Below are positions 1-64,000 of a stretch of DNA of 64,000 bases, piece by piece (position 1 is the first letter of the stretch; every line of letters begins with the position of its first letter). The notes below the pieces were generated by a model. It saw only the letters and a list, made by a program, of their open reading frames with translations. It ran no database searches and had not been told where the DNA came from. A program made the translations under genes and the position numbers. The stretch covers positions 3,897,200 to 3,961,199 of the forward strand of contig OX639973.1 in the NCBI GenBank assembly GCA_951828385.1, read 5' to 3'. The DNA comes from an uncultured Poribacteria bacterium. Its GTDB lineage: Bacteria; Poribacteria; WGA-4E; WGA-3G.

Positions 1-1041
1 CGTGCGAACCTCGACGGTTCAAGCCGCGTAGACCTCATCACAGGATTGTTGTCGCCAGCCGGTATTACCCTCAGTATACCAGAGATGGGCGGAACCCTGG
101 TCTTTAATCCGAGCAGCATCCCGGATCAGACGTTCACTGTCGGTCAGGCAGTGAGTCTCCAATTGCCCGCGCCCACGGGTGGCACTCGGCCATACAGCTA
201 TACCCTCACCCCGGGACTCCCGGCAGGTCTATACTTTGATCCCGTCGGCGATGCTTATGGGTTTATCGGTGGCACACCTACCATAGCCGCGTCGCCACGC
301 CTCTACACTTACACCGCTACAGATGCAAGGGGTGCGTCTGCTGCTTTGACATTCACGATTACGGTAACAAGTACCACGCGTGTGGATGTCAATGGCGATG
401 GCGTGGTGGATGTCGCGGACCTTGTGATTGTCGCGATGGCTTACGGGACGCGAGTGCCAGCGGGTACCGATCTTCCCGCGGATGTCAATTTGGATCTCGT
501 TGTTAACCTGTTAGATCTCACGCTTGTTGCACAGGCGATTGATGCTGCTGGTGGTGGTGCGAATGCGCCTTCTCTCGGCGATATAGTAGCGGTCGCCGAG
601 GCATCGAACGCCTTATCGGGTGGAAACCTCGCATACCGCAATGTTGCCAATGCGCTTGCCGATGCGAAACTCGAAAAAGGGATACCCGAAACCGTGCTGC
701 AAGCACTGCAGCGCCTACTCATAGAAATGGAAATGGCAGAGATACCCGAATCAACAGCACTGTTGCCGAACTATCCGAACCCGTTCAATCCTGAAACGTG
801 GATACCGTATCACTTGGCAACCGATGCGGACGTAACATTGACAATCTACGATCTGCGTGGCGGCGTTGTACAGCAGTTGAGTTTGGGACATCAGGCGGCT
901 GGCGTTTACGAGAGCCGTGGGCGTGCAGCGTATTGGGATGGTAAAAATCAACTCGGTGAACACGTCGCGAGTGGCCTCTATTTCTATACGCTCACCGCGG
1001 GCGAATTCACCGCAACCCGAAAGATGCTGATAGCGAAGTAA
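1..1041 (+). CDS. Secreted protein, 3' part: Ig-like, dockerin-like and FlgD/T9SS-like sorting domain
   Basis: The reading frame is open from base 1, so the true start lies upstream of the window and only the C-terminal part is seen. In order it holds a putative-Ig (He_PIG-like) domain with the GLPAGL and YTATDARG signatures, then a pair of dockerin-type calcium repeats (DVNGDGVVDVADL and DVNLDLVVNLLDL), a short helical region, and a C-terminal module beginning LLPNYPNPFNPETWIPY and ending GLYFYTLTAGEF...KMLIAK. That last module resembles FlgD Ig-like/T9SS type A sorting domains and is a common terminus of secreted Poribacteria proteins. Likely a cell-surface or exported protein. The function of the missing N-terminal part cannot be judged. 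The second dockerin repeat lacks one usual calcium Asp/Gly position. Confidence 0.85.
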   Translation, partial: RANLDGSSRVDLITGLLSPAGITLSIPEMGGTLVFNPSSIPDQTFTVGQAVSLQLPAPTGGTRPYSYTLTPGLPAGLYFDPVGDAYGFIGGTPTIAASPRLYTYTATDARGASAALTFTITVTSTTRVDVNGDGVVDVADLVIVAMAYGTRVPAGTDLPADVNLDLVVNLLDLTLVAQAIDAAGGGANAPSLGDIVAVAEASNALSGGNLAYRNVANALADAKLEKGIPETVLQALQRLLIEMEMAEIPESTALLPNYPNPFNPETWIPYHLATDADVTLTIYDLRGGVVQQLSLGHQAAGVYESRGRAAYWDGKNQLGEHVASGLYFYTLTAGEFTATRKMLIAK

Positions 1042-1218
1042 GTAGCGGTCAGCGGTCAGCAAGAATGGTTGTCAGCAATCAGTAATCAGTAATCAGCAAA
1101 GAGGGGTTTAGATAAATCTAACATCTCTTTGCTGACAACTGAAAGGTTTTTTCGCAGAAAAAACCGCCCTGACCGCTGATGGCTAATCTGCTGATAGCCA
1201 ACCAAAAGGTATTCAAAC
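1042..1218. repeat. Heptamer-type short tandem repeats in intergenic spacer
   Basis: The spacer carries repeated CAGTAAT/CAGCAAT-type heptamers near 1075-1098 and imperfect copies of GGTCAGC around 1046-1060 and 1170-1200. Similar spacer repeats (unit close to TTACCAG, AGTTAAC or CTGGAAA) recur through the window. They look like the STRR heptamer repeats known from filamentous cyanobacteria. No coding signal is visible. Confidence 0.6.
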
Positions 1219-1710
1219 ATGTCTACAAAAAACTTTTTTATCTGTTCATTGACCCTTTTCATTATATTTTTTGGAATAGGATGTGACCGTATGGAAACGC
1301 AAGTCATAGGAAAAGGTGATGCTGCAGGTGCAGATGACGTCCGAAACATCGGCACCGTTGTCTTCGGATTTACAGCGACTGAGTGGGGCACGGACGCATA
1401 CACCATCAACGCTGCGACGCTGCAGGACGATACGTTGCGCGTCAATGTATCTTACAGCGGCGGTTGTGAAACGCACGCGTTCACCTTGGTTGCCGAGGAG
1501 CGGTTCTTAGAATCACTTCCAGTGCAGCTGCGGGTGTCGCTCGCCCATAACGCGAATTCGGATACATGCGAAGCGTTAATCACCGAGGACTATCACTTCG
1601 ATCTCACGCCTCTCAAAGAAGCCTATCAAATAGGCTACCGGAAGGATACAGGCACTATCATTTTACGTCTGAAAGGGGCACCTCCCGGCGAACTTGCGTA
1701 TGAATTTTAA
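1219..1710 (+). CDS. Small predicted lipoprotein, unknown function
   Basis: A 163-residue protein with a charged start, a hydrophobic segment and the lipobox FGIGC near residue 22, so it is probably lipid-anchored after type II signal peptidase cleavage. The mature part is a compact beta-rich domain with a conserved-looking SGGCETHAFTL stretch and one further Cys (DTCEAL), which could pair as a disulfide outside the cytoplasm. I do not recognise the family. It stands alone on the plus strand and is followed in the same frame by a decayed rhodanese-like stretch. Confidence 0.75.
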   Translation: MSTKNFFICSLTLFIIFFGIGCDRMETQVIGKGDAAGADDVRNIGTVVFGFTATEWGTDAYTINAATLQDDTLRVNVSYSGGCETHAFTLVAEERFLESLPVQLRVSLAHNANSDTCEALITEDYHFDLTPLKEAYQIGYRKDTGTIILRLKGAPPGELAYEF

Positions 1711-1951
1711 TCCGTCGCAAAAACCTTTACAATAGAAGATGCCCCGGAAATCAATAGGTTATGCTACAGACCCGCGGACGGCACCTTCTCGGAGGGTCAT
1801 ATTGAAAATGCCTTGTGGATACCCGACGACAGGATCCCAGCGGAGCAGATAGAGCGTTGCTGTTTCCGTTGTCAAATCCGTTTGCACCTATTCCGCAGGT
1901 AAAGTTGCAGCTTTCGCGCAACAACTCGGTTATTCAGGGAGAAGTCTATAA
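1711..1951 (+). pseudogene. Rhodanese-like domain relic
   Basis: Directly after the lipoprotein stop, frame 1 reads a segment containing RPADGTFSEGHIENALWIPD, which matches the rhodanese pattern 'DVR...F..GHI.GA..IP'. Near 1853 the similarity moves to the next frame, which reads CTYSAGKVAAFAQQLGYSG before a stop at 1949-1951. That matches the rhodanese active-loop region 'YC.sG.rs..aa..L...Gy'. No start codon, the frame change and the loss of the downstream part make it a degenerate fragment. It was probably once a separate or fused sulfurtransferase domain. Confidence 0.5.
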
Positions 1952-1973
1952 CCGAACTAACCTAAACGCAATG

Positions 1974-2006
1974 GCGGTGGATTCCCTGTCCACCGCTTTT
2001 GCCTTT
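1974..2006 (+). terminator. Rho-independent terminator
   Basis: GCGGTGGA, a 7-nt loop, then TCCACCGC, followed by TTTTGCCTTTT. This perfect 8-bp stem with a T-rich tail would end transcription of the lipoprotein unit. Confidence 0.75.
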
Positions 2007-2193
2007 TAATAGTTAACAGTTAACAGTTGTCAGTACGATTTTTTCTGCGAAAAAATCTTTTGGTTGTCAGTTAAGAACTGTCTCAGACCCAGGCCCGGTA
2101 GGTTCGGTTAGGAAACCGCGAAGAAATCCGCGAAACCCTCTTCTCTGGAAACTGATAACTGGTAACTGGTAACTATCTGAATGGACGCGCCTC
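2007..2193. repeat. Heptamer repeats between convergent genes
   Basis: This stretch holds AGTTAACAGTTAACAG near 2009 and GATAACTGGTAACTGGTAAC near 2152, both heptamer STRR-type runs, with a short sequence rich in CGGTTAGG/CGCGAAG between them. No gene is visible. Confidence 0.5.
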
Positions 2194-4713
2194 TTACGGA
2201 TTGTCCCCGTACGCGGGTTTTTTTGCTGGACGGATGTTCCATTTTTCAAAGGCCGCTTTGAAGGACTTCGCCTTCTCTCCAAAGTACAGATATTCGATGC
2301 TGCTCACGGGGACTGATACCTCTCCGTAGACTGATGAATGTCCTATCATTCTATCCTCTTGAACTTCAAGCGGCGCGAAAATCAGCATTGAACCGTCGGT
2401 CAATGTGACGCGAACCTCAGTTTGCGTGGCTGCGGACTGATGGAAACCATCACCGCTGACATCAACGACCCGTGCTACCCTATCTATCGGGACGGAAACC
2501 TTTCGCAATCTTGAATCAAACTGAATTGTTTGCCCCTGAAAGTCTAAGAATTTTCCACGTTTCATATCGCCTGTCTTCGCGACTAATATATGATTCGGTG
2601 GGTTATCTCGGTTGAAGCGCGGGACGGTTAAGGCGCGTTCCAATTTTGAAGACGACTTATCCTTTTTGGGAGCGGGCTGCGTGGCAATGAGTCCAATCCA
2701 TGTATCGTCTTCCATTTCCATCCATTCTCGTCCGGGATTCCGTTCTTTTACTTCTCTTATCCGTACCAGTTGTCCTTCGTTCATTTTCTTCGCGTCGTCG
2801 GCATTTATTCGAAATACTATCGCTTTTCCATCTTTGTCCTGCCCAAGCCGCTGCATTTCAAGCTCTATAATCCCATCTTTGTTCTGCCCAAGCCGCTGCA
2901 TGTCAATTTCTATAATTCCATCCTCCCAATCCGCTGAAGCAGTTGCAGGGTGTGTTCTATAAATGCTCGGCGCGTGTGTTCTATCGGAGAACTCAAGTGC
3001 TTTCATATTTGCCGAATCCAAGTGCTGAGTACTGATAAACGGCGATTGAAAACTGATGGTCTTTCCATCATAATCTGTGATCTGACACGAAAAGGTCTCT
3101 CCAGTCTGTAGATGTATTGCATGGGGGAACTGTGCAGTGTCAAAGTGTTGGAATGCTTTCAATGTAGGTTCTAAAAACCGTCTGATGTGAGCTGCCCGGT
3201 TGCTCGCTAACCGCGCGGGTTTCAATGCCCCGAGAGGTTCCCATTGTATGGACAATATACCTCGGTTTTCAGTAAATAAAACGCGTCCGCGTAGATTTCC
3301 CGTGGCATGAAACAACATGTCCGTATTTTGAACCGTCCCGTCGGTTTTGCGGTTTGTATTAAAATGAAGTCGTGATGCACCCGCGAGCGAACAAGTTACT
3401 GGATCGTCAGCGAAAGCCGTCTGGAGGATCACACGCTCTGCGTTCACTTGTGTAACCTTGCCGTGCAAAACGACCTCATCAGGATATTTTATGTAGGCGG
3501 AACCGGGCAACTCAGTCTCTACGTCCAACGCTGCTGATGAGACCCCCGGTTGAACGACGCGATCAATCTGTTGCAAATCAATGTCGCGTTGCGTTCCATC
3601 TGTATCACGAATGTAACTTCGGTTTTTTTCAACAAATAGTTTACCGGGAACGATCTCTCCACTCATCAGGTAGACCCGGGGTTTGGGATCATCGAGGTGC
3701 TGGTTTGTAATCTCGGTGGGTTGCCGATAGACTCTTAACCTCCGGACAGTTAGATTCTGGACAGTTAGATTTTGTCCGCGTAGATCTTGTCCGCGGTTAT
3801 AAATGTAAATTCCAGATGCCTCGACAGTCGGTTTGACACCCTCTAATTTCAACAGCACATTGCCGTTCAAATCAAGCACCTTCAGGACACCCGTGTTTTC
3901 GCTATCCGTATTTTCATGATAGGTGATTCGCAGTCGGAAGTTCCGGCGATCGGGCTGAATCGTCAACACAGTCTTAAACAGTGTGCCTTGGACGACGACG
4001 AGTTCGTTGACCCAGGTTTCCAAGCGGACTGTTTTGGACAGGTTTTTGCCGAGCGCGAAAACAAAACTTGGAGGTCGTGCGGTAGATGCCAACTCCAGCT
4101 CAATCTCAAAACGCTTGGGCCACTTGAACGCGTAGAAAATATTTGTTTTAGTGGTATTCGTCTGTGGACGACCGCCGCGATCTGCATGCCAACTCGGTTG
4201 AACGTCTTCGGATAGTAGAAGCGCGCCATCGTCTTTATTTTGATCGGGTAGTTTCCAAGCGGATAGTTGGGAACCGTCAAAGAGTAGATTGGTATGCTCT
4301 CGACTCTCAAGCGTATAAATCATCTCCCGACTCACCCGAAACTCGCCGTGCCGCTTGCTGGAAAAGAGGAAGGTGTTATCGTCTGAACCGATGATATCTG
4401 CTATCCAGATATCGCCTGATACAGTGCTGACGCGAAAGGTCTCCGTTGCGGGGTTAGATGTTTTCGGGAAAACAACGGAATCCAAGACATTGATATCAAG
4501 CACCAGATCGTCCAAAAAGTATGGTGATGCCCAACGGATTGTTCCTGGGCTGCTTTCCTGTAGCTGACCCGGAAGGCTGCTGCCATTTTTCCAGCGTAAC
4601 AACGTATCTGTTTCCTCAGCCTGTACCGTTGGCAACCCTAACACCATTGCAGCTAAGACCGCGATTAGTATCTTTTTTAACGCCAGTTTGATAATAAATG
4701 ACCTACGTTCAAT
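2194..4713 (-). CDS. Large secreted protein with repeated beta motif and LamG-like centre (paralog 1)
   Basis: About 839 residues from the proposed start. An N-terminal signal peptide ends near VQAEE. A motif of about 45 residues, roughly 'x-G-x-L-x-G-x-L ... I-x-F-x-S ... V-x-x-I-x-x-I-x-F', can be followed about eight times (for example KNGSSLPGQL, MSGEIVPGKL, QTGETFSCQI, KTGDMKRGKF). A concanavalin-like region around LFDGSQLSAW to IYIYNRG sits in the middle. No catalytic motif is recognised, so a surface or periplasmic binding or structural role is inferred. The frame is open up to a GTG at 4848, but that stretch is palindromic repeat sequence. A strong GGAGAAAGGA lies just upstream of an in-frame ATT at 4713, which aligns with the signal peptide of the paralog at 6336-8834. 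The start is therefore uncertain and may be a rare ATT. Confidence 0.75.
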   Translation of the reverse strand: MERRSFIIKLALKKILIAVLAAMVLGLPTVQAEETDTLLRWKNGSSLPGQLQESSPGTIRWASPYFLDDLVLDINVLDSVVFPKTSNPATETFRVSTVSGDIWIADIIGSDDNTFLFSSKRHGEFRVSREMIYTLESREHTNLLFDGSQLSAWKLPDQNKDDGALLLSEDVQPSWHADRGGRPQTNTTKTNIFYAFKWPKRFEIELELASTARPPSFVFALGKNLSKTVRLETWVNELVVVQGTLFKTVLTIQPDRRNFRLRITYHENTDSENTGVLKVLDLNGNVLLKLEGVKPTVEASGIYIYNRGQDLRGQNLTVQNLTVRRLRVYRQPTEITNQHLDDPKPRVYLMSGEIVPGKLFVEKNRSYIRDTDGTQRDIDLQQIDRVVQPGVSSAALDVETELPGSAYIKYPDEVVLHGKVTQVNAERVILQTAFADDPVTCSLAGASRLHFNTNRKTDGTVQNTDMLFHATGNLRGRVLFTENRGILSIQWEPLGALKPARLASNRAAHIRRFLEPTLKAFQHFDTAQFPHAIHLQTGETFSCQITDYDGKTISFQSPFISTQHLDSANMKALEFSDRTHAPSIYRTHPATASADWEDGIIEIDMQRLGQNKDGIIELEMQRLGQDKDGKAIVFRINADDAKKMNEGQLVRIREVKERNPGREWMEMEDDTWIGLIATQPAPKKDKSSSKLERALTVPRFNRDNPPNHILVAKTGDMKRGKFLDFQGQTIQFDSRLRKVSVPIDRVARVVDVSGDGFHQSAATQTEVRVTLTDGSMLIFAPLEVQEDRMIGHSSVYGEVSVPVSSIEYLYFGEKAKSFKAAFEKWNIRPAKKPAYGDNP

Positions 4714-4757
4714 AATAGGTCCTTTCTCCGAAGGTCCACCTTGCGACTTGCGACCCT

Positions 4758-4814
4758 GTAGCACAAACTTCCCAGTTTGTGTGCTATGGTCGCAAACTGG
4801 GAAGTTTGCGCTAC
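4758..4814. repeat. Compound REP-like palindrome (GTAG...CTAC family)
   Basis: Two inverted copies of the CACAAACT...AGTTTG family are placed head to head (AAACTTCCCAGTTTG then CAAACTGGGAAGTTT), beginning GTAGCACA and ending GCGCTAC. The long hairpin lies just upstream of paralog 1 and next to the left end of the TnpB element. Confidence 0.75.
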
Positions 4815-4918
4815 AATATACTTTTATCAAACTCACGTTTTTTACCACTCCCCCGCTAAAGCCCCATGCTTCAGCTTGGGGATGTAAGCGGCATATAGGT
4901 TTGTTATTAAAAAAACAC

Positions 4919-4947
4919 TTGACAAAATTCGCAAAATGTGTTTTAAT
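4919..4947 (+). promoter_or_regulatory. Sigma70-type promoter of tnpB element 1
   Basis: TTGACA at 4919-4924, a 17-bp spacer, TTTAAT at 4942-4947. The same -35, spacer length and -10 occur in front of the second tnpB at 26674-26702, which argues that this is a functional promoter. Confidence 0.8.
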
Positions 4948-4952
4948 AGATA

Positions 4953-5045
4953 TATCACAGTGGCAGACATTTCCAGCACAATCGCTTGATTGTGTGTCTG
5001 CCTACCCACTGGAAAGGGGTTAACTCTGTGATACTGTGAAAGTCT
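4953..5045 (+). ncRNA. Structured tnpB leader RNA, copy 1 (nested stems, candidate regulatory element)
   Basis: Starting about where transcription would begin, TATCACAG (4953-4960) pairs with CTGTGATA (5026-5033). Inside it GGCAGACA (4962-4969) pairs with TGTCTGCC (4995-5002), which encloses CACAATC/GATTGTG (4977-4983/4988-4994). A third helix is possible between ACCC (5004-5007) and GGGT (5017-5020). A second near-copy of the outer 3' arm (CTGTGAAA, 5034-5041) sits just before the ATG and offers an alternative pairing. The layout recurs at the second tnpB with compensatory changes. No known riboswitch class was recognised. Confidence 0.65.
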
Positions 5046-6167
5046 ATGAAAACGTATAAGTACCCACTTGGGAAACAATCTAATACGATCCGCATTGGCA
5101 ATCTGCTTGACGATATGTGGCAGGTGCATTTCTATTTTCATACGTGGCAGCGTGAGCGTCATAAAGAGGGGCTGCCGTATGTCAACTTTGAGGGCATGTG
5201 TGACCACGTAAAAGTTTTGAAAGAGACGACGAACCCACATTGGAATGCCTTGCCGAGTCAAGCGATCCAACAAGAACTGAGACGGATTCATAAGGCTTAT
5301 GACAGATTTTTCAAGAAACTTGGTGGCAGACCGAAAATTAAACCGAGACACAAGTTTAAGTCTATCACTTACCCTGGTGAAGCGGGGTGGTATCTGAAAA
5401 ACAATCGTATCACGTTGACTTTTCGTAAATGGAATCCGAAGACACAGAAGTGGCAGTTTGATAAAGTGCCTTATACGTTCCATAAACACCGTCAATGGCA
5501 TGGAACTATCAGCACTCTCACAATCAAACGAGACGCTTGCGGTGATTATTGGCTTTGTATCACAACGACTTATACAGATTTCAAACCGCTGCCGACAACA
5601 GGTAAAAGCGTTGGGGCAGACTTCGGCATGAAAGACGCATACTTGACACTTAGCACGGGTGAAAAGATACAACACCCACAACCTTTGAAAGCGAACTTGA
5701 ACAAACTTCGGTCTCTCAACAAAGAACTTAGCCGTAAGCAAAAAGGTTCTAACGGTTGGTGGCGTTGCGTGAGACAGCTCGCACGGCTTTATCGGAAAAT
5801 CAGCAACCAACGCAAAGACTTTCATTGGCAACTTGCCTCTAAACTTTGTCCGAAGTTTGATAGGATTTTCCTTGAGACGTTGAACCTTGACGGCATGAAA
5901 CGCCTCTGGGGTCGTAAAGTCTCTGACCTCGCCTTCTACCAGTTTGTTGAGATATTGGCATATAAGTGTCAAAAACATAAGCGTCATTTTAAAAAAGTCG
6001 GACAATGGACAGCTACAACAAAACCTTGTAGTAATTGCGGTTTTCATAACGAAACCCTAACATTGGACGATAGGCAGTGGACATGTCCGGCATGTGGTTC
6101 ACACCACGATAGAGACATCAACGCTGCGATAAACATTTTGCGGGCAGGGATGGTTTCCGTTATCTAA
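5046..6167 (+). CDS. tnpB: TnpB RNA-guided nuclease, IS605 OrfB family
   Basis: A 373-residue TnpB with an apparently complete RuvC site: D192 in VGADFG, E277 in IFLETLNL, and D357 in HDRDINAAINI. A zinc finger is formed by CSNC (C328, C331) and CPAC (C347, C350). Family members use a right-end-derived omega RNA to cut DNA next to a TAM and help the element persist. Length is typical of compact TnpB. ATG 5046 follows GAAAGTCT, a weak ribosome site, and the leader before it is strongly structured. There is no tnpA nearby, so mobility would need a transposase in trans. Confidence 0.93.
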   Translation: MKTYKYPLGKQSNTIRIGNLLDDMWQVHFYFHTWQRERHKEGLPYVNFEGMCDHVKVLKETTNPHWNALPSQAIQQELRRIHKAYDRFFKKLGGRPKIKPRHKFKSITYPGEAGWYLKNNRITLTFRKWNPKTQKWQFDKVPYTFHKHRQWHGTISTLTIKRDACGDYWLCITTTYTDFKPLPTTGKSVGADFGMKDAYLTLSTGEKIQHPQPLKANLNKLRSLNKELSRKQKGSNGWWRCVRQLARLYRKISNQRKDFHWQLASKLCPKFDRIFLETLNLDGMKRLWGRKVSDLAFYQFVEILAYKCQKHKRHFKKVGQWTATTKPCSNCGFHNETLTLDDRQWTCPACGSHHDRDINAAINILRAGMVSVI

Positions 6168-6303
6168 CGATATGCCTGTAGTGTAGGAGACTGCAGGGAA
6201 ACGCCCGCGGGTGGAGCGAAAATAAGACGGTCTACTCTATGAGAAAACCGCAGTCGCTATGAAACCGAAGTTTCCCCTACCTTTAGGTAGTGGGTGCTAT
6301 CAC
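6120..6303 (+). ncRNA. Probable omega RNA / right end of TnpB element 1
   Basis: In this family the guide RNA spans the 3' end of tnpB and the right end of the element. Here about 135 non-coding bases follow the stop at 6167. They contain GC-rich paired segments (CCCGCGGG near 6203) and the terminal hairpin CCCTACC-TTTA-GGTAGTGGG. The guide would begin just past 6303. Placement is by family rule, not by measured ends. Confidence 0.5.
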
Positions 6304-6335
6304 GTTTCGCCGCATTGTCCTGCTCCTAAGAATTG

Positions 6336-8834
6336 TCACCGGTTATTGATGCTTTGATTCTGGCTTGGTGAAGGCTTGTCTTCGTATTCTGGTTCCTTCG
6401 CTGAACGGACGACCCATTCTTCATAGACAGATTTGAAGGATTTTGCCTTTTCACCAAAATGGAGATATTGGATGCTATCTACAGGCACCGATATTTTGTC
6501 GTAGATTGATGAGCGTCCGAATAATTTACCGTCTTTGACTTCAAGCGGTTCAAAAATTAAAATCGGGCTGTCAGCCAACGTGATGCGAATCTCAGGGGAA
6601 TAGTTGTGAGTCAAAGTTTTCGGTTTTCGGTTTTCAGTAGAAGAAGGATCTGATGAACCGACACCCTCTTTTAACTGACTGCTGTCATCGCTGACATCAA
6701 TGACCCGTGCCACACGGTCTATCGGAAGGGAGAACTTCCGCAATTTTGAATCGAATTGAATTGTTTGCCCGTTGATGCCTAAGAGTTTCCCTCGCTTCAA
6801 ATCACCGTTATTTGCGACAAGAATATGGTTCGGTGGATCGTCACGGTTGAAACGCGGCGTGATTAACGCCCGTTCCAATTTTGGATCAAGTTTCCGACTT
6901 CTCGTTTCAAGCGGATCAAAGATGAGTTCAACGCCACGCTTAAGAGCGGCGGCATCGTTTACAGCAAAGTCGCCTTCGACCTTAACCCACTTCGGCTGCT
7001 CCTCTTTTTTATCCGAAAGGATGATGATTTCGACGTTACCATCTTTAGCTCTACGCGTTACGGCATTCAAAATTCGACCATCTTCCAATATAACGCGATG
7101 TTTACCTTTCCCACCTGTGATCGTAATAGGGTTTCGGTTTTCTGTTCTCGTCCGTGTTTTTTTGCCAGAAAATTCAATACCTTTCACATGTCCCGAATCT
7201 ATGTGCTGAGTACTGATAAACGGCGATTGAAAACCGATGCTCGTTTCATCGTAGGACAAAATTTGACAGGGAATGACTTCTCCGTTCTTTAGGTGTAACA
7301 AATGGGGAAACTGCGCTGTATCAAAAGGCTCCTGCTTTGATACACGTTGCAACGCCCTCTCTACACGCGTGCCTCGGGCGTTCGCCAACCGCACGGACTC
7401 GGATGTTCCCACCGGCTTCCATCGAAGACTGGCAACATCTTTACTACCAAAGAAAATGTGACCTCGGAGGCTCCCCGACTCATAAAACAGTTTGTCGTAG
7501 TCTTCAACAGGTGTTTGCGTTTTGGTCGGTGCCCCGAACTTAAGCAGTGAAGCCGCTGCAAGTGAAGATGTTATTGGCTCGCCCGTGAATGTGGTCTGTA
7601 GTTGAATGCTATCGGAGTTCAATTGTGTAATCTGCCCACGCAGAACAGTTCCGTCAATATATGTCACGGTCGTAGGTTGATCGGTTGTTTTCAACGTGAT
7701 ACCGGGTTGAACGACGCGATCAATCTGCTGCAAATCGATATCGCGTTGCGTTCCATCTGTATCAAGGACGTAGCTTCGATTTTTCTCAACAAATAGTTTA
7801 CCGGGAACGATCTCTCCACTCATCATGTAGACGCGGGGTTTGGCAGCATCGGTTTGCCGGTTTGTAATCTGGGTGGGTTGCCGATAGACTCTTAACCTTC
7901 GGACAGTTAGATCCTGTCCGCGGTTATAGATGTAGATTCCAGATGCCTCGACAGTCGGTTTGACACCCTCTAATTTCAACAGTACATTGCCATTCAAATC
8001 AAGCACCTTCAGGACACCCGTGTTTTCACCCTCTGTATTTTCATGATAGGTGATCCGCAAGCGGAAGTTCCGGCGATCGGGCTGAATTGTTAACACAGGC
8101 TCAAACAGTGTGCCTTGGACGACGACGAGTTCGTTGACCCAGGTTTCCAAGCGGACTGTCTCGTATAGGTTTTTGCCGAGCGCGAAAACAAAGCTGGGGG
8201 GCCGCGCGTTAGATGCCAATTCCAGATCAATCTCAAAACGTTTGGGCCAGTCGAAAGCGTGGAAGATATTTGCCTTGGCGATCTTGGTCTGTGGACGCCC
8301 GCCGCGATCCGAATGCCAACTCGGTTGAACCTCTTGTTCTTCTGAGAACAGAACGACTCTGTTGCCGCCGTTGCCATTCTCTTGTTCAGAGAATTTCCAA
8401 GCGGATAGTTGGGAACCGTCAAAGAGTAGATTGGAATGTTCTCGGCTCTCAAGTGTATAAATCATCTCCCGATTCACTCGAAACTCGCCGTGCCGCTTGC
8501 TGGAAAAGAGGAGCGTCTTGTCATCTGAGCTGATGATCTCCGCCATCCAGATATCGCCGGATACCGTACCAACGCGAAAAGCCTCTGTTACTGGCACCGC
8601 TTGTTTCGGAAAAACGATTGAATCCAATACATTGACATCGACAATCAGATTATCGGAAAAGTGTGGTGATAACCAGTGGATTTTTCCCGATTTACTTTTT
8701 AATAGTTGACCTGGAAGCGTATCACCGTTTTTCCAATGCAGGACGGTTTCTGTTTCTTCGGCGTGTGTCAAAGGAAGCCACAATATCGTGAGTGCTACGA
8801 TTGCGACAAGTATCTTTTTTTGATTCCACTGCAT
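6336..8834 (-). CDS. Large secreted protein with repeated beta motif and LamG-like centre (paralog 2)
   Basis: 832 residues, closely related along its length to the product of 2194-4713. The ATG follows AAAGGAGAAAAGCA, a strong ribosome site. A signal peptide ends around THAEE. The same series of 'G-x-L-x-G-x-L' beta motifs appears (KNGDTLPGQL, MSGEIVPGKL, KNGEVIPCQI, NNGDLKRGKL). The concanavalin-like middle (LFDGSQLSAW ... IYIYNRGQDL) is nearly identical between the two. Paralog 2 differs in the segment ITGGKGKHRVILEDGRILNA, where paralog 1 instead has a duplicated MQRLGQ(N/D)KDG stretch. Likely a periplasmic or surface protein; function unknown. The pair arose by tandem duplication and is split by the TnpB element. 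Confidence 0.85.
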   Translation of the reverse strand: MQWNQKKILVAIVALTILWLPLTHAEETETVLHWKNGDTLPGQLLKSKSGKIHWLSPHFSDNLIVDVNVLDSIVFPKQAVPVTEAFRVGTVSGDIWMAEIISSDDKTLLFSSKRHGEFRVNREMIYTLESREHSNLLFDGSQLSAWKFSEQENGNGGNRVVLFSEEQEVQPSWHSDRGGRPQTKIAKANIFHAFDWPKRFEIDLELASNARPPSFVFALGKNLYETVRLETWVNELVVVQGTLFEPVLTIQPDRRNFRLRITYHENTEGENTGVLKVLDLNGNVLLKLEGVKPTVEASGIYIYNRGQDLTVRRLRVYRQPTQITNRQTDAAKPRVYMMSGEIVPGKLFVEKNRSYVLDTDGTQRDIDLQQIDRVVQPGITLKTTDQPTTVTYIDGTVLRGQITQLNSDSIQLQTTFTGEPITSSLAAASLLKFGAPTKTQTPVEDYDKLFYESGSLRGHIFFGSKDVASLRWKPVGTSESVRLANARGTRVERALQRVSKQEPFDTAQFPHLLHLKNGEVIPCQILSYDETSIGFQSPFISTQHIDSGHVKGIEFSGKKTRTRTENRNPITITGGKGKHRVILEDGRILNAVTRRAKDGNVEIIILSDKKEEQPKWVKVEGDFAVNDAAALKRGVELIFDPLETRSRKLDPKLERALITPRFNRDDPPNHILVANNGDLKRGKLLGINGQTIQFDSKLRKFSLPIDRVARVIDVSDDSSQLKEGVGSSDPSSTENRKPKTLTHNYSPEIRITLADSPILIFEPLEVKDGKLFGRSSIYDKISVPVDSIQYLHFGEKAKSFKSVYEEWVVRSAKEPEYEDKPSPSQNQSINNR

Positions 8835-9260
8835 TGCTTTTCTCCTTTTTTCGGTAGTTGTCAGGTGTCAGTACGGTTTTTTTTTTCAAAAAAACCTTTC
8901 AGTTGTCAGTTATAATGAAGCCCATGAATAAGTGGACATCTTTGTAGCACAAACTTCCAGTTTGTGCCAGTCTGAATGCCTGTTATAGGTATTCAGACTG
9001 TTTGAGAGTACCCAATTAATTCTAAACTTTACTATAAGAGGTTTTGGTTTAACGAGCCCCTCTTGTAACTTGTAACTTATAACCATTCTTCTGAAAACTA
9101 CTCTAACGTGAGTTTGATAAATGTTGGACTTATGTAGCGTTCACTGTTAATGGACATCATATACGCCACAAACTATGAAGTTTGTGCTACAATTGATGTC
9201 TCTGTGATGCGAAAATAGAACCGCAACACAACCGAAATGATTAATCAAACTGGCGTTACT
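8835..9260. other. Intergenic region with MITE and palindromes, no gene
   Basis: It contains a heptamer-like run (GTTGTCAG/AGTTGTCAG), a 126-bp MITE at 8911-9036 and a further REP-like palindrome near 9165-9190 (CCACAAACT...AGTTTGTGCTAC). No plausible ORF or RNA gene was seen. Confidence 0.6.
8911..9036 (-). mobile_element. 126-bp MITE family A, copy 1
   Basis: Bounded by TATAATGAA and TTTACTATA terminal inverted repeats. It contains a REP-like palindrome (8944-8970) and a perfect hairpin with arms AGTCTGAATGCCT / AGG(T/C)ATTCAGACT. It is the reverse orientation of the copies at 13105-13319 and 20773-20898. TA-ended termini suggest TA target duplication, as used by Tc1/mariner-IS630 transposases. 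Confidence 0.7.
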
Positions 9261-10379
9261 CTATCTTTCATAAATAGGCAGTAAGCGGTAATTTAATGCC
9301 AAAGTGAGAACAGCCATTCCGGTTGCGTAGGCATTGCCGTAACTACTCGTGAAGCTGCCGTCTTCTCGCTGCATCCCTTGGAGTTTCTCTATGATCCGTT
9401 GATTCCAAGCTTGCCATGCCTTAAGATCGCTTTGGAAGAGTGCCTGTGCCATGTAGTAGAGATTGTAGAAGGCGTATCCGCTGCGTATATTTTGATCCAT
9501 TCTGCGCTTAATGAACTCGGAGGTGGATTTGTATTCTGGGGTATCCTTCCTTTTTCCGATTGCGTAAACGAGTGTTGCGATCGCTGTCCGAGTGACACCG
9601 TCGCCGTGGCTGCTCATCGGTTGGTAAGAGACACCGCCGCCTCGCATCGTGCAGGTCTGAAAAAAGGTTAATGCCTTATCAACGGCTTCGTTAGGGACCT
9701 CAATGCCGGCGTTTCGCGCGCCGAGTATGCCCATCAACACAGTGCCAGCCACGGTTGTGTCGGCATCTTGGGATGCTGGCGAGTACCGCCAAGCCCCCCA
9801 AGGATTTTTCTCTTGTGCAGTCAACGCACACCGTACTGCGAGTTCCAGAGCCTCGCCGATGGTGCGTCGCCGATTGGCAGGGGTCTCGCTCCCTTTCCAG
9901 AGGAGTTCTTCATTTACGGCACCATACGCCTCAGATAGTGCTAACATTGCAAAACCGTGGTGGTACATTGACCCGTGACCGTAACCTGTCATGTACCCGG
10001 TTTTGGGATTCTGATTTATGATCATATTGCGCAGTGCCTTACGGATATGCGTGGCATAGGGCCCGTAATCCGGGTCCTCGCCACTCGCCATAAATGCCAT
10101 GACACAAATTCCAGTGATTCCTGCGCCGTTCTGTCCGCTTGGCCAGCTGCCGTCCTCGAGTTGCGTGTTAGCGAGATACCGCAAACTCCGGTCGTTGATG
10201 CTTCTAACCGCTGGCGGGACACCTGTGCCGTAGCGGATCGTGGGGTCCTGTGCATAGGTTTCCAATATGAGGAGAAGTAACCAGTAACCAGTAACCAGTA
10301 ACCAGAAAAGAGGACTCTTCACTGGAAACTGGAAACTGGAAACTGGAGACTGGTGGAGAAGTGTCTGTTTTTTATGCAT
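9261..10379 (-). CDS. Prenyltransferase/squalene-oxidase-repeat (alpha-toroid) secreted protein
   Basis: 372 residues. The ATG is preceded by AAGGAGAAT at good spacing. Repeats of the type LEDGSW, REDGSF and GxxxTGxAVLTLAL, together with helical pairs throughout, mark the alpha/alpha-toroid terpenoid-cyclase/prenyltransferase-like fold. The catalytic DXDD of squalene-hopene cyclases is not seen, so a structural or protein-binding role is likely. The family often sits in planctomycete-like MoxR/VWA neighbourhoods, and such a cluster lies about 3 kb away. The hydrophobic core of its signal peptide (about residues 24-40, LFWLLVTGYWLLLL) is encoded by a heptamer repeat array. Confidence 0.85.
   Translation of the reverse strand: MHKKQTLLHQSPVSSFQFPVKSPLFWLLVTGYWLLLLILETYAQDPTIRYGTGVPPAVRSINDRSLRYLANTQLEDGSWPSGQNGAGITGICVMAFMASGEDPDYGPYATHIRKALRNMIINQNPKTGYMTGYGHGSMYHHGFAMLALSEAYGAVNEELLWKGSETPANRRRTIGEALELAVRCALTAQEKNPWGAWRYSPASQDADTTVAGTVLMGILGARNAGIEVPNEAVDKALTFFQTCTMRGGGVSYQPMSSHGDGVTRTAIATLVYAIGKRKDTPEYKSTSEFIKRRMDQNIRSGYAFYNLYYMAQALFQSDLKAWQAWNQRIIEKLQGMQREDGSFTSSYGNAYATGMAVLTLALNYRLLPIYER
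10269..10353. repeat. Heptamer array inside the signal-peptide coding region
   Basis: Runs of AACCAGT (about four copies, 10277-10303) and of CTGGAAA (about four copies, 10322-10350) lie inside the 5' coding part of the alpha-toroid gene. They are read on the minus strand as FQFPV and WLLVTGYWLLL. Confidence 0.8.
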
Positions 10380-10572
10380 CTGTTCTGATTCTCCTTACGA
10401 TCATTTTTTCACCACGAGGGCACCGAATATATGTCTAAATTCACGCTGCTGCCAAGGACTCAGCATCTCAGATCTACGTGTTGGGGAAGTTGAATAAACA
10501 TTTCCATTACAGCGTCCTTGCTTGATGAAGGGAGTGTCAATTGTGCAACTACGGTTTCTAAGTGGCTCCGCC
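10380..10572. other. Intergenic, no gene seen
   Basis: No ORF with a ribosome site and no recognisable RNA. It leads into the large tandem arrays that follow. Confidence 0.4.
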
Positions 10573-10869
10573 GCTACGCGACGCGAGAGGTTTTTAAAGT
10601 TTTCAATGTTTCTGTGTAAAATCCGGTTCGGTTTAAGGCGTTGTATCGTAGCACATACTTCCAGTTTGTGCTACGCGACGCGAGAGGTTTTTAAAGTTTT
10701 CAATGTTTCTGTGTAAAATCCGGTTCGGTTTAAGGCGTTGTATCGTAGCACATACTTCCAGTTTGTGCTACGCGACGCGAGAGGTTTTTAAAGTTTTCAA
10801 TGTTTCTGTGTAAAATCTGGTTCGGTTTAAGGCGTTGTATCGTAGCACATACTTCCAGTTTGTGCTACG
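10573..10869. repeat. Three tandem copies of a 97-bp unit
   Basis: The units start at 10573, 10670 and 10767, each opening GCTACGCGACGCGAGAGG. Each contains AAAATC(C/T)GGTTCGG and ends in the palindrome GTAGCACATACT-TCC-AGTTTGTGCTAC. They are almost identical, so the amplification is recent. No spacer variation of CRISPR type. Confidence 0.9.
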
Positions 10870-10937
10870 AAGATTTCAAATATTTAGAACTTACGCAATT
10901 TTGACTACAGCCCGTTCTGTTAGATGAGAATTTTCGG

Positions 10938-11181
10938 AAAACACAGCGTTCTGGTGACACAAACTCGGAAGTTTGTGCTACGAAGAAAACACAGTGTTCT
11001 GGTGACACAAACTCGGAAGTTTGTGCTACGAAGAAAACACAGCGTTCTGGTGACACAAACTCGGAAGTTTGTGCTACGAAGAAAACACAGCGTTCTGGTG
11101 ACACAAACTCGGAAGTTTGTGCTACGAAGCGTTCTACGAAGCGTTCTGGTGACACAAACTCGGAAGTTTGTGCTACGAAGA
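10938..11181. repeat. 48-bp tandem array around the REP-like palindrome
   Basis: Units begin at 10938, 10986, 11034 and 11082 (AAAACACAGCGTTCTGG...). A fifth, shortened unit reaches 11181. Each holds CACAAACT-CGG-AAGTTTGTGCTAC. Because 48 is a multiple of three, long false ORFs appear through it. The single-copy flank 10887-10981 matches MITE family B at 48613-48732. Confidence 0.9.
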
Positions 11182-11193
11182 TTTCTGGTATTG

Positions 11194-11865
11194 CTACAAG
11201 TCGCATGTTTTGGATAGGTAGTTCCACTTCCATTCTTTCCATTCTTTGATTAAACCTATTTTTACCGGATTATTGAGGATATACCTAATAATCCGATGCA
11301 GTTCATCTGGATTACGGATACAATGGTTGTAACTTTCGTGTTGCCAGAATGCACCACTACGTCCTAATATTTGATTTGCTTTTTGTGCTGTATAACTTTT
11401 GAGTGAATGCATGATGGAAGATAACGAATGGTAACGCATATTGTGAGTCTGTTTATCGTCTGTTACAGAAGGTTGGATTTCCAGTGGTGTAAATACGACA
11501 TGGACATGGTTTGCCATGATGCAGTATGAAATTAAAGAATATACTTTCCCATTTAGGTGGTGAAGACTCTCAGCTACCAATTTAGCTATCTGTTCGTTTT
11601 TGAGCCATACGGGTCCGTTATTTGCTTGATCTAATGTTTCTTCAAATTTTCGGAACCACTCACGTTTCTTTTCTGGGATATCTTGCTTCTGTTTGGAGGT
11701 TATCTGTGCTGCTGCTTCAAGTTTTCTCTTTTCTGTGATGTACTGTTGTGAGATGTGTTTCGGTATTGATCCTGTCAGGTTAAATGTTATGAAGAAGGTT
11801 GCCCCTGGGGGTTGTATATGTGGTAAGTTACGACGATAGTATGGTTTGTAGTTATATTGATTCAT
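11194..11865 (-). CDS. REP-associated tyrosine transposase (RAYT, HUH/Y1 family)
   Basis: About 223 residues from ATG 11865; the open frame further upstream is only repeat sequence. The HUH motif is MANHVHVVF (H120, H122), a candidate nucleophile is Y158 in LKSYTAQ, and the typical RAYT block GAFWQHESYNHCIRN follows, with RIIRYILNNPVKIGL at the C-terminal end. RAYTs are single-copy domesticated relatives of IS200 TnpA that cut and join REP palindromes beginning with a GTAG-like tetranucleotide. Arrays of GTAG-started palindromes lie on both sides of this gene, so it is probably the enzyme that spreads them. Confidence 0.9.
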   Translation of the reverse strand: MNQYNYKPYYRRNLPHIQPPGATFFITFNLTGSIPKHISQQYITEKRKLEAAAQITSKQKQDIPEKKREWFRKFEETLDQANNGPVWLKNEQIAKLVAESLHHLNGKVYSLISYCIMANHVHVVFTPLEIQPSVTDDKQTHNMRYHSLSSIMHSLKSYTAQKANQILGRSGAFWQHESYNHCIRNPDELHRIIRYILNNPVKIGLIKEWKEWKWNYLSKTCDL

Positions 11866-11972
11866 TTTTAGTTTTTTCCGTTTTATATCTATATTTTTTG
11901 TGGTGGCCACTTCCGAATTGGCGCATCCATTACCTGTGTAGCGTCCATTTCCATTTGGCGAAAAACAGAATT

Positions 11973-12124
11973 CTACAGCAGACACAATCTGGAAGATTGT
12001 GGTACAAGGTTCAAACTGGACGCTACAGCAGACACAATCTGGAAGATTGTGGTACAAGGTTCAAACTGGACGCTACAGCAGACACAATCTGGAAGATTGT
12101 GGTACAAGGTTCAAACTGGACGCT
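11973..12124. repeat. Three tandem copies of a 50-bp palindrome-bearing unit
   Basis: Units start at 11973, 12023 and 12073. Each has ACAATCT-GGA-AGATTGT followed by GGTACAAGGTTCAAACTGGA. This is a variant of the CACAAACT...AGTTTGTG palindrome upstream of the RAYT gene, so the transposase gene is enclosed by arrays with different unit lengths. Confidence 0.88.
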
Positions 12125-12141
12125 AGCGAGAGAGTCCTCCT

Positions 12142-13104
12142 TTAGTTCTCTTGGATTGTAGCCAAGCCGGTTTGCCATTCCTGTCCTTTTTTACCAGCGT
12201 AGAGCATAGCATAGGTGTCACCGACTTCAAAAATTTGACCTGTCAACACACCGTCGCAATCAAATGCATCAGGGTCGTCTGAGGGTGTGAATATTGGGTT
12301 GTCCGGGTTCGGCTCAAAGGTCTGAAAATCGCGTGTCCGCACATGTCCGATCCGCCAGACTTCACCATCGAATCCGCCGTAGAGGATATGGAAGTACTGC
12401 GGCCCTTTGAACAATTCGGTTTCGCGAACGGCTTTACTATCCCATGTCTGCCCGCTCCCTGTGAAAACCGGATTCGCAGGATTCTTCGTGACAGATGCTG
12501 GGTCGCTCGTCGGTGCGGTGGCGTGACACATTGTGAGTCCCTCCCCGAAAGAGCGTGTCGCCTTCCCAGTATAAACGATGTGAATTGTGTCGCCTTCTAT
12601 TGCTACCGAAGGGTGCGTTGCGCCGTGCCGTTCGTGTTCGGTATCTGCTGGAATGACAGGTGTCCGCTGAACACGCCGCCACTCGCCCAAGTCCCCATCG
12701 CTCACAAGCAGACCTGTCTGTTCGGGTGTCGTTTCCCCCTTACCCCGATAGTACATGTAAAATTTGCTGTCAGCCGGATTCAGGAACGGAAAAGGATACT
12801 CAACGGCTGCATTATCGAAACCGTTCGCTGAGGGTTCAAGAATCGGGTTCCGCGCGTCCTGCGTGATGTCGGTAAGATTAGAAATTGGAGCCGTTGCGTG
12901 CATTATCAACCAGCGAACGCCAGTATCCCGTTTACACCAGATGTAGTGTACCGTCCCATCAACGATGATCGCATGCGTTGCCGCTGCCCAGAGCGGTGGC
13001 GGCAGGGCGATGATCGGATTGCCTGTCTCTATCCTCTTGAAACTGGCGAATAGCGCAAATGGGATCGTATCTTTGTTTGTATCTATCATCATCAATTCCG
13101 CCAT
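12142..13104 (-). CDS. Five-bladed beta-propeller, GH43/GH32-like glycosidase-family protein
   Basis: 320 residues without a signal peptide. Repeated strands such as HAIIVDGTVHYIWCKRD, KFYMYYRGKG, TIHIVYTGKA, YFHILYGGFDG and YAMLYAGKKG give the pattern of the GH43/32/68-like five-bladed propellers. The family acts on beta-linked sugars or fructans, but the acidic catalytic trio cannot be assigned with confidence, so it may be a sugar hydrolase, phosphorylase or binding protein. The start may be ATG 13104 or the ATG-ATG at 13092/13089, which has GGCGGAA just before it. A MITE ends exactly at the first ATG. Confidence 0.75.
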   Translation of the reverse strand: MAELMMIDTNKDTIPFALFASFKRIETGNPIIALPPPLWAAATHAIIVDGTVHYIWCKRDTGVRWLIMHATAPISNLTDITQDARNPILEPSANGFDNAAVEYPFPFLNPADSKFYMYYRGKGETTPEQTGLLVSDGDLGEWRRVQRTPVIPADTEHERHGATHPSVAIEGDTIHIVYTGKATRSFGEGLTMCHATAPTSDPASVTKNPANPVFTGSGQTWDSKAVRETELFKGPQYFHILYGGFDGEVWRIGHVRTRDFQTFEPNPDNPIFTPSDDPDAFDCDGVLTGQIFEVGDTYAMLYAGKKGQEWQTGLATIQEN

Positions 13105-13319
13105 TATAGTAAAACCTATAGTTAATTGGCACTCTCAAACAGTCTGAATACCTATGACAGGCATTCAGACTGGCACAAACTGGAAGTTTATGCTACAAAG
13201 ATGTACAAACTAAAAGTTTATGCTACAAAGATGTACAAACTAAAAGTTTATGCTACAAAGATGTACAAACTAAAAGTTTATGCTACAAAGATGCCCACTT
13301 ATTTATGGACTTCACTATA
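13105..13319 (+). mobile_element. MITE family A, copy 2, internally expanded
   Basis: TATAGTAAAAC at 13105 and TTCACTATA ending at 13319 match the termini of the other family A copies. The length is 215 bp instead of 126 because a 30-bp unit (ATGTACAAACTAAAAGTTTA...) is present about four times between 13171 and 13290. The element touches the first ATG of the propeller gene. Confidence 0.75.
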
Positions 13320-13320
13320 A

Positions 13321-13606
13321 CTGGAAACTGGCTACTGGTAACTGGAAACTTCTACTGTATACCTACTGCCTTCCCTCTAAAACGTTAAAATAAGCGTCCA
13401 ATCCCTAGCCGGTTACCAGTTACGAGTTACCAGAGAAGACGCAAGCAAGAATAGTTTTCAGTTTCCAGTTTCCAGTTAATACGAGGATACGTTCTATTTT
13501 TATCCCTCTTAACTGGCGACTGGTCACTGGTGACTGGTAACTTCAAAACCTCTTATCTTAACTGGAAACTGGCTACTGGTAACTGGAAACTTCTACTGTA
13601 TATTTA
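13321..13606. repeat. Heptamer repeats and a duplicated gene 3' end
   Basis: About 90 bp at 13321-13412 repeat 13561-13655, including the last codons of the neighbouring large gene (LDAYFNVLEGR), here ending in a TAG after an extra Gln. Heptamer runs of CCAGTTT/ACTGGTG type fill the rest. The stretch 13438-13555 also matches 17098-17230 on the other side of that gene. Confidence 0.7.
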
Positions 13607-16600
13607 CTACCTTCCCTCTAAAACGTTGAAATAAGCATCTAATCCCTGACGAAATTCCTCTGGCAAGACGCGTCCTGCTTTGCCTGTCGCTTGTCTGGGT
13701 GAACGATTCTCAAGAAAGGCTGTGCCGGTGTCATCCCCAATCCCCATGAGCATCAGAGCGGAAGCCGTTGCCGGTGGTGCTGTCATTACCATTGGCGTAT
13801 TTGGAATTCGGCATGTTTGGAGCAGGATTTCGATGACTTCCGTTATCGCTGCAATCGCCTTGGGACCTGTATCGGGTTCCGCGAGGATGTCTTCAACCTC
13901 ATCCATAACGTCTGCGGCTGCTGTCACCTTCGCGAGTTGCTGTTGGATGAGATTTTCTTCAGCGTTAGGCAGGAGGCTGATTTGGGCTGCGACTTCGCGG
14001 GTATCCTCGGTGAGCGTAATCTGTGTATCGTACAAATCGATACTGCGCTCTGTGTATGCGTCGAGGGTAATCGCTTCTTTCGCCTGCTCAAGTTCGCGCG
14101 TCTCCTCCCGCAATTGGATCTCGCGGTCAATGATACGCAATACTTCCAAGACGATTTCCGGCGGTAGGTTCGGCAATTCCATCATGCCACCTCCTGGCGG
14201 TGGGGCATCAGGGAGTGGATCTACGAGTTGTTCTGCCCATCGATCCAGGGTATCCGCCCAAAATTCCGCCTCAATGGTAGATTGTCCGACGAAATTCTTG
14301 TGAATCGTTTTTGCGATGTCTTGTATCTGATTTGGAACAAGTGCGTCCTGCATCTCTGAAAGCACACGCAAGTAGTTCGGCGAGGGGCGGCGATCGGAAT
14401 AAGCCACCATGTCTTGTATGATAGTGGATACAGCTTCAGACGCATTGGTTTCTCGTTCCGCCAAACGTTCCCGATCAGATTGGTTATTTAAGGCGGCGGT
14501 GCGGTCAAGACCGAAACTATCAAGATTGTTCAGGTCTACCGCGATGTCGATCTGCTTTCGCGAGGCGGCTTTCAATCGCTTCACAAACGTGCTGTTTTCA
14601 AAGCTGACGAGCAACTTGCTCATCTCGTCTGCTAATTTAGCAAAAGCATCCAGCAATTCCTGCTGCTCTTCAACGGCTTCAAGGACGTGATCCGCTGCTT
14701 GAGGTGCCGGTGTCTCTTCGTCTTCTGACTTTTCATTGTCCCTTCCGCTGCCTTTGAGCATAGTTGTAGGAATACGGAGGCCCCCGACGATCTGCGGTGC
14801 CTGTCCTTCCGCTGCGTCTTCAGTCTTGTTGAATCCTGACTCAACGTCAGAGACGGTGGGTGTTGGATTGGCGGGGGTAAAACTGGGTTTACCACCCTGT
14901 GGCTGTTTGCTGCGGTTTACGCTGACCCCTTTACCGGGTTTGTTCGGATCTTCTGGAATTTCATCCAAACTTTCAGGCGGCACAATACTGTCAGGTCCGT
15001 ACTTCTCCACCTTTGCCGAGTCGTTCGGTTCGCCTTCCGTAGACCTACCTTGTCCCTGTGCTGCTTGCCCCCCCTGCGCTTCGCTATCGGTAGGTTCACC
15101 AGTGGAAGCGGGTTCAGCAGGTGCCCCCGGTGCCTCAGCAGCACGCGAAAGCAAATCTGCGACAGAAGGCATTCTTTGTCCAGCGATTTCATCTAACTGC
15201 TCAATTATATCTCCCCACGCCTCCAGTTGTTCTGCATCAAATTCTTCATTCTTTGCTGCTTCTTGAACTAACTCTGTGCCGGTTTCGACCAGGCTGTCAA
15301 GTCTTGCTGCGTTGGCACGTTCTGCGGCAGCTTGTTCTTGGATTCTCTTGCGCTGCGCGGGATCGTCAAGTGTCTCTGGTGACAGGTCACGTAGTTCGCG
15401 GTTGATTTGATGGAGCTGTAACTCTTTGTCGTGGACATCCTTTGCGGCACCCGTCCAGAGTTGCATCTGTCCGACTAACCACTTGAAGTGTTCTGATGGC
15501 GTAAGCACATGGAGGACGAGGTGCGACGAATAGATGCGATCACGGTTCGGTAGATAGTCCTCTGCATAGGCACGCAGCCGGAGGCTCTGCGGTTTCACAC
15601 GCTCACGTTTCGGCGAAAATGTGGCAGCGACGGTCACGGTGTCCGCTGTCGGTGTCCCTGCGGATACTATCTTCTCACCGCTGGTGGGTTCGGGGTTGTG
15701 AATCGGATTGCGGATACCTTCCCATTCTAAACCGATCCGTTTGACACCGAAATCGTCCGCTGCCTGAATTTCAAAAGCAAGCACTTCATTAGAAATAACG
15801 ACTTGATTGTTCTTTAATTTGTTTAAAGCGACCGTTGGGGCTTCATCATTGAGTGCCTCAAACCGTAGCACTTGTGGTTCACGTGCGGCGAGTCCGAAGC
15901 GATCCCGCCATGTCAGGTGCATTTCTGTCGTCGTCTCTACCGCTATCGGTTCGGTCATCACGCGCGCACCCTCCACTTTTTGGGGACGGTTGTTCAAAGT
16001 TGCTTCTGACAGTTCACGTGTAGTTATGGCTTCTAAAGTGGCAGTACTGCCCTTGACTAAGTTCACGATTCCGCCGCGCACATCATCGATGCGTGGTTCT
16101 TGGTGTTGTAGATAGTCGGGCAATTGGACTTTAGCCGTGAGATCTTTGAGTGCAGGGCGCAATTTGGGTTCGACTGGAATAGAACGGCGTGCGTCTCCAA
16201 CTCGGAGTGCGACGCTTCCCTCCTTGGTTTGCGGCGGTACCTGAAATTTGTAGGATGCCCCGTCGCGTTCGGCAACGATGGGTGTCTGATCAGCGTATTG
16301 TGCCTCACCCGACTCAGGTTTCCAAGGAGAATCCTCTTTAAGACGGGTTTCAACATCGAAAGGTTCCGCATAAGCGACGACGCGAGGATCGGCGTTCCCT
16401 TCCAACTGGGCGAAAGTATACCGCTCCACGTCCCGCCATGGGGTCAACCATCGAGCGAGTGTATTCCGACTCGTTGCAGGAATCACAAGGATCCCGATGA
16501 TAACCAGTATTATAGGGACACCTGCCGCATAAGCCCAACGGCGATGTCGAGGATTCGGAACGGCATCTGCCAGATTGTGTTTGGCTACTTCTTCATCAAC

Positions 16601-17026
16601 TTGACGCATGGCAGCTGCAACCAAGGCAGGACTGGACGACTGGTCTGACCTATTGGCAGCGAGTTCCACGATGCCGAGTACGTGATCGCCGAAACGTGGA
16701 AACTTATGCTGCAACAGCCGGGCGATGCCTTCCAAGCTCCGATGTCGCCACACCCAATTATAGTACTTTAGCGGCAAAAAGAACACCATCCCTACCATTC
16801 CAGTGAGTAGGATAAGTACCCGCAAAAGCATAGGTGTATCAAACAAACGGTCTAAGCCAAACACGACAAGATACGAAATCATGATGCCGAAGATCGCCGC
16901 CAGTGTTCCTTCGGCGAGCTTGATTATCCATACCCTTTTCCTATACTGTTCCAATGCGTCCTGCATACGCGGCGGTAAGCCAACCGTATTTTTTTCTGAT
17001 CTTGTTTTTTCTTGTGTCTGGTTCAT
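13607..17026 (-). CDS. DUF4175-like large membrane protein of the MoxR/VWA cluster
   Basis: 1139 residues. Two transmembrane segments near the N-terminus (about 34-55 and 65-85) and a third near 170-190 are followed by a long extracytoplasmic part with Ig-like strands. Next comes a low-complexity Glu/Pro/Gly linker (about 650-770), then a long helical/coiled-coil tail. The layout resembles DUF4175 proteins that accompany MoxR-DUF58-BatA-VWA sets in planctomycete-like genomes. A scaffold role across the membrane is inferred; its biochemistry is unknown. It is the last gene of the minus-strand cluster and is bracketed by duplicated spacer sequences. Confidence 0.75.
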   Translation of the reverse strand: MNQTQEKTRSEKNTVGLPPRMQDALEQYRKRVWIIKLAEGTLAAIFGIMISYLVVFGLDRLFDTPMLLRVLILLTGMVGMVFFLPLKYYNWVWRHRSLEGIARLLQHKFPRFGDHVLGIVELAANRSDQSSSPALVAAAMRQVDEEVAKHNLADAVPNPRHRRWAYAAGVPIILVIIGILVIPATSRNTLARWLTPWRDVERYTFAQLEGNADPRVVAYAEPFDVETRLKEDSPWKPESGEAQYADQTPIVAERDGASYKFQVPPQTKEGSVALRVGDARRSIPVEPKLRPALKDLTAKVQLPDYLQHQEPRIDDVRGGIVNLVKGSTATLEAITTRELSEATLNNRPQKVEGARVMTEPIAVETTTEMHLTWRDRFGLAAREPQVLRFEALNDEAPTVALNKLKNNQVVISNEVLAFEIQAADDFGVKRIGLEWEGIRNPIHNPEPTSGEKIVSAGTPTADTVTVAATFSPKRERVKPQSLRLRAYAEDYLPNRDRIYSSHLVLHVLTPSEHFKWLVGQMQLWTGAAKDVHDKELQLHQINRELRDLSPETLDDPAQRKRIQEQAAAERANAARLDSLVETGTELVQEAAKNEEFDAEQLEAWGDIIEQLDEIAGQRMPSVADLLSRAAEAPGAPAEPASTGEPTDSEAQGGQAAQGQGRSTEGEPNDSAKVEKYGPDSIVPPESLDEIPEDPNKPGKGVSVNRSKQPQGGKPSFTPANPTPTVSDVESGFNKTEDAAEGQAPQIVGGLRIPTTMLKGSGRDNEKSEDEETPAPQAADHVLEAVEEQQELLDAFAKLADEMSKLLVSFENSTFVKRLKAASRKQIDIAVDLNNLDSFGLDRTAALNNQSDRERLAERETNASEAVSTIIQDMVAYSDRRPSPNYLRVLSEMQDALVPNQIQDIAKTIHKNFVGQSTIEAEFWADTLDRWAEQLVDPLPDAPPPGGGMMELPNLPPEIVLEVLRIIDREIQLREETRELEQAKEAITLDAYTERSIDLYDTQITLTEDTREVAAQISLLPNAEENLIQQQLAKVTAAADVMDEVEDILAEPDTGPKAIAAITEVIEILLQTCRIPNTPMVMTAPPATASALMLMGIGDDTGTAFLENRSPRQATGKAGRVLPEEFRQGLDAYFNVLEGR

Positions 17027-17380
17027 CAGAAATCTCCTTTTTTAGTTTCCAGTGAGTCAGTTACCAGTTACCAGTTACCAGTTACCAGTTACCAGTAAAG
17101 ACGCAAGCAAGAATAGTTTAGAGTTGCCAGTACCCAGTTTCCACTTAATACGAGGATACGCTCTATTTTTCTGAGGATCCCTCTTAACTGGCGACTGGCC
17201 ACTGGTGACTGTTGACTTCAAAGCCTCTTTTCTTCTCTGGCTACTGGTGACTGGTCACTGTTAACTCCTTTTTCCAGTTAAAGAGGTTCTGCCTTTCCAA
17301 AAGGATGTTGATGAAGCGTAGGTTTCCCTCTTAACTGGCCACTGGTGACTGGTTACTGGTTACTGATACACTGGTTACTT
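17027..17380. repeat. Heptamer STRR region
   Basis: CCAGTTA is repeated at least four times near 17060-17095. Further ACTGGCGACTGGCCACTGG and ACTGGTGACTGGTCACTG runs follow to 17375. A segment of about 120 bp (17098-17230) duplicates 13438-13555. No gene is seen. Confidence 0.8.
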
Positions 17381-18382
17381 TTATATCCACCCGTCATCGA
17401 TCATTAATGTCAATGGGGATTCCATCTCTTCAAGGGGTAGATGAATCCGTTGTCGTTTCCGAGACGATTCATAAATTGCCATAAGGAGTTCTAAGGAGGC
17501 GTATCCTTGAAAGCCACTTGAACAGTGTTCTCGATTCTCATTGATGGCTTCAATCAGGTCTTGTACAGGGCTAATTTCCGAAGGTAATTCCGTTGTCATC
17601 CACGCGCCTCCGGAGTGTTGGTTACGGATACGGAGTGCCGGTCCACCTGGCGCCGATAGTTCAATCTCACCTTCTGTCCCATAGCAGTAGATATGATGAT
17701 AACCGGGTGCCGTGTCGCTACCGGATTCGATGATCCCTCGTACATTGTCTTCAAATTTGAAGTACCCGATCGCGAAATTTTCGGAGTGCAAATCATATTT
17801 GGTCGGCGTGCCGATCCGTTCGATTTGACCGATCACCCAGCTCACCGGACGGTCCCCGTAAATAAATCGCATCAGATCAACGGTATGTGTGGCATTGTCC
17901 TTCAGGTCGCCCCCGCCACAGATGGCGTGAATTCGGAAGATTTCACCGATTTGACCTTCGGCAATCATCTGTTTTGCGACGACATAGGGCGCGTTAAACC
18001 GCAGCTGATGGTCAATCGCTAATTTCACATTGTGCTGTGAACACGTCTCAAGCATCTCCCGCGCCTGTCCGAGATTTTCCGCCATCGGTTTTTCAGAAAG
18101 AATCCCTTTCACACCACGCTTTGCGACTTCAATCACGACCGGGGCGTGCATTTTCGGACGCGTACAGACCGAAACAATATCAATATCTTCGGTCTCGAGC
18201 ATCTCAATGTAATCGGTATACTGCTTTTCGACCTCGTATTGTTCGCCGTAGGCTTTCACGCGCGCTGGGTCAATGTCGGAAATTGCAGTGAGTGTTGCTC
18301 TCGGTTCCTTCAAATACCATCCAGTGTGCATGTGAGAGATACCACCGCAACCGACTACTGCTACTTTATAGTTCTTGCTCAT
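17381..18382 (-). CDS. Gfo/Idh/MocA-family oxidoreductase
   Basis: 333 residues starting MSKNYKVAVVGCGGISHMHTG, an N-terminal Rossmann fold with the GCGGIS nucleotide loop. The family motif SEKPMAENL follows near residue 97, with the Lys usually involved in catalysis. The C-terminal half is the alpha/beta domain that shapes the sugar pocket. Members oxidise or epimerise sugars, inositols and sugar nucleotides with NAD(P). The actual substrate cannot be read. It lies between two genes of the MoxR cluster, set off by repeat-filled spacers, and is likely cytosolic. Confidence 0.88.
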   Translation of the reverse strand: MSKNYKVAVVGCGGISHMHTGWYLKEPRATLTAISDIDPARVKAYGEQYEVEKQYTDYIEMLETEDIDIVSVCTRPKMHAPVVIEVAKRGVKGILSEKPMAENLGQAREMLETCSQHNVKLAIDHQLRFNAPYVVAKQMIAEGQIGEIFRIHAICGGGDLKDNATHTVDLMRFIYGDRPVSWVIGQIERIGTPTKYDLHSENFAIGYFKFEDNVRGIIESGSDTAPGYHHIYCYGTEGEIELSAPGGPALRIRNQHSGGAWMTTELPSEISPVQDLIEAINENREHCSSGFQGYASLELLMAIYESSRKRQRIHLPLEEMESPLTLMIDDGWI

Positions 18383-18507
18383 GAGAATAGATTCCTTCTG
18401 CTTCAGAATTGGTCGTTGGTTATCGGCTTGGCTTCCTGATTCACTTCCTGATGGTATATAATACCATGTTTTATGGAACGTGTCTATTTGATTTTAGGTA
18501 GACGCTA

Positions 18508-20715
18508 TTACACTGCGCCGTTCATTTTTCTTGCAACCCAAAACGCTCCGAGTAGAAAAACTAAGATACCTGCCCAGATTGGGTGCGCCCATAGCCGCGT
18601 GCGATGCACCGTCGGTGCTGGCTCTGGCAAGGCGGCGAGGTGCTCGAGTAGACTCGGCACTTCAGAAACCGGTACCAACTTGCCTTCGGTAATCTTAGCG
18701 ATTTCGTCTAATACATCAAAACGAGCCAAACGTCCTTGTTGTTCCCGATTTAAGCCTTGCACTGATAGATCCGTCTGAACAGAGGCACCGGTTTCGCTAC
18801 TACTCGCAACGAGGCGATAGTTACCGGGTTCTTTCGGCACAAACGAACCCACGAACAAGCCTGCTAAATCTTCCGTACCGGGTTGGAGTCGGATTGTCTG
18901 CGTTTTGCCCGATGGCGAAATCGCCTGTACCACAACCGAACCGCTATCTAAGGGGCCGCCCACGTTGTCAATAGCGTTGGCATTTAACGTCAACACGTCA
19001 TCGACGGTGGGTCGGTCGGGTGAGTAGAACAGCCGTATTGCTTCACTTTGTGCCATCTGTCGTCGGTATGCCATCCACCGTGCGACTTGACTCCAGAAGC
19101 GATAGTGGTACTTATCCTCAACACCGTGCCGCCACCGCCAAGCACTGTCTGTCCCCATAAAAAGGACTTTACCGGCACCAAACGTCTTGGTCACGATTAA
19201 TGGCACGCGCCCGGAGGCAGTCGCGACCTGATCGTGGACTGCGAGCGTCTCGGTGCCAGCCTTGGCGCGCTTGACTCCGGTGTGCCAGAAAAACCCCGGT
19301 AACTTGCGCCACACTTCGCCGTTGTCTTGGTCGGTATCTCCGAGACGGGTTAGCAAACTGCGCTGCCCTGATGCAGTGAGTGCGAAATATCCTTGTATAT
19401 TCGAGCCGACACCTTGCGGTGTTGCTGGGTCCAAGACCACAGGATAGAGGTCAGCAAGCGGACCGCCAATCAACGTATCGTGAGACCCTGAGCGTCCCGG
19501 CATAAAAACGATACCTGAAGCTTGGGCACTGACTAACTTCCGTAATTCCCGTACGTGTTCGACTGTTAATTGGTCATCTTTCACACCGACATCGCCAAGA
19601 AACACTACGTCATAACGGCTCAGTTCCCTCGCGTCAGGAAAACGTTTAATATAAGTGCGACCACCACCGACATTTGGCAGCTCTGGATGAAAGAGGAGAC
19701 ATGTTACTTCAACGCCAGGATCCCGTTCTAAAGCGTTCCGTAGGTATCGATACTCCCACCGCGGATACGATTCGATAACAAGGACTTTCAATTGTTCCTC
19801 GCGTATTGATATCGGTGCGGAGATCTCATTATTTTCGGGGATCAATTCCTCGGCATCCGGTGCGACACGCAGGTTTAACGTATAGTTCTCTGTTGCTGGG
19901 GGTGTCCAGACAATATTATCTTGTGCTTGACTCATAGCAGGAACGCTGACAACTTTGGTAACCGTCGCCTCATTATTGACCCTGAGTGTAACACTCACGT
20001 CCCGGTCCTGCCCCAAAGTGCTACGGACAACAAATGGAATGCGCAGCTGCTTATTTGTCACCCCAAAAGTCGGCGCGTCCATCCTGACCAACTCGATATC
20101 CGGTAGTGGTACCTTACTACCGACCCCTACTGCGAAGACGGGAATCCCTTTCATCCGAAACCGTGTGGCTGCCTCCACCGGGGAGTTGCCGACATTCCAA
20201 TCGCCATCCGATAGCAGCACCACACCGCGAAGATTGGTCTGATTGTCCAGAACGTGTGACAGTCCAGCATTCAAATCTGTTGCTTCTTCTGCTGGGTCCA
20301 ACTGTGAAGAGAACGGTTCAAACACCACATTGAGATCGCTCGCCTCTGTGGGTTTCCAGACTTCCTCAGACATCAGCGGTTGAATTGTTTCAGCGCGGCT
20401 CTTGCGTTCGCCGGAGAGATCTTGGCCCTCAAAGACATCCCGTGTCTCCATACTTTTCGATTGGTCCCAGAGCACCGCGAGCGTTGAACGTCGATCTGGC
20501 GGTTGTATCTTCAACCATTCGGGTTGATTCAGCGTGGTGACCACTAAACAGACCAGTACAAACCGCAGCAATTCAAGCCACCCTGTTTGCATGCGATACC
20601 CGCTGCGGTGCCATGCTAACCAGCATAGGACACCGGTCACAGCCACGATAAACAGTCCTAAGACCATGATGGAGCTGCTTGAGAGAAATTCGAGGTTTCC
20701 CTGTTGTTCTTGCAT
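18508..20715 (-). CDS. Membrane VWA / glutamine-amidotransferase-like protein
   Basis: 735 residues. Two N-terminal membrane spans (about 13-35 and 45-66) and one at the C-terminus (about 708-728) place the bulk outside the cytoplasm or across the membrane. A von Willebrand A-like region shows DQSKSM (MIDAS-type DxSxS) and GVVLLSDGDWN. It is followed by Ig-like strands and a domain with LVIESYPRWEYRYLRNAL and GIVFMPG of the GATase1-like fold common in this family. It has the BatA-style composition expected beside MoxR and DUF58 genes and is likely part of a membrane-associated metal/protein assembly or stress complex. Confidence 0.8.
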   Translation of the reverse strand: MQEQQGNLEFLSSSSIMVLGLFIVAVTGVLCWLAWHRSGYRMQTGWLELLRFVLVCLVVTTLNQPEWLKIQPPDRRSTLAVLWDQSKSMETRDVFEGQDLSGERKSRAETIQPLMSEEVWKPTEASDLNVVFEPFSSQLDPAEEATDLNAGLSHVLDNQTNLRGVVLLSDGDWNVGNSPVEAATRFRMKGIPVFAVGVGSKVPLPDIELVRMDAPTFGVTNKQLRIPFVVRSTLGQDRDVSVTLRVNNEATVTKVVSVPAMSQAQDNIVWTPPATENYTLNLRVAPDAEELIPENNEISAPISIREEQLKVLVIESYPRWEYRYLRNALERDPGVEVTCLLFHPELPNVGGGRTYIKRFPDARELSRYDVVFLGDVGVKDDQLTVEHVRELRKLVSAQASGIVFMPGRSGSHDTLIGGPLADLYPVVLDPATPQGVGSNIQGYFALTASGQRSLLTRLGDTDQDNGEVWRKLPGFFWHTGVKRAKAGTETLAVHDQVATASGRVPLIVTKTFGAGKVLFMGTDSAWRWRHGVEDKYHYRFWSQVARWMAYRRQMAQSEAIRLFYSPDRPTVDDVLTLNANAIDNVGGPLDSGSVVVQAISPSGKTQTIRLQPGTEDLAGLFVGSFVPKEPGNYRLVASSSETGASVQTDLSVQGLNREQQGRLARFDVLDEIAKITEGKLVPVSEVPSLLEHLAALPEPAPTVHRTRLWAHPIWAGILVFLLGAFWVARKMNGAV

Positions 20716-21011
20716 CTTACGCCTCCCGTTACTGGTTGTCAGTTGTCGGTTATCAGTTAAGAAGCTGCCATCTATAGTAAAACCTATAATTAATTGGGCA
20801 CTCTCAAACAGTCTGAATGCCTATGACAGGCATTCAGACTGGCACAAACTAAAAGTTTATGCTACGAATATGTCTATTTATTTTTAGGATTCACTATAAT
20901 AACACATTCTTTAACTTTAACCACCAACTCTACTCCGTTATAAATGTTAAAGCACGAGTTGATGGTTAAAACTGAAAGGTTTGCGCAGCAAACCGTACTG
21001 ATAACTACTTT
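20716..21011. other. Intergenic with MITE A and heptamers, no gene
   Basis: GGTTGTCAGTTGTCGGTTATCAG-like repeats lie at the left end and MITE family A copy 3 occupies 20773-20898. The remainder shows no coding potential or RNA signature. Confidence 0.5.
20773..20898 (+). mobile_element. 126-bp MITE family A, copy 3
   Basis: TATAGTAAAAC...TTCACTATA termini, the internal hairpin AGTCTGAATGCCT-ATGAC-AGGCATTCAGACT, and a degraded REP palindrome (CACAAACTAAAAGTTTATGCTAC). Same orientation and order as the copy at 13105, without the 30-bp expansion. Confidence 0.75.
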
Positions 21012-23048
21012 CTACTCTGTGCTGCCATCTGCGACTGCGAGGTCGATGAGCGGGCTGCTCTCAATTTTTCGGCTTGGTAAACTTAGGGCTGCCTCTAAAA
21101 TGAGTGCTAACGCCATTGCGATGAGAAAGATACGCCAGAGTTCACTTGCTAAGGCGGATGTGTCTCCGACATCAACATCAATTCTTCGGTACGACAGTCC
21201 ATCAAACAACGCATCTACCGTCTCAACAGACGATGTCTTGGCATTGTCCTCAGCGTGGCTGCGGTTCACGGCTACCCAATATTCTCCTTCACGATAGACC
21301 CCGGCATGCAATTCGCGCTGTGAAAGGGTCGCTGTATTGTGGGGGCTGGGTAACCCAGCCCCTACTACCGATTCCCACTGCTCTCGGTCTGCAAGCACAC
21401 CAACGCCAGCATCGCGTTGCGCTGCGGCGGCCAATGTGAGACACCCTTCGGTCAATGCCCGCTGTAGCATGATATAAAACACGATACCGTCCCGCTCGAG
21501 AGAAGAGTATTGTGCTGTGGGCAGCGTACTACAGAAATAAATTGCGCCGTGATCCGTAGGCACACGGGTTAATAAGGGGGTCTCATCGTCAAACCTTGCC
21601 AACGGTGTTCCAGTACTCTCAAGGGTTCGGTAACGATAGGTGCGGAGTCCGTTCAAAGGCAGGGCATCCCCGCTCTCCACATATGCCAGCAGATCGGCAT
21701 CGCCACGCCACCATGCGACTTTGGCGACCTCCTTACTGTCAGCGGACTGCCAGTCGCCCCAGTGTGAGTCGAACAGTTGTTCACCGGCGTTCTGTGCCGG
21801 TGGAAAGAACATAACCGCACGCCCGCTGTTGACGAAATGTTCAATCTGTTCCGCTACCAACCCACTCGGTAGTGCCCCTTGCCAGATCAAAAGTCCCGTG
21901 CTTTCCCAGTCAATCTCTGCGACTCGGTTTACAGGCATCATATCTGCATGGTGTTGGAGTCGAGGATCCAATGGAATAGCGAGTGCCCGGCGGAACGCTT
22001 CGCCGATCCTTTTATCATCACTGACGACGACTGTCTTTCGCACCGGTGGTTCTGAAAAGACGAAGAAAAACCGATTGTCCAAAGGGTTCGCATCCCCCGG
22101 TAAGCTTACGGATCCCCAACCTGAACTGAGTTTGGTATCAATAGGGATACGGTGTCCTTGTAAAGAGGCACCGAGTGTGTCCAGCTCCACTTCAACGACA
22201 GACTGGATGTTGTTGACTTCAAACTCAATTGGTACGCGCCGCGTGCCGCTGCTATTCCCGTTGGTCCGCACCATTACATCAAGAATAAGTTCCGCATCAT
22301 TGCCACGTTTCCACCGTTGCACGTTTTCTACCCTTACGGACAGGTTGTTTGAAGGCGGATCTGTGTATGCCAATAAGAAATGATGCACACCCTCTAACTG
22401 TGCAAACGCTTGGCGCATCGCGTTCCAACGACCGCTGTGAACATCCCAATCGTTCTCGTTCAAGTCCGAACAGATCCATATTTCGGCGCGTCCCGATTCA
22501 TTTGCTTTGAGGTACGTTAGTGCCGTTTCAAGCATACTTGGGATATTTGCGCTGGTGGCACTTGCGCCGGTCATAGGTAGGTTCAATAGTGCCTTCGGTG
22601 AATCCACTTCCTGCATCTGGCCGCTGGCACTATCAATCAGAAGTAGGTGTGTTCCGTAATCACCTTGTTCCAGCAATTGTGCGAGTCTCTTCAGTGCCGT
22701 GGATCTTTTTGACTCACCTGCCTGTAGGTCTTGCATCTCCATACTGGCGGAGCGATCGAGAAGAATCAGCGTGGCATCCGGCTTACTCAATCCGACGCTT
22801 CCTAACCATCCGCCGGAGAGGGGTCGGCTGATGGCGAAAATCAAAGCCCCGATAGCGAGTACGCGCATGAGTAGGATAAGAAGATGCCGAAGGCGTGCCA
22901 TGCCTCTGCTCATACGCTTCGCACGCATTAAGAACATCATCGCCGCCCAAGGAATTGTACGGTGCCGTTGCTGATTGATTAAATGGATGATGATCGGCAA
23001 CGCCATCAAGGGGAGCGCGATGAGTGCTAAGGGTTGCAGAAAACTCAT
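21012..23048 (-). CDS. BatA-type aerotolerance/VWA membrane protein
   Basis: 678 residues. The N-terminus MSFLQPLALIALPLMALPII with HLINQQRHRTIPWAAMMFL is the BatA N-terminal module, with membrane spans near 5-25 and 57-80. A VWA region follows with LLDRSASM (MIDAS) near residue 95. The rest is beta-rich with a C-terminal membrane span near 640-660. Partner of MoxR and DUF58 proteins. A perfect 27-nt palindrome (21339-21365) of the GTAG...CTAC type lies in frame and adds nine codons (VGAGLPSP region) near residue 565, which looks like a tolerated insertion. Confidence 0.82.
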   Translation of the reverse strand: MSFLQPLALIALPLMALPIIIHLINQQRHRTIPWAAMMFLMRAKRMSRGMARLRHLLILLMRVLAIGALIFAISRPLSGGWLGSVGLSKPDATLILLDRSASMEMQDLQAGESKRSTALKRLAQLLEQGDYGTHLLLIDSASGQMQEVDSPKALLNLPMTGASATSANIPSMLETALTYLKANESGRAEIWICSDLNENDWDVHSGRWNAMRQAFAQLEGVHHFLLAYTDPPSNNLSVRVENVQRWKRGNDAELILDVMVRTNGNSSGTRRVPIEFEVNNIQSVVEVELDTLGASLQGHRIPIDTKLSSGWGSVSLPGDANPLDNRFFFVFSEPPVRKTVVVSDDKRIGEAFRRALAIPLDPRLQHHADMMPVNRVAEIDWESTGLLIWQGALPSGLVAEQIEHFVNSGRAVMFFPPAQNAGEQLFDSHWGDWQSADSKEVAKVAWWRGDADLLAYVESGDALPLNGLRTYRYRTLESTGTPLARFDDETPLLTRVPTDHGAIYFCSTLPTAQYSSLERDGIVFYIMLQRALTEGCLTLAAAAQRDAGVGVLADREQWESVVGAGLPSPHNTATLSQRELHAGVYREGEYWVAVNRSHAEDNAKTSSVETVDALFDGLSYRRIDVDVGDTSALASELWRIFLIAMALALILEAALSLPSRKIESSPLIDLAVADGSTE
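21339..21365. repeat. 27-nt palindrome inside a coding gene (family 2)
   Basis: Core GGGGCTGGGT-A-ACCCAGCCCC, bounded by GTG and TAC. It belongs to the same 27-nt family as 40369-40395 and 51405-51431. It is read through in frame by the BatA-type gene. Confidence 0.85.
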
Positions 23049-23180
23049 ATTTTCTATTAGTTTTCAGTTATCGGTTTTCAGTTATCAGTTAAAGAGTTCC
23101 ACGCTAATGCGTTCTTCTCTTTCTGAAAACTGAAAGATTTTTTCGTAGAAAAAATCGTACTGACGACTGATAACTACTCC
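23049..23180. repeat. Heptamer repeats between BatA-type and DUF58 genes
   Basis: Repeated TTTTCAGTTATC-type units near 23058-23090 and CTGAAAA...CTGATAAC near 23125-23172, of the same STRR class as elsewhere. Confidence 0.6.
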
Positions 23181-24113
23181 TCACTTATGTCTTTTGGGTG
23201 TCCGTCCCAACAAAAATCGTGCCAATACATCGCCATAGTTTTCGTGGATCCGGATACGATGATAGTCAACCTCAGTGTCGCGAATGACCTCGTCCATACT
23301 CTCAAGGTATATTTCCATCGCGCGTCGGTACTGCGCGCCGATGACAGTCGGATCTGCGAGTATGGGTTCTCCGCCTTCCATGTCAACAAATCGCATGGGA
23401 CGATCGAATTCAAAATCGAGTTCGTTCTGCGCCATGAGATGAAACACAGCGACATCATGCTTACGGAACCGGAGGTGTTCAAAACAATTCCGCACCGTTT
23501 CGGGTTCAATAAACAGATCTGAAATAACGACGATCAATGCTCTCTGTGGGATACGTTCGGCGGTTTCGTGGAGAACGTCAGCCAAGCCGGTTTCACCGGA
23601 TGCCTCCATTGTTCCTAATTCATCAAGAACGACACTCAGATGGGTTGCGCTGCGCTTTGGCGGGATTTCTTTGTGGAATGCTTGACCAGCACAGTAGAGT
23701 CCAACGGCATCACCTTGTAGGGCGGCTATATAGGCTAAGGTGCCTGCCACGCGACGTGCGTAGTCGAGTTTACTCAAACCGGATTCCGCGTCGGTTCCTG
23801 CGGGGTTTCCGTTGTATGTGAAATCCATTGAACCGCTGGTATCAACGACTAAACACATCCGTAGATTCGTATCGGCTTCAAATTCCTTGATGTAGTAGCG
23901 ATCATTACGCGCATAAGCGCGCCAATCGAGTCGGCGTGTGTCATCCCCTGGGACGTACTTACGGTACTCGGCAAATTCAAGACTGGAACCGCGAATCGGG
24001 CTCCGATGTTTACCGGATACACTTCCGACCATAGGCAGTCGAGCGTGCAATTGAAGCGTAGAAAGACGTTCCAGGACCTTCTGATTAAGGTAGTCCCGTT
24101 TGAGTTGCAACAT
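23181..24113 (-). CDS. DUF58 (VWA-like) protein
   Basis: 310 residues. The DUF58 signature runs from GSSLEFAEYRKYVPGDD through RRLDWRAYARNDRYYIKEFE, followed by a VWA core with VVDTSGSM (MIDAS-type) near residue 90. Soluble, cytoplasmic. DUF58 proteins couple to MoxR AAA+ ATPases in complexes that remodel or load cofactors onto partners. Its start lies 3 bp from the MoxR stop, so the two are transcribed and probably translated together. Confidence 0.92.
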   Translation of the reverse strand: MLQLKRDYLNQKVLERLSTLQLHARLPMVGSVSGKHRSPIRGSSLEFAEYRKYVPGDDTRRLDWRAYARNDRYYIKEFEADTNLRMCLVVDTSGSMDFTYNGNPAGTDAESGLSKLDYARRVAGTLAYIAALQGDAVGLYCAGQAFHKEIPPKRSATHLSVVLDELGTMEASGETGLADVLHETAERIPQRALIVVISDLFIEPETVRNCFEHLRFRKHDVAVFHLMAQNELDFEFDRPMRFVDMEGGEPILADPTVIGAQYRRAMEIYLESMDEVIRDTEVDYHRIRIHENYGDVLARFLLGRTPKRHK

Positions 24114-24116
24114 AGT

Positions 24117-25136
24117 TTACCCCTGTTCTGACAACTCTTCAACGAGACGGTTGACGAGGTCTTGGCTGGTGATGTTTTCGGATTCCGCCGCGAAGGATGT
24201 AATGACGCGATGCGCCAGTACAGGATTCGCCACTGCGACGACATCCTCAAGTCGCGCCATGTAACTGCCGCTAAGTGCTGCGCGTGCCTTTGCCCCTAAG
24301 ATCAAGTATTGAACTGCGCGTGGACCGGCACCCCAAGCAACAAGCGGTTTTAGCCAATCAGGGGATGCGTCACCTTTTGGACGGGTACTACGGACTAAAT
24401 CAACAGCGAATTCGTAGATATGCTCTGCGACCGGCACGCGTCGCACGAGGTCTTGAAAGGCAAGCACGCGTTCACCTGTCAGGACGTGTTCAAGTGTTGG
24501 AAGTGCCAGCCCGGTCGTGGTACGGGCAATCTCTATCTCCTCAGTGCGTTCAGGATAGTCTACTTCAATCCTGAACATGAAACGATCGAGTTGCGCCTCC
24601 GGCAACGGATACGTCCCCTCCTGCTCTATGGGGTTCTGTGTTGCCAACACGAAAAACGGCGGTGTCAGTTGGTATGTTCTGCCGATGACTGTGATTTTGT
24701 ATTCCTGCATCGCCTCGAGCATCGCGGCTTGCGTTTTTGAGGGTGCCCGGTTAATTTCGTCGGCGAGAATAAGATTGGCGAACAGCGGTCCCTTTACGAA
24801 CTCGAACTCCCGCCTACCGCCTGGTACCTCCTGAAGGATGTCGGTTCCGGTGATGTCCATCGGCATTAGGTCGGGTGTGAACTGGATTCGGCTGAACTGC
24901 AACGCCATCGTCTCAGCGAACCTGCTCACTAACAGCGTCTTCGCCAAGCCCGGAACGCCCATCAAGAGTGCGTGTCCTTGAGAAAACAGACAGATCGCTA
25001 AGTGTTCGATAACTTGCTCTTGACCGACGATGATCTTGGCAAGTGTTTGTTTTAATTGGTGGTAGACGTTACGCAGCTCGTCAATTGCAGCAACATCGTC
25101 GGCATGCATTGTGTCAGTGTTTGGTGTCGTTGTCAT
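24117..25136 (-). CDS. moxR: MoxR-family AAA+ ATPase
   Basis: 339 residues. Walker A is GVPGLAKT (residues 60-67), Walker B is LILADE (D126, E127), with the typical FEFVKGPLFANLILADEI block and the sensor-1 area ATQNPIEQEGTYPLPEAQLDRF. MoxR proteins act as chaperone-like ATPases with DUF58/VWA partners. It is first in the minus-strand run moxR-DUF58-BatA-VWA/GATase-(Gfo)-DUF4175, an arrangement frequent in planctomycete-like genomes. No obvious promoter was identified in the 200 bases upstream. Confidence 0.95.
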   Translation of the reverse strand: MTTTPNTDTMHADDVAAIDELRNVYHQLKQTLAKIIVGQEQVIEHLAICLFSQGHALLMGVPGLAKTLLVSRFAETMALQFSRIQFTPDLMPMDITGTDILQEVPGGRREFEFVKGPLFANLILADEINRAPSKTQAAMLEAMQEYKITVIGRTYQLTPPFFVLATQNPIEQEGTYPLPEAQLDRFMFRIEVDYPERTEEIEIARTTTGLALPTLEHVLTGERVLAFQDLVRRVPVAEHIYEFAVDLVRSTRPKGDASPDWLKPLVAWGAGPRAVQYLILGAKARAALSGSYMARLEDVVAVANPVLAHRVITSFAAESENITSQDLVNRLVEELSEQG

Positions 25137-25302
25137 TCGGTTCCTTTCGTGTTGTTGTTATGAAGTTGTGATGTAAAAGAAAGACAAATTTTTCCCTTTG
25201 CGAAAGTCACGCGATCACGATCATCGTGATGGCGTGCTTTCACCAATACCACGGTAGCAAATTCGGTGCCAGTCTGAACACTCCCGTATTCGTCGGATGC
25301 TT
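25137..25302. other. Intergenic, one palindrome
   Basis: A near-perfect palindrome, GATCACGATCATCGTGAT with flanks GC/GC, lies around 25209-25233. Otherwise there is no gene or RNA signature. Confidence 0.45.
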
Positions 25303-25480
25303 TGTCAAGTACCCCCGACTAAAGTCGGGGGCTTGTAGGGGCTAACCCCAACAAGCCAGTTGTAGCAACTGATTTCTCGTTTCATAGAGGATGGTATTCC
25401 ATACCTCTCCACGAAGGACGCAAGCCGCCCTGTTTAGAATATTAATAGCCGCGTTGTGGTCGCGGTCAAGTTTCAAGCCA
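25303..25480 (-). ncRNA. Probable omega RNA of TnpB element 2
   Basis: By family rule the guide RNA covers the 3' part of tnpB and the right end. Here the stop is only about 10 bases from the terminal hairpin, so most of the RNA would overlap the coding sequence. Position inferred. Confidence 0.4.
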
Positions 25481-26550
25481 CAAGATTTACAATGGAACAC
25501 ACGTTGAGACAACTTCAGTTTAGTTTTAGACTTTTGGCAACACTCCGAACAGGTTTGGCTCGTGTGATGTGGAGGCACTTGATGGAAATGTTTACCATCG
25601 CGTTTTGCCACCCAGTCGCACCAGTCAAAGAACATACCCCACGATGCGTCAGAGATGGACTTGGCGAGGTAGCGGTTCTTAACCATGTTGCTCGGTTTCA
25701 GTTTCTCGGCAACAACGGCATCAAAGCCGTTATGGTGAAAGAGTTTGTAAGCCGTTTTTGCGATAAAATCAAGCCGTTGACAGGCAACAATATCCGCCTG
25801 CTTTGCCAACGCGTCTTTCGCTTTATACCAGCGTTTGCTTCGGTATTGCTTACGCGAGAGGTCGCGGTGAAGTTTCACAAGCTTGTGTTCCGCTTGTCGA
25901 TAGAAACGTGGGTTCGGGACCTTCTCCCCAGTAGAAGTCGTCAGAAAATCGTGTGTGCCAACATCCACACCACAAGCGGACTTCGGAATACAAGGCATCG
26001 TATCCGGCACTTCGCAAACGATAAAGCAATACCACCCTCGCGCCGTCTTTTTCAGCGTGACCTCTTTCGGGTCTCCAATGAGCGGACGGTGCTGGCGGAT
26101 TTTGACTTCACCTAACTTCGGTACTTTCAGCATGTTATGCCGTTTACCTGTTTCACGGATAGGATTCTGACGGACTCTTTCGTTCTTTACTTTATATTTT
26201 CGCAGTTCCCACGTCAACGAGCGGACAGAGGACTTGTAGCGGGGATAGCCTTTTTTCTCCGCTCCCTCTTTACAACGGCGTTGAAAATGCTCGTGTGCAG
26301 CGTTGACGCGTTTGATTGTGGATACCTGCATATCCTGCGGGTGTTTAGAGTAGTGAGTATTAGATTCACGGAGTTTCTTCAGATGGTTGATCTGGTCATA
26401 CATCGACACAGAAACACTCCCATACGCCCACATCTGCGAACGCATTTGGAGCATGTAGTTCTGCAACTGTTTCTGGTGACGCAACTCCGAAAACAACCAC
26501 TGTTCTTCTGTTTTCGTAGGATATACACGATATTTAAATGCTTGTTTCAT
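25342..26550 (-). CDS. tnpB: TnpB RNA-guided nuclease, IS605 OrfB family (second type)
   Basis: 402 residues with the N-terminal helix-turn region KYRVYPTKTEEQWLF typical of OrfB. RuvC residues are D196 in CGVDVG, E282 in VVAEKLKPSNM, and D364 in LDRDHNAAINIL. The zinc finger is CSEC (C334, C337) with CKSC (C354, C357). All key residues are present, so it is probably active. It differs clearly from the TnpB at 5046-6167 in length and N-terminus, yet it shares that gene's promoter and structured leader. The ATG lacks a clear ribosome site because the preceding bases are part of the leader stem repeat. Confidence 0.93.
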   Translation of the reverse strand: MKQAFKYRVYPTKTEEQWLFSELRHQKQLQNYMLQMRSQMWAYGSVSVSMYDQINHLKKLRESNTHYSKHPQDMQVSTIKRVNAAHEHFQRRCKEGAEKKGYPRYKSSVRSLTWELRKYKVKNERVRQNPIRETGKRHNMLKVPKLGEVKIRQHRPLIGDPKEVTLKKTARGWYCFIVCEVPDTMPCIPKSACGVDVGTHDFLTTSTGEKVPNPRFYRQAEHKLVKLHRDLSRKQYRSKRWYKAKDALAKQADIVACQRLDFIAKTAYKLFHHNGFDAVVAEKLKPSNMVKNRYLAKSISDASWGMFFDWCDWVAKRDGKHFHQVPPHHTSQTCSECCQKSKTKLKLSQRVFHCKSCGLKLDRDHNAAINILNRAACVLRGEVWNTILYETRNQLLQLACWG

Positions 26551-26668
26551 GATCTATCACGTATCACGTCTTTAACCCCTTGTAAGTGGGTAGGCAGACA
26601 CATAACCGGGGTCCCCACCCGTTACTGGGAAGGGGGCGGCTACGCTTACAATGTCTGCCAACGTGATA
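26551..26668 (-). ncRNA. Structured tnpB leader RNA, copy 2
   Basis: Read on the minus strand, TATCACGT (26661-26668) pairs with ACGTGATA (26562-26569), and GGCAGACA (26652-26659) with TGTCTGCC (26593-26600). They are followed by TACCCACT...AAGGGGTTAA, as in copy 1. The outer stem differs from copy 1 at two positions on each side and stays paired (CAG/CTG there, CGT/ACG here). The outer 3' arm is again doubled (second copy 26555-26562), ending four bases before the ATG. The inner loop is longer and contains a GC-rich palindrome. Confidence 0.65.
26608..26637. repeat. GC-rich palindrome (family 3) in the leader loop
   Basis: GGGGTCCCCACCC-GTTACT-GGGAAGGGG. The reverse complement recurs at 56369-56397, so a dispersed hairpin sits inside the loop of the tnpB leader without breaking its stems. 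Confidence 0.75.
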
Positions 26669-26673
26669 CACAT

Positions 26674-26702
26674 ATTAAATCACAATTTGATTGAAATGTC
26701 AA
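26674..26702 (-). promoter_or_regulatory. Sigma70-type promoter of tnpB element 2
   Basis: On the minus strand TTGACA (26697-26702), a 17-bp spacer, TTTAAT (26674-26679), the same as in element 1 while the spacers differ in sequence. Confidence 0.8.
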
Positions 26703-26782
26703 GTGTTTTTTCAAAAAAAAACGCTTTGGGCTAATACACGAGGGCGGATTTTCCTCCCCCGACTAAAGTCGGGGGGTTTCCA

Positions 26783-27043
26783 ATCCGTAAACTTTGATGA
26801 AATTTTCAGAAATAACCGCACAAAATGGGGCAAAATTTATGCCGCATAGCACAAAAGCGGGCAAAATTCGCTCACCGGTAGCATATAGGTGGACTAAAAA
26901 TTTCAATTTATAGTGGACTAAAAGTTTCAATTATTAATGACGCAATTTGTATGCGAAAAAGGTGCATAATTTTACATTTTTATTTCTGAGATGCCGCTCC
27001 GTTTTCGGTTTTAACCCTCAATTCGTGCCTTTGTTCCAAAATA
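26783..27043. other. AT-rich intergenic with a short direct repeat
   Basis: GTGGACTAAAAATTTCAATT and GTGGACTAAAAGTTTCAATT stand in tandem at about 26890-26938. No gene seen. Confidence 0.5.
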
Positions 27044-28444
27044 TTAGAACCTCCGAGGCGATGCGATATGCTTATCCATCCATTTCAACCGAGTCTGTAG
27101 CCATCTTTTCATGGCTTCGACCTCCTGTTGATATGCAGGTAAACAGCGTGTCGGGTTACCAAAGCCCCGGCGACCGAGTACGGACCATCTCTGGAAGTTT
27201 CGTTTTTGTGCTTCGGACAGATACTCAGCGGTTTGATCAATCGCGTTAAGGAGTTTAGAAGTAGCGAGTACATCTTTCCGAAGTGCCTCCCATCTCTTGA
27301 CGAGTTTTTGACTGAAGTTTTTGTCTTGTAGGAGTCGATCCCACCAAAAAGGGACAGGGTTTGTATAAATCAGCCATCCATCCGTTTTCCAACCGTCATT
27401 GAAACCTGCATTGCCCATTGATAGGTTGAAATCCCAGATGGGCCCCATTGTCAGTTTGCTGTCTCTGTCTTTGTACATGTATGTGCTGTTCCGAAATCCA
27501 TCTATGTTTCTAAAAAGTTCATTGATGATGAAATGGTCGATAAACGCATCTATATCAATGTACTTGGCATATCCGTGTTTTGGGTCCTTAAAATCGTTGC
27601 CAGCTAACGCTGCTTCAAATTCACTCATATAGTTCTGAATCCACGCCTTTTGGGTGTCGGACATCTCATGCCCTTTCGGATATACATGAAGCAATCGTGT
27701 GCCGTACCGAGTGGAGAAATAGATTTCATACCAGTCCATTTTGTCAATTTTCAGGATATAACCGCCGGTGGTGTTCGCGGGTTTCAGCGATTTAATATCA
27801 ACACGGTCTTTTCCGCGTTTTATCTTTTCTATGAGTAGATAGACTCCGACGTAATGTTTGTCTCCGACTGTTGCATCGCCATTATCGTTGAGAAACATTT
27901 CAACAAACTTTGTTCTGCTTGCGTATCTGCCGATGCGATTGCTGAACTCATACGCCAAATAATTCCGCATCAGGGTTTTATCCGAGTAGGGTCCATTTAA
28001 AACCCAGTCTGATTCCGCTGGCAGTTGCAATAACGATGCGTCTTTGTCGTTGCCTTGATCGTCCTGAATTTCAACCCCGTACTGATTCTTTGGGAACCCA
28101 AGCGAAGTTTTCCCTCTCAACTCTATACCGATTTTTCCCTTGAAATCGATATGCTGACTATTTAGAGTGTTTCTGCCACCGGATTTATCATAAATAATTT
28201 TCATTGCTGCAGGAATTTTAGGTTCATCACGAATCCAGTTTCCAGATGTATCGATAATAACGATCGGTAGATTTGATGTAAATGCCTTGGTGCGGTTCAG
28301 TTTCTGATCTGTATCGGTGCGCTTCGAGTTCGATGTTTTTGAGGGTTGATTAGGTTGTTCGGTAGTATCAGTGGTGCAGCCTGTTGCTATGGCTAAAATG
28401 ATACTACCGAGAAACATCAGTATAATTTTCTTCTTGAGGTACAT
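27044..28444 (-). CDS. CotH-family protein kinase-like lipoprotein
   Basis: 466 residues. Lipobox LAIATGC near residue 22, then a Ser/Thr/Gln-rich linker and a CotH domain. Recognisable blocks are IELRGKTSLGFPKNQYGVE, GVYLLIEKIKRGKDRVDI, GGYILKIDK, DAFIDHFIINELFRNIDGF and TMGPIWDFNLSMGN. CotH proteins are atypical secreted kinases that phosphorylate coat or surface proteins. The D in the IWDFNLS block corresponds to the metal-binding Asp. Probably anchored in a membrane facing outward. No obvious partner gene adjoins it. Confidence 0.9.
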   Translation of the reverse strand: MYLKKKIILMFLGSIILAIATGCTTDTTEQPNQPSKTSNSKRTDTDQKLNRTKAFTSNLPIVIIDTSGNWIRDEPKIPAAMKIIYDKSGGRNTLNSQHIDFKGKIGIELRGKTSLGFPKNQYGVEIQDDQGNDKDASLLQLPAESDWVLNGPYSDKTLMRNYLAYEFSNRIGRYASRTKFVEMFLNDNGDATVGDKHYVGVYLLIEKIKRGKDRVDIKSLKPANTTGGYILKIDKMDWYEIYFSTRYGTRLLHVYPKGHEMSDTQKAWIQNYMSEFEAALAGNDFKDPKHGYAKYIDIDAFIDHFIINELFRNIDGFRNSTYMYKDRDSKLTMGPIWDFNLSMGNAGFNDGWKTDGWLIYTNPVPFWWDRLLQDKNFSQKLVKRWEALRKDVLATSKLLNAIDQTAEYLSEAQKRNFQRWSVLGRRGFGNPTRCLPAYQQEVEAMKRWLQTRLKWMDKHIASPRRF

Positions 28445-28512
28445 TGTCTATGACCTGTTAAGGCACTGAGAATTTTGCTTGCGATATTCCATCCCAGTAG
28501 CGCATTATGTTT

Positions 28513-31500
28513 TTATTGTGTGCGTGCTATAGGTGAAATATAGCGTATTTGAACATTTTCAAAATTGGCATTGCCTGAGTTACTCTCGGTTTCTGTATTG
28601 CTTGCAACCACACTTCCACCGTTGACGAGGAAGCAATTTTGAACAGTGATGTTATCGGACGAAGAGGCTCCGTCATCAAATTTTATTGCGGTCCCACCCC
28701 CTACAGCTCTTCCGGACACGCGTTGCACTGCGTCAATGCGACAGTCGCTAACCGTCACGTTACGGCATTCAGAGAGGTTGAGACCATCCTGATCTGTTCG
28801 GATGTTGATGTTGTCTACCAACACTCCATCGCAATCCATCACAAAGACGGCAGCGTTGCCCCCGCTATGGACGTTCAAGTTTCGGATTTCTATATTCTTG
28901 CAGTGTCGTAGCGTAATACCGTTGTTGCCTTTTCCGTCGAGGGTACCGGGACCGTATATGTTCACATTTTCTAAGTTTTCTGCGACAAGCAACGCGGCAT
29001 CTGCGTCAGGCAAAGCTTTGAATGTAGCACCGGCATCAAGTGCGAGGGTAACATCGCTTTTCAGATAGATAGAGCTGGTCGCATAAACGCCAGATGGCAC
29101 GAAAACGGTGCCACCGCCAGCGGCGTTACAGGCAGCGATGGCTTGGTTGATAGCGTCCGCGTCGTTCGATTTGCCATCGGCAACAGCACCGAAATGCCGC
29201 ACGTTATATGTGCCGACTTTCGCGAGTGCCTCAGCCGTCAATCCTGTGAGCGTGTCCAGACGTGTCCTTCCAGTATGTGCCTCAAAGTTCGTCACCCATT
29301 TCTTAAGGGTCATGCTGCGTACGGATACGGCATAGTCTATCAAAGTTTTTAGGGTGTATTCGTATCTGTGCGGATCTATTTTCCCCTCAAGTGTTTGCCA
29401 GAGTTTTGCTGCCCGTGCAGCCATTTCAACCCCTTCTTCCATGTTAGCGTAGATGTCCTGTATGAGGGTTCTGCCGATAGAGAGTCGCTGATCGTGTTCT
29501 GTGAAGTGGAAGGCAGCGAGATGTGCTTCCCCGCGTAGCGGATCTCCATATATCTCACGCAGTCCTGGGGCGTACTGTGCCAGCACACGTTCTTGCAACG
29601 CGGGCGTTATAGTGCCTACACCTTCTTTATTGACAACATACGGGGTCTTGACTTGTGCCATACCGGGATCGCTGGAATCAAGCCATATCCCGCGATATCC
29701 GCGATAGTTATAGGTCTTGCGTGTGACTTCTTCGAGCATCATTAAGATAGTTTTGGTTGTCTCAAGTACCTCTGGATCATCACCAAATGTCTGTCGAATC
29801 CATTCCGTGTAAATTTCATCTACTGTCAGGTCTGGATTCCAAGTGAGTCGTCCCAATCCGTAATAGTTCACTGCGTTCAATGGAGATTTCGTCCATGCGG
29901 GTGAAGGTGAGATCATAGACACCCCCATGATACAATCGACACTGAATTTGTTCAGGCTTCCCGGACCATTGCGATAGGTATCCTGCTCAAACCACCATTT
30001 CCACTTTTTGACCCAAGAGACGGGCCAACTCTTGTCGATAACGAGTTCACTGCCATATAAGTTTTTCTGAATCGCGCCATCGAGTGAAGGAATGGGTGCA
30101 GCGAGGTCCCAGTCCAGGGGGCTGCCTTTGGGGACTATAATAACGTTGTCTCGGAAGTTGCCATCTTCGTGTGCAAATAGATCGTAAGGGATTAGATTTC
30201 GGTAGGGTTCTGGCGTGTATCGGAGATTACCGTAGACGAATGCGCGCACAAGCACCTTTCCACCGGACGGTTTCAGTGTGTCCGCAATGCGGTTCACCAT
30301 CGGCGGACGTGGATCACCGTTCTGTTTCTCTGAACCGAGTTTCATCATGTATCCACCGAAGTCAGGCACGCGGGTATAGAGGGTATCGGCGGTTTTTGGG
30401 TCGAGTGCAAGGAGATAATTCGGACTCCAATAGAGTTTAATCCCATAATCTCGGCAGATGTCGGCGAGTTTTTCGACTTCATCGAGATGTTCTAAGAAAT
30501 TGTTTCGGTAGTGCCAGTTAATCTCACTCGGACAGAGCGCGTTCCAACCGCACGATGCCAACATACGTACCCAATCGCGGATTAACTTGGTATCGCCGGT
30601 GCGTAACTCTTCCCAACTGAAGATTGAAGCGTCTCTGCCGCCCCCGCGCCATCTATCGCCGAAAAGCCCGCGGAAATACGACCAGTGTGCGACCATACGG
30701 ATAGGCACCTTCGGGTTTTCCAAGATGTCAAATGTAAGCGGATCTTGTCCGAGTTGAATACGACGAATAAGATCAAATGCACCAAAGATAACGCCTGCCG
30801 GAATTTTTCCCGCTACGGTAATTGCTACGTCTGTGCCTTCTTTCAACGTCTTGATGACGAATCCGTCTCGTTCGATCCGATCCAGTCCGAGTTCATCGGC
30901 AAAATTGTGGATCCATTTTGAGGTTTCAACCGTGCCGAGGATAATCCTCGTTGCCCCAGAAACCGGATGCGTTTCCGAAACAGAAGGCTTGAAACTGAAC
31001 ATTGATTCTATTGCTTGTGCCAATTCAGTGCCTGCTGTCTGTACGGTTGAATTTTCGCCTTCAGCAACGATGTTTTTAAACAAATCCTGATTTGGTCGTT
31101 CAGTCGTGGGTGGATTGAACTGTAGCCACGCCTTATAGAGCGTCCTGTCCACTTCTCGGTACTTGTAAATGTTCTGCTTTTTTTCGGTAGGATTCGTATC
31201 TTGCCTTCCGGCATAGATGGCTTTGGTTTCGTTGTAAATCTGGCTGATTTCAGCGTCGGTCAGCGGCTTGTTGTAGATACGGAGATCGTCGAGATAGCCA
31301 GTAAAGTCTTCACTGGTCCGAATCTCAGTTAAACCTTCTCGGCGCAGCGGTTCCATGTTCACTGTAGATAAATCAATTGTTGCGATCTGCTCACCATCAC
31401 GCCATCCGACGATCTGTTTCGCTTTGTCATCATAGGCGACTGCGAACAGATGCCATTCGGAATCGCCGACGGAGGCTTTCACATGTGGATAGAACGCCCA

Positions 31501-31962
31501 TTCACGCATGTCGTACTTGGGCCAGTCATAGTCGAGAATCCCTTCCCAATATTGAAAATCCTTCTCACCTTGGAAACGCACCTGAAAACAGCCACGATAG
31601 GTGTTAAGTTCGACAGCATCGTTGTTATACCTGAGAATATTGGACCTATCCGATATCGTATTTAGCCAAAAACAGATTGTACCCCGCGACATCGCAAGCG
31701 GAGAGTTCTCAGGCACCGGAATCCGCATCGGTTCTGCCTTAGACATCGTTTCGATACAAGCCTGTCCTTCACCGAGTGAATAAATCTTTGTGCCACCAAG
31801 CACGGCGTGGTTACCGTTACCAGAGAGGTCAGTGCCTGTTCCATCGTCAAAATCCCAACGGCCAACCAGCCCTTCAGGTTCACTCGCCATCACACTACTG
31901 AGTTCATTTACCAATACCAGTGCAACGACGACAAAAACAGTAATGAATACTTGATATTCCAT
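28513..31962 (-). CDS. LamG - GH67 alpha-glucuronidase - right-handed beta-helix fusion
   Basis: 1149 residues; the ATG follows GGAGGACATGC. There is a signal peptide, then a LamG/concanavalin domain (about 30-245), then a GH67-like module (about 320-880), then a GH28/pectate-lyase-like beta-helix (about 920-1149, opening NVRHFGAVADGKSNDADAIN). In the GH67 part the acid appears as E545 (GSEKQNG), and the two general-base acids as D617 (GSPLDWD) and E639 (YGSELVI). RAFVYGN and FRDNVIIV are family landmarks, and the spacing is close to that of known enzymes. It probably acts outside the cytoplasm on glucuronoxylan or uronic-acid-rich glycans. The beta-helix lacks an obvious GH28 catalytic set, though GGGTAIKFDDGASSSDN is present. 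Confidence 0.85.
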   Translation of the reverse strand: MEYQVFITVFVVVALVLVNELSSVMASEPEGLVGRWDFDDGTGTDLSGNGNHAVLGGTKIYSLGEGQACIETMSKAEPMRIPVPENSPLAMSRGTICFWLNTISDRSNILRYNNDAVELNTYRGCFQVRFQGEKDFQYWEGILDYDWPKYDMREWAFYPHVKASVGDSEWHLFAVAYDDKAKQIVGWRDGEQIATIDLSTVNMEPLRREGLTEIRTSEDFTGYLDDLRIYNKPLTDAEISQIYNETKAIYAGRQDTNPTEKKQNIYKYREVDRTLYKAWLQFNPPTTERPNQDLFKNIVAEGENSTVQTAGTELAQAIESMFSFKPSVSETHPVSGATRIILGTVETSKWIHNFADELGLDRIERDGFVIKTLKEGTDVAITVAGKIPAGVIFGAFDLIRRIQLGQDPLTFDILENPKVPIRMVAHWSYFRGLFGDRWRGGGRDASIFSWEELRTGDTKLIRDWVRMLASCGWNALCPSEINWHYRNNFLEHLDEVEKLADICRDYGIKLYWSPNYLLALDPKTADTLYTRVPDFGGYMMKLGSEKQNGDPRPPMVNRIADTLKPSGGKVLVRAFVYGNLRYTPEPYRNLIPYDLFAHEDGNFRDNVIIVPKGSPLDWDLAAPIPSLDGAIQKNLYGSELVIDKSWPVSWVKKWKWWFEQDTYRNGPGSLNKFSVDCIMGVSMISPSPAWTKSPLNAVNYYGLGRLTWNPDLTVDEIYTEWIRQTFGDDPEVLETTKTILMMLEEVTRKTYNYRGYRGIWLDSSDPGMAQVKTPYVVNKEGVGTITPALQERVLAQYAPGLREIYGDPLRGEAHLAAFHFTEHDQRLSIGRTLIQDIYANMEEGVEMAARAAKLWQTLEGKIDPHRYEYTLKTLIDYAVSVRSMTLKKWVTNFEAHTGRTRLDTLTGLTAEALAKVGTYNVRHFGAVADGKSNDADAINQAIAACNAAGGGTVFVPSGVYATSSIYLKSDVTLALDAGATFKALPDADAALLVAENLENVNIYGPGTLDGKGNNGITLRHCKNIEIRNLNVHSGGNAAVFVMDCDGVLVDNINIRTDQDGLNLSECRNVTVSDCRIDAVQRVSGRAVGGGTAIKFDDGASSSDNITVQNCFLVNGGSVVASNTETESNSGNANFENVQIRYISPIARTQ

Positions 31963-32017
31963 GCATGTCCTCCAATGTATTCAAGGGTACTTGAAGACGT
32001 ATAATACTGTCCTCTTT

Positions 32018-33463
32018 TCACTGCGTCACCCACAGTATCCAGTCTCGGATTAAATCCAGCACTTTCGGTGAGAGCGTCTCCTCTATGGCACCGTATTCGT
32101 TCATCAGCCCTGTGCGGGCGCGTTGAAACAAGTGGTTGTGTTCCGGCAAGCGATGTACGGTAACATCCTGATTCCCACCTTTTTCAAGAGCCGCAGCGAT
32201 AGCCGTGAGGTTTTGCTCGGCATCAACTTGGACATCGAGTTCACCGTTGAGTGCAAGGACAGGCACTCGGATTTTCTCAAGGGCAGGCCGCGGATCGAAA
32301 GTAAGGAAATAGCGCATCCACGGGGTCAGTGACTGTTCCGCGAGTGCCTGTACCTGTGCCTCGTTCTGTTGCGCTGGAGGAACACCATTAATTTCAAGCT
32401 GCTTACTGACAATTTCTTTAACCGCTTGTTGTCGCTCGTCTTCCGCCATATCTTCTGCAGTTAAGATCGTAAACAACTGATCAAGGAGTGTCAGTAAATT
32501 CTGTTTACGCTCACCCGCGATTCCGGCTGCATCGAAAATCCGTTCGTTCTGTTTCCGCAGTAACTCGGCACCGGGCACACCGGGACCTGCCATCAGCACC
32601 ACGAAGCCGAGATCGTTGCTGCGACTGGCGACGATGGCTGCGATGAGACCGCCTTCGCTGTGACCGATCAATCCGATATGACCCATTCTGTCATCCTGCT
32701 TGAGGAACGCTACGCCTGCTTCTACGTCTGTTGCAAAGTCCGCCGTCGTTGGCGGTTTCGGATGCGGCGTTGACTGACCGATACCGGGATCATCCACACG
32801 GAGGACAGCAATACCCGCACGACTCAGATGGTCGGCGAGCACCCAAAACGGTTTGTGTCCGACCAACGTCTCGTCTCGATCCTGCAGACCGCTACCGGAG
32901 ATAAGCAACACTGCTGGAAAGGGACCGTCACCCTGTGGTAACGTCAAAGTACCCGCGAGGTTGACAGCACCGTTCTGAAAGGCTACCTCTTCACTCTGAT
33001 AAGGGAACGGTGGTTTCGGTTCTTGGGGTCTTGCGGGCCCCTTGACCTGCTCGCGGGAGAGTTGGAATCCGAATGTGGCACCCGCTTGGCTGAATGTGCC
33101 GCTGATGGCACCGTCTTGTAGTTGACCATCAAAGGTTGGATTTCCCGGCACGCCGCGAATAGAGAACTTGACGTTCACACCTTCATCGTTTTCCTCGACG
33201 TGGATATCAGACAGTGGCAAGCCTTTCGCGCCTTGGGTCGGAATGTCAATAGTCCCACTCCAGTCACTGTCGTTGATGGCGAGATCTACCTTCACGGTAA
33301 TAGGTTGACCGGGAATGTCAATCTGTCCCTCCCAATGCCCGACGACACGGTCTGCCGCATAGGAAACCGAAAGGCTTGCTATTATTGCCATGACAACGAG
33401 AATTGTCTTAAGTAAATCGAAATTTATCTGCGATGCGAAACGCTGATGAAAGTTGCTTTGCAC
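32018..33463 (-). CDS. Secreted alpha/beta hydrolase (S33-like)
   Basis: 481 residues from a GTG start. A signal peptide ends near SYAAD. A beta-sandwich domain (about 40-140, GHWEGQIDIPGQ...) is followed by an alpha/beta hydrolase domain with the nucleophile elbow GHSEGG, the acid in LNGELDVQV and the His in LPEHNHLF. The combination matches bacterial exported esterases/aminopeptidase-like hydrolases. It stands between the GH67 fusion and a LamG protein on the same strand, so it might deacylate polysaccharide substrates; that role is inference. Confidence 0.88.
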   Translation of the reverse strand: MQSNFHQRFASQINFDLLKTILVVMAIIASLSVSYAADRVVGHWEGQIDIPGQPITVKVDLAINDSDWSGTIDIPTQGAKGLPLSDIHVEENDEGVNVKFSIRGVPGNPTFDGQLQDGAISGTFSQAGATFGFQLSREQVKGPARPQEPKPPFPYQSEEVAFQNGAVNLAGTLTLPQGDGPFPAVLLISGSGLQDRDETLVGHKPFWVLADHLSRAGIAVLRVDDPGIGQSTPHPKPPTTADFATDVEAGVAFLKQDDRMGHIGLIGHSEGGLIAAIVASRSNDLGFVVLMAGPGVPGAELLRKQNERIFDAAGIAGERKQNLLTLLDQLFTILTAEDMAEDERQQAVKEIVSKQLEINGVPPAQQNEAQVQALAEQSLTPWMRYFLTFDPRPALEKIRVPVLALNGELDVQVDAEQNLTAIAAALEKGGNQDVTVHRLPEHNHLFQRARTGLMNEYGAIEETLSPKVLDLIRDWILWVTQ

Positions 33464-33475
33464 TTAGTCTGATCC

Positions 33476-34240
33476 TTATGGGCTGGTTTTTATATTCCCC
33501 CATGTCGTGGTTAATTTACCAGCCGGGTAAACCGCCAAGGCGGATTTGAGTCCTCTTGTCATGAGGATATTAATATCATCTTCAGTCAGTGCGAGGTTAA
33601 AAAACGCGATCTCGTCAAAGGCACCGGAATAATATTGTCCCCATTGATGCAAAAAAGTTGCGCCAATCCCGATATCCGTAAAAATATAGGTATCGGCAAC
33701 GGTGACTTCTTCTTTGCCATTGTAATAGCCTGTCGCGTTTCCTTCGTCATCCAAGACAAACGCGTAGTGTCCCCATTTATTCTCATCAAATTTTGGGATG
33801 ACGGGTTTCCACGCCTTGCCCCAAATGTCAACTGCGCCACTTTGGAACCGAATTGCGAAAGCCGGATTTGTGGGTCCACTGAGATTCGATATTAACCGAT
33901 CATCATCGGCGACATCACTCGGTTTCGCCCACAAGACCAATGTAACCGCCCCAGATAAACCTAAATTTCCGACAAGGACATGTCCTTTGCTCTCATTCCC
34001 ATCAAATTCGAGTGCGGCTCCGAACTTACCGTTCTTTATCCATTTCGGACTATCCACAAGTTCGCCATCGTTACCATTTTCAGAGGCATCCGCGGCAGTG
34101 TTGCCTTTGCCCTCATCAAAGAGCCATATCCCGGCAGCGGTTTTTAGATCCAATTCGGCAGTGCTGGTGTTGGTAAGCACCAAGCTCAGGACAATTAAAC
34201 TGATGCACGCAAGCATTAAATTCGGTATTACAATCTTCAT
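33476..34240 (-). CDS. Secreted LamG-domain protein
   Basis: 254 residues with a signal peptide ending near STAEL and a single LamG/concanavalin-like domain. It opens GIWLFDEGKGNTAADASENGN, has KFGAALEFDG and VTLVLWAKPS, and ends YYSGAFDEIAFFNLAL, a standard LamG series. Such domains bind carbohydrates or surface ligands. It lies 12 bp from the hydrolase gene and is probably co-transcribed with it. No catalytic residues. Confidence 0.85.
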   Translation of the reverse strand: MKIVIPNLMLACISLIVLSLVLTNTSTAELDLKTAAGIWLFDEGKGNTAADASENGNDGELVDSPKWIKNGKFGAALEFDGNESKGHVLVGNLGLSGAVTLVLWAKPSDVADDDRLISNLSGPTNPAFAIRFQSGAVDIWGKAWKPVIPKFDENKWGHYAFVLDDEGNATGYYNGKEEVTVADTYIFTDIGIGATFLHQWGQYYSGAFDEIAFFNLALTEDDINILMTRGLKSALAVYPAGKLTTTWGNIKTSP

Positions 34241-34371
34241 CTGTCATGCTCCTTTTATTATGCGAGAGGGTTGTGAATTGAGAATTCGTGGCGGCATATA
34301 GCGTTAAATGTGTAATATGTGGATAGACAATCGGCTCGTTCTTATCACTCATTCACTATTCTATCACAGAT

Positions 34372-35499
34372 TCACCCTTTTTCCAATTTAGACGATTTTG
34401 GGAATTGGAGTGTTTTTTTCAACTCGCCGGTGTCAACATCCCATAATCGGATCGTCCGGTCGTTACTCCAACTTACGATTATCTGTCCATCAGGACTGAA
34501 CGCTGTGCCGTTGACAGCAGCGGTATGTCCTTCAAGCGTTTTCTTATGTGTCCCTGTAATCGCGTCCCACAGGCAGACGGTATTGTCTCTACTTGCGGTG
34601 GCAAGCATGCGTCCATCAGGACTGAACGCTATACTATTAATACTTTTTTGCGGTCCCTTGAGGGTTTTCTTGTGTTTTCCGGTTGCAACATCCCACAGAC
34701 GAATGGTTTTGTCTCTACTCCCACTCACAAGAGTCTTTCCATCAGGACTGAATGCCACACTTTCAACCTTCTTTGTATGGCCCCTAAGTTTTTTCTTTTC
34801 TTCTCCTGTGATAAAGTCCAACAGACGGATGTAATTTTTCTTTTCTTCTCCTGTGATAAAGTCCAACAGACGGATGTAATCATTCTTGTTATCTATATTC
34901 ACAAGGATACCGCCATCACCGTTAATCGACACGTTGGCATAATCTTCATATTCTCTGGATGTTTTCCTGTGTGTGCTTGTAGCAACGTCCCACAGATTAA
35001 CCTCATAGCTGCCCCAACTTGCGAGTGTATCGCCATCGCGGCTGAATAGGACACGAAGATATCTCCCGTGTTCTGCTATGAAGGTTGTCTTATGTTCACC
35101 GGTACTCACGTCCCAGAGGCGGATAAGTCCATCTTCACCGCCACTCGCGAGTATCTGTCCATTCGGACTGAATGACACGTTATGGGCATCCGTCATATCC
35201 GTCGCGAGCGTTGCGTGCACTTTATCGCTGTTCACATCATAGATCGAAATACCGGTAGAACTGGCAATCGCTAAACGGGTACCGTCTGGGAAATACTGCA
35301 CATCATTGATCCCGCTGGTATTAACATCCCTCGGAATCATACTCACGACAAAAGCAATCCAAGCAATGCCGAACGCGACACAGATCGCGATCCCTATAAT
35401 GAATAGTACTTTTCTCATACGCCTCGAAAGGATACTCGTCACAACAACCGAAACGATGCCGACCACAAGACCGATAACGATAAACATTCCTTTTTCCAT
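34372..35499 (-). CDS. Membrane-anchored seven-bladed WD40 protein
   Basis: 375 residues. Two N-terminal membrane spans (about 5-25 and 31-51) are followed by seven WD40 blades, enough for one closed propeller, exposed on one side of the membrane. Blades 5-7 keep the strict GH...VxSVAFSPDGKTL...TIRLWD pattern; blade 4 is weak. A 45-bp in-frame tandem duplication at about 34796-34885 repeats YIRLLDFITGEEKK. It probably serves as a protein-interaction platform; partners unknown. Confidence 0.88.
   Translation of the reverse strand: MEKGMFIVIGLVVGIVSVVVTSILSRRMRKVLFIIGIAICVAFGIAWIAFVVSMIPRDVNTSGINDVQYFPDGTRLAIASSTGISIYDVNSDKVHATLATDMTDAHNVSFSPNGQILASGGEDGLIRLWDVSTGEHKTTFIAEHGRYLRVLFSRDGDTLASWGSYEVNLWDVATSTHRKTSREYEDYANVSINGDGGILVNIDNKNDYIRLLDFITGEEKKNYIRLLDFITGEEKKKLRGHTKKVESVAFSPDGKTLVSGSRDKTIRLWDVATGKHKKTLKGPQKSINSIAFSPDGRMLATASRDNTVCLWDAITGTHKKTLEGHTAAVNGTAFSPDGQIIVSWSNDRTIRLWDVDTGELKKTLQFPKSSKLEKG
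34796..34885. repeat. 45-bp in-frame tandem duplication in WD40 gene
   Basis: TTCTCCTGTGATAAAGTCCA recurs 45 bases later (34801 and 34846) with the rest of the unit nearly identical. It adds 15 residues between blades 4 and 5. Confidence 0.9.
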
Positions 35500-35534
35500 C
35501 AGAGATTTCTCCCTTTAACCCAGAAATATCTGTA

Positions 35535-37514
35535 TCACTTTGTATTATCTGTTGTGTTAAGTATAGCTGTCAACTCCCACAGCAGTACTGTCCCATCTTC
35601 GCTCGCGCTTGCGAGTGTTTGTCTATCTGGACTGAATGAAACGCTGGTGATGCCCAGTGTATGTCCTGTGAGTGTTTTCTTCTCTCGGTCTTTGATGACA
35701 TCCCATAGACGAATCTCTTTCCATAAACGGATACTCACGCGTGAGCTTCCGCTTTGAGTTGCGAGAATTTCGCCATTGAGACCGAACAACACGCTCCAAA
35801 AAGTCCCTTTATACGCTGTGAGTGTCTTCTTGTGCTCACCAGTGTTTGCGTCCCATAGACGGAGGGTGCCGTCTGGACCTGTGCTGGCGAGGATTTCGCC
35901 ATCCGGACTGAACGAAAGGCTTCTCACCTCCGCTGCATGCCCTGTGAGTGTTTTCTTGTGTTCACCGGTGTTTGCATCCCACAGGCGGATGTTCCCGTTC
36001 AGCCCGCCACTTGCGAGTATTGCGCCATCCAGACTGAATGAGAGACTCGTGATACTTTCTGTATGCCCTGTGAGTACTTTTCTTTCGTTTCCAGTAGCAA
36101 TATCCCATAGGCGGATTGTCTTGTCCCCGCCTCCACTTGCGAGTGTCTTCCCGTCAGGACTAAACGACACACTTTCAACGAATTCTGTGTGCCCTGTGAG
36201 TACTTTCTCTTGTTTTCCTGTATCCGTATTCCATAGGTAAATGGCAGGGTCTCCACTTTTACTCGCGATGGTCCGCGCCGTGTAGTCTGAAAAACCTGAG
36301 AGATCGGTTTTTTTGCCACTCACAGCGGCGAGCATGCGTCTGTCCGGACTAAACGACATGCTCTCGAAATAACCTATGTTCTCCACGTGTTTGCCTGTTA
36401 AGTCCATTTTATGCTGCCCGGTGTTTGCATCCCACAAGCGGATGGTTTCGTCCCTACTCATCGTAGCGAGTGTTTTCCCATCAGGACTAAACGAGGTGCC
36501 AACTATCCAGATGCCATGTCCTGTGAGCGTTTTTTTTAGTTTTCCAGTCTCTGCGTCCCATAGACGAATTGTATGGTGTGAACTGGCACCCGTGAGCGTT
36601 TTTCCATCCGGGCTGAACAACACGTGATTAACGTGATCTGCATGCTCCAGTATTTTCTTCAGTTTTCCAGTGTTAACATTCCAGAGACGGATAGTTTTGT
36701 CTTCACTTCCTGTTGCGAGGATTCGTCCACCAGGACTGAAGGAGACGCTATAGACAGTCTCCGTATGTCCTATAAACGTTTTCTGAAGTGTTCCTGTCTC
36801 TACATCCCACAAGCGAACGGTATGATCTCTACTGCCACTTGCGAGCGTTTTTCCATCCGGGCTGAAGGACAAAGTATAAACGTTTTTCGCATGACCTATG
36901 AGCGTTTTCTTTAGTTTTCCAGTCTTTGTATCCCATAGCGGGATTGGTCCATCCAAATGTGCACCTGCAAGTGTTCGCCCGTCAGGACTGAACAGTATGC
37001 AGGGTCTATAATTAAGACGTTTAAAAACGATTGTTTTTTTTCGATCACCTGTTTTTGCATCCGACAGATGGATTCCTTTGTAATCTTTACTTACGAGAAG
37101 CGAGCCATCTGGACTCAGCAAAACGGAACTACCGATACGTTCATACGTTTTCTTGTGTTCCCTTGCGGTAACATCCCAGAATATGACATCGTCCAAATAC
37201 CCACTCACGAGGGTTGTACTATCCGGACTGAACGATATATTACGAACACCGTACTTACCTTTCCTGCCTTTCCTGAGCAATGTGAGTTCTTGAAGGGTCT
37301 CCGCGTCGTAGAGCCAGATACCGACAGAACCGGCAACTGCTAATATAGTGCCATCTGGAGAATATTGTATATCATTGATCTCGCCTTTGCCTATGCGCGC
37401 TTTGGCACCTTCGGGTAAACCCCATTGCGTGTAATCTTCGGCGAAGCTGCTGGGTAGGTATAGCGTTGAAAAGATAAGCAGCACCAAAAGAATGGGGGAT
37501 GAAGTGGGTTTCAT
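35535..37514 (-). CDS. Secreted WD40 protein, 14 blades (double propeller)
   Basis: About 659 residues from ATG 37514, which has AGAGGAA nine bases upstream; the longer frame to 37634 has no such support. A signal peptide ends near SSFAED. I count 14 blades, consistent with two seven-bladed propellers. Several blades are almost identical (FSPDGKTLAS, IRLWDANTGEHKKTLTGH). This points to recent duplication or conversion among blades, as described for highly repetitive bacterial WD40 proteins. Exported; likely a binding surface. Confidence 0.88.
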   Translation of the reverse strand: MKPTSSPILLVLLIFSTLYLPSSFAEDYTQWGLPEGAKARIGKGEINDIQYSPDGTILAVAGSVGIWLYDAETLQELTLLRKGRKGKYGVRNISFSPDSTTLVSGYLDDVIFWDVTAREHKKTYERIGSSVLLSPDGSLLVSKDYKGIHLSDAKTGDRKKTIVFKRLNYRPCILFSPDGRTLAGAHLDGPIPLWDTKTGKLKKTLIGHAKNVYTLSFSPDGKTLASGSRDHTVRLWDVETGTLQKTFIGHTETVYSVSFSPGGRILATGSEDKTIRLWNVNTGKLKKILEHADHVNHVLFSPDGKTLTGASSHHTIRLWDAETGKLKKTLTGHGIWIVGTSFSPDGKTLATMSRDETIRLWDANTGQHKMDLTGKHVENIGYFESMSFSPDRRMLAAVSGKKTDLSGFSDYTARTIASKSGDPAIYLWNTDTGKQEKVLTGHTEFVESVSFSPDGKTLASGGGDKTIRLWDIATGNERKVLTGHTESITSLSFSLDGAILASGGLNGNIRLWDANTGEHKKTLTGHAAEVRSLSFSPDGEILASTGPDGTLRLWDANTGEHKKTLTAYKGTFWSVLFGLNGEILATQSGSSRVSIRLWKEIRLWDVIKDREKKTLTGHTLGITSVSFSPDRQTLASASEDGTVLLWELTAILNTTDNTK

Positions 37515-37657
37515 ACGCTCAGATTCCTCTTGCATAATTGGATACTTTGATGGAATGTCTGTCAGGGATTTCTGTGCTCTTTTTAAGTATACCACAAAAC
37601 CATCAACGATGCAGGCGAAAAATAGTGGCATCAAAGGAAAGAGAAGGGAATAAATGG

Positions 37658-39028
37658 CTACGCCTGAGTTTCCGCTTCTACCTCATTATCATGCATAATT
37701 TCCTGCAGCCCTGTCGCAATGCGAAAGGCAACGATACAAATGCCGATTGAGAGTGCGAACAGCCACCGATGACCGATATACCGTGCAAGAAACCCGCCTA
37801 ACGTCGGTGCGAAACCCACAGGCACGAGTAACGTGTTCATAAAGCCGATGTAAGTCGGACGGTTTCGTGGCGGTGCGATATTTAGCATGTATGCCATAAA
37901 ACCGACCATCATGCCGTTCCCTAAAATGCCACCGACGATGAAAATGAGAAAGAAGGCGGGCATCTGTAATGAAATCGGTAATATGCCTGAAGAAAAAGCG
38001 AGTATAGACGGGATGCCCATCATACCTGCCGTGATAATCAGTACCCATCGCACCCCATACTTTTCACCGACATATCCCCACATTGTATTTGACACCACGC
38101 CGCTGAGCGCGGAACTGACGATGCAAAAGCCGATCGTTGCATCTGAAAATCCGAGCGTGTCCAACGCGTACGGAATATAGAAGGGGGATGCCATTCCAGA
38201 GAAGTGTGCAAAAACACGGAAGAGGATGAACCGTCGGTAATTTGCGTCTGTTCGGAGGAAGTGCGGTCCCTGTTTTAGATGTTGTAAGATGGGTTGCCGT
38301 GTCGCGTGAACCGGATGGATCGGTTCGCGTACGCCTAAGAAACTGACAAATGAGAGGAACGCTGCTGCTACCGAGCAGAGAAAAAGAAAGGCGTAGTTAT
38401 AGGGAAAACCGAGATCCGTCTCTATATTACAAATAGAGCCGATAAAGTACATGGTGAACGTTTTGAAAGCTTGCGTGATACCCCCGAGTATGCCCGTAAA
38501 TTCAGATGCGTCTCCGAGTACTGCACGCACAAGGAATCCGACCCAGATAGCGAAAAAACCGCCGTATATTTGTCGGAGACTGAAGAAACGGGCGCGTCGC
38601 TGCGGCTCTATGGATTTAGAGACGATGTCCATGTAAGGGAGCGTTGAAACCCCCATGGCGGAGGAAGATAAGAAGTAGAGTCCGAGAAAGCAGCCGGCAA
38701 GCAACATCGGATTTTGCTCACCGATTGTGATGGTGCAGAAAAAGATACCGAGCCATGCCAAGACACGGACGCTCATACCGAGCGCGTAGAACGGCATTTT
38801 GCGGGGGCGGTGTTCCAGTAGGTTGGACATCAACAGTTGCGGCCACATCCACCCTGTCATCATCATTGAGCCGGTTAAACCCACGAGAAGATCCGAACCA
38901 CTCAACTTATGGATAAAAGCAGGGAGCACCGTCGATGAATCCGCGAACGCGAGGTTAATACGCATGAAGGTGCCTTGGAGCAGCGCAAATCGGAAGTTGC
39001 GCCGTTGGTCACCTGCTTCTTTAGGCAT
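37658..39028 (-). CDS. MFS transporter
   Basis: About 456 residues from MPKEAGDQRRNFRF (ATG 39028). The upstream open frame reads low-quality sequence. About 12 membrane spans are visible, in two sets of six, with a charged loop near the middle (GVREPIHPVHATRQP). MFS-like features include the RRARFFSLRQIYGG segment after span 4 and GEKYGVRW in the second half. The substrate is unknown. Sugar or drug export is possible, and it lies head-to-head with a Gfo/Idh/MocA gene. Confidence 0.85.
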   Translation of the reverse strand: MPKEAGDQRRNFRFALLQGTFMRINLAFADSSTVLPAFIHKLSGSDLLVGLTGSMMMTGWMWPQLLMSNLLEHRPRKMPFYALGMSVRVLAWLGIFFCTITIGEQNPMLLAGCFLGLYFLSSSAMGVSTLPYMDIVSKSIEPQRRARFFSLRQIYGGFFAIWVGFLVRAVLGDASEFTGILGGITQAFKTFTMYFIGSICNIETDLGFPYNYAFLFLCSVAAAFLSFVSFLGVREPIHPVHATRQPILQHLKQGPHFLRTDANYRRFILFRVFAHFSGMASPFYIPYALDTLGFSDATIGFCIVSSALSGVVSNTMWGYVGEKYGVRWVLIITAGMMGIPSILAFSSGILPISLQMPAFFLIFIVGGILGNGMMVGFMAYMLNIAPPRNRPTYIGFMNTLLVPVGFAPTLGGFLARYIGHRWLFALSIGICIVAFRIATGLQEIMHDNEVEAETQA

Positions 39029-39250
39029 TCTTTTGTTTGTCCCATCCAAATTTTGTGTATTATAATCGCAGCAATCAGAAATTCTACCCTTTATCTTTTG
39101 ACATAATTTTCGCAATTAGGTTGAATTGAAATTTCCATCGTTTGTCGGAACTGGCATAAAATTTTGTTTACAGTGTGCTGAGGTTGTGCTAAATTGCGTA
39201 CAAATTTTTATTTTTTTAATGGCTGTCAGCAAGAATAGCTGTCGGTTGTC

Positions 39251-39300
39251 GTAGGGGTTGGGTTTCCCGACCCGTGTGGACGAGGCAACCTCGCCCCTAC
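39251..39300. repeat. Palindrome family 2 (compound copy) upstream of oxidoreductase
   Basis: GTAGGGGTTGGGT followed by CCCGACCC and, further on, CGCCCCTAC, forming nested inverted repeats in the divergent spacer. Confidence 0.7.
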
Positions 39301-39349
39301 GAGGGAAACCGATGGCTATTGCCGCTGAGAGCTAAAAAAGGAAACAGAT

Positions 39350-40303
39350 ATGGAACCTCTTCGGATAGGATTTCTCGGTGCTGGCGGTTTCGCGCGGCAC
39401 ACTATTTATCCCGCATTACATCTCGCCCCAGTCGCATTGCAAGCCGTTTGCGATGCCGATGAAAATCGTGCAAAGGCTGCTGCTGGCAAATTCGGTACAG
39501 GTAGATATTACACCGACCGGCACGAAATGTTTGAAAAAGAAGACTTGGAAGCAGTGATTATCTCCATGGGACCTGACCCCAGACAACCGCTTGTGCTTGA
39601 AACGCTTGCGGCGGGGTATCATGTATTCACACCCAAACCGCCGGCACCCTCTCTTGAGGAAACGCTTACTTTGGCAGAAACCGCGAAAAAACATGGTAAG
39701 ACACTCATGGTGAACTTCCAGCGGCGGTTCAGTCTCGGTGTGCGAGAGGCACGGCGGATCATGCAGACCGAATCCTTCGGGCAACTCACCCAGCTTTTTT
39801 GCTCGTTCTGTAGTGGGAAATACCCAACGGTCAAAAGTTATCTGCTTGATTTTGCGATCCACCATTTCGATTTAGCGAGACACATCGCTGGTGCGGATGT
39901 CAAGGAACTCAGCGTTTTCCACAATGAAGTTGATGGGCAAGGCGCATTCGCTGTCGGCGTAGAATATACAAACGGCGCGGTGGGTAGTCTGCAGCTGAGC
40001 AGCCAACGCTTGTGGCAGCGCAACTATGACTACATCGAAATTACCGGTCAGCACGAATATATTGTTTTAGATGGGTTGTGGGGTATGCAACACTTCACCG
40101 AATCCGGGAACAGCTTCACCTCAAACTTTTCTGATCAGCGAAATGGTGAATTGACCGGTGACGGTATCAGCCTCACCGAGTTTGCCAATGCTATTCGTGA
40201 GGGTCGGGAACCGGTATCGAGTATCCAAGACTGCGTTGGCACGATGCGGTTCTACGATGCTGTGCTTCAACGGAAAAAAGGCGTTATCTCTTTAGTGGAT
40301 TAG
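39350..40303 (+). CDS. Gfo/Idh/MocA-family oxidoreductase
   Basis: 317 residues, starting MEPLRIGFLGAGGFARHTIYP with a GAGGFA nucleotide loop. The equivalent of the EKP motif is TPKPPAPS (about residues 95-102), where the acidic residue is replaced by Pro. The Lys remains. The C-terminal part has FQRRF and FAIHHFDLARHI, typical of the substrate side. Likely NAD(P)-dependent sugar dehydrogenase; substrate unknown. It is divergent from the MFS gene, suggesting joint uptake and oxidation of a sugar. Confidence 0.88.
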   Translation: MEPLRIGFLGAGGFARHTIYPALHLAPVALQAVCDADENRAKAAAGKFGTGRYYTDRHEMFEKEDLEAVIISMGPDPRQPLVLETLAAGYHVFTPKPPAPSLEETLTLAETAKKHGKTLMVNFQRRFSLGVREARRIMQTESFGQLTQLFCSFCSGKYPTVKSYLLDFAIHHFDLARHIAGADVKELSVFHNEVDGQGAFAVGVEYTNGAVGSLQLSSQRLWQRNYDYIEITGQHEYIVLDGLWGMQHFTESGNSFTSNFSDQRNGELTGDGISLTEFANAIREGREPVSSIQDCVGTMRFYDAVLQRKKGVISLVD

Positions 40304-40368
40304 CGGACTCACGTGCTTTTAAAAACATCTGCTTCTTGTAGGCGCGATTTGATGAAGTTTCTGATCTC

Positions 40369-40395
40369 GTAGGGGTTGGGTTTCCCAACCCTTAC
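40369..40395. repeat. 27-nt palindrome, family 2
   Basis: GTAGGGGTTGGG-TTT-CCCAACCCTTAC, the intergenic version of the palindrome found in two coding genes. Confidence 0.8.
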
Positions 40396-40479
40396 ACCAA
40401 ACTTGCTCTCCCGGCTCCATGTGCCTCAATGGTGTAAAGTTTCCGAAGAAAACATTTTTTTGATTTTTCTTGAAAAAAA

Positions 40480-40508
40480 TTGACAAAAATTGGCTCCGCG
40501 TGTATAAT
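40480..40508 (+). promoter_or_regulatory. Consensus sigma70 promoter P1
   Basis: TTGACA (40480-40485), 17-bp spacer, TATAAT (40503-40508). Confidence 0.8.
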
Positions 40509-40560
40509 TAAGTGAAAATGGTGTATTTTTCTAAGGATTTTGTAATTTTTAGGAAAAAAT

Positions 40561-40589
40561 TTGACATTGTTCGCGATCTGTGATATAAT
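40561..40589 (+). promoter_or_regulatory. Consensus sigma70 promoter P2
   Basis: TTGACA (40561-40566), 17-bp spacer, TATAAT (40584-40589), 81 bp downstream of P1. Neither has a nearby gene for more than 400 bases. Confidence 0.82.
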
Positions 40590-40790
40590 TGTTTGTAAAT
40601 AGAGTGGCGAAACCGAAAAACGATGCCACCGCTATTTTCACACTTACCTTTCACATAGGGAACTTGCGGATGAAGAACCGATATATTGGGATAACAACGC
40701 TACATAATGCTTGTCTTAGGTACAGTTTATCTGAGTGGACCTTATGTCCGTCGGCATTGCTTGTGCCCTCGGTTCACATAACGAAGTTTA

Positions 40791-40803
40791 CCCCCCCCCC
40801 CCC
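40791..40803. repeat. Poly-C tract of 13
   Basis: Thirteen consecutive C between the orphan promoters and the small membrane peptide gene. Homopolymers of this size are prone to slippage. Confidence 0.8.
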
Positions 40804-40992
40804 ACTTTACTTATATTAAGTATTTTGCTTCATTTACTTTACAAAGTAGATGTAATCGTTTTAACGGTTGCATTATCTTCGCGTCCACACGCTGCCTCCG
40901 TCTTGCACGGATCATCGCGTCGCGGGTTTTTGTTGTTGCACTGCCCGGTATCACAGTGGGGAGGTTTCTACCGGGCGATGCGACTTTTTACT

Positions 40993-41021
40993 TTGACTAT
41001 AGTAGGGGAATGGTGTATCTT
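40993..41021 (+). promoter_or_regulatory. Promoter of the small membrane peptide gene
   Basis: TTGACT (40993-40998), 17-bp spacer, TATCTT (41016-41021), about 40 bases before the ATG with its GGAGG site. Confidence 0.6.
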
Positions 41022-41060
41022 AATTACGTTCTCTTCTTATTGTCATAAATCGGAGGCGTT

Positions 41061-41243
41061 ATGATAATTTCACAGAAATCTAAACGACTCAAAGAATGGC
41101 TACCGGTTGTGTTTCTGATCGTTGTTGGGGTTGTGGTGTGTCTGTTCACAGGAACACCCGCTGTCCCCGTAGAGCCACCGATCGAGAAAATATGCCCGTA
41201 TCAGACCGAGACACAAACCTGTCCGTATCAACAGGACAGATAA
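41061..41243 (+). CDS. Small single-pass membrane peptide with two CPYQ motifs
   Basis: 60 residues with GGAGG four bases before ATG, the strongest ribosome site in this area. A charged N-terminus (SQKSKRLKEW), one membrane span (about 14-32) and a Pro-rich exported tail containing CPYQT and CPYQQ. I do not recognise it. The two cysteines lie in the same extracytoplasmic compartment as the cysteine-rich protein encoded next, so they may pair with it or form a disulfide dimer. Reported because of the ribosome site and the clear topology. Confidence 0.65.
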   Translation: MIISQKSKRLKEWLPVVFLIVVGVVVCLFTGTPAVPVEPPIEKICPYQTETQTCPYQQDR

Positions 41244-41456
41244 CAGATGTTATAATCCATAAGAGATTATGACGCTAACACGTTTTGTCAGGTGTCTCTT
41301 GTTATCGTTTTGTTGCATCGGGAGTTCTTTCGATGCATTTGCGCCTTGTCTCCTTGCAATAGGCGTTGTGACAAGGTAAAGTGTTTTATGTTTTTGAGTT
41401 AAAACTTTGTATAACTTTTTGTATTTTACGACCCGTATATGGGAAAGGAAAGAATA

Positions 41457-41987
41457 ATGAGTAAAATGTTGAAAACCCACCGGAACACCATCGGAAACTT
41501 AATGATCGCCTTGCTGTTTGTAGGTGGCTGTATTTTCTTACTGACAGGGAGTTGGGATGCCTCGGAGACCGAAGCTGCGACAGGATGCTGTGGTGGTGGC
41601 GGCGAGGCAACTTTAGTCGCTGAAACGACAGGTGGCTGTTGTGGAGGTGAAAATCCACCTATTGAAACTGTCACGGGTGACGAAGTGGATGCCTGGCTTG
41701 TACAGAAAGGTAGGGGAAACTCTACCAGCAACTATACTTGTAATAGCGATGCCTGTAAGGGGTTTGGTGATACCGGAAAACAATACGCAAACTGTCCCGC
41801 ACGTGGAAGCGGGGCTACAGGGAACTGTACAGGTTGTTCTAAGGTATCAACATATTGTGACAGCGGATGTAATCATTCCCACGAGAAGTGTAGACGAAAA
41901 GGGTGTCTTCATGCTCCGCAGAGGGGAGGCTGTTCCAAGGCCGATGGGGCTGGACCGCCTTGTGTCTCCATATGTAAGGGTAATTAA
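41457..41987 (+). CDS. Secreted cysteine-rich protein with N-glycosylation sequons
   Basis: 176 residues from ATG 41457, which follows GGAAAGGAAAG. The earlier ATG at 41439 lacks such a site. An N-terminal hydrophobic segment (LMIALLFVGGCIFLLTG) is a signal peptide or anchor. The rest has 16 Cys, including two CCGG motifs (GCCGGGG, GGCCGGE) and a dense C-terminal series (CNSDAC, NCTGC, YCDSGC, KGCLH). Four N-X-S/T sequons occur: NST, NYT, NCT and NHS. No family recognised. It could be a disulfide-stabilised surface or secreted protein. An STT3-type glycosyltransferase is encoded about 4 kb downstream on the same strand. Confidence 0.75.
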   Translation: MSKMLKTHRNTIGNLMIALLFVGGCIFLLTGSWDASETEAATGCCGGGGEATLVAETTGGCCGGENPPIETVTGDEVDAWLVQKGRGNSTSNYTCNSDACKGFGDTGKQYANCPARGSGATGNCTGCSKVSTYCDSGCNHSHEKCRRKGCLHAPQRGGCSKADGAGPPCVSICKGN

Positions 41988-41995
41988 TTAATATT

Positions 41996-42022
41996 GTTGG
42001 GTTTCGCTACGCTCTACCCAAC
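41996..42022. repeat. Hairpin repeat GTTGGGT...ACCCAAC
   Basis: GTTGGGT, a 13-nt loop (TTCGCTACGCTCT), ACCCAAC. It lacks a T-tract, so it is a dispersed-type hairpin rather than a clear terminator. Confidence 0.6.
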
Positions 42023-42133
42023 CGACATCTAAATTTGGATATTATTATCGAACTCACGTTATACCTACTTCTATGCTGTGTATTCACGTAGTATGTTGCA
42101 GGTAAATTTAATCAAAAGGACAAGTTGCTCATA

Positions 42134-44242
42134 ATGTTTTCTATGAATAAAAATGATTTCACTGTTTGGGAGCTACCACAGGGTGCGATTGCCCGTTTTG
42201 GACGGGGGCACTTAAATGATTTAGCAGTTTCCGCAGATGGAATGTATTTAGCAGCTGGTAGTTGTGCAGGCGTGTGGTGGTATGATCTCACCACACGCCT
42301 GCCTGTTTCGTTGTTTGAAACAGAGAGAGGCATGGTCGACCGCATTGCTCTCTGTTCAGGGCAACCCTGGCTGGCATTGAAAAACACGGACAAAAATGGG
42401 GATGAGGTTATTAAGATATGGGATACACAAAGACAAAAATGTATCGCTGTCATGGAATATCCTGTGAGGTTGCGAGAGGATCCGCCTCAAAATGGTGTAG
42501 GCAGTCTCTGTTTTTCTCCATCAGGGCAATGGCTTGCTGCAAGTCGTGATAGTAGCGTTATCGTTGACATCTATGAGTCGTTAACCGGTAGAGTACATGC
42601 ATCGCTGGAATTACCTTCTGGAGACATCGAGTTATGTAGCATAGATGACTGGCCTGGCAATGGATTCTTTTGGAACTTTAGCGGTGCTTTGGCGTTTTCA
42701 CCGGACAATCGCCTCTTTGCGTCGTCACATTTTGCTGATTTTATCAGCGTATGGGATATAACGATCGGTGAACGTATCATCCGCTTCACGGGACATCGCG
42801 AAGGTGTCCACTCACTCAATTTTTCACCTTGTGGTCAGTTTCTTGCTGGTGGTGGTGTGAAGGGAACTGTTCAAGTCTGGGAGACTTCCACTTGGCAGCT
42901 GCAGCGAACGTATCCATCAACCGGTGACGATTGGATGGATATTTCCTATGCACCCGATGGCACTCTTCGGGGAGCAGGTATCTCTCAGGATCAAAGCAGC
43001 ATTACGCTGTGGGATATAGCACAGCAAAAGACGTTGTATACTTTTCAGGAAAAAAATTATTATGAGGCGGAAATTTATCCTATCCACTTTTCCAACGGCC
43101 GACATCTCGCCTTACAAAGCGATTTTGAAGTCCAAGTCAAGACAGTGGGACGGACAGAGCCCCTCGCGATCCTACCGTGGGAACGTGGCGATCTGCATTC
43201 GCTGGTATTCTCACCTGATGGACAAACACTCTGTGCGGGGTACCGGCAATTTGGCGGTGTCGTGCTCTGGAATGTTGCAACCCATCGTCCGCAACGTGTC
43301 GTTACAGAGCCGCGTTGTCATACCATTGCCGTTTATTCGGATACAGCAACTGGAAAATTTTATGCCACTGGGTATCCGCCCGGAGAATCTCTGTATTATG
43401 GCAACACCTTGAATCTGTGGGAAATTGGACAAAATGAACCGATAGCCGAACTCACAGTCCCTGGAGAACCGCCCGATCGACGAGATGGGATGGCATACGC
43501 ACCCGCCACGCAACTACTTGCGTGTGGGAACGGAACGGAAAAGGATAGTGAGAGCTCAGATGAAAATGACCATGAAAACGGTGCTGTGTATATATGGGAT
43601 GTCGCACGCGGACAGATGCGACACATCTTCAGAGGTAAACATACAAATCGAATCAACTACATGAGATTTAGTCCGGATGGCACACGCCTGCTCAGCAAAT
43701 GTACTGACTGGACAAATCGGGTGTGGGACGTGATGTGTGGTGAAGAGATTGGTGAGTTTCCAAAAGTTTTTGTGATGCCTCACGGCTATTTTGATGCTGC
43801 GTATATTAAATCACTTGGAGAGGACTTAAGAGCACTAACTCATTTTGTTCCTCTCGTTTTTTCTCCTTGTGGAAATCTAATTGCGGGAGTTTCCGGGGCT
43901 AGTATACTTGTGTGGGATATTGAGCAGTGTGAAGCACGTATTATAATGCACACACCCCTCACAGTACCAGATGGAGAGTATCCTTTGGTGGATCCGATAG
44001 TACTTTCACCTTGCGGTCGGTATATAGCTTTCGGTGAAAATTGGCAATCGGGCTTAGAGAAAGTTCCTGTTCAGTTATGGGACATTAGCACCGGTGAAAA
44101 CGTTGCTACTTTTCTGGGACATCCGACAGATATTCAATGTCTTGCGTTTTCACCAGATAGCACTATCTTGGCAAGTGGCAGTTATGATGACACTATCCTG
44201 TTATGGGATTTGAAACCTTATCTACAAAATGAATCCGCGTGA
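42134..44242 (+). CDS. Cytoplasmic WD40 protein, 14 divergent blades
   Basis: About 702 residues from ATG 42134. An in-frame TTG at 42125 is only four bases from AAAGGA and could be the real start. No signal peptide. About 14 WD40-like blades can be traced, consistent with two propellers, starting near LNDLAVSADG and ending DDTILLWDLKP. Blades are much more divergent than in the 35535-37514 protein, and several carry the variant FSPCGxxxA. It has no dockerin. A scaffold or sensor role is inferred; its place between the Cys-rich protein and the outer-membrane/STT3 genes may be coincidental. Confidence 0.85.
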   Translation: MFSMNKNDFTVWELPQGAIARFGRGHLNDLAVSADGMYLAAGSCAGVWWYDLTTRLPVSLFETERGMVDRIALCSGQPWLALKNTDKNGDEVIKIWDTQRQKCIAVMEYPVRLREDPPQNGVGSLCFSPSGQWLAASRDSSVIVDIYESLTGRVHASLELPSGDIELCSIDDWPGNGFFWNFSGALAFSPDNRLFASSHFADFISVWDITIGERIIRFTGHREGVHSLNFSPCGQFLAGGGVKGTVQVWETSTWQLQRTYPSTGDDWMDISYAPDGTLRGAGISQDQSSITLWDIAQQKTLYTFQEKNYYEAEIYPIHFSNGRHLALQSDFEVQVKTVGRTEPLAILPWERGDLHSLVFSPDGQTLCAGYRQFGGVVLWNVATHRPQRVVTEPRCHTIAVYSDTATGKFYATGYPPGESLYYGNTLNLWEIGQNEPIAELTVPGEPPDRRDGMAYAPATQLLACGNGTEKDSESSDENDHENGAVYIWDVARGQMRHIFRGKHTNRINYMRFSPDGTRLLSKCTDWTNRVWDVMCGEEIGEFPKVFVMPHGYFDAAYIKSLGEDLRALTHFVPLVFSPCGNLIAGVSGASILVWDIEQCEARIIMHTPLTVPDGEYPLVDPIVLSPCGRYIAFGENWQSGLEKVPVQLWDISTGENVATFLGHPTDIQCLAFSPDSTILASGSYDDTILLWDLKPYLQNESA

Positions 44243-44259
44243 GGTGATCGCTGCAGGTA

Positions 44260-44370
44260 TTGCACATCTTTCGATTGAATTTCAGATGCCACTCTATCAA
44301 AACCCCACTGGTACACAACTGAAAACGACATGGAGACTCATCCTCGGTTGGCAGTACGCTTTCCATTTGT
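44260..44370 (+). pseudogene. Relic C-terminus of Met/His-rich outer-membrane protein
   Basis: The frame reads LSIEFQMPLYQNPTGTQLKT then TWRLILGWQYAFHL and a stop. It is close to the last 35 residues of the intact protein at 45172-46200 (VEFTLPIYQNLTGTQLKN). No start or upstream part remains. Confidence 0.7.
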
Positions 44371-44379
44371 AGGGACATA

Positions 44380-44858
44380 ATGAAGTATTTAGAAAAATTA
44401 ATACCGCTTTGGAAACCCCTACGCGGTTTCCTTCCGTGGGTACTCTTGAGCACTATTTTTCTCGTTGCCTTCTGGATTCGGATTCAAGGTGTTCAGAATA
44501 TTCCTGAGGGTCAATTTACCGGAAACGATCCGTATATCCACTATTGGCAAGCACAAATCGTGTCTGAACAGGGCATCCTACACCGGCGCGGGATATGCAC
44601 CGCTGGCGCCCGCTGGGTAGAGACTATGAACAAAGTATGATTGCGCATGCTTACGGGGTCGCTTACACGCACAAAGTAATAACAGTTCTCTTTTGTAATG
44701 TATCTCTCTATCAGGTTTCACTGCTTTCACCTGCTATCTGTTTTGTGTTAGGATTAGGTGTGCTTTGCTTCTTCCTTTATCGGACCTTTGGATTACTTTT
44801 TCAAGCGTTGGTGGTATATTTTGCGCGGGTTTTACCACGAAACTCCATGCAGCAGTGA
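44380..44858 (+). pseudogene. Frameshifted, truncated STT3-like gene copy
   Basis: The first frame reads FWIRIQGVQNIPEGQFTGND and PYIHYWQAQIVSEQGILH, matching the N-terminus of the intact STT3-like protein (46207-48609). A frame change near 44595 then gives AHAYGVAYTHKVITVLF and FVLGLGVLCFFLYRTFG. The sequence breaks off just before the next transposase fragment. It is a decayed duplicate that retains the DPY motif typical of STT3 enzymes. Confidence 0.8.
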
Positions 44859-44865
44859 GCAGTGA

Positions 44866-45141
44866 CTTCCTGCCGTTGCTGCCTACGACTCAGATGCGTT
44901 TCGTTCGGAAATAGTTGCCCAAGGTGCTGAGGCTGTCATCCGCCCTCGCAAGAACCGTGTTGAAGAGCGTCCTTATGACAAAGTGTTGTATAAACTTCGC
45001 AATGTGATAGAACGTTTTTTCCATCGGTTGAAACAGTATCGCCGGGTAGCAACGCGTTATGATAAATACACTGTGCGATACCTTGGATTCGTCTATCTCG
45101 CAGCTATACTTATTACTGCTAAAAAGTGTAAAACCACCTAA
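44866..45141 (+). pseudogene. IS5-family DDE transposase, C-terminal fragment
   Basis: The frame reads AAYDSDAFRSEIVAQGAEAV, IRPRKNRVEERPYDKVLYKL, then the DDE-family block RNVIERFFHRLKQYRRVATR and a C-terminal YLAAILITAKKCKTT. This is the standard C-terminus of IS5/IS1031-like transposases, with E in the NVIERFF motif. The N-terminal two thirds and the element ends are missing. Confidence 0.85.
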
Positions 45142-45171
45142 CAAATGATAATCATTCATAAGGAGAAATGA

Positions 45172-46200
45172 TTGAAACCATCCATAATGCTCTTAACTAT
45201 CTTTCTACCGATTTTCGTTTTTAACTTCGTTCACGCGGATGCCCCAAGTTCTCGCCCCGACAGCCACGCGCCTATCGGTGTCATGGGTGAACATGGACAT
45301 AAAACTCGTGAAGTGATGCTATCCTACAGATTCATGGCAATGGATATGCAGGGACTACAATCCGGTACTACAGCACTTGAGGCTGCTGACGTGCTCAAAG
45401 ACTTTATGACGGTGCCGACGCAGATGGACATGAAAATGCATAGTCTCGGTGCTATGTTCGCACCACACGGCAAAATCACGCTCATGGTAATGGCAAACTA
45501 TCAGCAACGCCACATGGAGATGGAAGGTTCACACGACCACGCAACAGGGCATCACGCGCATCCCGTGGGCACGCACGAAATGACAAGTTCAGGACTTGGC
45601 GATGTCAAATTAGAGTCTCTCCTCACATTGTGGAAAACAGACCACCTCAATTTCATTGGAAACATCGGTATGTCATTGCCGACGGGTTCTATTGAACAGA
45701 CCGGGATGGATAGAAACATCTTACCCTATCCGATGCAACTTGGGAGTGGTTCCGTTGAAGGACGATCAGGCATAACGTTTTTCGGGTATTATGGAAACTG
45801 GTCTTATGGCAGTCAATTACGCGGAACGTTTCCGCTGCATACCAATAGCAATAAATACCAACACGGGAATTCTGTTAACGCTACTGCATGGGGCGCGCGA
45901 AAACTCAGCGATTGGCTCAGTTTCGGAGGGCGGCTTCTGTTATCACATAGCGGACAGATCACCGGTAGCCATCCCGATTTAAATACAAACATGAGTCCGA
46001 GCCACCGACCTGATTTTCGTGGCGGCACTCGGCTTGACGTTGCTATTTCAAGCAACCTGATGGGGCCAGCAGGAAAACCGTTGGCAGGACAGCGGATTGC
46101 AGTTGAGTTCACTCTGCCTATTTATCAGAATCTTACAGGAACACAACTCAAAAATAGATGGAGGCTCACCCTCGGTTGGCAATATGCCTTCCGTTTGTAA
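45172..46200 (+). CDS. Outer-membrane beta-barrel/transporter-like protein, Met- and His-rich
   Basis: 342 residues from TTG 45172, which is six bases after AAGGAG. The ATG at 45168 is in another frame and soon stops. A signal peptide ends near NFVHADA. The mature part is beta-strand rich with Met/His clusters (HAPIGVMGEHGHK, MAMDMQG, HMEMEGSHDHATGHHAHPVG), and ends in an aromatic residue pattern (WRLTLGWQYAFRL) typical of outer-membrane barrels. Family members are often linked with copper or other metal handling. It is 6 bp from the STT3 gene, so the two are likely translated together. Confidence 0.8.
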   Translation: MKPSIMLLTIFLPIFVFNFVHADAPSSRPDSHAPIGVMGEHGHKTREVMLSYRFMAMDMQGLQSGTTALEAADVLKDFMTVPTQMDMKMHSLGAMFAPHGKITLMVMANYQQRHMEMEGSHDHATGHHAHPVGTHEMTSSGLGDVKLESLLTLWKTDHLNFIGNIGMSLPTGSIEQTGMDRNILPYPMQLGSGSVEGRSGITFFGYYGNWSYGSQLRGTFPLHTNSNKYQHGNSVNATAWGARKLSDWLSFGGRLLLSHSGQITGSHPDLNTNMSPSHRPDFRGGTRLDVAISSNLMGPAGKPLAGQRIAVEFTLPIYQNLTGTQLKNRWRLTLGWQYAFRL

Positions 46201-46206
46201 TACACT

Positions 46207-48609
46207 ATGAAGTTCTATCAAAAAATTCTTCTCTGTGCGATTCTGCTACTTGCCTGCTGGATCCGCGTCCAAGGTGTCGGAAGATTACCTGACAATCAGT
46301 TTACGTCTAATGATGCCTATCTCTACGCCCTACAAGCACAAGAGATCGCTGAGCAAAATGTTCTTCCAGCACGCGATATGCGCCGTTGGTTGCCGGAAGG
46401 TAGAGAAAATGGACAACGTTTGTATCTCTATGCTTATGGTATTGCTTATATCCATAAGTCAATCGGGTGGATCTTTCCAAAACTGACACTGTACCATATT
46501 CAAATTTATCTTCCTATTATCTGTTTCATTGTCGGGCTCGGTGTGCTTTGTCTATTTCTTGCTCGTGTCTTTGGATTCTACTTCGCAGCTACTGTTATCC
46601 TATTACTTGCAACTTTACCGGGGAGCATTGAGCGTAGTGCAGCGGGTTTCGGCGACAGAGACGCGTGGTGCTGGATGTTCGGTATTCTTGCAGTGATCAG
46701 TTACCTTTGGAAAGAGCGTATGGAGCTGGGATGGCAGAGATGGATAACAACCGCGCTCTGCGGTGTCATTGTCTTTCTTGGTGGAATGAGTTGGGAGGGA
46801 TTTGGATTCTTCCTCATCATTATAATTGCCTTAGAACTTTGGAAATTTTGCACCACAGACACAGAAGATCGTCTCATAGAGTATGTCCTCTGGACACTTA
46901 TGTTTGTTCCCTGGCTCTATTTTATAAGCCCCGCTTACCGAAGCGGATACAGCTCTAATACCCATCTTGCTGCGATTATGCTCTTTCCACCGTTGGTAGT
47001 CCTTATATTGCGTGGCACAAGATATCTGCTACTGACCTACGTAGAACACTTACGCCGCTATGCACGAAAGCTGGCATGGGGGTTAACATTGCTTGGCATT
47101 ACAGCAGGGATCGCTTATATCGTTACACAAGCTAGCACTTTTGAAGAAACAGCATATCCGTTTCATGAGAACCAATTCATAAAGACCATCGGGGAATTAG
47201 CCGACCCAGATTTCGGATATTGGTGGAGCCGACACGGTACAATTTTTGTTTTCGGCAGTGTCGGGTTAATAGCAGCGAGTCTCCATTCATGGAAATTGAA
47301 AGGCATTCCGATGGCGGTCTCGCTGTCCCTGTTTGCTGCAACAACGTTCTTTCGGGATCATCTCAACGGATGGGTTGGAGAAGGCATCTGTAATATCCTT
47401 TTCTTTGTTTCGTTAGTTCTAACCGTCTTATCTTTTGGCATTGCAAGCTTCCGAAAAGAAAAATCAAAAAATGAACTTGTTGTACTCGCGACGCTTGGAT
47501 GGTTTTTCTTATGGGTAGGACTATCACGAGGTGCTGTACGCAGTGATTTCCTTGTTGGTATGCCGCTCGCCTATGGTACCGCCTGGCTTCTCTGGCTTTT
47601 TCCCGCGCACCTCATACAAAAACTCAAAGACACGGGGATTATTTACCAACAGATCCGAGAGAAACACGTAACAACAACGCTTGCTACTATCGTTTTAATA
47701 CTTGTACTCTTCTGGACACCCCTCGGTGGACATGCCCACAGGTCCATTTACGCCGCCGCGCGCATGCGCGCTCCAGTTCCAGGGCAAAACAGTCGCGCAG
47801 AAGCTTATAAATGGATGAAGGATACGCTGCCACAAGAATCTATTGTAGCCGCACATTGGAATTTTGGCATACAACTGAATGTCCTCGGCAATGTAGGCAC
47901 AATCATTGATCCCGACCAGTTCATCAAACGGATATATCTTTTTTACCGACATGTTCTCTGTGCACAAGATGGGCAAGAGGTGCTCTCCTTTTTAAAAACA
48001 TATCAAGTTACGCATCTGATGTTGACAGAGCAGGATGTTATAACAAGATCCAGAACGTATTCATCTATAGGCAGTGATGAAAACGGTGACAAGCAGTTCA
48101 GCCTCTATAGACTGACGCGAACAGAAACACCTATCGGAACACCGTACCGAATGCAATCACGTGACGAAGAATGTCTGTTATCTTTTATTGATATTGCCCG
48201 CGCTTCACCTGAAACATTAACCATCACGGCACAATTTAAAAACGAGAACAACACAGAAACTGAGGATAAAACTGACCCTGACGTAAAGGTTCAAAGGACC
48301 GTTAGCAATCCCATTTCTCAAATTTCAGTGGATATTGAAAACGGAGGAGTCGTTTTATACTTTGACTCCGAAACCAAACTGCAAAGGGCTTATTACATTC
48401 CACCTATCGGTTGGAATAGTCTCGCCATCAAGTTATTCTTGCGAGGTGAACACAGTGAAGCTTTTGTTCCTGTGTATCCAACAAACGAAAATGCTGATAT
48501 AGACGTTAAAGTTTGGGAAATTCACTATCCTCCCAATATAGAGACGAATGAGAAATATCGTACAACAAAGTGGGAAGAGACCAAAACGAATAACGCAGAT
48601 AAAAAATAG
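46207..48609 (+). CDS. STT3/AglB/PglB-type oligosaccharyltransferase-like membrane protein
   Basis: 800 residues, multi-spanning over the first 500 or so, then a soluble C-terminal domain. Matching features are the first-loop acidic motif SNDAYLYALQAQEI (DPY-like), the GDRDAW acidic motif near residue 155, and the C-domain block AYKWMKDTLP...VAAHWNFGIQLNVLGN. That last block corresponds to the WWDYG region of STT3 enzymes, although here it reads HWNFG rather than WWDYG. These enzymes move a lipid-linked glycan to Asn in N-X-S/T. The altered WWDYG block leaves activity unsure. The gene follows the outer-membrane protein and precedes a GT2. Confidence 0.7.
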   Translation: MKFYQKILLCAILLLACWIRVQGVGRLPDNQFTSNDAYLYALQAQEIAEQNVLPARDMRRWLPEGRENGQRLYLYAYGIAYIHKSIGWIFPKLTLYHIQIYLPIICFIVGLGVLCLFLARVFGFYFAATVILLLATLPGSIERSAAGFGDRDAWCWMFGILAVISYLWKERMELGWQRWITTALCGVIVFLGGMSWEGFGFFLIIIIALELWKFCTTDTEDRLIEYVLWTLMFVPWLYFISPAYRSGYSSNTHLAAIMLFPPLVVLILRGTRYLLLTYVEHLRRYARKLAWGLTLLGITAGIAYIVTQASTFEETAYPFHENQFIKTIGELADPDFGYWWSRHGTIFVFGSVGLIAASLHSWKLKGIPMAVSLSLFAATTFFRDHLNGWVGEGICNILFFVSLVLTVLSFGIASFRKEKSKNELVVLATLGWFFLWVGLSRGAVRSDFLVGMPLAYGTAWLLWLFPAHLIQKLKDTGIIYQQIREKHVTTTLATIVLILVLFWTPLGGHAHRSIYAAARMRAPVPGQNSRAEAYKWMKDTLPQESIVAAHWNFGIQLNVLGNVGTIIDPDQFIKRIYLFYRHVLCAQDGQEVLSFLKTYQVTHLMLTEQDVITRSRTYSSIGSDENGDKQFSLYRLTRTETPIGTPYRMQSRDEECLLSFIDIARASPETLTITAQFKNENNTETEDKTDPDVKVQRTVSNPISQISVDIENGGVVLYFDSETKLQRAYYIPPIGWNSLAIKLFLRGEHSEAFVPVYPTNENADIDVKVWEIHYPPNIETNEKYRTTKWEETKTNNADKK

Positions 48610-48612
48610 AAC

Positions 48613-48732
48613 AGGACTTACGCAATTTTGACTGCAGCCTGTTCTGTTAGATGAGATTTCTCGGAAAACATAGCGTTCTGGTGGCACAAACTGGGAAGTT
48701 TGTGCTACAAAAGAGCAGCATGCGTAAGTCCT
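48613..48732. mobile_element. 120-bp MITE family B
   Basis: Terminal inverted repeats AGGACTTACGC (48613-48623) and GCGTAAGTCCT (48722-48732). It contains a GTGGCACAAACT...AAGTTTGTGCTAC palindrome (48681-48708). The left 95 bp match 10887-10981, next to the RAYT region. Confidence 0.75.
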
Positions 48733-48806
48733 ATAGAATATGCTCGGTATCCCAACAGAAAAAAGACCGATTAGGATGGACTCCAAAAGTCCATAGCGTG
48801 ATTGAT

Positions 48807-49748
48807 ATGACAATAGTCAGTATCATCCTTCCCACCAAAAATGTGGAAAATAATATTGGCGACTTACTTCGCAGCGTCTATCGTCAAGATTTTTCGGGTG
48901 AGATCGAAACTATCATTTTAGATTCCTCTGACGACAAAACGCCCGAAATCGCAAAAGGCTTTCCTGTCAAGTTTATCCATGTTGAAGAAGATGATTATAA
49001 TTATGGGGGTACGCGAAACTACGGCGCGTCTCTGTCAAAAGGCGATTACCTGATCTTCTTGTCGGCGGACGTTGTTATAAAAGACACCCAGTGGCTCACA
49101 AAGCTGTTAATGCCATTTAAAGATTCTGTGGTAGCCGGTGTATTTGGTAGGCAGCATCCGAAAAAAGACGCGAGTCCCATGGAAGAATTCTTTATCCAAT
49201 ACTTTTATCCAAGAAAAAATAATATACGAGAAATGGATGATCAAGGCAAGGTTCAACTGACAAATCTTATGCTTTTCTCCAATACAAATTCTGCAATACG
49301 AAAGGATATTTGGGAAAAAATGAAAATACCAGAGATGTTGATGTGTGAAGATCATGAATGGGCAAAAAGGGTGTTGTTCGCCGGTTATAAAATTGCCTAT
49401 GCAAGTGAGTCTGTGGTGTATCATTCCCATAATTATTCTTTAAAACAGGTATTCCATCGGTTCTTTGATACGGGTGCGACGTTACCTTATGTATATCGGC
49501 ATGAAAAGGTAGAATATCCGAAAGGGAAGTTCGTTTCTGAAGGCTTGAAATATCTCAAAGCTGAATGTCAATACATAGTGAGTCACGGCAAGATGAAACA
49601 TCTTCCTTACGCAATGTTTTATGAGTTTATGAGGTTCCTGGGCTATTTTTTAGGTAGTAATCACAAGTACATGCCGCTTTGGTTAAAAGTCAGGTTCTGC
49701 AATAAGAAGAATCATTGGAAAAAGTACAATGATATTATTGTAGATTGA
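48807..49748 (+). CDS. GT2-family glycosyltransferase
   Basis: About 314 residues from ATG 48807; the longer frame to 48651 runs through MITE B and is not trusted. It opens MTIVSIILPTKNVENNIGDL, a GT-A nucleotide-sugar fold, with the diphosphate/metal region DYLIFLSADVV (DxD-like). An acidic catalytic candidate lies in MCEDHEWAKR. The C-terminal part (RFFDTGATLPYVYRH) resembles rhamnosyl/mannosyl-type transferases. It probably adds a sugar to a lipid-linked or surface glycan and adjoins the STT3-like gene, suggesting a common glycan. Confidence 0.88.
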   Translation: MTIVSIILPTKNVENNIGDLLRSVYRQDFSGEIETIILDSSDDKTPEIAKGFPVKFIHVEEDDYNYGGTRNYGASLSKGDYLIFLSADVVIKDTQWLTKLLMPFKDSVVAGVFGRQHPKKDASPMEEFFIQYFYPRKNNIREMDDQGKVQLTNLMLFSNTNSAIRKDIWEKMKIPEMLMCEDHEWAKRVLFAGYKIAYASESVVYHSHNYSLKQVFHRFFDTGATLPYVYRHEKVEYPKGKFVSEGLKYLKAECQYIVSHGKMKHLPYAMFYEFMRFLGYFLGSNHKYMPLWLKVRFCNKKNHWKKYNDIIVD

Positions 49749-49813
49749 GGGTGGCTCTTGATGGACACCTCCTGCTTCAGGTTTCACGTTCGCTTTTCCA
49801 ATCGTAAAGGAAA

Positions 49814-52615
49814 ATGACAGTGTACCAGCAGCGTCGAAACAATCACGTCCTGCGCGACAAAGTCTGGGACAGATGTGTTCTCACGGCTACAAACGAGTCG
49901 CAAGCGAGTGTCTACCGGCTTCAACTCCAACGTCTCAAAAGAGCTGGGGTCCTCCATCCAGAGACAGAATATTCGGTTATTCCTGATCCGGGTGGCATGC
50001 GAATTGGCAGTGGGGGTGCAACGCTCCACGTCCTTGGACAGTTAGAAAGCGGCCATCAAGAGACGATTGGATGGACATCCCGACTCCTCATACTCCACTC
50101 CGGTGGCGACAGTCGGCGGATTCCGCATCAAAGTCTTCTCGGAAAAATTTTCGCCCCGCTCCCGCCACCAATGCACTCCATCTTTGAGGTGATGTATCAC
50201 TTTCTTACGGCTATAGGGGCTCATATTGATGCGGGGGTGGTGGTTGCCTGTGGAGACACGTGGATGCAGCTAAACACCTCACCCGCCGAGGCAATTACAC
50301 TTCCGGAAGGTGTTGACGTGACAGGGATTGCCTATTGGGGAGATGCTGAATTAGGGAGTCGACACGGTGTTTATGATGTCGCTCCAAACACGCATGAAGT
50401 CCGACGCTGTCTACAAAAGTATCCCGCCGAAAAATTACGTGCGGCAGGCGTTTGCGATACCGAGGGGAGGGTGGCGATTGACACTGGTGTTTTATTCTTT
50501 CGGCCTGCTGCTGTGGCGAAGTTGCAATCGTTAGCCCGCCGGTTTGCAGAGGACATTTCCATTGATTTGTACGGTGACATGCTCCCTGCGATGGCAACCG
50601 AAACGGATTTTCGGCAATGGACGAGCAAACACCCGACCCTTCGCATCCCATTGTGGGAAACGTTGTCTCCGCTTCGGTTTGGTGTCTGGAGCCCGCCCTC
50701 ACTTGCGTTTCTCCACGCCGGCACAACGCAAGAGTACCTTGAACTGATTCAACATCCGCTTAAGGCACACACATCAATTTTGTGCCAGATTCCCTTGGAC
50801 AAGGGCTGGGTGAACCTGACTTACGGTGTGACAGATGTGCCAACGGCTTATGAAGACGATGCCACGCTCTTCGGTGTGCCGATTCTCCAATGGCTCCGTC
50901 AGCACACATTAACGCCCGATGTCCTTTGGGCAAGTGACGTTTCCCAACGTTGCCTCTGGCATGCGCGTCTCTACCCCATCTATCACACCGACGATCCGAA
51001 TGTTACGTTCAGCACTTCAATAGGAGATTCAATTGTGCGTCCCGACTGGTTTCAGAAGCCCGGGGCAGCATGGCAGAATAGTGAGCGGCTCTCTATGGGC
51101 GAACTCATGTCACGTGCCGATAGGGTGAAAGTTTTCGTTCAACAGCAACAAGCAGAAGCCGCGAAAGTGTCGGCATCCATCGTGGAGACGGTCCGGACAG
51201 AAGCGGATACGGATGTCCGTCCCTTGTTTCAGACGTTCTTGACCCCTTACGGATATGAGCGCGCAATGTTGATCTTTGATGAGGCCATTGGACGCATTGA
51301 TAACCCGTTGCACCGGGCGCGATTACACAAGATTACCGCCGACCTCTGCCTTCCATTTGTAGAAACACCGCCGCTGACTGAGCAAATACCCGCCCTGCCT
51401 TCCAGTAGGGGTTGGGTAACCCAACCCCTACATAAGCAAACGCGTGATGCCCACTATACGCAGGCATTTGCTGCTGTCCGTGAAGCCGTGTCGAAGAGCA
51501 TTGTCACGCCTAACAGTCCAATGCAGCCCAATCTACAATCCGTAACTGGTTCGTTCCCTGCTGTGAACGTCCGTTTGCCGGTTCGAGTCGATCTCGCGGG
51601 TGGGTGGACTGATACGCCGCCAATTAGCTTGGAGAAAGGCGGAGCGGTGTTGAATGTTGCCTTGTTATTGAAGGGGTGCTATCCGATCTCTGTTACCGCC
51701 CGCCGGATCCCTGAACCGATTATCCGGCTAAAGTCTATAGATCAAAAAAAGGAAGCGGAGATTCACGATGTTGAATCGCTCAAGACCCCCATTCATCTGA
51801 ATGATCCATTAGCGTTACACCGCACAGTCTTGACAGCATCAGGTCAGGTTGAAGTGACAGATAACGCCTTCCGCATAGTAGGTTCCGTCCGTGAATTCCG
51901 TGGTATAGAACTGATAAGTCATTGCGATGTCCCGATGGGTTCGGGACTGGGAACCAGCAGCATTCTCTCTGGAGGTTTGGTGATGGCACTTTGGCAGTTA
52001 ATGGGGCGGCAATGGACAGCTGAAGAGTTGTTCAATCAGGTACTTGCCGTTGAGCAGCTGCTCACTTCCTGTGGTGGCTGGCAAGACCAGGTCGGTGGCA
52101 TTGTGCCGGGGTGGAAACTGACGACAACGCAGCCGGGGATGCCTCAGCGGTTCACCATAGATCGGATTTTTCTAATGCCTGAGACTTCACAGGCATTATC
52201 GGAGCGGTTTCTATTGGTTTATACAGGACAGCAACGAGTGGCGAAGAATATTCTGGAACAGGTCGTCGCCGATTGGCTATCCCGCCGGAGAGACTTGGTT
52301 TCCACGTTGACGCAACTGCGCGCTGAGGCCTATTTGATGCGCGATGCGTTGGTCGTTGGAGATATTGAGCAGTTTGGTTTCCTTCTGACGCGCTATTGGG
52401 AAGGAAAAAAGGTTATCAATCCTCACACAACGAATCCAATGATTGATGCCTTGTTGGAATCGGTTACCGATTTATGCACCGGTTACGGAATTACCGGGGC
52501 TGGTGGAGGTGGGTTTTTGGTGTTGCTGGCAAAGGATGCCGGAGCGAGGGCGGCAATTGAGAGACGATTGGCACAGACACCGGCGATCCTCTATCCGTCA
52601 CAGGTGGCAACTTGA
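49814..52615 (+). CDS. fkp: Bifunctional fucokinase / L-fucose-1-phosphate guanylyltransferase
   Basis: 933 residues. The N-terminal nucleotidyltransferase part has GSGGATLHVLGQL and HSGGDSRRIPHQSLLGK (about 63-105). The C-terminal GHMP kinase has PVRVDLAGGWTDTPP (about 588), the ATP loop VPMGSGLGTSS (about 706) and the third motif GITGAGGGGF (about 893). The order matches Fkp, which makes GDP-fucose from free fucose by kinase and pyrophosphorylase steps. The ATG follows AAAGGAAA. The linker between domains contains an in-frame 27-nt palindrome (51405-51431), giving SSRGWVTQPLHK. Confidence 0.88.
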   Translation: MTVYQQRRNNHVLRDKVWDRCVLTATNESQASVYRLQLQRLKRAGVLHPETEYSVIPDPGGMRIGSGGATLHVLGQLESGHQETIGWTSRLLILHSGGDSRRIPHQSLLGKIFAPLPPPMHSIFEVMYHFLTAIGAHIDAGVVVACGDTWMQLNTSPAEAITLPEGVDVTGIAYWGDAELGSRHGVYDVAPNTHEVRRCLQKYPAEKLRAAGVCDTEGRVAIDTGVLFFRPAAVAKLQSLARRFAEDISIDLYGDMLPAMATETDFRQWTSKHPTLRIPLWETLSPLRFGVWSPPSLAFLHAGTTQEYLELIQHPLKAHTSILCQIPLDKGWVNLTYGVTDVPTAYEDDATLFGVPILQWLRQHTLTPDVLWASDVSQRCLWHARLYPIYHTDDPNVTFSTSIGDSIVRPDWFQKPGAAWQNSERLSMGELMSRADRVKVFVQQQQAEAAKVSASIVETVRTEADTDVRPLFQTFLTPYGYERAMLIFDEAIGRIDNPLHRARLHKITADLCLPFVETPPLTEQIPALPSSRGWVTQPLHKQTRDAHYTQAFAAVREAVSKSIVTPNSPMQPNLQSVTGSFPAVNVRLPVRVDLAGGWTDTPPISLEKGGAVLNVALLLKGCYPISVTARRIPEPIIRLKSIDQKKEAEIHDVESLKTPIHLNDPLALHRTVLTASGQVEVTDNAFRIVGSVREFRGIELISHCDVPMGSGLGTSSILSGGLVMALWQLMGRQWTAEELFNQVLAVEQLLTSCGGWQDQVGGIVPGWKLTTTQPGMPQRFTIDRIFLMPETSQALSERFLLVYTGQQRVAKNILEQVVADWLSRRRDLVSTLTQLRAEAYLMRDALVVGDIEQFGFLLTRYWEGKKVINPHTTNPMIDALLESVTDLCTGYGITGAGGGGFLVLLAKDAGARAAIERRLAQTPAILYPSQVAT
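51405..51431. repeat. 27-nt palindrome inside the fucokinase gene (family 2)
   Basis: GTAGGGGTTGGGT, one central A, then the perfect complement ending CCCCTAC. It falls in the interdomain linker and is translated in frame. Confidence 0.88.
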
Positions 52616-52658
52616 GCAGGATTTATATTCAATGCTACTATTGCTGCACATCTACCTT

Positions 52659-54113
52659 CTATTTTCTGGAGATACCCTCCAAAACCGCAAGACACGTCTC
52701 GCCGTTCACCAACCGATGATAATACTGCCCGACCCGTTCCATAAAGTCCTGATTCTGATTCAGACTGACCGGTGATGTTGCCCCAGCGGGTGACCACAGT
52801 GCTGCATTTGAGAAAATAGCCTTAATCCGGTCTTCCACGTCTATTTCACTTGCGCCAAATGCCCCTCTCAGAATATCCTGTATCGTTCGGTCAGGGTCTC
52901 GGATTTCATACGCTGTACCGGTATCGGTGATACCCGTGTAGTCATCAAGAGACGAGATTGCGTGTGGCGTTAGGAATCGGAGTACCGTCGCGAAGGAATA
53001 GGCGAAATCGGATTTGAAGAGTTCTGTGCTGGCATCATAGTTCGGTGAGCGGACGATATCAGCGGCACGTTCACGGAGTTTCACGGTTTCAATGATGTTA
53101 ATCCGGGCGTTGTCGTCTTTGACTTTACGGATGCGGTCAACGAATTCCAACGTATACGCTCGCGCACTTTTACCGGCGATGGGGATGTCTGCCGCCACGA
53201 TCTCAGCATATCCATGCATTAGACGCTCCAGATGTGGCGCAAATGTCGGGTGTGACGCTGCTTCGTTGACATATTCGATGTCGGAGAGTGTGCCTTTGTG
53301 TGTAATCCCCGGTACATGCACGGAATTCACCAAAAGGAGTTTCCAATCGTGATAGGGTTCAATGCTCTCTTGACTGACAATAACGCCATAATCGTCAAGT
53401 TCGCCGAACGGCACACGCAACATGTCGTCTAAATCTTCCAAAATGAGCGGTGTTGCGGGTAGTGTCTCCGCGTAAGTTATTAATTCATCTTGACCTCTGA
53501 TCTGTGCGCGTGCGGATGCCTGAATCTCATCAGGGACGGCATAGACCTGTGGCACGAGTCGGTCGCCCATTTCGTTAAGAAAGCCGACACTTGTCTCCAA
53601 CCACGCCGCGTAATCATCACTGCGCTTTGGATATGCGTTGCAGAGAATATCGCGGATGACATCGCCGTTATTTCGCAGGTTATCGGTATTGATAACGCAA
53701 AGGGTCGTATCTGTACCGTGCTGGCAAAAGTAGCGGTAGAGGGTTTCATCCAAGACATCCATCGCCAATTCACCCTTGGCGATCCCCGCTTCGGTTACAC
53801 CGATAAGGATAAGGTCAAGAGGGTTTTCTGTCTGTGCGTAGAACTGCTCACGACCGGCTTCTGTGGCGAGTGTTGTCGCACCAACGACGCTTGAAACTTG
53901 TCGGATACCGTGGATGCCGCTTAGATCAAACGTGACAACATGGTATGTTCCGTTTTGTTGGTTGAAGGCATCGGCTTTCTCAGTACCACGCGGCTGTCCG
54001 ACGAAGATGCCGCCGTTATAGAGATTCCGTTCGTTGAGGATATGGACAAATTCATGGGTTAGGGCGCGTTGTAAGCCGCCCGCACCGATGGCAAGAATCT
54101 TAGTTGGTAGCAT
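52659..54113 (-). CDS. Mannitol-dehydrogenase-family (polyol-specific long-chain) oxidoreductase
   Basis: 484 residues; the ATG follows AAAGGAGAAAAC. The N-terminus MLPTKILAIGAGGLQRALTH holds the NAD-binding GAGGLQR loop. The family block KLLLVNSVHVPGITHKG matches 'K-x-x-x-x-N-x-x-H' with the catalytic Lys, Asn and His. The group includes mannitol 2-dehydrogenase, mannitol-1-phosphate 5-dehydrogenase, fructuronate and tagaturonate reductases. The substrate cannot be fixed, but a uronate reductase would fit the GH67 gene in the same window. Heptamer repeats (54135-54205) separate it from the next gene. Confidence 0.85.
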   Translation of the reverse strand: MLPTKILAIGAGGLQRALTHEFVHILNERNLYNGGIFVGQPRGTEKADAFNQQNGTYHVVTFDLSGIHGIRQVSSVVGATTLATEAGREQFYAQTENPLDLILIGVTEAGIAKGELAMDVLDETLYRYFCQHGTDTTLCVINTDNLRNNGDVIRDILCNAYPKRSDDYAAWLETSVGFLNEMGDRLVPQVYAVPDEIQASARAQIRGQDELITYAETLPATPLILEDLDDMLRVPFGELDDYGVIVSQESIEPYHDWKLLLVNSVHVPGITHKGTLSDIEYVNEAASHPTFAPHLERLMHGYAEIVAADIPIAGKSARAYTLEFVDRIRKVKDDNARINIIETVKLRERAADIVRSPNYDASTELFKSDFAYSFATVLRFLTPHAISSLDDYTGITDTGTAYEIRDPDRTIQDILRGAFGASEIDVEDRIKAIFSNAALWSPAGATSPVSLNQNQDFMERVGQYYHRLVNGETCLAVLEGISRK

Positions 54114-54186
54114 GTATGTTTTCTCCTTTTTTAGGAGTCGCCAGTTACCAGTTACCAGTTAAGAAACCTCTTTAACTGGCCACTGG

Positions 54187-55368
54187 TTACTGGTTACTGG
54201 AAACTTCTTTATAGAGGGCTAAATAGGCATCAGCGATGTGTTTCCAGTCGTAGGGTTTAACACGCTCAACGCTTGCTTTGCCCATTTTAATGCGATCTTC
54301 GCCCGCGTTAATGAGTTTGATGAGCGCGTGCGCGAGTCCATCAACATCGCTCGTATCAAAGAGCGCGCCGTTAACACCATCTACGACAAGTTCATCAATG
54401 CCTTGGACGCGACTGACAACGATTGGAAGTCCTGTCCCCATTGCCTCTAAAACGACGAGTGGCATCCCCTCGGCGAGTGAGGGTAAAATGAAGAGGTCCG
54501 CCTCTTGGTATTTTTGTGGTAATTCCGAATACGGTACTGAACCCGCAAAACGGATGTGTGACGTTACACCGAGATTTTCGGCTAACTTCAGAAGTTCTCC
54601 GTGATACGGGCCATCACCGACGATCTCTATTTCAAAGTTATGTGAAACCTTTTCAAGGACTTGCGGTAGGGCGCGGATTAGAAATTGGAACCCTTTGCGT
54701 GGGATGAGTCTCCCGATTGTGAGGACTCGGACTTTTTCTGGATGGGCGTTGCGTTGGACGGGTGTAAAAGTTTCCAAATCCACAGCATCGGGAATCACAT
54801 CCATTTGGACATTTGAATCCGTCTCTCGCGCGAGTTCGCGCAAGCCTTCACTACAAGCAACGACCGCTGATGCGTTCCGCCAAATCGCTCGGATGGCGGG
54901 TTTTAGGAGCAGGTATAACCACCGATAATATGGCGGATCAGGGGTGCGGCTCGGTACGTCACGTCCTCCGAGAAATACGACATACGGCACGTCGCGGCGT
55001 TTTTGTAGAAGATATGCGCCACCCCCTGCGGGAATCCCGAAAAAGACTTGGACGATATCCGGTTGAAACTGCTTGATGAACCGTAATCCGTAGAGACTTG
55101 AACTTACCGCGTAAGTTAGCATCTCGTGTACGGCACATACATCCGGATTTTTACGCAGTGCACGTACGCGATGCACGTGAAAGCCTTCCACCTTCTCGTC
55201 TTTAGGGCAATCGCGAAATTGCGAAGTAATCAGATGCACATCGTGTCCTGCTGCCGCGAAGTGTTTGCCTAAGAAATAACTGACCCAACCGCCACCGCCA
55301 CCGATCGGTGGAAATTCGTGATTGAACATTAATATTTTTAATTTTCCTTGCGGTTCGATAAGGTGCAT
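54187..55368 (-). CDS. GT4-family glycosyltransferase
   Basis: About 393 residues from ATG 55368. Another candidate is ATG 55329, preceded by CCGCAAGGAAAATTAAAAAT. The N-terminal GT-B fold has FNHEFPPIGGGGGWVSY. The C-terminal GT4 signature is RVLTIGRLIPRKGFQFLI, then EIVGDGPYHGEL, and the E-x7-E block PSLAEGMPLVVLEAMGTGLP. It probably transfers hexoses or other sugars from a nucleotide sugar onto a lipid or polysaccharide acceptor at the cytosolic membrane face. It precedes the RimK gene in the same minus-strand run. Confidence 0.88.
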   Translation of the reverse strand: MHLIEPQGKLKILMFNHEFPPIGGGGGWVSYFLGKHFAAAGHDVHLITSQFRDCPKDEKVEGFHVHRVRALRKNPDVCAVHEMLTYAVSSSLYGLRFIKQFQPDIVQVFFGIPAGGGAYLLQKRRDVPYVVFLGGRDVPSRTPDPPYYRWLYLLLKPAIRAIWRNASAVVACSEGLRELARETDSNVQMDVIPDAVDLETFTPVQRNAHPEKVRVLTIGRLIPRKGFQFLIRALPQVLEKVSHNFEIEIVGDGPYHGELLKLAENLGVTSHIRFAGSVPYSELPQKYQEADLFILPSLAEGMPLVVLEAMGTGLPIVVSRVQGIDELVVDGVNGALFDTSDVDGLAHALIKLINAGEDRIKMGKASVERVKPYDWKHIADAYLALYKEVSSNQ

Positions 55369-55450
55369 TGGAGGTTTGATACCCCTTTCCGTAGATCTGA
55401 AGAAACACCCAAGCAAAAACCCTTCCACTTCGTTTCAGGCTATACACTTT

Positions 55451-56332
55451 TTAATTTTCTTGTGCGAACGCCGTTGCAAATTCGATAATAAGGGCTGCGA
55501 TGTTGATTCCTGTCGCCGATTCCAATTCTTCAAACCCGGGCGATGGGTTGACTTCCAAAATGACGGGTCCGTTGTTTGTCTCCAATAGATCAACCCCGGC
55601 TATTTCTAATTCGAGTGCTGCTGTCGCTTCTATAGCGAGATGGTCGTATGCCTCCGGTAGCGTGACGGTTTCCCCTGACGCGCCTTTGTGAATATTCGCA
55701 CGGAATTCGCCCGGGGGCGCGCTTCTTTTCATCGCCGCAATTGCTTCGCCGCCCACGACGAGGATGCGGATGTCAACCCCACCTGCTTCCGTAATGAAAG
55801 GCTGGATCACATAATCATGATGGAAATCACACAACGCATCTACGGTTGAAGTGAGCGAGGTCGGCGTGTCTAACAACATAATACCTCTACCGTGCGTGCC
55901 GTAAAACGGTTTTAAAATAAACGGATAATCTCCCATTTCGGCTACGGTGTCTTCTAAAAATGCGGCGGAACCGACAGTGAGACTTGGTGGGATGGGTAAA
56001 CCGTGCTGTGCGAGGATACGTAGGGAATGGAATTTGTGGCGTGCTGCCGCGATCGGTCTGGCGCGGTTGATAACAGGCGTGCCGATCCACTCAAAGTGTG
56101 CGACGACCTCTTCGCCGTATTGTGCTGTCGTGCGACTGAGGCGTGGCATGATCACATCAAAATCATCTACAGGCTTTCCGTGATATGTGATGCGATCAGA
56201 TGTGCCACCGACATGGAGGTAAAAACCGAAGGGGTCTAAGATTTCTGCGGTGTGTCCTGCATTGATGGCAGTTTCGCTGAGCCTAAGTGTGGCGTGGTTT
56301 TGAGGTCCCCGGGAGAGGATACCGATTTTCAT
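55451..56332 (-). CDS. RimK-type ATP-grasp ligase
   Basis: 293 residues with the RimK/ATP-grasp pattern: MKIGILSRGPQNHATLRL, the ATP-binding block YPFILKPFYGTHGRGIML, FITEAGGVDIRILVVGGEAIAAM, then ATP/Mg ligands near VDLLETNNGPVILEVNPSPGF (E and N). Enzymes of this type join an amino acid (often glutamate) to a protein C-terminus or a small amino acid carrier. Its target is unknown; no LysW-like carrier is nearby. Confidence 0.9.
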   Translation of the reverse strand: MKIGILSRGPQNHATLRLSETAINAGHTAEILDPFGFYLHVGGTSDRITYHGKPVDDFDVIMPRLSRTTAQYGEEVVAHFEWIGTPVINRARPIAAARHKFHSLRILAQHGLPIPPSLTVGSAAFLEDTVAEMGDYPFILKPFYGTHGRGIMLLDTPTSLTSTVDALCDFHHDYVIQPFITEAGGVDIRILVVGGEAIAAMKRSAPPGEFRANIHKGASGETVTLPEAYDHLAIEATAALELEIAGVDLLETNNGPVILEVNPSPGFEELESATGINIAALIIEFATAFAQEN

Positions 56333-56368
56333 ATTTTTAATTATGGGGTTTTCGCTCGGTTTTTTCCG

Positions 56369-56397
56369 CCCCTTCCCAGTAACGGGTGGGGACCCCT
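56369..56397. repeat. GC-rich palindrome, family 3
   Basis: CCCCTTCCC-AGTAAC-GGGTGGGG, the same sequence as in the tnpB leader loop at 26608-26637 (reverse orientation). Confidence 0.75.
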
Positions 56398-56540
56398 GTC
56401 AAAAACTGGTTTTCGCTTAGATCAGCACACATCTGGTGCCTTTAGAACGCTTCCCGCTATAACCGAATTTTTCAAGTTCCATGTGCCATTCAGCTTTACG
56501 CCAGCGACACAGGCACAGAATCTGGCATCAAGGTACTGTG

Positions 56541-57074
56541 CTATCTCGGTGACGGTGAAGGCCCGCCGACAAGCAGCTCCAACGGCTCTGTTGATTCTCT
56601 CAAACGTTTCAGTGCCGCCTCTCCTCGACAGCGACGTTCGTCTTGAAGTTCTGATACACGCGTCCTGAAAAGCAACATTGTCTCAGCAACCCCCGGTTCG
56701 GTAACAGCCCCAGCGAGCACGCCACGAACAATCAATTGGGCATTTTTGAGTGCGGGATTTTGTTGGACAGAAAATGTTGCGCATTCGTTGAGCAGGGCGC
56801 GGTATTCGTTGAGGAGGTCTGGTCCTACAAGGGCATTACTTTCTGTGACCAACGCCTCGGCATCCAAGACGAAACCGAAAGTGTTATCCTTTCCGTCCTC
56901 GTCAAAGATACTATAGCGGTCATTGACAAACATAAAAATATATATGTGATCGCCTGCTAAAAAATCCTCGATGCAAAACCTTTTACCGTACCAATCTTTC
57001 GTCGGAACAATAGTGCCTTTCTCAATACACTCATTATAATGAGATTCGTCAGTTGTGTAATACGCGTCAACCAT
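56541..57074 (-). CDS. Unknown 177-residue protein
   Basis: It begins MVDAYYTTDESHYNECIEKG, with a compact alpha/beta N-terminal part (KRFCIEDFLAGDHIYIFMF), then a helical half ending VGGPSPSPR. The opening (Y-Y-T-x-x-x-x-x-Y-x-x-I-x-x-G) faintly recalls the start of ADP-ribosyl-transferase/DarT-like folds, but no catalytic residues can be placed and I do not name it. No signal peptide. It is separated from the neighbours by about 100-200 bp, so it may be independent. Confidence 0.6.
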   Translation of the reverse strand: MVDAYYTTDESHYNECIEKGTIVPTKDWYGKRFCIEDFLAGDHIYIFMFVNDRYSIFDEDGKDNTFGFVLDAEALVTESNALVGPDLLNEYRALLNECATFSVQQNPALKNAQLIVRGVLAGAVTEPGVAETMLLFRTRVSELQDERRCRGEAALKRLRESTEPLELLVGGPSPSPR

Positions 57075-57171
57075 GGGATAAAACCTTTCTATAACTATAG
57101 TAGGGAGTGTGGATTTTCGACTCGGACGTAAAGTTGAGATTGCAGGCGTTTTGCCTTTCTAACAAAAACAG

Positions 57172-58194
57172 TTAGTTTTTATCCTTTTTATACGTTGTAG
57201 TCAGAAAGTCTGCTAACTCCTCAAAGGTGTCGAAAATTCGATCGCACAGGTTTTCAAAGAAGATACTCCGCGTGCCGGTGTAGACTGCGTACACCGGCTT
57301 GTTATGGCGGGTTGCGTAGTTCATTTCGCTGAGAACACCCGGGGATAATTTATCCGTTGGGTAAATAACAACCACAAAATCGCTCTGGTGGACAAACTGA
57401 TAATCTCGCGAAATTGTCCGCGTTTTAATCTGTTCAATCACGCCATCATCCATCTCGCCCATAGTCGCAGCAGGCACACTCCCATCTCCGCCAGCGGTCA
57501 CCAGTGCCATATCTTTAATCGTGAGCGGATCAAAAACAATAAATGAGCGGCTCAGTTTTTCGCCGATCTCACGGATTTTCTTGATTTCGTCCGGGGTATC
57601 TCTTAGAAGTGTAATTGGGTAGCTGAGATAAAATTTCGGTTTCGGTGAAAAGAGGAGTTCATAAAAATTCTCAAGATCGTGTTGCCGTGCGACAGTGTAG
57701 TGTGGTTTTTCTGTGAAATGTGCGATTTGTCGCGTCAGAAACTCCTCCTCGTCTAACCAGACATTGAGTATTGTATTATCCATACCCGACCACTGCGCGC
57801 TCTCTTTCATCCGCCCGGATATATCGGTGATATTATCAACGACGTTAATCAGGAGATCAGGCAGGAGGATTTCGATGTCTTTGAAAGAGAACCCTTCGAC
57901 CAGACTCCCACGCCATCGAAAGCAGGCGTGCAGTCCGATGATGGCGTGTTCATAGGATTCGGTGCGGCGCGCGATTTCATAAAAAGCGGTGCGTCGTGCT
58001 AGTGAAAGGACTGCTGGATCCGAATCAAGCACCTTGTCTGTGAAATGGACACGGGATTCTGCGGCGGCGCGGTGCATAACATCGCCGACGTTGAAGAAGC
58101 CGATGTTCAGTTTCTGTTTCATGCAGAGTATCTTAAAATTTGCCATCAACTCTTTGCGCCCAGAGCAACTGATGCCGGTACAAATGATCTTCAT
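57172..58194 (-). CDS. P-loop kinase-like and nucleoside 2-deoxyribosyltransferase-like fusion
   Basis: 340 residues; the ATG follows AAGGAAAG. The N-terminal half is adenylate-kinase-like, with a degenerate Walker A GISCSGRKE (Lys retained, usual Thr/Ser replaced by Glu). The C-terminal half (about 185-340) resembles nucleoside 2-deoxyribosyltransferases: FYLSYPI, then FIVFDPLTI, and SDFVVVIYPTDKLSPGVLSE followed by MNYATRHNKPVYAVY. Such a fusion could phosphorylate and/or remodel modified nucleosides. The start is 4 bp from the PhyH stop, so the two are co-transcribed. Function inferred only from folds. Confidence 0.72.
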   Translation of the reverse strand: MKIICTGISCSGRKELMANFKILCMKQKLNIGFFNVGDVMHRAAAESRVHFTDKVLDSDPAVLSLARRTAFYEIARRTESYEHAIIGLHACFRWRGSLVEGFSFKDIEILLPDLLINVVDNITDISGRMKESAQWSGMDNTILNVWLDEEEFLTRQIAHFTEKPHYTVARQHDLENFYELLFSPKPKFYLSYPITLLRDTPDEIKKIREIGEKLSRSFIVFDPLTIKDMALVTAGGDGSVPAATMGEMDDGVIEQIKTRTISRDYQFVHQSDFVVVIYPTDKLSPGVLSEMNYATRHNKPVYAVYTGTRSIFFENLCDRIFDTFEELADFLTTTYKKDKN

Positions 58195-58198
58195 GTTT

Positions 58199-59014
58199 TT
58201 AACTTTCCTTGCGGTTGGGTGCGGCTAACGATTCCAGTTTCGCGAGTGCTTCTTGCTCTGCCTTCTGCCACGGACGGTGTGCCGGTTTATCCAGTTTTTG
58301 TGGGGGCGCGCCGAAGACAAGGATATACGCTCTACGTGCTGCCGCGGTACTATTTGGGGCGGAATAGTGTAAGGTCCGGCAGTGGTGAAACGTTGCACCG
58401 CCTGCGGGTATCGGGCAAGCGACCGCCTCTGATACATCAACGTCATCTGTTACTAACCCATGTACGAGCGGATCGTTATCAATATGCCGATGCCAACGCA
58501 CCTCTCCCTTGTGGGATTGCGGGATAAATTGGAGACACCCGCTCTCAAGCGTCGCTTTATCGAGTGGCAGCCAGACGCTTAGGCTGTGTGGTAGGACTTC
58601 GGGGTTCCAATACGCTTCGTCCTGATGCCACGGCGTTTCATTGCCGTAGTGTGCGGGTTTCAAAATCATGTGTCCGCCGCCACTGACCTTTTCAGTTTCT
58701 ACACTGAGCAGCTGTGCGGCGAGCCGCTGCGCGTTCTGGAAATAGACCGTCTCGCGGAGTTCAGGGAACTGTGCCTCTGGTCCCAATACCTGCGGCAACG
58801 TTTCCTGTCCATTGTGCGCACGCGGACCGGCGAGATCAAAATAACGTCCTTGCGCTTCTCCGGTTCGCTCCGTGAAGAGCTCATCGTAAATGCCCTTGAG
58901 CCATTCAACCTCATCATCTGTTGTGATACGCGGGATGCTCAGGTATCCGTTCTCTTGAAAAAAAGCGACCTGTTCGTCAGTCAGGTCTACGTGAAACTCG
59001 TTCTTAGATTTCAT
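58199..59014 (-). CDS. Phytanoyl-CoA dioxygenase (PhyH) family protein
   Basis: 271 residues. The Fe(II) triad reads H130 and D132 in PWHQDEAYW and H216 in TLHYSAPN. The 2-oxoglutarate-binding Arg is R227/R228 in RRAYILVF. The family hydroxylates small molecules, often in secondary metabolism or lipid breakdown, with 2-oxoglutarate and oxygen. PhyH proteins are heavily expanded in Poribacteria-type genomes. It is 4 bp upstream of the P-loop/deoxyribosyltransferase gene, so the substrate may be a nucleoside-like molecule; this is inference. Confidence 0.92.
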   Translation of the reverse strand: MKSKNEFHVDLTDEQVAFFQENGYLSIPRITTDDEVEWLKGIYDELFTERTGEAQGRYFDLAGPRAHNGQETLPQVLGPEAQFPELRETVYFQNAQRLAAQLLSVETEKVSGGGHMILKPAHYGNETPWHQDEAYWNPEVLPHSLSVWLPLDKATLESGCLQFIPQSHKGEVRWHRHIDNDPLVHGLVTDDVDVSEAVACPIPAGGATFHHCRTLHYSAPNSTAAARRAYILVFGAPPQKLDKPAHRPWQKAEQEALAKLESLAAPNRKES

Positions 59015-59018
59015 AAGA

Positions 59019-60836
59019 TCACCGAATTAAAATATCATAAGGTAAGATTGTTACGATTTGTGTGCCATCTTCAAAACCAAACAGGCTCAACCACGTGATA
59101 ATATACTGCGAGTGTTTACCTAACATGGACAACACAGGATGCCTTGATGTCAGTTGTAACGGCACCTGAATTGAACCCTCTGTCCCTTCGATCATCTGCT
59201 CTATAAGTTGTTCAAAAAGGGGTCGCTGCTTCGGCAAAACAATAAGGTTAACTTTATCGTCTTCGGCGAACCCTGCCTGTTCCTTGGCAATAGATAGCGC
59301 GTCATCAAGTCCGCCGAGCTCATCAACAAGTCCAAGTTCCTGCGCTTGTTTGCCGGTCCAGACCCGTCCTTGTGCGATCTCGTCAATTTCATCAAAGGTT
59401 TTGCTTCTGCCTGCTGCTGCCTTGTTGACAAAATCTTCATAGACGGTTTTCATCATCTTTTCGACGCGTTCCCGCTCTGTCGGTGTAAAACCTCCGTAAT
59501 CTGAATAAAGGGTAGCGTTCTGACCGTGTGTGATGATCTCCTTCGTCAAACCGGCTTTATTGTAAAGTCCTTTGAGGTTCAGTTTACCGCCGAATACACC
59601 GATTGAACCTGTGAGTGTGCTCGGATGCGCGACGATTGTTCCCGCTGCCATTGCTATGTAGTAGCCACCGGACGCAGCAACATTTCCCATGGAAACGACA
59701 ACCGGTTTCTCGCGTTGTGTGAGCATCACCTCTCGCCATATTAAGTCAGAAGCGAGTGCAGAGCCACCCGGACTGTCTATACGTAGCACGACTGCTCGGA
59801 CGGCATCGTCCGTGCGTGCTTTCTCAAACGCCTTTTTTAATCCCTTTGGTGTAATTGCCAACATTGGGATGAAAGGTGAATCAATATCGGGTAAAATGGG
59901 TCCGCTGGCATAGATCAGTGCAATCTGATTTTCTCCAGCAGCGCGTGCACGCTGTGGTGGGTTCAACATGCTGAATAGCTGCATAAGTCCAGCGAAACTG
60001 TTCATATCCGGGACTGTCCGCTTACGTTCAAAACTCGGCTTGACGACCTGTACCTCTTCGTCTTTAGATGCAGTTTTTAGCGTCGTCACCAATTCGTCGT
60101 AGTATTGCAAAGCGTCAACTAATTTTTCCTGCTTCGCCTCTTCAGCTGTGAAAGGACCGCGGTTTATCAAATCCGATGCCGTTTCCGTGGAGATACCGTC
60201 TCGACTCTCAGCGATGTGGTTCAGCAATTGGGCGTACAGATCATCAAGCAGTGCAGTCATCGACTCACGGAACTCGTCTGACATGCCGTCGCGCATATAG
60301 GGTTCAACACCGGATTTGTATTTCCCCATCGCCAACATATCTGCTTCAATATCCAATTTGTCCAGAAGCCCTTTGTAGAAGATGACTTCGGCGCGCAAAC
60401 CTGTTAGGTTGAGGCTTCCTGTGGGCATTAAAACGACACGATCCATTGTCGCAGCGAGGAGATATTCGGCATTACCACCGCTTTCGAGATAGGCTATTGT
60501 CTCCTTTCCTGTATCGCGGAATTCATGCAGTTCAGTACGGATTTCTTGGAGTGTTGCCCACCCTAAGCTGACACCTTCTATTTTGAAGATAATACCAGCG
60601 AGATCATCATCTGTTTTGAGTGCGTCTAATTTTTTAAAAAGTCCCTGGAGCGTCTTTGTTGAGGAGGTGCCAAAAGTGCTGACTGTTTTGGTATCGGCGT
60701 AGGTGCCACCGAGTGTGAATTCAGCGTATTTCTTGACAGGAGGCGGTGTTTCTTCCGCTGCGTGTTCCTCAGCGAATATCGGTGAAACGAGGACAAGCAA
60801 CGCCAGCAGAAACGTGCATGTTTGTAGTAATTTCAT
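59019..60836 (-). CDS. sppA: Signal peptide peptidase SppA, long (67K) type
   Basis: 605 residues, the length of the two-domain SppA. A signal peptide or anchor ends near PIFAEE. The general-base Lys is K174 (GKYKSGVEPYMRD) in the first domain, and the Ser nucleophile is S389 (NVAASGGYYIAM) in the second, as in E. coli SppA where the dyad is split between halves. It clears leftover signal peptides at the membrane. The ATG follows AAAGGACAG. It starts 5 bp from the PhyH gene's end on the same strand, so translation may be linked. Confidence 0.94.
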   Translation of the reverse strand: MKLLQTCTFLLALLVLVSPIFAEEHAAEETPPPVKKYAEFTLGGTYADTKTVSTFGTSSTKTLQGLFKKLDALKTDDDLAGIIFKIEGVSLGWATLQEIRTELHEFRDTGKETIAYLESGGNAEYLLAATMDRVVLMPTGSLNLTGLRAEVIFYKGLLDKLDIEADMLAMGKYKSGVEPYMRDGMSDEFRESMTALLDDLYAQLLNHIAESRDGISTETASDLINRGPFTAEEAKQEKLVDALQYYDELVTTLKTASKDEEVQVVKPSFERKRTVPDMNSFAGLMQLFSMLNPPQRARAAGENQIALIYASGPILPDIDSPFIPMLAITPKGLKKAFEKARTDDAVRAVVLRIDSPGGSALASDLIWREVMLTQREKPVVVSMGNVAASGGYYIAMAAGTIVAHPSTLTGSIGVFGGKLNLKGLYNKAGLTKEIITHGQNATLYSDYGGFTPTERERVEKMMKTVYEDFVNKAAAGRSKTFDEIDEIAQGRVWTGKQAQELGLVDELGGLDDALSIAKEQAGFAEDDKVNLIVLPKQRPLFEQLIEQMIEGTEGSIQVPLQLTSRHPVLSMLGKHSQYIITWLSLFGFEDGTQIVTILPYDILIR

Positions 60837-61348
60837 GAGTCTGTCCTTTTTTTTCGTATCTGATTTAGCATTGCTATTTTATCACAAGACAGGGATTGTG
60901 TCAAGTGGCAAATTCTTTCGGGGTAGTGCCATTCAATTCTAAGAAATTATTGGATTGGACGTCTTTCTAGCGAAATGCTGCGAAATGCTGCGAATATTTC
61001 TGTGTTTTAATGAAATACTCAACATAAATATATTATATTTTGTTAATTATATCAGAAAAGAAAAGGGAATGTACACTGTTTTTTATGGGACGGGCTGTTT
61101 GGAGGGGACGGGCTGTTTGGAGGAAGATATTTATTTGTTATTTTGAAGTTAACTTTTGGTTCTTATGACAGGTTTTGAAAAAAGAAAACGATGGAAATGA
61201 CATAGCAGTTGCAGGGCACTTTCAGCCACGAGGTAGCATGGCGTGTGCAGCGTTTCTACCTGCTATACACGTATCAAATCCCTATTTCCGCTATTGTTTT
61301 CGGTCTGGCCAGAGATGGTTCACCGCATGCGTCATCTGTCGGCAAAAA
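60837..61348. other. Non-coding stretch with short tandem repeats
   Basis: Contains a 12-bp duplication (GCGAAATGCTGC) near 60971 and a 17-bp tandem repeat (GGGACGGGCTGTTTGGA) near 61088-61122. ORFs on the plus strand at 61175 and 61209 overlap a better minus-strand frame and lack ribosome sites. No RNA seen. Confidence 0.5.
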
Positions 61349-61606
61349 TCAGTCTTCCTCTCCGTTGACAGCTGGTTTTTTATCATCCCTATCTTTATCG
61401 AGATTCAACTCGCGGCGTTTTTCTGGCGGAATGACGGTGGGGTTGTTTTTCAGACGGGGATCACTGATGATTTTCGTGCCATCTGGCAGAATCCTTGTAA
61501 CGCGGTCGCCACGCACGAGATCATGTTGCGTAATACCGGTATACCGGAAAGTAATCGCATCGTCAGGCAACCCTGATGCTTTATTTAGCTTTCTCGATTC
61601 TTTCAT
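61349..61606 (-). CDS. Small hypothetical hydrophilic protein
   Basis: 85 residues: MKESRKLNKASGLPDDAITF, then a segment VTRILPDGTKIISDPRLKNN and a strongly charged tail (LDKDRDDKKPAVNGEED). Codon use looks like that of coding frames in the window, and plus-strand rival frames look random. There is no clear ribosome site. It lies 32 bp downstream of the WD40-dockerin gene, so it could be the last gene of that unit. No family recognised. Confidence 0.55.
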   Translation of the reverse strand: MKESRKLNKASGLPDDAITFRYTGITQHDLVRGDRVTRILPDGTKIISDPRLKNNPTVIPPEKRRELNLDKDRDDKKPAVNGEED

Positions 61607-61637
61607 CTGATTTAGGATTTTCCGTGAGGTTCGGTTT

Positions 61638-63722
61638 CTATTCTCCGATGTGTTGTGCGACGAGTGTTAAATCCAAAATGTTAACGATGCCGTCGCCGTT
61701 GAGGTCTGGCGTTTTCTGTCCGAAACGTGAGGCGACGAGTGTCAAATCCAAGATATTCACGAGACCATCTTCATTGATATCCCACGGAATTTGTGCCAAG
61801 GGAGATGTAAATTCCCAGAAAAGAATGGTGCCATCCCTACTCCCACTCGCCAGCATCTCACTATTAGGTGAAAACGCCAGCTTTGTGACATCCATCGTGT
61901 GCCCTTTAAGGGTTCCGATAGGCGAGGGCTGGACATTATTTGTCCGGAAAGCCGTTGCATCCCACAAGAGAATGGTCCCATCCGCACCACCGCTTGCGAA
62001 CGTCTCGCCATCGGGTGAGAATGCCAAAGCGTCTACTTCACCTGTATGTCCTCTGAGGGTCGAAAGTCGCTGTGCAGTGTCTGTATCCCATAATTGGATC
62101 GGTCCGTACACTCCACTACTTGCCAAGGTTCTGCTATCTGGAGAAAACGCCAAAGCGTAGACATCATCTCTCCGTCCGCGAGCCGATTCCTGTTTACCAA
62201 GGGTCGCCCGGTGTTGTCCTGTATGAACATCCCACAAGAGAACGGCACTATCGCCACCGCCACTTGCGAGGGTTTTACCATCCGGCGAAAACACTAGCTC
62301 AAAAATCCAGTGTATATGTCCTTCAAGTGTCGTAAGGTGTTGCCCGGTTGTTAGGTCCCACAGAAGAATCGCATCGTTGCTATCCGTGTGTGCGAGGGTT
62401 TTACCATCTGGAGAGAACATTATGGTTGTGCTGAAGGGATCTTGCGACGTGAAGAGTGTTTGGGTTTCACCAGTTGACCGCCAGAAATGAACCGTGTCGT
62501 TATTACTTTTACTAATAAAAATTATACCATCCTGTAAGAATGCCGCTGCCCGAATCCAACTGCTATGTTCCGTGAAGAGGGTTTCCTGTTCCTGTACTGC
62601 TTCTGTACGCCATAAACGAAGGACACCGTCTCCGTCCCCACTGACAAGTGCTTTGCCATCCGTGGAAAACGCAACGGCAAAGATACTACTTGCGTGTGGA
62701 TGAAGGGTAATCTTCGGTTGGATATCAACAGTACTTGGCATCAGCAGAAGGTCAGTATCCCACAATCGAGTTGTGTTGTCGTCGCCGATACTTGCAAGTG
62801 TCCGACCATCCGTGGAAAACGCGACGGATCGGACGTAGAACGTATGTGCTGCGATAATTGCTTGCGGTTGTCCAGTGCCTGTATGCCACAACCGAATTGT
62901 GCCGTCCGTACTGCCACTGGCAAGACGTGTACCCTCCGTGGAAAACGCGACGGCAGAAATAGTACTTGTATGTCCTGTAAAGTTATCGCGTCGTTGATTC
63001 GTTCGCAGGTCCCACAACTGAACTGCATTGGTCTGGCTTCCAATGGCAAGGGTGCTGCCATCTGGGGAAAACGCCAATGCGTTGACCGAGGCTGTCGTGA
63101 GGAGCACACGATGTTCGCCAGTAGAAATATCCCACAATCGGACTGAACCATCCCGACTACCGCTGGCAAGTGTGTTGCCGTCTTGCGAGAACGCAACGGC
63201 TCTAACGCCCTCGGTGTGTCCGGTAAATGTCATTCGATATTGCGCATCAGCCACATCCCATAACTGAACGATGTTTTCATAATCCGCACCAGTGGCAAGC
63301 ATACTGCCATCTGGGGAAAACGCCAGTGTAACAATTTCGCGCTTGTGCTGTTTGCGTGTGGCACGTAATTGTTGAGTTGTGGTATCCCATAAGAGAAGCG
63401 ACCCATCTGCTCCTCCACCGGCAAGTATTGTACCATCAGGTGAATACGCGCACGACAAGATGCTACGCGTGTGATCCGTGAGGAGATCAATCGCTTGGTA
63501 TGTCTGGGCATCATAGAGCCAAATCCCGATGGTCCCCGCCACAGCAATTTGCGTTCCATCCGGTGAAAACTGGACATCAACAGGGGTACCTCGACCAAGA
63601 CGTGTGCTGGCACTTTCGGGTAAATGCCACTGTGTCGTATCTTGAGCAAAATTCGGACGTACAAACAAAACAGAAGTGAGCAATAGCAGAAGCATAGAAA
63701 AGAGAAGTCGCTTTTTTGGCAT
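61638..63722 (-). CDS. Secreted WD40 protein, 14 blades plus dockerin
   Basis: About 694 residues from ATG 63722 (AAAGGAGC upstream). A signal peptide ends near PNFAQD. I count 14 WD40 blades, two propellers, with strong repeats (FSPDGKTLASGG, TILLWD). The C-terminal 50 residues form a dockerin-like pair (DINEDGLVNILDLTLVA and DLNGDGIVNILDLTLVAQH) with full calcium loops. This resembles cell-surface or matrix proteins that dock by calcium-bound dockerin. It lies 1 bp after another WD40-dockerin gene, so it is part of a tandem set. Confidence 0.9.
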   Translation of the reverse strand: MPKKRLLFSMLLLLLTSVLFVRPNFAQDTTQWHLPESASTRLGRGTPVDVQFSPDGTQIAVAGTIGIWLYDAQTYQAIDLLTDHTRSILSCAYSPDGTILAGGGADGSLLLWDTTTQQLRATRKQHKREIVTLAFSPDGSMLATGADYENIVQLWDVADAQYRMTFTGHTEGVRAVAFSQDGNTLASGSRDGSVRLWDISTGEHRVLLTTASVNALAFSPDGSTLAIGSQTNAVQLWDLRTNQRRDNFTGHTSTISAVAFSTEGTRLASGSTDGTIRLWHTGTGQPQAIIAAHTFYVRSVAFSTDGRTLASIGDDNTTRLWDTDLLLMPSTVDIQPKITLHPHASSIFAVAFSTDGKALVSGDGDGVLRLWRTEAVQEQETLFTEHSSWIRAAAFLQDGIIFISKSNNDTVHFWRSTGETQTLFTSQDPFSTTIMFSPDGKTLAHTDSNDAILLWDLTTGQHLTTLEGHIHWIFELVFSPDGKTLASGGGDSAVLLWDVHTGQHRATLGKQESARGRRDDVYALAFSPDSRTLASSGVYGPIQLWDTDTAQRLSTLRGHTGEVDALAFSPDGETFASGGADGTILLWDATAFRTNNVQPSPIGTLKGHTMDVTKLAFSPNSEMLASGSRDGTILFWEFTSPLAQIPWDINEDGLVNILDLTLVASRFGQKTPDLNGDGIVNILDLTLVAQHIGE

Positions 63723-63723
63723 T

Positions 63724-64000
63724 TTATTTTGCTCCTTTGCTGAGTTGACTCGCCACAAGCGTTAAATCAAGAACGTTGACGACCCCATCACCGTTGACAT
63801 CCGGCGAATTCTGACCGAAACCGGCGGCAACGAGTGTTAAGTCTTCAATATTGACGACCCCATCACCGTTGACATCCGATGCCGTTTGTGAGTCTGGTTT
63901 CAACGACCCATCGCTTTCAGAGGGGCTCAGTTTCCACAGAAGAATCGTACCATCCCAACTTCCAGTCGCAAGTGTCCGCCCATCTGGCGTGAACGCTAAG
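63724..64000 (-). CDS. WD40-dockerin protein, C-terminal part (runs off the window)
   Basis: Only the last 92 codons are in view. They read one WD40 blade (FTPDGRTLATGSWDGTILLW), a linker, and a dockerin-like pair (DVNGDGVVNIEDLTLVAAGF and DVNGDGVVNVLDLTLVASQL), then stop at 63724-63726. The TAA is 1 bp before the next gene's ATG region, so the two genes are tandem and likely co-transcribed. Confidence 0.85.
   Translation of the reverse strand, partial: LAFTPDGRTLATGSWDGTILLWKLSPSESDGSLKPDSQTASDVNGDGVVNIEDLTLVAAGFGQNSPDVNGDGVVNVLDLTLVASQLSKGAK

Follow-up and report, generated by a model that had tools for sequence, protein, structure and literature searches.

Introduction

Solo tnpB genes are very common, and to our knowledge little is understood of how they are expressed without tnpA or of how genomes tolerate dozens of RNA-guided nucleases. 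The locus studied here poses this question through two dissimilar tnpB genes that lie behind similar 5′ leaders. Both are found in a window of 64,000 nt, the whole stretch of DNA analyzed, from an uncultured Poribacteria bacterium (GCA_951828385.1, contig OX639973.1, positions 3,897,200 to 3,961,199, forward strand; GTDB lineage Bacteria; Poribacteria; WGA-4E; WGA-3G; genome size 6.66 Mb). A first-pass annotation had proposed that the leader is selected or exchanged among elements, and that it might switch between two folds at the start codon under riboswitch-like or autoregulatory control. We find a structured, covarying 5′ RNA that is part of a large family, and the earlier reading is partly supported. 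The leader stands before hundreds of Poribacteria tnpB genes, is apparently a new RNA family, and probably sets the amount of TnpB nuclease made.

Results

Leader 1 runs on the plus strand from 4919 to the ATG at 5046, and leader 2 contains the same elements on the minus strand (26702–26550). Every element named in the first-pass annotation was found in the sequence. Each leader starts with the promoter TTGACA-17-TTTAAT (leader 1, 4919–4947, with boxes at 4919–4924 and 4942–4947; leader 2, 26674–26702). The outer 8-bp stem, P1, opens with TATCACAG (4953–4960) in leader 1 and TATCACGT (26661–26668) in leader 2, and its 3′ arms, CTGTGATA (copy a, 5026–5033) and ACGTGATA, have changed together with the 5′ arms; these pairs covary across the family. 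The inner stem P2 is identical in both (GGCAGACA at 4962–4969 and TGTCTGCC at 4995–5002 in leader 1; P2–P3 stem at 26593–26659 in leader 2), as is the common TACCCACT...AAGGGGTTAA. The P1 3′ arm is doubled beside the ATG, with copy b reading CTGTGAA (5034–5040, start codon 5 nt on) in leader 1 and CGTGATA in leader 2, where the two copies span 26555–26569. The downstream genes, tnpB 1 (5046–6167, plus strand, 373 aa) and tnpB 2 (25342–26550, minus strand, 402 aa), encode OrfB_IS605 and Cas12f1-like TNB domains; with OrfB_IS605 and zinc-finger domains and a left and a right end on either side, such genes qualify as IS605-type solo tnpB elements. Identity between the two leaders is 74% across 104 aligned positions, as against 30.7% for the TnpB proteins, and the element ends are also unlike, so the whole region is not a recent or simple duplication. 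Single-strand folding without pseudoknots gives both leaders greater stability than dinucleotide-shuffled sequences (z −3.3 and −4.3) and prefers P1 paired with copy a.

Three further elements were absent from the first-pass annotation. P3 is a hairpin within P2 (CACAATC-GCTT-GATTGTG, 4977–4994), and P4 (ACCC...GGGT) is a second hairpin (5004–5020 in leader 1, 26575–26591 in leader 2). A pseudoknot joins the P4 loop to the bulge between P2 and P3: in leader 1, TTTCCA directly after GGCAGACA (4970–4975) pairs with TGGAAA after TACCCAC (5010–5015), and in leader 2 TTGTAA (26651–26646) pairs with TTACAA (26585–26580). The P3 loop of leader 2 also carries a GC-rich insert of ~26 nt, CCCCCTTCCCAGTAACGGGTGGGGACCCC (26638–26607). 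Similar inserts occur in ~12 other copies (L016, L021, L027, L034, L037, L068-L070, L072, L073, and L086), whose leaders belong to different TnpB clades.

A covariance model built on P2 and P3 only, which left P1, P4, and the pseudoknot as independent tests, detected 41 type 1 copies in the source genome, the last of them weak. Matches were present in 47 of 85 Poribacteria genomes: the source genome, all 37 others in its genus, eight elsewhere in the family, and one in another family of the order. A pattern scan covering 84,980 species, each represented by a single genome, returned only Poribacteria among the matches listed. When the regions upstream of 79 other TnpB loci, taken from viral contigs, were scanned with a structural descriptor, the only hits appeared to be due to chance. 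Rfam 15 yielded no match at gathering score in the window and 14 type 2 loci (a second leader family described below) save an unrelated tRNA, and a more permissive search with leader 1 turned up nothing but sub-threshold hits on the opposite strand. A search of the open-licence literature returned no paper in which Poribacteria and TnpB are both named. Among known RNAs, an HDV-like ribozyme is excluded by topology, as the 3′ strand of the pseudoknot lies inside the P4 loop. Complementarity between TACCCACT of the leader and AGTGGGT at the right end, seen in 19/70 type 1 and 0/57 type 2 elements, was judged incidental.

Across 80 copies, standard pairs filled 96.7% of cells and 28 of 33 pairs had changed on both sides, with a covariation score of 0.452 (0.170 in shuffled alignments, ≤0.064 in slid registers). 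We then applied our own implementation of an R-scape-like test (not R-scape itself; APC-corrected G-test, 148 distinct sequences), with 60 alignments simulated along a FastTree tree as the null. The best eight of 4,560 column pairs comprised four in the pseudoknot, one in P3, and one each for P1:copy b, P1:copy a, and copy a:copy b. These scores exceeded those of all 60 simulated alignments. Covariation thus exceeds a phylogeny-aware null, as expected of a structured RNA under selection, and persists in the additional homologs. At helix positions G-U outnumbered A-C combinations 114:27 in type 1 and 110:17 in type 2, indicating that the folded strand is the transcribed one. A P2 variant, GGAAACC/GGTTTCC, occurs in one or both arms in L023, L025, L096, L115, L123, L090, L130, and L183, and elsewhere within the leader in L099 and L121; these variants are possibly template switching in progress. 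Within the source genome, the two pseudoknot strands of a copy match each other perfectly in 36 of 41 cases, and strands from different copies do so in 67 of 1,640 combinations.

The promoter defines where this RNA should begin. A strict scan did not call the promoter of leader 1, where the −10 box TTTAAT has 5 of 6 positions. Family-wide, 96 of 97 distinct members reached a sigma-70-type score of at least 9/12 (16/97 when shuffled), and in 75 of 96 the −10 box ends 5 nt before the P1 5′ arm; with this spacing, the arm should form the RNA 5′ end. A search for terminator-like sites near leader 1 found none, which points to translational rather than termination control.

The doubled 3′ arm is a family trait. 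The P1 arm has two complementary sites in 96 of 99 type 1 leaders, at an exact 7-nt period in 90, compared with 20/102 when the P1 arm was swapped and 3/102 with shuffled tails; L140 has a single 3′ copy only. Copy b ends 5 nt before the start codon in 73 leaders, and a Shine-Dalgarno-like sequence near the start was detected in 2 of 88 type 1 leaders. Predicted duplex energies of P1 with the two copies are near-equal (−7.2 and −7.5 kcal/mol). The P1:copy b pairing is itself constrained (93.2% paired, score 0.312 vs 0.105 shuffled), so that an alternative helix can cover the ribosome-binding region or start codon, and both pairings covary.

The same constraint recurs in a second leader family. 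L204, a tnpB locus of the source genome without a type 1 leader, has a leader of different sequence and the same architecture. DNA similarity revealed relatives of this type 2 leader in 18 of 83 genomes, and a second covariance model did so at E ≤ 1 in 54 of 83. Here copy b holds the start codon itself: GCATTGCT in P1 pairs with AGCAATGC, GCATGGCT with AGCCATG, and GCATAGTT with AACTATG, and in 38 of 42 leaders the start codon lies at the expected place inside copy b. The type 2 structure is 97.2% paired, with 23 of 32 pairs changed on both sides, and P1:copy b is 94.1% paired (0.149 vs 0.073 shuffled). Because this recurs in different sequence, type 2 provides the best support for gating of the start site. 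The two types have a common topology and no conserved unpaired nucleotides.

Leaders move between elements. In the source genome, a type 1 leader stands at near-constant distance before 38 of 52 tnpB genes above the Pfam cut-off, and 12 of the 14 others lie directly behind a tnpA- or recombinase-like frame (judged on translated upstream sequence; one Y1-like frame of 139 aa was read out). L013, which has a leader and no tnpA, and L195, a tnpA-tnpB element, have in common a left end (63 bp, 81%) and, from the second base of the start codon, tnpB and the right end (1,208 bp, 91%); between them, the promoter and leader of L013 occupy the place of tnpA in L195, up to the start codon. The conserved left-end segment thus lies upstream of promoter and leader. 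Likewise, L061 (type 1) and L280 (type 2) have the left end and the tnpB-right end in common, and not the leader. On a tree of 82 TnpBs the leader types are patchily spread: at least 8, 5, and 5 changes across well-supported branches are needed to account for type 1, type 2, and absence of a leader, respectively. These leader swaps, together with the covariation, bear out the proposal that the leader is selected as RNA and exchanged among differing tnpB elements.

Of the type 1 leaders, 163 of 172 are followed by sequence with TnpB homology, as are 25 of 38 of type 2. Other genes include GIY-YIG nucleases (PF01541) behind seven type 2 leaders (L219, L220, L272, L277, L387, L389, and L390), a likely GIY-YIG relative behind a type 1 leader (L190), a trypsin-like secreted protein, and a Gp157 protein; some non-tnpB genes may be chance neighbors remaining after tnpB loss. 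At the type 2 GIY-YIG loci copy b reads ATA and the real start codon is further downstream; copy b is retained nonetheless, and the doubling may thus also serve another role. L109 (type 1) and L285 (type 2) precede small putative membrane proteins that look alike, having a signal-like N terminus and a membrane segment, for which Pfam gave no match. At L287-L294 (e.g. L287, 2623–2880), two to three units of ~84 nt with the same fold form head-to-tail arrays, with promoter-like sequence ahead and no consistently placed gene after; several have common flanking sequence beside a transporter-like gene. These tandem arrays are possibly stand-alone RNAs.

Discussion

We consider it reasonably probable, from comparison of the leader sequences, that the promoter and leader form an exchangeable cassette that gates tnpB translation, with the 5′ arm of P1 pairing with either of the tandem 3′ copies. 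A self-contained promoter and leader would express tnpB where the element has no tnpA. The transcript would begin at the P1 5′ arm and fold into a pseudoknotted core of P2–P3 and P4, in which the P4 loop contacts the P2/P3 bulge. Pairing of the arm with copy a would close the core and leave the start site free, whereas pairing with copy b would block initiation, in type 1 by covering the ribosome-binding region and in type 2 by covering the start codon. Folding of the core, or a bound factor, may bias the choice and result in low or conditional translation of TnpB. Of the two folds suggested by the first-pass annotation, the mutually exclusive pairings are borne out by covariation of both; that the RNA switches between two states in cells, that P1:copy a is the permissive one, and what biases the choice, we infer from the sequences. 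Several observations speak against such a gate: Shine-Dalgarno-like sequences are nearly absent from type 1, copy b persists before GIY-YIG genes whose start codon is more distant, single-strand folding of the window leaders prefers copy a, and L140 carries one 3′ copy.

The leader could instead be a passive damper and 5′-end stabilizer, keeping TnpB expression low and the message stable with no two-state switching. The stable fold and the position of P1 at the expected RNA 5′ end agree with this, and in IS200 a stem-loop in the tnpA 5′ UTR sequesters the ribosome-binding site (PMC12594629). It leaves the second copy unexplained, with its fixed 7-nt period, covarying arms, and presence in 96 of 99 leaders, and we regard it as possible but unlikely.

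Control by a protein is less probable still. TnpB, by autoregulation, or a host RNA-binding protein would recognize P2 and P4, and tandem arrays would act as decoys titrating it. The division of the leader into conserved and variable parts is in keeping with such recognition: P2 and the flanks of P4 are conserved in sequence, whereas the pseudoknot strands vary (27 distinct strands vs 12 for P2 among the 41 copies of the source genome). Gene-less arrays of two to three units exist, and part of a TnpB mRNA has been reported to inhibit cleavage (Nety et al., PMC10278001). Yet one leader type serves TnpBs with identities down to 23%, as well as GIY-YIG and other genes; such diversity makes TnpB itself unlikely as the ligand, and the few non-tnpB genes behind the same leaders speak against the TnpB-specific autoregulation that had been suggested. 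A broader role we put forward tentatively and consider rather unlikely as a whole: a single RNA fold, present in at least two versions of unlike sequence, would be a phylum-specific regulatory system and a portable start-site switch serving the mobile TnpB and GIY-YIG nucleases along with some other genes, and stand-alone arrays would act in trans, perhaps by sequestering a regulator common to them.

A metabolite-binding riboswitch under translational control, the other proposal of the first-pass annotation, appears very improbable. In its favor, the pseudoknotted core leads into a putative expression platform at the start codon, and the P2–P3/P4/pseudoknot topology is reminiscent of the ZTP class. 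Against this, Rfam gave no match, most of the genes served encode mobile nucleases and no metabolic pathway unites them, and types 1 and 2 share topology and no unpaired nucleotides, so that a conserved ligand pocket is not evident.

IS605 elements transpose as single strands, and template switching is able to make hairpin arms match. A DNA hairpin for single-strand transposition, or compensatory changes from template switching, which the one-sided GGTTTCC/GGAAACC changes in P2 resemble, is nonetheless the least credible explanation and already disfavored, since covariation extends to the pseudoknot and to a three-way set that includes a direct repeat, P1 sits at the expected transcription start, G-U exceeds A-C, and promoter and leader come only after the conserved left-end segment.

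For one phylum, a promoter-leader cassette that replaces tnpA and ends at the start codon would be a compact and abundant answer to the expression of solo tnpB. Its gate of tandem copies may represent a design principle, and the strong covariation makes the leader a good new Rfam candidate.

Comparison with known systems places the leader apart from each of them. The ω-RNA derives from the 3′ portion of the tnpB mRNA; it is located at the 3′ end of the gene and finishes at the right end of the element, which excludes it here, as the Poribacteria leader lies 5′ of tnpB and is common to very different TnpBs and some unrelated genes. The ZTP (pfl) riboswitch likewise has a P2–P3-like stem whose bulge pairs with the loop of the next hairpin before the start codon. 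The Rfam covariance models gave no match to that class; the leader also differs in the absence of common pocket nucleotides, its hypervariable pseudoknot, and an enclosing P1 with two competing 3′ copies. In IStrons, too, a structured RNA module (a group I intron) is joined to a tnpB element, whereas the leader is ~100 nt, has no Rfam group I intron match, stands before the start codon, and gives no evidence of splicing. That TnpB is regulated through its own mRNA is an earlier proposal (PMC10278001). A precedent for a 5′ structure that hides the start site is IS200 tnpA, where a gene of the IS200/IS605 family also carries a structured 5′ leader, with the antisense RNA art200 and Hfq (PMC12594629); Nety et al. 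suggested that TnpB might be under comparable control (PMC10278001). In IS200 an inverted-repeat stem-loop controls tnpA; in Poribacteria it is tnpB that carries the leader, whose core contains a pseudoknot, whose 3′ arm is doubled, and which is exchanged among elements.
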